Origin: a virus
Virus record (IMG/VR): IMGVR_UViG_3300009103_002207
Coordinates: 1-27,564 of that record
Reading direction: 5' to 3' (one strand)
DNA length: 27,564 nt
Under the pieces are notes generated by a model, which saw nothing but the letters and a program-made list of their open reading frames with translations, was not told where the DNA came from and did no database searches. Made by a program: the position numbers and the translations under genes. Positions 1-27,564 of the stretch are shown piece by piece. Position 1 is the first letter of the stretch. Each line of letters opens with the position of its first letter.

Positions 1-607
1 TATAATACTCGGGGGAGCTTAATATGGTTTTCCACAAACGTTCCATAAAATGCGCTTCGTGGGGTTTATCGGAATGATTAACGCTATCCAGCAATTTTAG
101 ATAAAACTCTTTGGGGTGCCGCAGAATATTGTCTTTATAAACTAAGAATATAGCGTGAGCGCGACACATATACTCTTTATCTTCAACAACAACACCAAAG
201 GCATGCTCAAAAAAATCTCCCAAGGTTTTGTGCTTTTTGTCAAAGGCGTCCCACTTTGAAAGTGCGCCGAAACTTAGTATATTGGGACATAAATCAATAT
301 AGAGGTCATTTTTTTCCAAAAGTTTATCTAGATTGGGGATCAACGTATTGATTATGTGTGTTAGATTGGGAACGTCTGTAGGAGACCCCCCTTGAGCAAA
401 AACGGTAAGATCGGATAAGTTGTCATAATTCTCCACTATATGATGAAGATAGGTGTGGGCCTCCCTGCCCACATTGGGCAATGGATTAGAGCCTTTTTTA
501 TCAAATTTGTTATAGATAGTTTGTTTAATAAGAGGGCTAAGCTGCGAAAGCCAAAGCGTATCTTCTTTATATTTAGAAACGCAAATTTCAATAGATCGAG
601 TATTCAT
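1..607 (-). CDS. DUF3431-type protein, C-terminus off the window
   Basis: The minus-strand reading opens at ATG 607-605 and runs open to base 1, giving about 202 codons without a stop, so the C-terminus is missing. The N-terminal part reads like DUF3431 proteins: an initial IEICVSKYKEDTLWL segment, a YNKFDKKG stretch, then the signature PLPNVGREAHTYLHHIVENY followed by LTVFAQGG. DUF3431 proteins resemble glycosyltransferases and often sit in polysaccharide loci, but their reaction is not established. The gene begins 21 bases after the stop of the GT4 gene upstream and is the last member here of a minus-strand glycan operon. I infer a role in glycan assembly from this context. The family call is fairly safe; the function is not. 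Confidence 0.75.
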   Translation of the reverse strand, partial: MNTRSIEICVSKYKEDTLWLSQLSPLIKQTIYNKFDKKGSNPLPNVGREAHTYLHHIVENYDNLSDLTVFAQGGSPTDVPNLTHIINTLIPNLDKLLEKNDLYIDLCPNILSFGALSKWDAFDKKHKTLGDFFEHAFGVVVEDKEYMCRAHAIFLVYKDNILRHPKEFYLKLLDSVNHSDKPHEAHFMERLWKTILSSPEYY

Positions 608-628
608 GTGAGTACGTGGGTTCGGAGT

Positions 629-1558
629 TTATTTTAAAAGGTTTAAATATTGTTGGGCTACATTTTTTATATATAAATCAGGCCTATGGAAGCCTTTGGG
701 TGTTTCTAGGATTTTTAAAATTCCGTCAACTATTTTTTCAGTATCAACTATAGGGGGATTGTAGAGATCCACCGTGGTTCCCATTTGATAATCTTCTTCC
801 AATGTGAGGATAATACCATTATCTTTAACTAGTTCCTTAGTGCCCCCGTTATGAGAGCATAACACAGGCAGGCCAGAAGCTAACCCTTCTACAACGGTAT
901 TGGGGCACCAATCCAGCCATGAGAGATGTACCATAGCGTCCGCTGTAGCGTATATTTCAGGTAGTTTATCGTGAGCTATTTTAGGGAAAAGAATTATATT
1001 TTGGGACTGCGTAGATTCAACATAATCCACTGCGGGTTTATAGCACTGGCCATCCAAAACCAGAAGCGCGACGTCCTTAAGCTTGGGAGAGCTAAAGGCC
1101 TCCATCGCTTCTTCTAGGCGTTTATGGCGCCTCCATTTTGCGGAAGCAATTACAACTTTGTCAAAGTTTTCCACATAAGGATGGGGAATATCGGGGGTAA
1201 AGGTAGAGGGAACTCCATTATAAATAATTGTATTATCTTTTTTTATACCCGTAAAAGCTTCATAAATATCCTTGGAGAATTGAGATTGAAATACTATATG
1301 ATCAAACTTTTCGTAACAATCAAATATGGGTTTATTTTTGTTCCTACAAGATTTGTCTCCGCTATCGAGGCACAAACCATCCAGGCGTAACACGTTAAAT
1401 GCATTATCTTTATGGGGACCGTCAATGATCGCGATGTTATTGTCGGCGTTTTTCTTAAAATCGTGTCCCTGCTGAATAAATTCTTCCTTCAGTCTCCACC
1501 CAAAAGTAGATGGCCCACCCATTTTAGGGTTAGCCCTATTAATATAAAAAGATTTCAT
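629..1558 (-). CDS. GT4-type (GT-B fold) glycosyltransferase
   Basis: This is a 309-residue GT-B glycosyltransferase that probably transfers a sugar from a nucleotide donor. The C-terminal donor domain is clear: IIYNGVPSTF near residue 113, ASAKWRRHKRLEEAMEAF around 140, a VLDGQ strand, then the retaining-GT signature DWCPNTVVEGLASGLPVLC with the key Glu at about 224, followed by HNGGTKELV. The N-terminal acceptor domain is short (about 110 residues), so the protein is smaller than bacterial GT4 enzymes of 350-400 residues, as is common in phages. It overlaps the GT2 gene upstream by 4 bases (ATGA), which implies translational coupling. Donor and acceptor cannot be told from sequence. Confidence 0.88.
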   Translation of the reverse strand: MKSFYINRANPKMGGPSTFGWRLKEEFIQQGHDFKKNADNNIAIIDGPHKDNAFNVLRLDGLCLDSGDKSCRNKNKPIFDCYEKFDHIVFQSQFSKDIYEAFTGIKKDNTIIYNGVPSTFTPDIPHPYVENFDKVVIASAKWRRHKRLEEAMEAFSSPKLKDVALLVLDGQCYKPAVDYVESTQSQNIILFPKIAHDKLPEIYATADAMVHLSWLDWCPNTVVEGLASGLPVLCSHNGGTKELVKDNGIILTLEEDYQMGTTVDLYNPPIVDTEKIVDGILKILETPKGFHRPDLYIKNVAQQYLNLLK

Positions 1559-2304
1559 TCAATATACCCCCGATGTCTTATGAGTTTTGCTATTCCTTCT
1601 TCTAGTTTGCCCCCTGTGTGTTCTTCTTTTGGGGTGGCGGACCCTGCGTGATTATAAATATAACATATTCGAGGCAGATAGCAAGCTTTTAGGTTTTTTT
1701 TATGACAATGATATAACATTGGGAGCATGAGAGCTTGATCGTAACCTCTTTTAAACCAGGCCCCCGTGTCATCTTGAAAATTTTTGATATTTATGTTGTC
1801 TAGAAGCCTTTTTTTAAAAGTACGCAAATGACTGGAGACCCACGGATAGGTATAAGGGTTTTCGTTGGGAGGTAAAAATTGACTTACATTCAGGTCTCGA
1901 TCATCCCACTTATGCCCCGTCCATAAAACTTCACAACCTTTTTCGCATAACACGTCTTCTACTACCGTATCTTCATAGGATCTTGAAATATAGTGAAAAC
2001 AATCATTATCGCATAATTGATCGTCCCCATCAATGATTACTATAATAGAATCAGGATTTGCGACATTCTCTTGAATAGTATTATAAATATTTTTAAGGGC
2101 ATATTGACGCTTCGGGTTTAGAATTACATCAATACGGGGATCGGAGAGCTTATTTATAATTTCAGTCGCCTTGTCAAACGAAGAAGGGCATCCATCACAT
2201 GCTATATATAATTTCCACTGTTCGTGGGTTTGTGCACGAACACTTTCAACAAGGGCGCCTAAATTATCAGCTGCCTTAAAGGTAGGAACAATGACTTCGA
2301 ACAT
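1555..2304 (-). CDS. GT2 family glycosyltransferase
   Basis: This 249-residue GT-A fold glycosyltransferase opens with the classic GT2 N-terminus FEVIVPTFKAADNLGALVES, followed by LYIACDGCP (first aspartate of the nucleotide site). The metal-binding motif is IIDGDDQL, with D92 and D94. The sequence after it (YPWVSSHLRTFKKRLLDNI and a later WFKRGYDQALMLPML segment) matches the acceptor half of GT2 enzymes. There is no membrane segment, so it is a soluble cytoplasmic enzyme. It overlaps both neighbours in the minus-strand operon (29 bases upstream, 4 downstream). The donor sugar is unknown. Confidence 0.88.
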   Translation of the reverse strand: MFEVIVPTFKAADNLGALVESVRAQTHEQWKLYIACDGCPSSFDKATEIINKLSDPRIDVILNPKRQYALKNIYNTIQENVANPDSIIVIIDGDDQLCDNDCFHYISRSYEDTVVEDVLCEKGCEVLWTGHKWDDRDLNVSQFLPPNENPYTYPWVSSHLRTFKKRLLDNINIKNFQDDTGAWFKRGYDQALMLPMLYHCHKKNLKACYLPRICYIYNHAGSATPKEEHTGGKLEEGIAKLIRHRGYIE

Positions 2305-3208
2305 TATTATTGAACCAATTGGAAACGAGTCGGGGAACGCTTTCCTTGTTGGGTAATTGAATTACTGATCCTTCCCAGTCGGCAACCTTCTCGTGAAAGG
2401 TACGAGGACCTTTTTCATATAAAATTTTAGCCATTGCACGTATGTTTTTATCGGTCACTTGAGACCAAGGTTTATCAAACATAACATTATGGGCGCTCGT
2501 ATCTTTTCGTTGTAAATTATACATAGAATTGTGAAACTCGTGCCAATGATCCTTGTAGTTGCGTATTTTTCGCTCTAGGTCCAGCCATGAAACATGCCAA
2601 ATAGCTATAGGGCTACTTTGGTTGAATTCATGGAATTGTTGACGTACGTTTCCCGCTATATTAATATAATCACAAGTGTCGGATTCGTAGGGTCGAGGAT
2701 ATTCGTGGCCAGTTTCGTCAAATTCTTTGCTTCGTTCAGGTATTCCATGTTTGACATATGGAATATTGGGAGTGATTCGGGGCTTGGGATACATGTCTGC
2801 CCTTATTTGATCAAGAGAACCCCAAAATTCTAATACGGGAAGTGCTACGTAAATTTGCTGGTCGTAAACCATTTTACAAAGTCTTTTAACTTCTAAACGA
2901 TTATTTTCATGTATGAATTCATCTGTATCGCATTGCCACAGGACATCCCCCGTACACATGGCACGGGCATCGTTTTTAAGATACCCATCAGAATAGATTG
3001 CCCATCGAGGATGGGACATGTCGATGGGGAATGTTTTTACCTTAGCGGTGGGGAAGTGTTTTTTAATTAATTTTAGGGTGTTATCAGAACTACCCCCATC
3101 CGCTATACATACTTCGTCAGCAAAAGAATGTAAATCTTCAATACATTCTAAAAAGGGGTACCCACGCTCCTCACAGTTAAACGTGGTAGTATAAGCACTA
3201 ATCTTCAT
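2276..3208 (-). CDS. GT2-like (GT-A fold) glycosyltransferase
   Basis: The protein has 310 residues when started at ATG 3208-3206, giving MKISAYTTTFNCEERG. An in-frame TTG at 3220 would add four residues but is less likely, because GT2 proteins usually begin right at the first beta strand. The motifs are a TTTFNCEE nucleotide-binding start, EVCIADGGSSDNTL (typical GT2 second strand) and a DxD-type WQCDTDEFI with D94 and D96. A later LPVLEFWGSLDQIR region and the HVSWLDLERKIRNYKDHWHEF segment resemble GT2 enzymes acting on surface glycans. It overlaps the gene upstream by 11 bases and the one downstream by 29. Specificity is unknown. Confidence 0.85.
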   Translation of the reverse strand: MKISAYTTTFNCEERGYPFLECIEDLHSFADEVCIADGGSSDNTLKLIKKHFPTAKVKTFPIDMSHPRWAIYSDGYLKNDARAMCTGDVLWQCDTDEFIHENNRLEVKRLCKMVYDQQIYVALPVLEFWGSLDQIRADMYPKPRITPNIPYVKHGIPERSKEFDETGHEYPRPYESDTCDYINIAGNVRQQFHEFNQSSPIAIWHVSWLDLERKIRNYKDHWHEFHNSMYNLQRKDTSAHNVMFDKPWSQVTDKNIRAMAKILYEKGPRTFHEKVADWEGSVIQLPNKESVPRLVSNWFNNNVRSHCSYL

Positions 3209-3941
3209 AAGGTCTGTCAAATTCCATATATTTATTAGTGAGATGAGTTTTGGTGGGACGAGCCTCTCCTCCCGATTGGACTATCTTGAATTTAATTCCC
3301 GACATATCTATTGTCGTTCCAACATTTGTTCCCCATCCAGGAGTGCTTTTTCCCATAAAATACTTGTTCTTCCATCCTCTTTCTTGTATATATATGGTGT
3401 TCCATTCTTCTAGAACAGGATATCCATCGGGAGCCATAAAGGTACGTCCTTTATAGTCTCGTAGAACAGGGGCTCCTGTTTCGTTTACATGTCCAACTTT
3501 TTGAGGGAACTCAAATGATTTCCAAATAGAGGGAGTTAAGAATATCCAATCAGTGGCTGTGTATCCTGGCCCCCAATCATGAGTGTAGATATCTGAATCA
3601 AATTCCTCTATATCTATTACATCCCTAAACCCTTTATCCGCAATAACGTCACAAACGGTAAAAACGACAGGGCCCTCATAGTTGATTTTTTTTAAATGCT
3701 CGATTCCTCGCATCAAGCCTTCGCAACAGCCAGGGAGGTGACCTGGGTTAGGAAAGGACTCTGAGTGATCAATGAGATCGGGTTTCTTATACTCGATGCC
3801 ATTTTCTACAGTAGAGATATTATTAATGAGATAGGCTTTATCCCCGAACATCCCTCTAAACCAGGACGCCCAAATACGTTCTTCCTCCAGCTTTAGCGGA
3901 GTATTCATTCCTACGGAGATCAGGGCTATTTTTTTATTCAT
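3198..3941 (-). CDS. Unknown protein in glycan operon, possibly GT-A-like
   Basis: I do not recognise this 247-residue protein. It starts IALISVGMNTPLKLEEERIW, and a middle part, GLMRGIEHLKKINYEGPVVFTVCDVI, has the rhythm of the GT-A helix and strand that precede the metal site. The expected DxD is replaced by a lone CDV, so a divergent or inactive transferase is one possibility. The rest is rich in Trp, Gly and Tyr (THDWGPGYTATDWIFL, GWGTNVGTTIDMSG). No signal peptide or membrane segment is visible. It overlaps the GT-B gene upstream by 8 bases and the GT2 gene downstream, so it belongs to the same operon and presumably the same glycan pathway. Confidence 0.6.
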   Translation of the reverse strand: MNKKIALISVGMNTPLKLEEERIWASWFRGMFGDKAYLINNISTVENGIEYKKPDLIDHSESFPNPGHLPGCCEGLMRGIEHLKKINYEGPVVFTVCDVIADKGFRDVIDIEEFDSDIYTHDWGPGYTATDWIFLTPSIWKSFEFPQKVGHVNETGAPVLRDYKGRTFMAPDGYPVLEEWNTIYIQERGWKNKYFMGKSTPGWGTNVGTTIDMSGIKFKIVQSGGEARPTKTHLTNKYMEFDRPYED

Positions 3942-4848
3942 TTAGAATTTTCCAGAAATAATAAGGTCTTGACTCTAGGTAGGATACTATTTCTTCTATT
4001 GATTTATTCCACCATTCTTCTGTGATGTGTTGAGATTTGGTGGTGGTTATAACCTTTAATCCAAGCAATTTAGCTTCAATGGTAATACGGGGGCAGGTGT
4101 CATGGATTATGGGGTGAAACAATAGCCCTTCGTAAGGAGAGAGGAGGCGCAACAGTTCTGCATTAGTGTCAGTTTTTAAGACATCGAAACCCAATTTATT
4201 TTTTTTACCATACAATTTACTTTCTTCAATTCCTTTGGCTTTGGTATGCCATCCTCCATTGCCATCTATAATGGCAAACTTCCCATTGGTATTTGAATTA
4301 CGTAACTTCTCCATAAGGTGGAGGGAGTCTTTTTTAAAACATGAAGAAAGGCGTAAGTGTTTGGTAGACAAGGTTACGTTGAGCGCTTGAAGGTGAAAAG
4401 AACGTTGCTCATCGGACATATAAAAAATGTAACGGGCATGGCGGTGGATTGATTCGTACAAGCGCATTAAATGAGGCACACTGTGTTCTCCCAAAGGGCA
4501 GTGGCACTCTTGCTTCGTTAGGGTTGAATGTGGGATAGATCCCCTATAGGGGCAGTAACCATAATCAAATTCTATTTTAACAAAGGGGTGGTGTTGCATT
4601 ATCCATACAATAGTATCGATAGTTGCAGGGGTTAGATTTGTGATATTACCAAAGATCCACATAGAAGGACAAAGCGTGGCAGCGTGGGTCAACGTTAAAT
4701 CACCCGTAGGGATAAAGCCCACTTCGTCTTGATGGGGTTCAGTGATACCTTCTAGTGTTAGAGCGGTCCCTCCAACCCCCGCTACAGCATCATCCACGAA
4801 AATATACTTATTGTCTTTTAAATGTTTTCCCTTTGATGACATATTCAT
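3934..4848 (-). CDS. GT-B type glycosyltransferase (phage type)
   Basis: This 304-residue protein has the general shape of phage GT-B glycosyltransferases. The N-terminal part reads KYIFVDDAVAGVGGTALTLEG, a strand plus Gly-rich loop. In the C-terminal domain, GKFAIIDGNGGWHTKAKGIEE corresponds to the first strand and helix of the donor domain, and GLLFHPIIHDTCPRITIEAK holds the retaining-GT Glu (about residue 260) before LLGLKVI. Several Cys and His residues (YCPYRG, ECHCPLGEH around residues 98-121) could bind a metal, which is unusual for this fold. The start could be the second Met (4842). The gene overlaps the small gene upstream by 41 bases, so the exact start is uncertain. Substrate unknown. 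Confidence 0.7.
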   Translation of the reverse strand: MNMSSKGKHLKDNKYIFVDDAVAGVGGTALTLEGITEPHQDEVGFIPTGDLTLTHAATLCPSMWIFGNITNLTPATIDTIVWIMQHHPFVKIEFDYGYCPYRGSIPHSTLTKQECHCPLGEHSVPHLMRLYESIHRHARYIFYMSDEQRSFHLQALNVTLSTKHLRLSSCFKKDSLHLMEKLRNSNTNGKFAIIDGNGGWHTKAKGIEESKLYGKKNKLGFDVLKTDTNAELLRLLSPYEGLLFHPIIHDTCPRITIEAKLLGLKVITTTKSQHITEEWWNKSIEEIVSYLESRPYYFWKILNE

Positions 4849-5143
4849 TTTTGTTTCGCACGAAGGTTTTGATTTCTATAAGGCTCCCATTTTTAGAGAG
4901 ATGACCGCTTGTTTGTAGTCTAGATAGATGACCGTGAATAGATCTAGTACTTTTATTTCGGTGGGACACTATATATTCTGCTGCTAATTCCTTAATGGAG
5001 CGATGAAGGGTTTTGTTACTGGAAGCAGAACTACATAGAAAAGAATAGAAAGATATGTCTGACTCTATGATGACTCCTTTTTCTAGGTCAACGAAAAGTG
5101 TTTCTAAGAGCTGAATGAACTTACCTTTTTCAGAAGACGGCAT
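4808..5143 (-). CDS. Small unknown protein heading the minus-strand glycan operon
   Basis: This 111-residue soluble protein is charged and helical at the N-terminus (KGKFIQLLETLFVDLEKG). The middle contains SFLCSSASSNKTLHRSIKELAAEYIVSHR, and the end (STRSIHGHLSRLQTSGHLSKNG then FVRNKNEYVIKGKTF) could be a winged-helix or similar DNA-binding segment, though I see no firm family match. Its place as first gene after the divergent control region would suit a small regulator, which is only an inference. No Shine-Dalgarno is visible before ATG 5143-5141. The 41-base overlap with the next gene suggests coupling. Confidence 0.55.
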   Translation of the reverse strand: MPSSEKGKFIQLLETLFVDLEKGVIIESDISFYSFLCSSASSNKTLHRSIKELAAEYIVSHRNKSTRSIHGHLSRLQTSGHLSKNGSLIEIKTFVRNKNEYVIKGKTFKRQ

Positions 5144-5184
5144 ATACTTATATTCGCACAGTTTCAGATAAAGTCAAATGATCT

Positions 5185-5234
5185 GAAAATATTTTCCGCT
5201 AATCCGAAAATATGTGCATACAGGGTGAAAATAT
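5185..5234. repeat. Three GAAAATAT direct repeats phased at 21 bp
   Basis: The octamer GAAAATAT occurs at 5185, 5206 and 5227, an exact 21-bp period, or about two helical turns. A T or G and then C follow two to three bases later (ATTTTC, ATGTGC, ATTTGC). The repeats lie 42-92 bases upstream of the minus-strand operon start and about 180 bases upstream of the plus-strand operon. Phased direct repeats of this kind are typical of cooperative repressor or activator binding sites, or of origin iterons. Which protein binds them cannot be told. Confidence 0.6.
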
Positions 5235-5261
5235 TTGCACTTTACACAGGCCCCCTTCTAA

Positions 5262-5294
5262 TATAGGTTATATATAGGTTATAGAGGTTTATAT
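5262..5294. repeat. Short AT-rich tandem repeat (ATAGGTT units)
   Basis: Two copies of TATAGGTTATA with an 11-base period are followed by a degenerate GAGGTTTATAT copy. The tract is AT-rich and sits in the centre of the divergent control region, between the 21-bp repeats and the hairpin at 5303-5321. It could be a binding-site array or an easily melted segment. I see no coding potential. Confidence 0.45.
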
Positions 5295-5321
5295 AAAAAA
5301 ACTCCTTGTCGTAGACAAGGA
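5295..5321 (-). terminator. Perfect 8-bp hairpin with T-run on the minus strand
   Basis: TCCTTGTC (5303-5310) and GACAAGGA (5314-5321) form a perfect 8-bp stem around GTA. Read on the minus strand, the hairpin is followed by a G and then seven or more T (complement of the A-run at 5295-5301), the form of an intrinsic terminator. On the plus strand it is followed by an A-run instead, so it would not terminate rightward transcription. It would stop leftward transcripts arising in or right of this region before they enter the glycan operon. Confidence 0.5.
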
Positions 5322-5373
5322 TGAAAAAAAGGGTATTAAAAGGAAAGCAAATCAAGTATTTCTTCAATATTTT

Positions 5374-5402
5374 TTGACTTGTCTTCAGTATTGCAGTATT
5401 GT
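5374..5402 (+). promoter_or_regulatory. Putative sigma70-type promoter for the 5411-7304 operon
   Basis: TTGACT (5374-5379), a 17-base spacer and TATTGT (5397-5402) resemble a bacterial sigma70 promoter: a strong -35 and a 4-of-6 match at -10. The predicted start site would be only a few bases before ATG 5411, giving a very short leader, and no Shine-Dalgarno is present there. The call rests on motif and spacing alone. Confidence 0.4.
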
Positions 5403-5410
5403 TAAGCAAC

Positions 5411-5710
5411 ATGAAAGAACTTGAAAATTTATACCTAGTGAATTGTGGCGAGTGGTATTCGTTGAAAAATGGAATGGATGCAGAAGAGGTCGCCCAAGGG
5501 GCGCTTGAAGAAATTTTTGAATGCAAAGATTTGAATATATCAACTACTATGATAGTATTAGATGCCCGTAAATGCCTGCGTGATTTTGATATTTCTACTA
5601 ATACCTACTTCTTTTCAACCACCGAATTACTACGTCGAGGTGGGCGTGGAGATTTAGCTACTTCACTAGACTGCGTTTACAATAATCTTTACAATAACTC
5701 TAAATCCTGA
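5411..5710 (+). CDS. Small conserved phage protein of unknown function
   Basis: This 99-residue protein starts at ATG 5411 (MKELENLYLVNCGEWYSLKNGM). An upstream in-frame TTG at 5399 would add four residues but lies inside the putative promoter. The sequence contains a short beta segment (LYLVNCGEWYSL), an acidic helix (AEEVAQGALEEIFECKD), a hydrophobic strand (TTMIVLDARKCL) and STTELLRRGGRGDLA near the end. The type recalls small unknown proteins of T4-like marine phages. It is the first gene of the operon with dNMP kinase, sigma-like factor and SSB, ending two bases before the kinase start. Confidence 0.7.
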   Translation: MKELENLYLVNCGEWYSLKNGMDAEEVAQGALEEIFECKDLNISTTMIVLDARKCLRDFDISTNTYFFSTTELLRRGGRGDLATSLDCVYNNLYNNSKS

Positions 5711-5711
5711 C

Positions 5712-6305
5712 ATGGCTAAACAAATCATCATTGGACTTTGCGGACACGCTCGCTCGGGAAAGGACTCATTTTGCCAGCTTGCCATTCCATATCTAAGCGA
5801 CAAGGGACATCGGTCTAAGCGCGTGGCTCTTGCTGACGAACTAAAAAAAGATCTTAATACCTTTTTGATTCAGAAAGTAGGAATCAGCCCATTTACACAG
5901 AGAGAGGAGGAAAAAAACTTAATCCGTCCTCTTTTGGTAGCATACGGCACCAACCTCATGAGATCAATTGATGAAGACTGGTGGCTAAAGAAACTCGACA
6001 AGAATCTGGAGGCGCTTTTCACTTTTGGCGCTATCCCTATTGTTACTGATATTCGGTATGAGAATGAATTAAAGTGGCTGAAGGACAGATATAACCTCCA
6101 TACCGTTTATATTCAAAGGAAAGGAATAAAGGCGGCCAACTCTGAAGAGGCTCACAATAACGTGATTCTTAAAAAACAATGCGATCAGTCTCTTTGGTGG
6201 CCCACCTATGGTGACGAACAGTTGGAGCTGGGGCGCCCCAAGGTTATTAAGGTAATTAACAAAATACTAAAGCAGGCACACGGACATGTACGAAGAATTA
6301 AATGA
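5712..6305 (+). CDS. Deoxynucleoside monophosphate kinase
   Basis: This 197-residue P-loop kinase resembles phage dNMP kinases (T4 gp1 type), which phosphorylate dNMPs to dNDPs for phage DNA synthesis. The Walker A motif is GHARSGKDS at residues 11-19 (lysine 17) right after the first strand IIIGLC. Family features include ALADELKKDL, LVAYGTNLMRSIDEDWWLKKL and the PIVTDIRYENELKWL segment, typical of nucleotide monophosphate kinases that contact substrate through an Arg after a DxR. Length is close to the family norm (about 200-240). It overlaps the sigma-like gene by 20 bases. The function pairs with the RNR and dCMP deaminase genes at 19291-20744. Confidence 0.85.
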   Translation: MAKQIIIGLCGHARSGKDSFCQLAIPYLSDKGHRSKRVALADELKKDLNTFLIQKVGISPFTQREEEKNLIRPLLVAYGTNLMRSIDEDWWLKKLDKNLEALFTFGAIPIVTDIRYENELKWLKDRYNLHTVYIQRKGIKAANSEEAHNNVILKKQCDQSLWWPTYGDEQLELGRPKVIKVINKILKQAHGHVRRIK

Positions 6306-6873
6306 TTTGGAACTAATTTTCAATGTTCAACAAAATATTAGTCCCAACGAATGTCTCAAAGAGATAGTCAATCGACACAGCGGTATATATTTAGATATGG
6401 TGAACATATATGCTTCCAGCTCGTCTCCCTATATTTCAAAAAAAGACCTCATAGAAGACAAGCTATTCCATATTTACCAAGCCGTTATTAAATATGACGA
6501 AGATCGGGGAACTAAATTTAGCACATATCTAGGCAATGAAGCTAAATGGCTATGCCTCAATAATTATAACAAAAACAAACGACGCGGAGAACATGTGGAA
6601 GATCACCCCACTCTAGAGATACTCTGCGTGAAAACTTTCGATCAAGACTCCATCAAAAAAGATTTACTTGAAAAAATTAACTATCTAGTCGAGAATCATC
6701 CTGATGAGAGGGTGTGTAAAATTTTCAAATTACGTTATATAGTGGGTCATAAAAATAAAGTAATGCCATGGAAGCAGGTAAGCGGTGAAATGGCCATGAG
6801 CATACAAGGGTGCATTAATATTCATGATCGTGCCATTAAGTCCATTCAATTTAAATTAAAGCGTGAGCAATGA
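6286..6873 (+). CDS. Sigma-70-family-like factor (possible late transcription sigma)
   Basis: This 195-residue protein carries a region-2-like core: helices around KKDLIEDKLFHIYQAVIKYDEDRG followed by TKFSTYLGNEAKWLCLNNYNK (about residues 80-102), the pattern of core binding and -10 melting in sigma factors. The C-terminal third (VCKIFKLRYIVGHKNKVMPWKQVSGEMAMSIQGCINIHDRAI) looks like region 4, a helix-turn-helix. T4-like phages use a small sigma of about this size (gp55) for late genes. I infer a similar role, which would let the phage redirect host RNA polymerase. It overlaps dNMP kinase by 20 bases and SSB by 4. Confidence 0.75.
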   Translation: MYEELNDLELIFNVQQNISPNECLKEIVNRHSGIYLDMVNIYASSSSPYISKKDLIEDKLFHIYQAVIKYDEDRGTKFSTYLGNEAKWLCLNNYNKNKRRGEHVEDHPTLEILCVKTFDQDSIKKDLLEKINYLVENHPDERVCKIFKLRYIVGHKNKVMPWKQVSGEMAMSIQGCINIHDRAIKSIQFKLKREQ

Positions 6874-7304
6874 ATAGTTGTTTTTTTTCTGGTAGACTAA
6901 CCGAGGATCCGACCCTCAATCAATACGAAACTAGCAAAAAATGCTTCTTTAGTGTTGCTATCCAAAACAACTCGAAAGACAAAGAGCCAATGTTTTTGGA
7001 ATTCAATGCATGGGATTCACGAGCGGACTTTTGCGCTCAGTACCTCAAGAAAGGGATGAGGGTTTTTGCCCAAGGCCACTTGGTTTCTAGCTCCTGGACA
7101 GGAAAAGATGGACGTAAAAATATGAAGCTAGTGTGTGTGGTAGATAGGATTGAACCCATCTTCCCTCCCAAGCCCCCTGAGCCCTCCGAGGGATCTTCCA
7201 TTCCTGATATGCCTTCTAGCCAAGAACTTTTTGAACCAACGAATCCTGCGGCGACCAAATCTCTAGATAATGTATTGGGACTGGATAATGAACCCATATT
7301 TTAA
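6870..7304 (+). CDS. ssb: Single-stranded DNA-binding protein (bacterial type)
   Basis: This 144-residue protein has a typical bacterial OB-fold. N-terminal SCFFSGRLTEDPTLNQYE, then FSVAIQNNSKDKEPMFLEFNAWDSRADFCAQYLKKGMRVFAQGHL, match the family (normally E...W..A...KG..V...G.L), and VSSSWTGKDGRKNMKLVCVVDRIEPI completes the fold by about residue 95. The rest is a Pro/Ser-rich disordered tail that ends LDNEPIF, resembling the acidic DDDIPF tip by which bacterial SSBs recruit partners. It binds ssDNA at forks and recombination sites, presumably with the RecA-like protein and helicase. The 4-base ATGA overlap links it to the sigma-like gene. Confidence 0.9.
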   Translation: MNSCFFSGRLTEDPTLNQYETSKKCFFSVAIQNNSKDKEPMFLEFNAWDSRADFCAQYLKKGMRVFAQGHLVSSSWTGKDGRKNMKLVCVVDRIEPIFPPKPPEPSEGSSIPDMPSSQELFEPTNPAATKSLDNVLGLDNEPIF

Positions 7305-7355
7305 TAAAAAAAATAGGCGTCCGATTTTTACCAAAGTGGACGATACACTACAACA

Positions 7356-8444
7356 ATGAAAAAAATAGTATACAAAGGTCCTTTAAACAGCGTTTCTTTC
7401 GGAAATGTTTCCTATAACCTCCTAAGGGAGATGTATGAACGGAAAATGTCCGTTTCCTTTTTTCCTATAGGGAATGTAGATATTTCGGCTTTTGATAAAG
7501 TTGATTCGGATTTCAAGGTATGGTTAGAGGCCTGTGGTAATAATAGGTATACTTCTGTTTCTAAAGATACTCCTACCTTACAACTATGGCATCTAAATGG
7601 TTCTGAAAATCGCTTGACTCCGCGACAGGCTTTATTTACTTTTTATGAACTTGACAATCCTACGGTGGCAGAAAAAAACTTAGCCGACTTGCAGGATTTG
7701 GTAATTTTTAGCAGCAGTTTTGCTGCAGAGAAGTTTGAGCTTATAGGTTGTGAGAATGTATGCCATATTCCCATTGGTTTTGATAAGGATTTTGGGCCTA
7801 CAGGAAAAGAATATCTAAAAGATACAACGCATTTTGGGCTTTTTGGGAAATTCGAGAAGAGAAAACATACGTCCAAGATCCTCTCTCTATGGGCAAAAAA
7901 ATACGGAAATAATTTCGATTATCAATTAACATGCTGTGTGACGAATCCCTTTTTCAAGCCTGAGCAAATGAATCAAATGATAGGCCAAGCTCTAGAGGGG
8001 AAAAGATATGGTAATATTAATTTCTTGCCCTATTTGAGAACTAATAGTGAAGTGAATGACGCCCTCAACTCTATTGATATTGATCTTACGGGACTTAGCG
8101 GTGGCGAGGGCTGGAACCTTCCTTCTTTTAATGCTACGGCGTTGGGAAAATGGAGTATTGTTCTCGATGCTTCATCTCATAAAGATTGGGCAACACCAAA
8201 GAACTCAGTACTGGTTGGGACCAAGGGGAAGGAAAATTCCGCTGATGGATTATTCTTTACGCAGGGACAACAGTTCAATCAAGGTAATATTTATACCTTT
8301 GACGATGATGAGGTAATTGCTCAGATGGAACATGCAGAAACCCTAGCAAAGAAAGAGAACACAGAGGGCCTGAAGTTACAAAAAGAGTTCACCTATAAGA
8401 AAACTCTGGATTCTATTTTGGACAAAATGTCTTCTCTAGTGTAA
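7356..8444 (+). CDS. GT-B (GT4-like) glycosyltransferase
   Basis: This 362-residue protein has a GT-B fold. The N-terminal domain starts KIVYKGPLNSVSFGNVSYNLLRE, where a Gly/Ser loop faces the acceptor. ALFTFYELDNPT and FSSSFAAEKFELIGCENVCHIPIGFD mark the domain junction. The donor domain has FGLFGKFEKRKHTSKILSLW (about 160-179, with basic residues 168-170 suited to nucleotide phosphates) and LSGGEGWNLPSFNATALGKW (248-266), the retaining-GT signature with E251. It stands apart from the main glycan blocks, between SSB and small phage proteins. Donor unknown. Confidence 0.82.
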   Translation: MKKIVYKGPLNSVSFGNVSYNLLREMYERKMSVSFFPIGNVDISAFDKVDSDFKVWLEACGNNRYTSVSKDTPTLQLWHLNGSENRLTPRQALFTFYELDNPTVAEKNLADLQDLVIFSSSFAAEKFELIGCENVCHIPIGFDKDFGPTGKEYLKDTTHFGLFGKFEKRKHTSKILSLWAKKYGNNFDYQLTCCVTNPFFKPEQMNQMIGQALEGKRYGNINFLPYLRTNSEVNDALNSIDIDLTGLSGGEGWNLPSFNATALGKWSIVLDASSHKDWATPKNSVLVGTKGKENSADGLFFTQGQQFNQGNIYTFDDDEVIAQMEHAETLAKKENTEGLKLQKEFTYKKTLDSILDKMSSLV

Positions 8445-8488
8445 ATTAATAGAATTATAAATTTTAAATTACAAAATAATAACATATA

Positions 8489-8680
8489 ATGAATACTCAA
8501 AATAACGAAATCGTACTATGCTGTGGGCGCGGCAAGTGCCCTATTCTTCGCAAAACCACCGCAAATTTGTATGAAATTCAAGATGATGATGGCAATATAG
8601 TTTCAATTAAAAAAGATCAACTAGAGTTAATCGCTGAGGCTATAAAAGAGTTGGATGATAAATGTTCTATGAAACGATAG
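8489..8680 (+). CDS. Small Cys-containing phage protein
   Basis: This 63-residue protein has a CCGRGKCP motif (Cys 11, 12, 17) that might bind a metal, followed by an acidic beta segment (LYEIQDDDGNIVSIKK) and a helix (LELIAEAIKELDDK). Similar small proteins occur in marine T4-like phages, with no known function. The 44 bases upstream are very AT-rich with no clear Shine-Dalgarno. Its end overlaps the membrane protein gene by 19 bases. Confidence 0.65.
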   Translation: MNTQNNEIVLCCGRGKCPILRKTTANLYEIQDDDGNIVSIKKDQLELIAEAIKELDDKCSMKR

Positions 8681-9015
8681 CATGTATTGGGCTGACCTTT
8701 ATCCTTAAGTATGGGACAATTTTTGATAAGCCACGCGGCTTTTTAATCAGACAATCTCTCTTCTTAAAGGATCTTTTCGATTGCAGCTTGTGTCTGGGGT
8801 TCTGGACAGGGGCAGCAGTAGGTGGGGCGCTTTTTTTTATTGCATGGGATCCCTTTTATTACCTACTTCCTTTAGTCTCTTCTTTTTTATCATTAGTAGC
8901 CGATTCCATCATGGGTACCCTTCAAGCTTATGAAGCACATTTAGAGTCTCGTTCCCGCCGTCCTATAGGTAAAAAGCGGAAGCGCCCCGAGTCGCCTCCT
9001 TCCAACAATGACTAA
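8662..9015 (+). CDS. Small membrane protein with CxxCxGFW motif (DUF1360-like)
   Basis: This 117-residue protein has two or three membrane helices: TIACIGLTFILKYGTIF near the start, then FWTGAAVGGALFFIAW and FYYLLPLVSSFLSLVADSIMG. Between the first two lies FDCSLCLGFWTG, like the FDCPFCLGFW motif of DUF1360 membrane proteins, with the Cys pair at the membrane edge. The C-terminal tail (about residues 90-117) is strongly basic (RSRRPIGKKRKRPE) and probably cytoplasmic. Such proteins are known from phages and bacteria without a settled function. Confidence 0.7.
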   Translation: MFYETIACIGLTFILKYGTIFDKPRGFLIRQSLFLKDLFDCSLCLGFWTGAAVGGALFFIAWDPFYYLLPLVSSFLSLVADSIMGTLQAYEAHLESRSRRPIGKKRKRPESPPSNND

Positions 9016-9024
9016 CCTCCTCCA

Positions 9025-9372
9025 ATGCCACTTTATATCTTTGAGCACCCTACCACCGAAGAGCGGCGAGACATCTTCTTCCATATGGCGGAAGAACCTA
9101 AAATTTATATTGATTCCGAAGGTATAGAATGGCGGCGGATTTTTACTTGCTCTCAACTTTCTATGGATACTTCTCTTGACCCTTATAGCAGCAAACAGTT
9201 TGTAGATAAAACGAGAAATGAAGGGAACATGGGAGATCTATGGGATAGAAGCGCAGAACTTCATCAAAAACGGGCAGATAAAGAAGGGGTAGACCCCTTA
9301 CGTAAAAAATACTTTGAACAATACTCAAAAGAGAGGAACGGGGCCAAGCACCTTGAGGACCCAAGTGCCTAG
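9025..9372 (+). CDS. FmdB-like phage protein that has lost its zinc cysteines
   Basis: The 115-residue protein starts MPLYIFEHPTTEERRDIFF, resembling the FmdB zinc-ribbon opening MPxYE, but has only one Cys (CSQL), so a zinc ribbon cannot form. YIDSEGIEWRRIFTCSQ follows, then SLDPYSSKQFVDKTR and DLWDRSAELHQKRADKEGVDPLRKKYFEQYSKER, an arrangement I recognise from conserved proteins of T4-like marine phages. The role is unknown. Its position just after the DUF1360-like gene and the compact spacing indicate co-transcription. Confidence 0.7.
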   Translation: MPLYIFEHPTTEERRDIFFHMAEEPKIYIDSEGIEWRRIFTCSQLSMDTSLDPYSSKQFVDKTRNEGNMGDLWDRSAELHQKRADKEGVDPLRKKYFEQYSKERNGAKHLEDPSA

Positions 9373-9377
9373 TACCG

Positions 9378-9473
9378 ATGACTCTTATAATTAAAAAAGG
9401 GGCACGCTTCATAGTAAGGAAATTAGCCGCAGTGTTCACGAGAAAGGCACCCCCTCCCGCTCCCCCTACTTAA
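9378..9473 (+). CDS. Very small basic protein, possible gene
   Basis: A 31-codon reading frame fits exactly between two genes, starting 6 bases after one stop and ending 7 bases before the next ATG. The product is a short basic amphipathic stretch (IIKKGARFIVRKLAAVFTRK) followed by a Pro-rich tail (APPPAPPT). It could be a membrane-active or scaffold peptide. No Shine-Dalgarno is evident, so this is only a candidate. Confidence 0.4.
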   Translation: MTLIIKKGARFIVRKLAAVFTRKAPPPAPPT

Positions 9474-9479
9474 TGATTA

Positions 9480-10130
9480 ATGAAGGAATGGTATAGAAAT
9501 ATTTTAGGGCGACTCAATGAGTGGCTTGACAAAGAAATAGCCTATTTGGATTCCTCTAAATATTATACCGAGCAAGACCCTTTAACGAGGGAGGGGATAA
9601 AAGACCTTAGCGCCTCTCGCAAAAAGGAATTAAACAGGATGTCAACTGCTAATTTTAATTTTTATTTAAGGAAACAAATTCCCCCTGAGGACTTTAGTGA
9701 TGAGATTACTGCAGAAATAGAGCTTCTATCTGAAGGCCTGGATTCTCATACTTGTGCGGTAATAATAGAGTCATCTCGGGTAAGAAACTTAGGTGCGATT
9801 GTTGCGGCTATGACACACCGCCAATTAAAAGAACCTAAGACCCGTTTTTTTATTATAACCGATAGTGATGAAATTATTCTTAAATTGGTAAATGTCTTTA
9901 ATTGGGCCAATCGACATTTCTACACCCTACCAACTCTTATGGATTTAAATTTAAACCCTTATGAGAGAAATAGTGTTACGTCTGAAATTTTGTCTAAATT
10001 GGATAATTTTATTGTTGCTGAAAATTCTACTCTACTCAAGCTGGTGAACGCCAAGGGGCAAAAACCCCTTCCTCTTCTTGACGCTGAAGAAGTTTTTGTT
10101 TTCCGACCCGAGGAGATGAAGTTTGTATGA
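9480..10130 (+). CDS. Unknown protein at the start of the plus-strand glycan block
   Basis: I do not recognise this 216-residue protein. The N-terminal third is helical and charged (RLNEWLDKEIAYLDSS). The middle has HTCAVIIESSRVRNLGAIVAAMTHRQ and RFFIITDSDEIILKLVNVFNW, which look like a Rossmann-type beta-alpha-beta unit, perhaps a nucleotide-sugar or glycosyl-related fold. It ends VFVFRPEEMKFV. It overlaps the next glycosyltransferase by 4 bases (ATGA), suggesting that the two products are made together. The function is open. Confidence 0.6.
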   Translation: MKEWYRNILGRLNEWLDKEIAYLDSSKYYTEQDPLTREGIKDLSASRKKELNRMSTANFNFYLRKQIPPEDFSDEITAEIELLSEGLDSHTCAVIIESSRVRNLGAIVAAMTHRQLKEPKTRFFIITDSDEIILKLVNVFNWANRHFYTLPTLMDLNLNPYERNSVTSEILSKLDNFIVAENSTLLKLVNAKGQKPLPLLDAEEVFVFRPEEMKFV

Positions 10131-11071
10131 AAAAAATCTCTTATATTTTAGTATCTCGTAATGATAATTATTGTGGTGATTCAGTTGGACGATTAGTAAA
10201 CACGTTAAACCACACAGGGTCCCTTTTGGTTAAAAATGGAGTAGAAGACCAGTCCGAAGTAGTTTTGATTGATTGGGCGTCACCAGAAGCCCCTTTGTTG
10301 GCAAATTTACCCCCTAAACTCAATAAGGATATTCTTTCTATATTAAAAATCGTAACAGTTAGCCCTACCGTTGCAGCTAAATATCAACAAAATTCTCCTT
10401 TTTCTGAAGTTCATGCTATGAATTGTGGTTTTCGCCGCATGAGGGGAGAATATTTTGGGCGCATTGATCAAGATACCTTAATGGGTCAGCGTTTCGTGGA
10501 TTGGTTTTATAACGATTTTAAGGTAAAGGACTATGGTTTTGATTGGCCTACAACAGCTTTTTGTAGTCGCCGTAATTTAGATGAAGTTCAAAGTAAACCA
10601 CATCATTATAAAAATTTAATATTTAATCCTGTACTATCTCGAACTATTACAATCTGCCATGAACATAATCACTTTACCCGCCTCATGCCAAGGGGAAAGG
10701 ACAGGCCTGTTTTCCATTCTCCTTATGGCGGGGCTGTAGGGATTTTGTTAGTCCAAAAAGATGCTTATGAAAAACATAAAGGCTTTAACGAACAAATGGT
10801 TCATATGAATAATATGGATGTAGAATTTTTTAATCGCCTTACTCAAACTGAATCTTTTTATAATTTAAATTTAAAACTCGATTGTGATTTTTACCATCAA
10901 TATCATTCTCGGCATGATGGGGCCAAAAATGACTCCACGCAGCCCCATGCCAACCAAGAAGGCTCACGCCAAACTAATGATTTGAGCTATAGAAACACTT
11001 TACATAAAAATCCAAATAATGCCAACTGGGGACTTTTAAAGGAAGACCTTTCTGTTGTTGACTGGGCCTAA
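10127..11071 (+). CDS. GT-A glycosyltransferase (GT2/GT7 C-domain-like)
   Basis: This 314-residue protein has a GT-A N-terminus (SYILVSRNDNYCGDS), a strand ending EVVLIDWASPE, and EVHAMNCGFRRMRGEYFGRIDQDTLM, with the DxD-type metal site at D114 and D116. Further on, PYGGAVGILLVQKDAYEKHKGFNEQM and NNMDVEFFNRL match the C-terminal galactosyltransferase segment in which Asp/Glu residues act as base (GT7-like). An upstream GAGGAG lies 11 bases before ATG 10127. The C-terminus has an odd Asn/His/Gln-rich stretch. It likely adds a galactose-type sugar, but the donor is not proven. Confidence 0.8.
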   Translation: MKKISYILVSRNDNYCGDSVGRLVNTLNHTGSLLVKNGVEDQSEVVLIDWASPEAPLLANLPPKLNKDILSILKIVTVSPTVAAKYQQNSPFSEVHAMNCGFRRMRGEYFGRIDQDTLMGQRFVDWFYNDFKVKDYGFDWPTTAFCSRRNLDEVQSKPHHYKNLIFNPVLSRTITICHEHNHFTRLMPRGKDRPVFHSPYGGAVGILLVQKDAYEKHKGFNEQMVHMNNMDVEFFNRLTQTESFYNLNLKLDCDFYHQYHSRHDGAKNDSTQPHANQEGSRQTNDLSYRNTLHKNPNNANWGLLKEDLSVVDWA

Positions 11072-11098
11072 AAAAAGAGTTTCCGAACTGGGAGAAAA

Positions 11099-11716
11099 AT
11101 GAATAAAGAAATTAAAAACATACAAATGTTTTCGACAGGGGGTGCTGGAAGTCATTGGTTCTTTCATGAGTTAAAGGGGCCGAAGTATGCCAGCCCCCAC
11201 TTAAACTCCTTAGTGTATGAGATTGAAGGGCATCCTGAAGGGTCGTCATACAAACATCGCAACCAACCTCCTCAAAAACTTCACAAACCTAATAGCTTAG
11301 TCCTCTATCTTTACTGTAACCCCTTAAACCATGCTTTAGGAATGTATAAGAAAAAGCAGGCGCGAGGGCATTGCGAACAAATGGGGGGGGATGTAGCGGG
11401 CATACAGGGAGTTAAGACCTTTGAGGAGTTTGTTGAGAATGGAGTGGATTATTTCAAGTATTATACTCATTTATCTAATTGGTTGAATACTGAAACGGAA
11501 TACCCTCGCGTTTTAATAAAATACGAACATATAAAGGAGGAATTTGATAATTTCTGTCGGTTGATTGAAATTGGTTCTGGACCTCCCCTTAATTTTAGAC
11601 AAAGAAAATCGGATTATAATAAATATTCAGACAGCATAAAAGATAAATTGCATAAAATGTTTAAAAGAGAATTAGAGCTGTATAATTCCATACCCCCGCT
11701 AACGGTAGTAAAATGA
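11099..11716 (+). CDS. Divergent sulfotransferase-like protein
   Basis: The 205-residue protein starts IQMFSTGGAGSHWFFHEL, in the position and shape of the PAPS 5'-phosphosulfate loop of sulfotransferases, though the usual lysine is absent. NSLVLYLYCNPLNHALGMYKK (residues 66-85) resembles the 3'-phosphate strand and helix (xxRxPxxxxxS), with N74 in place of the usual Arg. RVLIKYEHIKEEFDNFCRLI resembles the late YEdL helix. The catalytic details differ, so it may be an atypical or inactive relative. The neighbouring gene 12697-13443 is a clear sulfotransferase. GGGAG before ATG 11099 is a fair ribosome site. An eight-G run at 11383-11390 sits inside the gene. Confidence 0.6.
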   Translation: MNKEIKNIQMFSTGGAGSHWFFHELKGPKYASPHLNSLVYEIEGHPEGSSYKHRNQPPQKLHKPNSLVLYLYCNPLNHALGMYKKKQARGHCEQMGGDVAGIQGVKTFEEFVENGVDYFKYYTHLSNWLNTETEYPRVLIKYEHIKEEFDNFCRLIEIGSGPPLNFRQRKSDYNKYSDSIKDKLHKMFKRELELYNSIPPLTVVK

Positions 11717-11750
11717 AAATACACGTACCCCTCGAATTTCGGGTATAATT

Positions 11751-12707
11751 ATGAATAAAAATGTCATATATTTATTGGATTGTCAATTTGAAGACGAATG
11801 GCATAAAAAGAAATACGCCATCACCAATATTTTAAAAAAGAAAGATGACTTGACAGAGGAATACGTTTCTAGCGTTATAAACTCAGGCTGGAGACAAGAT
11901 GGCCAAGATGAATGGACTTCTATATCTATTCCTCGTATTGAAAGCTATGCACGAACAGTGGGTGCGGACGTAGTTAAGTTTGATAGCAAACTTCTTGACT
12001 CCATGCCGATGCCGTCTAGCTTCCATCCTTATCAAAGGGCGGTTTTCTTAAAGTTTGAAATTCTTAGGCAGTTTGAAAAAAGCAATTACGACAGAATGCT
12101 TTTTCTAGACCTAGATATTCTTATTTTACATGATAAGGAAAATATTTTTGAGGAATTGCCGTCTAAAGGTATTTACATGGCCCCTGATCACAACCCCGAG
12201 ACAACCCTATCCTGCAAACAAAAGTTACTGGAGTTTTTTAATTTAAAAAAAGACTTAATTCCGCTTATTGATATGCCTCGCAAGGATCGAAACTTTTACA
12301 ACCCTCCTTTAAATTGGTTTAAGAATAGGTCTTTTTATAATTGGGGGGTTTTTCTCGCAGATAAAGACTCTATTAAGAAGCTTAATGTGCATATCCCTAA
12401 GTCTACCCAATGGATATCTTTTTTTGACAAATTCAATTTATCCCACAATCCTCGTGACAGTAGGTTTAATCAAGACATCATGGAACAAGACTGCTTGTTA
12501 TATTTTCTTCATCAATCACCATTATCCATAAAACCTTTGGGGCGAAAATGGAATTTTGAGCATTTCTGCGTTCGCCCTAATGATGATGTCAACTTTGTAC
12601 ATATGTATGATAAAATGTTGATATCTTTTCTTTTTGATAAACCTTGGAAGTTAGAGGCCATATGCGCTATTAGGGACAAATACACGGACCTCTTAAATGA
12701 GAACTAA
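11751..12707 (+). CDS. GT8-like nucleotide-sugar transferase
   Basis: This 318-residue protein resembles GT8-type GT-A enzymes. YDRMLFLDLDILILHD (about 113-128) carries the DxD motif at D120 and D122 on the strand, preceded by the FHPYQRAVFLKFEILRQF helix. Later, NWGVFLADKDSI and RFNQDIMEQDCLLYFLHQ look like the GT8 segment that contacts the acceptor and the NQD pattern. The C-terminus (EHFCVRPNDDVNFVHM) contains a His-Met motif that often coordinates the metal. Sugar specificity cannot be told. It overlaps the sulfotransferase by 11 bases. Confidence 0.78.
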   Translation: MNKNVIYLLDCQFEDEWHKKKYAITNILKKKDDLTEEYVSSVINSGWRQDGQDEWTSISIPRIESYARTVGADVVKFDSKLLDSMPMPSSFHPYQRAVFLKFEILRQFEKSNYDRMLFLDLDILILHDKENIFEELPSKGIYMAPDHNPETTLSCKQKLLEFFNLKKDLIPLIDMPRKDRNFYNPPLNWFKNRSFYNWGVFLADKDSIKKLNVHIPKSTQWISFFDKFNLSHNPRDSRFNQDIMEQDCLLYFLHQSPLSIKPLGRKWNFEHFCVRPNDDVNFVHMYDKMLISFLFDKPWKLEAICAIRDKYTDLLNEN

Positions 12708-13443
12708 ACCTTTAATAATTTTCAGCTGCTATCATAAAAGCGGCACAACCCTTTTAAGACACTTTATAGCTGATTATGCCGAAAAGCATGATCTCACATG
12801 GAGGGAGGGTCACTGCGAAAGGTTTAGCGCTACCGACTTTCAAGAGATGGATATCTGGTTTGACCCGTGGGGAACCGCTTTAGTGCCTCACGACTTAAGT
12901 AAAGAGAATAGAAACGTAGAAGAGGCCACTGGTCGAAATTGTATTGGCGTTCACTTAATTAGGGATCCGAGAAATATTATTGTTTCGGGATACCTTTATC
13001 ATAAGTCTCAAGAAAAAGAAGCCGCATGGAAGGGGTACTATAAAGAGACCCTTAATTCTCTCGATCAAGACAACGGTCTTTTATTTGAGATGTCTCGGAC
13101 GGCTCGGGAAACCATAACTCGCATGCAGAAATGGGATTATAGCAATGACATTTTTCTAGAGCTTCGTTATGAAAATTTAATGCAAAATTTTACAGGCACT
13201 TTTCAGAGGATTCTTCGTCACATAGGGTCTCCTACCCCTGCTGAAGACCTTGTTCTTGCTGAGCGTCATGACATAAATCGGATGTCTAAAGAAGAACTAG
13301 AACAAAACACTCATATTATTTCTAAAAAATTTGACCCTTATAAATGGACTTCTTTTTTAAAAGGAGTTCATTTGGCTAAATTAAATTCTTTATTTGGAGA
13401 TTTAGGGCGTTTGAATTATTCCGCGTTGGGGGACGCCTGTTGA
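12697..13443 (+). CDS. PAPS-dependent sulfotransferase
   Basis: This 248-residue enzyme is a sulfotransferase, moving sulfate from PAPS to an acceptor hydroxyl. The 5'-phosphosulfate loop is CYHKSGTTLLRHF, with K14, S15, G16 and T17. The 3'-phosphate site is GVHLIRDPRNIIVSGYLYHK, with R89, D90, P91 and S97. LRYENLMQNFTGTFQRILRHIG follows as the family's late helix. These are the standard markers of the Sulfotransfer superfamily. No signal or membrane segment is visible, so it is cytoplasmic. It lies between a GT8-like and a GT90-like gene, so the likely acceptor is the glycan those enzymes build. Sulfated surface glycans are common in marine bacteria. Confidence 0.9.
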   Translation: MRTKPLIIFSCYHKSGTTLLRHFIADYAEKHDLTWREGHCERFSATDFQEMDIWFDPWGTALVPHDLSKENRNVEEATGRNCIGVHLIRDPRNIIVSGYLYHKSQEKEAAWKGYYKETLNSLDQDNGLLFEMSRTARETITRMQKWDYSNDIFLELRYENLMQNFTGTFQRILRHIGSPTPAEDLVLAERHDINRMSKEELEQNTHIISKKFDPYKWTSFLKGVHLAKLNSLFGDLGRLNYSALGDAC

Positions 13444-13467
13444 TAACATCTGGTATATTTATTAGTT

Positions 13468-14622
13468 ATGCTCTCCAATTATAAAAAAACTCGGGCGGCC
13501 TTTGAAAAAATGTGGAATCGCCCTGCTCCCGATAAAATGATAGGGGACCCGCGCCCTTTTGATATGGATAGTGAAAACGAAGTCTTTTTTCAGTCTTATC
13601 AGAGGCTGGTTATAAAAAAAGAGAAGGGGAACTTAATAGCAAATGCCTGGACCAGTGACCATTCCGCTTCTCACAGGCCTCTTCACGCCCTTAATTTAAT
13701 TTATTTAGCTGGCATCTCGAACTGGGGCCTCAAACTTCCTGATTTTAAGCCTATAAGGATTTATACAGGAGATATATCTCCTACTTATAAATGTCTCAGG
13801 GAGTGTAACGAATACCCTTTAATTCCTGGGGCCATGGATTTAAATAAAATCTCTCCTGATTTTTTAGGAGGGCAAAGGCTAGCAAATTATACGCGGCAAT
13901 CCAAAAAGTGGCCGCGTGTTGATATGGGTTTTGACGAGCCTAATCTATTTTTGAATAAAGATTTTGGTATATGTCCTGATTTTACTTTTTGGGCTTATTC
14001 AGGAGCTTACATGCCTAGCGCTGACGGGGTTTCTGGGTGGGCTAATTTTCACAGAGATCTTTTAAACAAAAAACCTTCTCCCAATCCTTCTCCGCGTATA
14101 GGATGGAGGGGAAGCTGTCAGTCTTTAAGCGCTATTAAGGAGCAGACGGCCCAGAACCCTAACTTTGAGCTGTGGAATGGTGCTCCTCGGCTCGGTTTAC
14201 GAGAATTAAGCCGCGAACACCCTGATATTATTGATGCAAAATGTCCCAATCAAGAGGGGAGCCAGCATCGGTTAACTCCTATAGAACTGAGAGATAATTA
14301 TAAATATCTTCTAGAGGCAGGCGGCGGCGGCTGTAGTTGTCGTGTAAAATGGCTGTTATGTCTGAAGCGCTTGTGTTTTATAAGGGAAAAGGCCTGGTCG
14401 GCTTTTTATGAAATAAATCTTAAGCCTTATGTTCATTATATTCCTATTAAAGAAGACTTTTCGGATTTAATTGAAAAATATCACTGGGCGGAAGATAATC
14501 CAGAGAAATGCGAGGAGATCATAGATAATTGTTCCACTTTTGTAGAACGTTTTTTATCTCCTAAATCTCTTGCGCAACGGTGGCATGATACAATTCATTA
14601 TATTGTAGAAAATTACCAATAA
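13468..14622 (+). CDS. GT90/CAP10-like glycosyltransferase
   Basis: This 384-residue protein belongs with the CAP10 / GT90 family, in which bacterial LpsA-type members add sugars to lipopolysaccharide. Visible markers are IGWRGSCQS (GWRGS at 212-216), RDNYKYLLEAGG around 275-286, the GCSCRVKWLLCLKRLCFI core, and NLKPYVHYIPIKEDFSDL (317-334), which carries the family's HY.P...DLSDL signature. The protein is soluble, with no leader, so it acts inside the cell. GGGGCSCR is unusually Gly- and Cys-rich where the family has Gly-x-Ser-x-R/K. In context it acts on the same glycan as its neighbours. Confidence 0.82.
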   Translation: MLSNYKKTRAAFEKMWNRPAPDKMIGDPRPFDMDSENEVFFQSYQRLVIKKEKGNLIANAWTSDHSASHRPLHALNLIYLAGISNWGLKLPDFKPIRIYTGDISPTYKCLRECNEYPLIPGAMDLNKISPDFLGGQRLANYTRQSKKWPRVDMGFDEPNLFLNKDFGICPDFTFWAYSGAYMPSADGVSGWANFHRDLLNKKPSPNPSPRIGWRGSCQSLSAIKEQTAQNPNFELWNGAPRLGLRELSREHPDIIDAKCPNQEGSQHRLTPIELRDNYKYLLEAGGGGCSCRVKWLLCLKRLCFIREKAWSAFYEINLKPYVHYIPIKEDFSDLIEKYHWAEDNPEKCEEIIDNCSTFVERFLSPKSLAQRWHDTIHYIVENYQ

Positions 14623-14675
14623 AAAAAATACATTTATTTAAATCGAGGGATAAAAATCATCCACGAGGAGCACCA

Positions 14676-15200
14676 ATGAAACCCAGACATCTTCATATTG
14701 GCTGTGGAGAAGTTATTCTGCCTCCACCTTTTGAAAATTTAGACGAACGAAATTTGTCTGGAGTTGACCATATATCGAACGCAAAAAAACTACCATTTGA
14801 CAACGAAACTTTTGATTTAATTTACTCCTCACATGTCCTAGAGCACTTTCATAGAAGTGAAACAGAAGAGGTCCTTTCAGAATGGGTTAGAGTACTTAAA
14901 ATGGGCGCCATACTCAGGCTTTCGGTTCCATGCCTGGATAACTTAATTAAAATTTATCAAACTTCTAATGACCTAGAGAATATAGTGGGGCCTTTAATGG
15001 GAGGGCAAACCTATGAGGGCAACTTTCACTACAATATATTCAACAAAGAGAGCCTAACCCAATACTTAGAAAAGGTGGGTTGCGAAGCAATTCATACATG
15101 GGATTTCAGGAGAACAAGTCACAGTCAGTTTTTTGATTTTTCTCAAGCTACAACCTGGGAAATACCCATTAGCTTAAATATTGAATGTAGAAAAAAATGA
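14676..15200 (+). CDS. SAM-dependent methyltransferase
   Basis: This 174-residue Class I methyltransferase has motif I LHIGCGE (6-12) and the acidic residues of NLDER (21-25) for the SAM ribose. AKKLPFDNETFDLIYSSHVLEHF (37-58) is the type-11 pattern of motifs II and III, and LRLSVPCLDNLIKIYQ follows. It has a strong Shine-Dalgarno (GAGGAG at 14665-14670, 5 bases before ATG), one of the best in the window, so it is probably translated well. It overlaps the next gene by 4 bases (ATGA). In a glycan cluster the likeliest acceptors are sugar hydroxyls. Confidence 0.85.
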   Translation: MKPRHLHIGCGEVILPPPFENLDERNLSGVDHISNAKKLPFDNETFDLIYSSHVLEHFHRSETEEVLSEWVRVLKMGAILRLSVPCLDNLIKIYQTSNDLENIVGPLMGGQTYEGNFHYNIFNKESLTQYLEKVGCEAIHTWDFRRTSHSQFFDFSQATTWEIPISLNIECRKK

Positions 15201-16111
15201 AGAAGGGTTATGTTATCTGTCGCAGGGGTTCAGGGCTATCCGATCTTCTGAAAAATATAACGGCAGCTTGGTATTTAGCACACTCTACTAATAGAGATGT
15301 AATTATTGACTGGTACCAGACGGTTTACACTAATTACGAAAGAAGGTTTTGCCTACATGAAAAGTTAGACATATATAATTACTTAAATTGTCCATTTAGT
15401 GAATTTTTTAACAGGTTGCCTGTAATCCAAGGAGTTTCATTCTATGTGCCGTCGGACTTTAGCTGTTCGGAATATAAGCAATTATTAAAAGACTCTGAAC
15501 TGTGCAACGCTTGTATAAATGAAACACTTACTGAAAAAGGGTCGCGGGTTTCAGACCAGAATCAGCTCTTTTTTTTAGAGAAGATTTGTTCTAAATTAAG
15601 TTTTAATTCTACAACTCAACAAAAAATAGATAACTTTAAAAAAAAGCATTTGGACAACAATATTGTGGTTGCGTGCGTATTTCGTTACGGGGATGGCCAG
15701 CTACGCAAGGCTTATATAAATTCATATAAAACGCTTTACCCCAACTCTCCTGTAAGCGAGGATAGAATAATAAAAAAAATGTTTGACCAATATTTGTTTT
15801 TTTTAAATGAAATAAAACTTGTTCATCCTGACCTTCGGGTTATGCTGATCGTAGATGAGAGAGGGGTATATGATGAACTCAAATCCTTCTTGTCGGAATT
15901 CACCTGTATTCCTCAAAATTTAAGGTGGACCAAAGAGGGTCACGTTACACATATTAGTCAGGGCTTTGAGAGTTTTAAATCTAAGCTTTTACCTGCAGTA
16001 TTAGATATGTTTTTAATGAAAGAATGTCAATATATGATATATACTGAATCTGGTTTCAATCTAATTCCACGACTTTTCATGCCGTGGCCTAATACAATTA
16101 AAGTTTCTTAA
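15197..16111 (+). CDS. NodZ/GT23-like fucosyltransferase-type protein
   Basis: The 304-residue protein opens MKKGYVICRRGSGLSDLLKNITA, with Arg and Gly residues in a phosphate-binding loop as in NodZ and alpha-1,6-fucosyltransferases, then RDVIIDWYQTVYTNYERRF. Further segments IVVACVFRYGDGQLRKAY and QYMIYTESGFNLIPRLF parallel the family's HxRxGD/G and SSSFxxLAA motifs that bind GDP-fucose. It directly precedes GDP-mannose 3,5-epimerase, whose product GDP-L-galactose is GDP-L-fucose with an extra 6-OH. I infer that its donor may be GDP-L-galactose. The family match is moderate. Confidence 0.6.
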   Translation: MKKGYVICRRGSGLSDLLKNITAAWYLAHSTNRDVIIDWYQTVYTNYERRFCLHEKLDIYNYLNCPFSEFFNRLPVIQGVSFYVPSDFSCSEYKQLLKDSELCNACINETLTEKGSRVSDQNQLFFLEKICSKLSFNSTTQQKIDNFKKKHLDNNIVVACVFRYGDGQLRKAYINSYKTLYPNSPVSEDRIIKKMFDQYLFFLNEIKLVHPDLRVMLIVDERGVYDELKSFLSEFTCIPQNLRWTKEGHVTHISQGFESFKSKLLPAVLDMFLMKECQYMIYTESGFNLIPRLFMPWPNTIKVS

Positions 16112-16153
16112 ACACCTGTGGAATTCATGGGATTTTATTTTATTATATAAAAC

Positions 16154-17119
16154 ATGAAGATACTTATAGCAGGCGCAGGAGGCTTCATAGGAGGCCATTT
16201 AACTAAAAAGCTGAGCGAAGAAGGCCATGAGGTGATGGCGGTTGATATTAAGCCTACTCGCCAATGGCATCAACATACGAACAAAGCTCATGAGGTTAGT
16301 CGGGATTTGCGTTCTTATAATAACTGGGGCTATCTACTATCTGACGTTGACAGGGTATATAATTTAGCCTGTAATATGGGGGGCATGGGTTTTATTCAAA
16401 ACAATCACGTCGAATGCCTGGAAAGCGTTTTAATTCAAACCAATCTCATTAGAGCTATAAGCGACATGGGGGAGTTTGGGCCCAAAGAAGTTTTTTATAG
16501 CTCTTCTGCTTGCGCGTACCCCGAGGACATTCAAGGCGCCGTCGATTCTGTTGCTTTAAAAGAGTCTGATGCCTTTCCCGCGAGCCCTCAAGATGGGTAT
16601 GGATGGGAAAAGCTTTTTAGCGAAATCATTACCAAGTATTCCATTAAGGATTGTGGAATTAGCCCTCGTGTTTTCAGGTTTCATAATTGCTATGGCCCTT
16701 ACGGGACGTGGAGAGGGGGACGAGAAAAAGCTCCTGCCGCATTGTGCCGCAAAGTTATAGAAGCAAAGCTTTCAGGCAAACATGAAATCGAAATTTGGGG
16801 AGACGGAGAGCAAACACGCACGTTCATGTATATTGATGACTGTATAACTGGAATAGAAAAGCTTTGGGGATCTGATTACACGGATCCTCTTAATTTGGGA
16901 AGCGATGAACAAGTGACCATTAATCAGCTAGTTGATATTGCGGAAGAGCTGGGTGACATTAAACTTAAGAGAAACCATGACCTAACAAAACCCCAGGGAG
17001 TAAGGGGACGCAATAGCGATAACACCTTAATTAAAGAAGTTCTAGACTGGGCTCCCTCAATTTCACTTAAAGATGGCATGGAAAAGACCTATAAGTGGAT
17101 TTACGATCAGATGACATAA
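16154..17119 (+). CDS. gme: GDP-mannose 3,5-epimerase
   Basis: This 321-residue extended SDR enzyme converts GDP-D-mannose to GDP-L-galactose. The evidence is unusually strong. The NAD loop is AGAGGFIGG (6-14), and YNLACNMGGMGFIQNN (69-84) is a GME signature. C120 (in YSSSACAYP) matches the plant GME catalytic Cys, Y149 and K153 (DGYGWEKLFSE) are the YxxxK pair, and K192 (GGREKAPAALCRK) is the epimerisation acid/base Lys. The late segments EIWGDGEQTRTFMYIDD and GVRGRNSDNTLI are also typical. Length matches bacterial GME enzymes (about 320-330). It lies immediately after the fucosyltransferase-like gene. Confidence 0.93.
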   Translation: MKILIAGAGGFIGGHLTKKLSEEGHEVMAVDIKPTRQWHQHTNKAHEVSRDLRSYNNWGYLLSDVDRVYNLACNMGGMGFIQNNHVECLESVLIQTNLIRAISDMGEFGPKEVFYSSSACAYPEDIQGAVDSVALKESDAFPASPQDGYGWEKLFSEIITKYSIKDCGISPRVFRFHNCYGPYGTWRGGREKAPAALCRKVIEAKLSGKHEIEIWGDGEQTRTFMYIDDCITGIEKLWGSDYTDPLNLGSDEQVTINQLVDIAEELGDIKLKRNHDLTKPQGVRGRNSDNTLIKEVLDWAPSISLKDGMEKTYKWIYDQMT

Positions 17120-17122
17120 GGT

Positions 17123-17878
17123 ATGAATATTTTACGAAAGTGTGATTTACTAACGGGTTGTGAGGCCAAACCCCCCCATTATTACTGCATGTATGATAAC
17201 ATGCAAGAGCACAATCGTTTGGTGGTTAATGTCGAATGTCGTCCCGACCTTCTTTATCATTTGTCATGGCATTTACGTTTGGACGTATGTTACCAATGGC
17301 TTTTAAAATATTTATTAAAACTTAAGGTTGACTCTTATTCGCATTCAACCTATATCACTAAGGTCTGGTTCTATCATCAGGGTCGACAGCTTAAAATAGA
17401 TGCTCGGAGTATTAAGGAAATCACTAGAGTGGGATTTAGGAAGAAAATTAAGGAAGGTCCCTCCGTTTACGGTTCATTTGAACTTTTTAAATTACGCCAA
17501 ACGGATCGTGGAAGACCCGAGTTTCCTCGTAGTACTTTGGAGATATCTGCGGCTGGCCAAAAGATAGCGGTTCAGAGTTGGGACAGGGCCCTGCGCTTAC
17601 TTACTTTACCTGATGCCGACATTGTGAATTTATCTTCACTACGAGGAGCCTTGATCGCAGAAGAGACGGCAGTAACCATTAAAAATTTATATGAAATACT
17701 TCCTCTTGAGAAAACAGATCAAGAAATAGCTCTGGCCCACAAGATTCACAAAGATAGGCTGGCCACCTGGACTACGCAGCAGGATAAATTAAGGGAATGG
17801 AATAATGGTGAAGCCAAAAGCGACAACAAGCCGCCCGACCCAGGACCTAAACCAACTAACAATGCAGTTAATTGGTAG
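17123..17878 (+). CDS. Unknown phage protein
   Basis: I do not recognise this 251-residue protein. The N-terminal part contains several Cys and His residues (RKCDLLTGCEAKPPHYYCMYD). The middle is basic, and the C-terminal third is helical and polar (IALAHKIHKDRLATWTTQQDKLREW) with a Pro-rich tail (NKPPDPGPKPTN). No signal peptide or membrane helix is visible. AAGG stands right before ATG 17123. It ends only 3 bases from the 3' end of the opposite-strand gene at 17882-19201, with no visible terminator between. It may be a structural or accessory protein. Confidence 0.6.
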   Translation: MNILRKCDLLTGCEAKPPHYYCMYDNMQEHNRLVVNVECRPDLLYHLSWHLRLDVCYQWLLKYLLKLKVDSYSHSTYITKVWFYHQGRQLKIDARSIKEITRVGFRKKIKEGPSVYGSFELFKLRQTDRGRPEFPRSTLEISAAGQKIAVQSWDRALRLLTLPDADIVNLSSLRGALIAEETAVTIKNLYEILPLEKTDQEIALAHKIHKDRLATWTTQQDKLREWNNGEAKSDNKPPDPGPKPTNNAVNW

Positions 17879-17881
17879 CTT

Positions 17882-19201
17882 TTATTCTAATTCGTAGGGC
17901 TCCCCAAAGAGTGGGGTAATATGGGGATCTCCGCAGGCACTAGAGCCTGCAGTTGTTTGCCAATCAGTTGCATGGGCCCCATCTATCCATGTATTAAAAG
18001 TGGAGCGTCCCGATGTAATTGGTTTAAAGTCATTGACGGAGTAAGGTTTTGCCACATCGTTAATCATTGGATTAACGTTAATAGCCGTTCCTTGGCCAGC
18101 TTCTAGGTTAATAACGGCCCCATAGTCTACTTTCCAATTTCCACCTACAGGATCTCTTCGCACATCATAAGGAGAGCCCTCGCCGCTTTGTCGGATTCTG
18201 GAAAAAGTAAAAAGCCCGACGTCATTAGCCGCATTGGGAGAGGTTATTAAATTTGGGTTTCCTGCTTGTCGAGCTGTTCTAAGCAATAACCCCGTAGATT
18301 CTGGGCCTACCCACCCTGTAGTGAAGAAATGACCCTCTTGAATGGTAACTGGGGTTGAGGACAGGCTCGTTGCGGCATCTGCATTAACCAAATAGTCATC
18401 TAGGTGGGGAACTTTAGCCCCCGTGATGTCTCCGCTTGTCATGGCGACCCCATTTTTCCAGAGCCCAGTTCTACATGTGTCAGTAAAGTTTTCATGCCAT
18501 GGGCTGTGACCTGGGGCACCCGTATATCCTGCACCCTTCCAATTATCTCCAGGGTTAGGGCCTGCATCCAAGACAATGCCTAGATTTCCTGAAAATATAT
18601 TACGAGACTCACCATTTGCCAAAGTAGTGCCTACCCCATAAGGGCTTACGCCGTTTATCAAACCAGTGGGAGTAGTGAATTTCCAGGTAATCTTATGACC
18701 TTGACCTGCGGACAGGCCATTCCCCCACCACTGTCCTTTGGAGCTTTCTTTCCAATCCAGCATACCGCTGGTATGGTACATATCCACACCACCATCAGTA
18801 TTAGGTATTTTAACGTAAGCATCTCCTGATAAATGAAAGGGATTTCCATCGGGATCTATTCCAGATGGATCGAGCCCCACTTCAAATCTCCCATGTGAGA
18901 ACAGGATTAGATTGTATTTGCCGTTGGAATCCAGCCAATCTTGGGCAGTCGTATTATTGGTTACTCCAAAACAAGATAGGTCTATTTGCCACGAAGGGCA
19001 AATCCCCGTGATACTATTATCGAAAACGCTTTGAGGATCTGTGCTCCAGCCCCCTACGTCGGGGGGTATCAGGCTCCGTCCTGAACCAGTTCCGAAAACA
19101 TCGCTTATAAGGAACTTGGTGATGTAATCCTTGCTCGTGGCAGGATCTCCCGTAGCCATCAATCCACTAGCAATATTAGTTTTGTATGTTAAATACGGCA
19201 T
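17882..19201 (-). CDS. Structural-type protein with C-terminal GDPHI (vWD-like) motif
   Basis: This 439-residue Gly/Asn/Thr/Ser-rich protein, with short beta-type segments throughout, has the look of a virion or fibre protein. No signal peptide is seen. Segments such as FGTGSGRSLIPPDVGGW and LVNADAATSLSSTPVTIQEG fit a receptor-binding or decorating beta structure. The last 16 residues, CGDPHITPLFGEPYEL (plus Glu), match the opening of von Willebrand D domains (GDPHxTxFxG), but the rest of that domain is absent. It stands alone on the minus strand with its start facing the RNR gene. It may be cut short, or the motif may be a capping segment in phage proteins. Confidence 0.6.
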   Translation of the reverse strand: MPYLTYKTNIASGLMATGDPATSKDYITKFLISDVFGTGSGRSLIPPDVGGWSTDPQSVFDNSITGICPSWQIDLSCFGVTNNTTAQDWLDSNGKYNLILFSHGRFEVGLDPSGIDPDGNPFHLSGDAYVKIPNTDGGVDMYHTSGMLDWKESSKGQWWGNGLSAGQGHKITWKFTTPTGLINGVSPYGVGTTLANGESRNIFSGNLGIVLDAGPNPGDNWKGAGYTGAPGHSPWHENFTDTCRTGLWKNGVAMTSGDITGAKVPHLDDYLVNADAATSLSSTPVTIQEGHFFTTGWVGPESTGLLLRTARQAGNPNLITSPNAANDVGLFTFSRIRQSGEGSPYDVRRDPVGGNWKVDYGAVINLEAGQGTAINVNPMINDVAKPYSVNDFKPITSGRSTFNTWIDGAHATDWQTTAGSSACGDPHITPLFGEPYELE

Positions 19202-19215
19202 AGAGCTATTTTATG

Positions 19216-19262
19216 ATACACCTTTTTTTGATTAAATGCCCAAAAAATTTGATTTGGTGTAT
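19216..19262. repeat. Inverted repeat in the divergent promoter region
   Basis: ATACACC (19216-19222) and GGTGTAT (19256-19262) are perfect complements. Further matches continue two bases out after one mismatch. The right arm sits in the spacer of the RNR promoter, and the left arm sits 15 bases before the start of the minus-strand gene. One dimeric or looping regulator could thus control both genes. Confidence 0.4.
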
Positions 19263-19277
19263 AATTTATGATATAAT
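19249..19277 (+). promoter_or_regulatory. Sigma70-type promoter for RNR / dCMP deaminase
   Basis: TTGATT (19249-19254), a spacer of exactly 17 bases and a perfect TATAAT (19272-19277) match the bacterial housekeeping promoter. ATG 19291 lies 13 bases after the -10, so the leader is only about 6-8 bases, and no Shine-Dalgarno fits in it. The gene is therefore probably read by host polymerase early in infection, from a nearly leaderless message. Confidence 0.6.
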
Positions 19278-19290
19278 TACTGTTTAAAGC

Positions 19291-20304
19291 ATGAAAAACG
19301 AATCGGGAGACTTACTTAATGATAATATAGCGGGGGTAAACTGCATTTTACCCCACAAACACAAATATGCATGGGATTTATTTCTAACCAGTTGCGCAAA
19401 TAACTGGATGCCTACTGAAATATCCATGCAAGAAGACATCAAACAATGGAAAAACAATGAAATCACAGATGATGAAAAGCTCCTCGTCAAAAGGTGCTTG
19501 GGATTTTTTGCAGGAAGCGAGTCTTTGGTTGGCAATAATCTTCTTCTTTCGGCTTTTCGATTTATTGCGGATGCTGAGTGTCGTCAGTACATTTTGCGTC
19601 AGGCTTTTGAGGAGAGCTTACACAACCTCACTATCGTTTATATATGCGATAGTCTGGACTTGGACATTAAAGAAGTGTTTAAGGCATATGAAAACATAGA
19701 CAGCATTAAAGCCAAGGATGATTTCCTCATAGAGATAACCACGGACATCAGCCGCCCAGATTTTAAGCCAAACACCAAAGCAGGCAAGCAAGAGATTCTA
19801 AGAAACCTTCTTACTTATTATATCGTTTGCGAGGGAACATTTTTCTTTAGCGGATTCGCCATGCTTTTGGCGCTAGGAAGGCAGAATAAACTACAGGGGG
19901 TTTCTGATCAAATAAAATATACGCTCAGAGATGAAAGCAACCACATTCAGTTTGGCGTTTATATTATAAACACCCTTATCGACCAAAACCCAACTATCTG
20001 GACCAAGACTATACAAGGTGAATTCATAGAGCATATTAAAAAGGCAGTCGATCTTGAGATTGCGTATGCGCATGATGTCTTACCAACAGGGATCTTGGGA
20101 CTCAATGCTGAGATGTTTGTGGACTATATGCATTACATTGGGAACAGGCGCCTTGAAGCCATCGGTTTAGATTATAGATTTCCTAGCGACCATAATCCCT
20201 TTCCCTGGCTAGGGGAAGTGGTGGACGTGCAGGCTATGGGCAATTTCTTTGAGCGGCGCGTTCGGGACTATCAGCAAGGCGGGGCTCTTGAGGATGATTT
20301 TTAA
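19291..20304 (+). CDS. nrdB: Ribonucleotide reductase small subunit, class Ic-like
   Basis: This 337-residue R2 subunit of class I ribonucleotide reductase works with an alpha subunit (not in this window) to make dNDPs. The metal ligands can be placed: E77 in FFAGSESLVGNNL (where Asp is usual), E108 and H111 in ESLHN, E181 in VCEGTFFFSGF, and E215 and H218 in RDESNH. The radical Tyr expected four residues after H111 is I115. Glu at the first site with a non-Tyr residue here is the mark of the Chlamydia-like Mn/Fe class Ic, and ESLHNLTIVYICDSL resembles that enzyme. W39 and the C-terminal Y327 keep the electron-transfer path. It overlaps the dCMP deaminase start by one base. Confidence 0.9.
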   Translation: MKNESGDLLNDNIAGVNCILPHKHKYAWDLFLTSCANNWMPTEISMQEDIKQWKNNEITDDEKLLVKRCLGFFAGSESLVGNNLLLSAFRFIADAECRQYILRQAFEESLHNLTIVYICDSLDLDIKEVFKAYENIDSIKAKDDFLIEITTDISRPDFKPNTKAGKQEILRNLLTYYIVCEGTFFFSGFAMLLALGRQNKLQGVSDQIKYTLRDESNHIQFGVYIINTLIDQNPTIWTKTIQGEFIEHIKKAVDLEIAYAHDVLPTGILGLNAEMFVDYMHYIGNRRLEAIGLDYRFPSDHNPFPWLGEVVDVQAMGNFFERRVRDYQQGGALEDDF

Positions 20305-20744
20305 TGGCCTCCCAGGCTGATCTAGATATAACTTATTTAAAAATGGCTGAGACATGGGCTCAGCTTTCTAAAGCTCGTCGCAAAAAGGTGGGTTGTTTAA
20401 TAGTTAAAGATGGAACAATCATTTCGGATGGATACAATGGCACCCCCCGTGGCTTTGACAATAATTGCGAATATGAAAATTCAAAATCTTTTGATAATGA
20501 ACTAATAACCAAGCCTGAGGTTTTGCATGCGGAAAGCAATGCTATTACTAAATTAGCCAAATCCACGCAGTCCAGCAATGGAGCCACCATCTATATTACT
20601 ATTTCTCCTTGTGTCGAATGCTCCAAGCTTCTTATTCAATCTGGGATTAAGCGTGTAGTATACAAAGAGCTGTATAGAAATGACGAAGGCTTGCGGTTAC
20701 TAAAAAAAGCTGGAATTAATGTAGAAATTCCTTATAATCAATAA
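20304..20744 (+). CDS. dCMP deaminase
   Basis: This 146-residue zinc enzyme converts dCMP to dUMP, feeding dTMP synthesis. Zinc ligands are H75 (PEVLHAESNA, with E77 as proton shuttle), and C103 and C106 in ISPCVECSKLL. The early segments WAQLSKARRKKVGCLIVKDGTIISDGYNGTPRGF match the family's substrate-binding part, including the GYNG.P.G signature. The length is at the short end of the phage family. TAATG shows a one-base overlap with the RNR stop, so it is coupled to it. The nearby dNMP kinase and RNR indicate a coordinated dNTP supply. Confidence 0.92.
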   Translation: MASQADLDITYLKMAETWAQLSKARRKKVGCLIVKDGTIISDGYNGTPRGFDNNCEYENSKSFDNELITKPEVLHAESNAITKLAKSTQSSNGATIYITISPCVECSKLLIQSGIKRVVYKELYRNDEGLRLLKKAGINVEIPYNQ

Positions 20745-20748
20745 AAGG

Positions 20749-20779
20749 AATCTCTTTTTGGAGATTTTAGTGTAATCTC
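20749..20779 (+). promoter_or_regulatory. Two mutually exclusive hairpins in a short leader
   Basis: AATCTC (20749-20754), GAGATT (20761-20766) and AATCTC (20774-20779) occur in a row. The middle arm can pair with either flank: hairpin 1 spans 20749-20766, followed by TTAG, and hairpin 2 spans 20761-20779, ending 5 bases before ATG 20785. This is the shape of an attenuator or a start-site switch. Each stem is only 6 bp, so the effect may be weak. Confidence 0.35.
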
Positions 20780-20784
20780 TATAT

Positions 20785-21150
20785 ATGAATCAGCACGGAT
20801 CGGCAAATAAATCGGACAATTTCCCCGTTACTACTAGAACTTTTAATTCCGTAGACGGGGTGGTTCCAGGTGGGGCCGCTACGGGCGTTACTGTGAATGT
20901 GGGAAATTATAACTGGCATAGTTATCAAGTTATAGCAACAGGTGAGGCGATCCCCCAAGGAACTTTCGTGATTCAAACCTCAAACGGAAATGTGTTTGGG
21001 GATTATTATAAAGCTGATGTTGACGGAAGCACAAATCCTAGTGGACTTCTTTACACCGACGAGTGGCTTTTTGAGAAAGCAAGGGTAGTGATTACAGGTG
21101 ATACCAGTGCGGCAGTTTGGACGGTGACAGAAAAACATGGCCACCTCTAA
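20785..21150 (+). CDS. Small beta-rich phage protein (likely virion-associated)
   Basis: This 121-residue protein is rich in Gly, Thr, Val and Asn and of mostly beta-type composition (TGVTVNVGNYNWHSYQVIATGEAIPQGTFVIQ). No signal peptide, membrane segment or catalytic motif is visible. The composition fits a decoration or neck-type virion protein, but I have no family match. Its ATG lies just behind the AATCTC/GAGATT hairpins, and its TAA overlaps the next ATG by one base. Confidence 0.55.
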   Translation: MNQHGSANKSDNFPVTTRTFNSVDGVVPGGAATGVTVNVGNYNWHSYQVIATGEAIPQGTFVIQTSNGNVFGDYYKADVDGSTNPSGLLYTDEWLFEKARVVITGDTSAAVWTVTEKHGHL

Positions 21151-21302
21151 TGCCCTTACCTTCTAAAAACCCTTCCGAGAAAAGATCGGATTTCATGCGG
21201 CGGTGTATGTCGGACAAAAATGCATCTTCGGAATTTACGGACCCTAAGCAACGAGCGGCAGTATGCTATTCTCAATATGAGAAAAAGAAGAAAAAGAAGT
21301 AA
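21150..21302 (+). CDS. Small conserved phage protein (FMxRCMSD type)
   Basis: This 50-residue protein starts at ATG 21150, which overlaps the preceding stop (TAATG). An upstream in-frame ATG at 21117 lies inside the previous gene and is unlikely. The core KRSDFMRRCMSDKN and TDPKQRAAVCYSQYEK matches a short family seen in T4-like phages, with conserved Cys residues (RCMSD, VCYSQ) and an all-Lys end (KKKKKK). Function unknown. It is followed directly by the membrane coiled-coil protein, with a one-base overlap. Confidence 0.7.
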   Translation: MPLPSKNPSEKRSDFMRRCMSDKNASSEFTDPKQRAAVCYSQYEKKKKKK

Positions 21303-22525
21303 TGTTTCTGGCTATCCTGATCCTTGTATCAGCTCTGAGTATTTCGGCTACCGCCATTTACTTTAGTATTGTTGGGCTGACCACTATTTTTCCTGGAGCC
21401 TTCTGGCCCATTGTAATAATGGGAACCGTTCTGGAGGTAGGGAAGTTGGTGTGTGCCAGTTGGCTTCATCACCACTGGAAAACTGCCCCCCGATTACTAA
21501 AAATATACCTGACTGCAGCTGTTGCTATTCTCATATTTATTACAAGCATGGGTATTTTTGGTTTCTTAAGCAAATCCCACATTGAACAGCAGAGGGAACT
21601 CACACAAACCACTGCTACCATCGAGCAGTTAGAATCCCAAATAGCCAACGAACAAAACTTTGTAGAGCGCCAACAAAACCTCATCTCCAAAACAGAAAAA
21701 CGAGAAGGAGCAACAGTTCAACGCACAGATTTTAATATTGAACTTGAGCAAAAAAAAATCAAAGAGCTTCAAGGCGCCCTTGGCACCTCCATTGCATATG
21801 ATGAAGACGAACTTAAGCGTCTGGATGTGAGATTAACTCAGCTGGATGATGAGATCGCGGCTCTCGAAGCTACGAGCGGAGGGCTTTTTAGCAACAAAAA
21901 GAAAAAACTAGAGGAGCTATCTCTTACCCAGCAAGCGGAACGAGATCTTATACAAACTAAAAAAGACGAAGCAGAAGGCCGAATTAAAGAAGCCAGAGTT
22001 AATACTGAAAAACAAATACGAACCATACGACAACGCATTGACGCATTCCAGGATACTTCCACTACGGAAATTACCGAAGACCCTAATCTCCAAGAATATG
22101 AGGAGAACATTAGGGCAGCCTATCTTAGAATAGAAAACCTTCAAGCCAAGAAATTTTCCGCAGAATCAGAGATAGCGAACCTTGAGGTGGAAGTCGGACC
22201 TATTAAATACATTGCCGCATTAGTGGAAGATATGGGAATCGACAATGTGGTTTTAGCTGAAGCAGTTCGGTTCGTTATTTTGATTTTGGTATTTGTTTTT
22301 GATCCTCTTGCAGTAGGAATGCTTTTAGCGGCTAATTTAAGCCTTAGAAAAGCTCGTCAACTTCCCTATGAGAAACTTTCTGACCAAATAACTTCACCTT
22401 CCTCTAAGGTAACAGGCCCTATTTCACCTCCTCCCCCTTCTCCTCCTCCTCCTCTTTCACCTTCATCAGAAACCTCCAATGACACTAAAAAGAAATCTTC
22501 TCCTGGTATTTATCACGATCTTTAG
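21302..22525 (+). CDS. Membrane protein with long coiled coil
   Basis: The 407-residue protein has membrane helices near residues 3-28, 35-52 and 68-90, a long charged coiled-coil region (about 92-300, with many Glu/Lys/Gln heptads and a conserved GGLFSNKKKKLEEL), and a final hydrophobic segment near 318-348. A Pro-rich stretch (SPPPPSPPPPLSP) comes near residues 377-389. Its opening, SIVGLTTIFPGAFWPIVIMG, is recognisable from T4-like marine phages. Function unknown. Its last 47 bases overlap the lipoprotein gene in another frame. It could help hold or break the envelope during lysis or assembly. Confidence 0.7.
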   Translation: MFLAILILVSALSISATAIYFSIVGLTTIFPGAFWPIVIMGTVLEVGKLVCASWLHHHWKTAPRLLKIYLTAAVAILIFITSMGIFGFLSKSHIEQQRELTQTTATIEQLESQIANEQNFVERQQNLISKTEKREGATVQRTDFNIELEQKKIKELQGALGTSIAYDEDELKRLDVRLTQLDDEIAALEATSGGLFSNKKKKLEELSLTQQAERDLIQTKKDEAEGRIKEARVNTEKQIRTIRQRIDAFQDTSTTEITEDPNLQEYEENIRAAYLRIENLQAKKFSAESEIANLEVEVGPIKYIAALVEDMGIDNVVLAEAVRFVILILVFVFDPLAVGMLLAANLSLRKARQLPYEKLSDQITSPSSKVTGPISPPPPSPPPPLSPSSETSNDTKKKSSPGIYHDL

Positions 22526-22793
22526 TCTTCAGGGTTGTACTCCTTATCACAGAAGGCCTCCTGCGGACTACAACAAAACCATTTCCCACGAAGACATTAA
22601 TCCCATCCCTCTTTTTAATTCCGAAAACAATTCCACTACTACCGACAATCAATCCGATAGCCATGTTTCTCCCTTCCTCTGGCTGGTAACGATTGTATTA
22701 ATGGCATGCTTTATTCCCTTATGTTGGTATTTTACTCGTGATTATCGGGTGAAATTCTTGACTTTTCTCAAGAAGAAGTGTAATATGAAGTAG
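22479..22793 (+). CDS. Lipoprotein with second membrane segment (spanin-like candidate)
   Basis: This 104-residue protein has a bacterial lipoprotein leader (basic KR, then LLLVFITIFSLQGC), with the lipobox at L17 to C20. Mature residues 21-64 are polar and Pro-rich (TPYHRRPPADY). A hydrophobic segment at about 66-85 (FLWLVTIVLMACFIPLCWYF) is followed by a basic tail. A lipid anchor plus a C-terminal membrane helix is the layout of a unimolecular spanin, which joins the two membranes in phage lysis, but the region between is only about 45 residues. The gene overlaps the coiled-coil gene by 47 bases in another frame, as Rz/Rz1 pairs do. Lysis function is an inference. Confidence 0.55.
   Translation: MTLKRNLLLVFITIFSLQGCTPYHRRPPADYNKTISHEDINPIPLFNSENNSTTTDNQSDSHVSPFLWLVTIVLMACFIPLCWYFTRDYRVKFLTFLKKKCNMK
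22758..22786 (+). promoter_or_regulatory. Putative sigma70-type promoter upstream of tmRNA
   Basis: TTGACT (22758-22763), a 17-base spacer and TAATAT (22781-22786) lie inside the end of the lipoprotein gene. A second -10-like TATAAT (22799-22804) ends 5 bases before the tmRNA 5' end at G22810, which would put the start site at or next to the mature end, but it has no good -35. Either could drive the tmRNA. Confidence 0.45.
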
Positions 22794-22809
22794 TTCTTTA
22801 TAATTTAAT

Positions 22810-23210
22810 GGGGGTGTACTGGATTCGACTGATGTTGGATTCTTACACTGCAGGCCGAAGATGCACTGGGCTTCGTAAAAAGGTGCAACACCCATACATG
22901 GCAATAAAAACCGTGTTAGGGCCCTCGGCTTCAAGAACCGACTCGCTACAAAGCGTTTCGGGTTGAAGAGCCGTAGGCTCGCCCTGGCAGCCTAGACAGC
23001 TGTCACCTCTGTCCTCTTGACGCAGATAGGGTGAGGCAGGGGTAATCTATCTGCAAAACAGATAAAAGTTTACTTGTACCATAAACTGCAAATAATTGAA
23101 ACAAGAAGTTGGATGTTAATATCGTAACTCTAAAAAAAATTAACTAAGCCTGTAGGTGTGTATGCTTGAAGATACTCAGGACGCGGGTTCAACTCCCGCC
23201 ACCTCCACCA
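22810..23210 (+). ncRNA. ssrA: tmRNA (transfer-messenger RNA), one-piece
   Basis: This 401-base tmRNA rescues ribosomes stalled on broken mRNA and tags the product for proteolysis. The acceptor stem pairs 22810-22816 (GGGGGTG) with 23200-23206 (CACCTCC). The third pair is G-U, the alanyl-tRNA synthetase signal, and CCA is encoded at 23208-23210. The conserved GGATTCGAC lies at 22821-22829, and the T arm GCGGG/TTCAACT/CCCGC at 23183-23199. PK1 is clear (CGAAG/CTTCG; TGCACT with GGTGCA). The likely resume codon is GGC 22900, preceded by ATA at -6 to -4 as in E. coli. The tag is then 31 codons from GNKN to RRLALAA, stopping at TAG 22993. A six-T run follows CCA. Gene identity is very sure, the tag less so. 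Confidence 0.95.
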
Positions 23211-23221
23211 TTTTTTATACA

Positions 23222-23560
23222 TTGCAGAAACTGAATACTAAATTTATTATTAATAAGCTTGTCATCCGCGATCCTGCAAAAGTTGGTGCCTTTTGGGCTA
23301 AGCAAACCAAATTTGCCAGACAGCTATTAACCAAGTATCCTGATCCTGAATTCTGGATCAAGATAACCTTCCCCCAGAAATATGAAGACCTGCTTTATTT
23401 AATGGGGCCCTATGGAGATAAATTAATAAAATCTCTTCAAAAGAACTTTTATTATAAAAACCCTGAACGATCCATAGAATATAGTAGAGGACCAGGACCT
23501 CGCGGGAGAAAAAAACAACTCCTTAACCCTCATAAAAAAATAATAGATTTCGATAAATGA
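23222..23560 (+). CDS. Unknown small basic phage protein after tmRNA
   Basis: The protein has about 112 residues if started at TTG 23222, the first plausible codon after the tmRNA. In-frame ATGs at 23156 and 23162 lie within the tmRNA 3' domain, so the start is uncertain and no Shine-Dalgarno is evident. The sequence is basic and helical (AFWAKQTKFARQLLTKYPDPEFWIKITF), with a motif-like LLYLMGPYGDKLIKSLQKNFYY and a basic Gly/Arg stretch (RGPGPRGRKKQLLNPHKK) suited to nucleic acid binding. I do not recognise the family. It overlaps the RecA-like gene by 4 bases (ATGA), so it probably shares its transcript and perhaps its recombination role. Confidence 0.55.
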   Translation: MQKLNTKFIINKLVIRDPAKVGAFWAKQTKFARQLLTKYPDPEFWIKITFPQKYEDLLYLMGPYGDKLIKSLQKNFYYKNPERSIEYSRGPGPRGRKKQLLNPHKKIIDFDK

Positions 23561-24666
23561 CCACTGCCAACAAAATTCTAAACTCCTTCCTTAAGGAGAA
23601 TAAAGAACATCACTATAACTTTGAAGAAGCAATTGACTACAAGGTTTCAAGTGGAAGCCTAAAGATGGACTTTGAACTAGGGGGCGGCCTCGGCCCAGGC
23701 TTGCATAGGTTTATTGGGGTTAATGAAGGGGGAAAGACTAGTGAATCCCTAGAGGTTATGAAAAATTTCTTGAAGATGCCTAAGTCGCGTGGGTTTTTAG
23801 TGAAAGCCGAAGGGCGTTTACCTCTCGAAATGAGAGAGCGCTCGGGGGTGAATTTCGTTGGAGAAGAGGGTGAATGGAAAGATGGTAATTGTTTTGTTTT
23901 TGAGAGCAATATTTATGAAACTGTTGTAGATGCAATGCGAACTCTCGTTATGGAAAACGAAGGGGGGTTAAGATTTTGTTTTATTATTGACTCTTTGGAT
24001 GGACTTATAACTAAATCAGATCTCAGTAAAAACTTCGAAGACTCTCATAAAGTAGCGGGAGGAGCGCTTTTAGGCGCCAAATTCATGCAAAAAATGAGCA
24101 TTGCATTAGCGAAGCGAGGCCATATGGCTATTTTTATTTCTCAAGTTCGAGCTGACATTAAATTAGACCCTTACACTAAGGCTCCCGTTCGTCAAACGAC
24201 TGCGACGGGGGGTAATGCCCTTTTACACTTTGCTAATTTTATCCTTCAGTTTGAACCTCGATTTAAGAAAGATCTTCTTATTCCCAACCTTACCCAACCC
24301 ATCGACCCTGAAAAAAATCCCATCCTTGGTCATAATGTAAAGGTAACCGTAAAGAAATCTCCCAACGAAAAGACTAATTATACTTTCGAATACCCCGTGA
24401 GGTACGGGCGAACAGGGGGTACCTCTATTTGGGTGGAGCGAGAACTGATAGATATGCTTTATTTGTGGGACTTTATTCAAAAACGGGGGGCATGGATTTC
24501 TTTTGATGCAGACTTTGTAGAGCTTCTAAAGAAAAATAAATTCGAATGTCCTGAGAAAATACAAGGAGAAAATAAACTTAATACCTTTCTTGAAGAGAAT
24601 GGGGAACTCAGGTCCTTTTTGATAGATTATTTTAAAAAAATGGTTTGCACAAAGAATGAAGATTAA
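23557..24666 (+). CDS. RecA/UvsX-like recombinase
   Basis: The 369-residue RecA-fold ATPase pairs homologous DNA and supports recombination-dependent replication. The Walker A motif is GVNEGGKTS (54-62, K60), a variant of the RecA GPESSGKT. LVKAEGRLPLEM holds the catalytic Glu region. Walker B is FCFIIDSLDGL (D145). AIFISQVRADI is the strand before loop L2, and ATGGNALLHFANFILQF matches the L2 and monomer-interface part of RecA and phage UvsX. An N-terminal helix (ANKILNSFLKENKE) precedes the core as in other RecA proteins. SSB and DnaB-type helicase genes nearby point to a shared replisome. It overlaps UDP-galactopyranose mutase by 11 bases. Confidence 0.85.
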   Translation: MTTANKILNSFLKENKEHHYNFEEAIDYKVSSGSLKMDFELGGGLGPGLHRFIGVNEGGKTSESLEVMKNFLKMPKSRGFLVKAEGRLPLEMRERSGVNFVGEEGEWKDGNCFVFESNIYETVVDAMRTLVMENEGGLRFCFIIDSLDGLITKSDLSKNFEDSHKVAGGALLGAKFMQKMSIALAKRGHMAIFISQVRADIKLDPYTKAPVRQTTATGGNALLHFANFILQFEPRFKKDLLIPNLTQPIDPEKNPILGHNVKVTVKKSPNEKTNYTFEYPVRYGRTGGTSIWVERELIDMLYLWDFIQKRGAWISFDADFVELLKKNKFECPEKIQGENKLNTFLEENGELRSFLIDYFKKMVCTKNED

Positions 24667-25645
24667 CATCGTAGGCTGTGGGCTGTCTGGGATTACTTCT
24701 GCCATTGTTTTAAAAAGCCTAGGTCATCAGGTAGAAATATTTGAAAAACGTAACCATATTGGGGGGAATTGTTATGATACTAGTGTTAATAATGTAAGGA
24801 CTCATGTCTATGGACCCCATTTTTTTCACACTAACAACGAGGGGGTTTGGAGCTTTTTAAACCGCTATACTAAATTCAATGACCTTAAAAACAGACCATG
24901 GGCTGATACAGAAAAGTATGGGCTTATTCCAATACCCTACAGTCAAAAAACAATTAGTCATATCGGCAAAGAATTAACGCCCGACGAAATTATTAAAACA
25001 ATTTTTGTTGATTATTCAGAAAAACAATGGAATTTACCGTGGGAGGATATACCCTCATCCATTACAGGGCGTATCCCTGCGGTCAGCGAAGCCACTGATC
25101 CTACCTGGTATGAAGGTGAAAAGTACCAAGGAATTCCCTCTGAAGGCTATACGGTGATGATGCAGAATATGCTTGATGGCATTAAGGTACATACGGGAGT
25201 AAAAAATAACGCCTGGAAAAAATACAAATGTGATAAACTCATTTATACAGGAAAAGTAGATACCTTCTTTAACTCTCAATGGGGGGAGCTTCCCTATCGA
25301 TCCCTACGCTTTGAACATCATACTTCTACCAAACGGCTCCCCCATCATCTTATTAATCAATGTAATAAAAAACCTTATACCAGAATTTATGATCATGGTT
25401 ATTTCTCAGAAGAAACGGTGACCGAAACTATTATTACCAAAGAATACCCCCAAGATTACAATAAGAAAAATATCCCCTATTACCCCATTCCCTTTGGTTA
25501 TGGCCAGAAAATATATCAAAATTATAAAATTGCAAGCGCCAGCCAAGCTAATACTATATTTTTAGGAAGACTGGCGACTTATAAATATTTAGACATGTGG
25601 ATGGCTATCGCCCAAGTTTTTAAAAAACTAAATTATGAAGTTTAA
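24656..25645 (+). CDS. glf: UDP-galactopyranose mutase
   Basis: This 329-residue flavoenzyme interconverts UDP-galactopyranose and UDP-galactofuranose, the donor for galactofuranose in bacterial surface glycans. The FAD loop GCGLSG (7-12) follows strand INIV, and EIFEKRNHIGGNCYD (27-41) is the classic second part. YGPHFFHTNNEGVWSFLNRY is the substrate-site signature. GLIPIPYSQKT, YSEKQWNLPWEDIPSS and PYRSLRFEHH are family markers. ITKEYPQD and FLGRLATYKYLDMWMAI, with the late Arg and Tyr residues, complete the site. It is somewhat shorter than bacterial Glf (about 370-390). It sits among recombination genes, away from the main glycan blocks. Confidence 0.92.
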   Translation: MKINIVGCGLSGITSAIVLKSLGHQVEIFEKRNHIGGNCYDTSVNNVRTHVYGPHFFHTNNEGVWSFLNRYTKFNDLKNRPWADTEKYGLIPIPYSQKTISHIGKELTPDEIIKTIFVDYSEKQWNLPWEDIPSSITGRIPAVSEATDPTWYEGEKYQGIPSEGYTVMMQNMLDGIKVHTGVKNNAWKKYKCDKLIYTGKVDTFFNSQWGELPYRSLRFEHHTSTKRLPHHLINQCNKKPYTRIYDHGYFSEETVTETIITKEYPQDYNKKNIPYYPIPFGYGQKIYQNYKIASASQANTIFLGRLATYKYLDMWMAIAQVFKKLNYEV

Positions 25646-26045
25646 AACCCTAATTGGATCTCTAAAAAACGTTCGCAAACCCAAACATTATCTCATAGAT
25701 TGGGACCAAAAAAGTAAAAGCAAAATACAATTTAATACCAAGCAATTTCTTCGATCCTACTGGAAAAACCATGTGGTATTTGAAGAGTTCCCCATGGTTG
25801 GAACAAAGCTTAGTTTCGATTTTTATAATGCCAACAAAAGAATAGTGGTAGAGGTTCAAGGTCAACAACATACAAAATACGTTCCCTACTTTCACGGCAA
25901 GTCTAAGTCAGGTTACATTGACCAGCTGCGACGAGACAATGATAAAATTAAGTTTTGTGAGATTAATAACCTCAAATTTGTAGAAATCTTTTCAGAAGAG
26001 GAGCTCTCACTTGAAACATTTGAAAAGTATGATATATTTCTATAA
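25635..26045 (+). CDS. PD-(D/E)XK-like endonuclease (DUF559-like)
   Basis: This 136-residue protein has the core of the PD-(D/E)XK nuclease fold. FEEFPMVGTKLSFDFYNANKRIVVEVQGQQH (49-79) contains D62 and E73, with Gln75 where Lys is usual (ExQ, as in DUF559 and Vsr-like proteins with IEVDGxxH). DQLRRDNDKIKFCEINNLKFVEI follows, with the (Q)xxxDxxKxxxCExNxL helix typical of these. It may cut or trim DNA in recombination or replication. The N-terminal part is basic. It overlaps the mutase gene by 11 bases. Confidence 0.68.
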   Translation: MKFKTLIGSLKNVRKPKHYLIDWDQKSKSKIQFNTKQFLRSYWKNHVVFEEFPMVGTKLSFDFYNANKRIVVEVQGQQHTKYVPYFHGKSKSGYIDQLRRDNDKIKFCEINNLKFVEIFSEEELSLETFEKYDIFL

Positions 26046-26071
26046 TGGAACATTTAAGGTGTATATAGAGT

Positions 26072-26338
26072 ATGGATGATTTGAATTTAAATAAAGACGA
26101 GCTACCCAAGTTTAAGTTACCCCAAGGACTTTTGGAGCAGCTTTTTGAATTCTCGGGTTCAAATGATGGAAATCGTGGTTATATGCTAGTTTTTATCAAC
26201 CAAGAAGGGGCTCCCATGGTTTATTCCAAAGCTTCGAGTCAAATCATTGAAATGGGATTGCGCAAAGCAGCGGAAAAGTTTTTGCTAGACTCTGAAGAAG
26301 CGGAAACTAATTTTGATTTTGGGTCAGACGAGCAATAA
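26072..26338 (+). CDS. Small unknown phage protein
   Basis: This 88-residue acidic protein has an N-terminal Lys/Asp/Glu segment, then LPQGLLEQLFEFSG, a beta hairpin (YMLVFINQEGAPMVYSKA), a helix (SQIIEMGLRKAAEKFLLD) and an acidic disordered end (SEEAETNFDFGSDEQ). I see no catalytic motif or family match. It lies between the nuclease-like gene and the structured leader of the helicase gene and is probably co-transcribed. Confidence 0.6.
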   Translation: MDDLNLNKDELPKFKLPQGLLEQLFEFSGSNDGNRGYMLVFINQEGAPMVYSKASSQIIEMGLRKAAEKFLLDSEEAETNFDFGSDEQ

Positions 26339-26448
26339 TTGGGTAGGAGAACCTCTCGCAGCGCAAGCTTTTGAGAGCAATCCTAATCCTTGAACAATCT
26401 AAAAAGAAAAGTGGAATTCTCCCGACAACGGACTAAGATGCCCCCGTT
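26339..26448 (+). ncRNA. Structured leader before the helicase gene
   Basis: This 110-base non-coding segment shows nested pairing. GGGTAGGA (26341-26348) pairs with TCCTA and ATCC (26381-26389, one bulged A), enclosing a CTCTC/GAGAG stem whose tip is a GNRA-type GCAA loop closed by GC pairs. Downstream, AACGG and CCGTT near the ATG form a second hairpin, and TTCTCC (26417-26422) could instead pair with GGAGAA (26346-26351). Mutually exclusive pairing next to the start codon fits translation control, but no known riboswitch or ribozyme class matches. Confidence 0.5.
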
Positions 26449-27564
26449 ATGTTATATTCAAAAGACCTAGAGCAACACTTACTAGCAGGCCTTATCAAGT
26501 ATCCTGAAAAGTATTTTGATATTTGCGCCTTCATAGATAAGACTGATTTTTTTACTGATCGAGGTAGTTTCGTCAATCAAACTATTTTTATTTATCTTAG
26601 GGATGCGGCAGAAAACAACGAACCGATTGATTCAGTTATTTTGGCCGAACGATTAAAGAGTAATCAAATTACTTTTAGAGATAATCTTGACGTGGGAGAA
26701 TACCTACAATCTTTGGAGCGGATGCAGATTTCCAAAGACAGTATTCATCAAACCGCCATTGATCTTAAACGCCTTACGGTAAAACGAAGCTTACAACAGA
26801 CGGGAGCCAACATAGCCAAGGCTATGGATTCTATTGATTCCAATCAAACCATCGAGCAAATAATTACTCATGCAGATAAAATTTATAATGACAAAATAGA
26901 TTTATATACCACCGAACGCGATGAGCCCGAAAATTTATATGAGCGTGTAGAATATGAATTGGAAAAACGCGCTCAAAATGTAGGTATAGAGCAGGGATTC
27001 AAAGGCCCTCACGATAAACTACACTCTCTTTATGGATCTCTGTTGCGCCCAGGGAACATTACTACCATAGTAGCGCGGTCAGGAGTAGGCAAAACTTCTT
27101 TTTGTTTAGATTTTGCCACTAAAGTCTCTATGGTTTATGACAATACTCCCGTCTTACACTTTGACAATGGGGAAATGAGTCAAAGCGAACTTATTTTGCG
27201 CTTATGTTCTTCTATGTCTGGCATTCCTCTTTATTTGCTTGAAAGTGGTAGTTGGAAGGTTACAGGATATCGCGAGAAAGTGGATGGTCGTACCGTGGCA
27301 GAATACTCTCCCGCTGAGGTTCGTGATAAAGTTGCGGCTGTTTACAAGAAAATCCAAGGAGGCCGTTTTTATTACTATAATGTAGCGGGAATGACTGTTG
27401 AAGAGATGGTTAACAGTGCTAAGCGATTTTATTATTCCCACGTGGGCCGTGGGAACCCCATGATTTTTAGTTTTGATTACATAAAAAACACTTACGAACA
27501 AACTCAGGGTCGAAGTTCTTGGGAAATGGTCGGGCGCATGGTTGATGTTTTTAAACGTTTTATT
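26449..27564 (+). CDS. dnaB: DnaB-type replicative helicase, C-terminus off the window
   Basis: The reading opens at ATG 26449 and stays open to the last base (372 codons seen), so the C-terminal part is missing. The N-terminal domain (about 1-150) begins LYSKDLEQHLLAGLIKYPE and is helical, as in DnaB, where it forms the collar and binds primase. The RecA-fold motor has Walker A ARSGVGKTS (209-217, K215) and FDNGEMSQSEL with the catalytic-type Glu242 (the SLEMS position of DnaB). Walker B is MIFSFDYIK (D343), and a helix-rich insert lies around 265-320. The enzyme unwinds DNA ahead of the phage fork and would work with SSB and the RecA-like protein. Its leader is structured. Confidence 0.9.
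   Translation, partial: MLYSKDLEQHLLAGLIKYPEKYFDICAFIDKTDFFTDRGSFVNQTIFIYLRDAAENNEPIDSVILAERLKSNQITFRDNLDVGEYLQSLERMQISKDSIHQTAIDLKRLTVKRSLQQTGANIAKAMDSIDSNQTIEQIITHADKIYNDKIDLYTTERDEPENLYERVEYELEKRAQNVGIEQGFKGPHDKLHSLYGSLLRPGNITTIVARSGVGKTSFCLDFATKVSMVYDNTPVLHFDNGEMSQSELILRLCSSMSGIPLYLLESGSWKVTGYREKVDGRTVAEYSPAEVRDKVAAVYKKIQGGRFYYYNVAGMTVEEMVNSAKRFYYSHVGRGNPMIFSFDYIKNTYEQTQGRSSWEMVGRMVDVFKRFI

Follow-up and report, generated by a model that had tools for sequence, protein, structure and literature searches.

A phage-borne tmRNA with a 31-residue basic tag and a hairpin inside its tag reading frame

The commonest tag length in the current tmRNA database, which comprises 97,179 sequences, is 10 (PMC11915505). 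mRNA-like regions of 48-126 nt before helix 5 are known, as is a Gly resume codon (PMC1168896 for both); with such long mRNA-like regions on record, tag length alone is not unprecedented. In our samples of Pseudomonadota and Fibrobacterota, ARAGORN called tags of 8-14 residues. In the Fibrobacter sample, one bacterial genome contains three tmRNA matches arranged in tandem over less than 1.5 kb (G117:C23:43557-44980). Phages also carry tmRNAs, and a two-piece permuted tmRNA together with a glutamine riboswitch has been described in the OM43 phage Melnitz (PMC9004378). Rickettsia palindromic elements (RPEs) in the Rickettsia tmRNA are likewise on record (PMC2229807). In the open-access literature searched, we found no description of surplus tag codons being packed into a hairpin. 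Here we describe a phage tmRNA in which this appears to be the case, and compare it with its relatives.

A one-piece tmRNA with a long, basic tag

The window, i.e., the whole stretch of DNA analysed (27,564 nt), is a 27.6-kb uncultured virus record (IMG/VR IMGVR_UViG_3300009103_002207) and probably a fragment. It codes for the small subunit of ribonucleotide reductase, dCMP deaminase, SSB, and a UvsX-like recombinase. In the list of ORFs, many of those at 629-3941 (- strand) and 7356-17119 (+ strand) resemble glycosyltransferases, sulfotransferases, and a sugar epimerase by sequence alone. The window has no close cultured relatives, as NrdB is less than 60% identical to its cultured counterparts and the same holds for UvsX. 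Searched against cultured relatives, the tag peptide gave no match, and the tmRNA DNA gave short matches at the 3' end only.

The tmRNA (ssrA) is flanked by a small ORF (22479-22793) on one side and by the UvsX region on the other. ARAGORN called a single tmRNA, of the one-piece type, at 22810-23210 on the + strand, and the covariance model RF00023 matched over its whole length (model positions 1-374) with 139.4 bits and an E-value of 7e-55, against a gathering score of 47. CCA is encoded, and the acceptor stem contains G3-U70. The pseudoknot PK1 (22856-22887, +), the homologue of PK1 in the RF00023 alignment, was read from the sequence; its stems are CGAAG (22856-22860) with CTTCG (22871-22875), and 22862-22867 with 22882-22887. 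Helix 5 (22986-23004, +), which is present in the Rfam alignment and in the RNA fold, carries the stop codon of the tag in its loop. The Rfam alignment treats the surplus between the resume codon and helix 5 as a 60-nt insertion. The ARAGORN call and the full-length match bear out the initial annotation, which had recognized a tmRNA here; it is complete and genuine and belongs to a known type, but the architecture of its tag is new.

Relatives were gathered by scanning IMG/VR, using the proteins UvsX and NrdB as well as tag DNA patterns as queries, and through an Rfam search of 50 of the records. This resulted in 42 distinct tmRNAs of an uncultured phage clade, including the one from the window. 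Long tags (31-33 aa, 10-12 K/R, no D/E) are found in 11 of these, including the window, and have a core resembling GFKNR(L/I/V)AAKRFGFK(S/G)RKLALAA. Short tags of 20-21 aa, typically GNK(N/S/A/D)R(V/I)KAF...LALAA, are found in 25, and the remaining six have acidic tags that start with Ala. The tmRNA L152 has a 34-residue acidic tag, AEGYYSIEELLEAAREEYDNLVQFEQAEELEMVA, for which the start given by ARAGORN is too late; this tag was apparently lengthened independently.

The tag reading frame of the window (22900-22995, +) comprises 31 codons and the stop codon TAG. ARAGORN and the initial annotation arrived at the identical tag, GNKNRVRALGFKNRLATKRFGLKSRRLALAA, with 31 residues, ten K/R, and no D/E. 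The resume codon GGC at 22900 lies 12 nt past PK1 and has ATA at -6 to -4; the stop codon in the helix 5 loop (22993-22995) is conserved in the relatives. The tag of the window and those of most relatives end in LALAA, and thus have the C-terminal LAA-COOH of ssrA-type ClpXP substrates. The frame starting at the 22900 column is open in all 42 distinct tmRNAs and ends with AA or VA at helix 5. Among the nine tags of 31 aa, 21 of the 34 variable columns are third positions of this frame. The open frame and the third-position bias exclude the rival frame beginning with GCA at 22901, which would give a tag ending in SVSG. The bias among the long tags also indicates conservation, at the peptide level, of the tag's basic N-terminal half.

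For some of the relatives, ARAGORN reported the wrong tags ANNYMATKTVLKLLA and AATSVLLTQIG, where the homologous frame reads GNKNRVKAFGLKAKKLALAA and GNKARVKVFGFKRRKAALAA. Wrong tags affect L114, L118, L124, L010, L121, and others, and tag lists generated automatically for these phages may therefore be unreliable. We also considered a cellular origin of the tag and rejected it: the DNA pattern of the tag start matches three bacterial contigs, none of which has a tmRNA at the match.

The hairpin and the selection acting on it

The hairpin within the tag reading frame (22919-22980, +) was delimited by RNA folds and recoding tests. It includes the 48-nt in-frame palindrome (22926-22973) that had been noticed in the initial annotation. 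The palindrome is real: when the whole RNA is folded (z score of -4.5), it is present in the MFE structure as well as in the centroid structure, and the tag ORF alone also folds with a z score of -4.5 when compared to synonymous recoding. All 42 tag ORFs form a hairpin, located after about six mostly unpaired codons and directly before helix 5. This is the case even where the peptides are unrelated, as illustrated by ACTCGC-CAAAAA-GCGAGT in L032 and CTTCG-TTAG-CGAAG in L137.

We compared the tag ORFs to random synonymous recodings of the same peptide. The p-value was below 0.05 in 20 of the 42 tag ORFs, and the z score was negative in 38. When each distinct tag was represented by a single sequence, the expected number of pairs in the closing helix was 4.37 versus 1.10 under recoding and exceeded the recoded value for 34 of the 35 tags (Wilcoxon 1.7e-10), values that should be read in light of the scored positions having been picked after the folds were seen and of the relatives not being independent. 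Pairing of the first 18 nt of the tag ORF was below expectation in 33 of the 35 distinct tags. The short forms covary, with a score of 0.239 versus 0.165 in shuffles (0 of 500). For the long forms, 93% of the cells pair, with only three pairs changing on both sides, which by itself is a weak covariation signal. Because synonymous recoding destroys the hairpin, these comparisons indicate that the tag-ORF hairpin is kept by selection across the relatives, whatever the encoded peptide.

Judged from its position and spacing, the hairpin most likely serves the geometry of the linker between the resume codon and helix 5. Alternatively, the hairpin might affect translation or the stability of the RNA, by slowing the ribosome on the tag or by protecting the exposed tag ORF from nucleases. 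We consider this improbable: selection on the hairpin independent of the peptide is compatible with such a role, and the enlarged hairpin is more stable (about -22 to -32 kcal/mol) than the short ones (-7.5 to -14.5 kcal/mol), but the recurrence of the same spacing (about six free codons, stem, helix 5) in short tags, long tags, and the tags of Patescibacteria favors geometry.

We assign a similarly low probability to the possibility that the basic tag is primary and the hairpin secondary, with the tag conferring a second fate or property (binding to nucleic acids or membranes, escape from adaptors such as SspB, or better engagement by a particular protease). The uniform charge and the conserved core of all 11 long tags, and the mostly synonymous differences between them, are what would be expected in this case. 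The acidic relatives bear on the question in two ways. They also have the hairpin, so its presence does not make basic residues obligatory; however, acidic tags suffice for these members of the clade, and basic charge is thus unnecessary for the common role. A search of Pfam with the tag peptide returned no family match. The resemblance to the ribosomal protein bL34 is weak (p of 0.018 and 0.07 in shuffles, nothing in Pfam), and we do not claim mimicry of bL34.

Long and short forms of the tag

The long and short forms have a common start, frame, and end, and the difference between them amounts to 11 codons within the hairpin. In the window, comparison with the short-tag relatives places this 33-nt segment, coding for NRLATKRFGLK, at 22936-22968 (+), with borders that are ambiguous within two direct repeats. 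These repeats, GGCTTCAAGAACCG (22927-22940, +) and GGGTTGAAGAGCCG (22960-22973, +), were recovered as a self-match at offset 33. In most long forms, 33 nt is one of the offsets at which the tag ORF matches itself best, with two copies of GGYTTCAAGARCCG. The two copies spaced by 33 nt suggest in-frame duplication or deletion between direct repeats as the simplest origin of the long/short difference. As a correction to the initial annotation, the indel between long and short tags comprises 33 nt (11 codons) and not the whole 48-nt palindrome. Close homologues lacking the palindrome, with a short tag in another frame, would have spoken against the proposal made there. Homologues without the enlarged palindrome do exist and have short tags; however, they keep the frame, which confirms it and reveals the indel to be in frame.

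In the phylogeny calculated from the tmRNA minus the tag, the long forms do not form one clade (six changes; AU-test p 0.0026). The sister of the window in this phylogeny is the short-tag tmRNA L010, which is 90% identical (support 97/81). In the UvsX phylogeny, the window pairs with the long-tag L002, and the long-tag L005 is found elsewhere; in the NrdB phylogeny, the window pairs with the record containing L010. The long form as a single clade is thus rejected on the tmRNA backbone, and the UvsX and NrdB trees do not unite the long forms either. Because the inserted core is similar in all long forms, the likeliest scenarios would be a single origin followed by losses, or the exchange of the tag segment between phages.

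Downstream of PK2, after AAACTGTA, the tmRNAs L114, L124, L156, L158, L176, L181, L161, L169, and L153 carry a distinct insert of about 34 nt (CCACTGAGTATTCGGGGGCCTCAAGTTTGAGTG-like). Its presence varies among close relatives, as it is found in L114 and not in L119, although the tags of the two are identical. L144 and L117 have shorter inserts at the same site.

That the palindrome is a neutral mobile element of the Rickettsia type, inserted in frame, is highly improbable: it is palindromic, has a length that is a multiple of three, and is present or absent between close relatives, and RPEs are known from Rickettsia genes, that of the tmRNA among them, but there is no second copy elsewhere in the window, all ten stretches that matched a degenerate pattern of the element among 2.9 million viral contigs lie inside tmRNAs of the clade and not as dispersed homologous copies in unrelated genes, a hairpin exists at this position in the short-tag relatives as well, and the indel consists of 33 nt between direct repeats. 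The likeness to palindromic elements that enlarge tmRNAs, drawn in the initial annotation, is therefore not upheld. Since all relatives have the hairpin even with unrelated peptides, and recoding destroys it, we regard the palindrome as a tag-ORF hairpin that has been enlarged and is under selection, and not as a mobile element.

Expression, proposed mechanism, and comparison with known systems

The gene is preceded by a sigma-70-like promoter, TTGACT - 17 nt - TAATAT (22758-22786, +; 9 of 12 matches), and similar hexamers are present before many relatives. Downstream follows a boxA-like element, GTTCTTTATAA (22793-22803, +), which has one mismatch to the boxA consensus GYTCTTTAANA (PMC5725501). 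In many relatives, the promoter-like hexamers are followed by GTTCTTTRAMA at -17 or -18 from the mature 5' end. Of the 43 stretches examined upstream of the tmRNAs of the clade, 17 contain a perfect match to the consensus, and 32 a match with at most one mismatch (the 43 include L116, a truncated copy of the record with L002); the corresponding frequencies in random windows of the same phages are 0.03% and 0.54%. The element is absent from L137, L138, and L150 (outgroup) and rare upstream of the bacterial tmRNAs sampled. We infer that the tmRNA is expressed from its own promoter with rRNA-like antitermination, transcription being predicted to begin near 22793. The boxA-like element before the gene suggests that the phages treat the tmRNA like rRNA, as a stable RNA in need of antitermination.

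We consider it quite probable that the locus encodes a working phage-borne tmRNA, in which surplus tag codons are placed in a selected hairpin that keeps the linker short, and in which the 11-codon enlargement, generated or removed through repeat duplication or deletion, has been exchanged. Its role is likely ordinary trans-translation with the host SmpB and a ClpXP-type LALAA degron. The tmRNA would be charged with alanine, given the G3-U70 and the CCA in the sequence, and would bind SmpB. The 29 related phage records, some of about 200 kb, contain no smpB, so that of the host would serve. Ribosomes stalled on truncated mRNA would be rescued in infection, and the LALAA end suggests that the tagged products would be degraded by ClpXP-type proteases of the host; a ClpP family match was found in only one of the 29 records. 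Approximately six codons (about 18 nt) past the resume point would be left single-stranded, as needed for loading of the ribosome, and the surplus codons would be placed in a hairpin with its closing stem immediately ahead of helix 5, so that the linker would remain compact at any tag length. Because the hairpin keeps the linker short, the length of the tag could change by whole codons within it. The 11 extra codons in the window would have been made or lost through in-frame duplication or deletion, and exchanged between phages.

With a confidence a little short of even, we put forward a more general rule: tags longer than about 15-20 codons pack the surplus in a hairpin about 16-19 nt past the resume codon, and the phages of this clade use the hairpin as an expandable and exchangeable cassette that diversifies their tags in charge (basic or acidic) and length (19 to 34 residues), with the RNA expressed in infection from an rRNA-like promoter with boxA. 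The rule is simple and can be tested for long tags in phages and Patescibacteria. The tmRNA of the window indicates how a tag might be lengthened threefold without stretching the RNA. The clade also provides a natural series (20, 21, 31, 33, and 34 residues; basic and acidic) for asking about tag length and charge in ribosome rescue.

The tmRNA of the window shares with the bacterial one-piece tmRNA (RF00023) the match to the full-length model, PK1, a Gly/Ala resume codon, the stop codon in the loop of helix 5, and the LAA-type degron. It differs in its basic tag of 31 residues, compared to the usual 8-14, and in the extra hairpin in the tag ORF. The tmRNAs of Patescibacteria (CPR) are similar in design: long tags, of up to 32 residues, are frequent among them, with the surplus codons located in a hairpin that starts about 16 nt past the resume codon. 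The same hairpin design was present in 12 of 13 tags of at least 20 residues; examples with 20-32-residue tags and a tag-ORF hairpin are L188, L245, L248, L258, L259, L262, L264, L265, L268, and L273. However, these tmRNAs are cellular, encode unrelated peptides with FAPAVA-like ends, and are mostly without boxA. The tmRNAs of Pelagibacter phage Mosig, OM43 phage Melnitz, and mycobacteriophages are carried by phages, as is the one described here. Mosig has a glutamine riboswitch and a nine-residue tag, GEDNFALAA, compared to the 31 residues in the window, and the tmRNA of Melnitz is two-piece and permuted, whereas that of the window is one-piece, with a 31-residue tag and a boxA-like element. 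The Rickettsia palindromic element is similar in being a palindrome within a tmRNA gene and in having a length that is a multiple of three; in contrast to it, the palindrome in the window is not dispersed, occurs at one site, and elaborates a hairpin common to all relatives.
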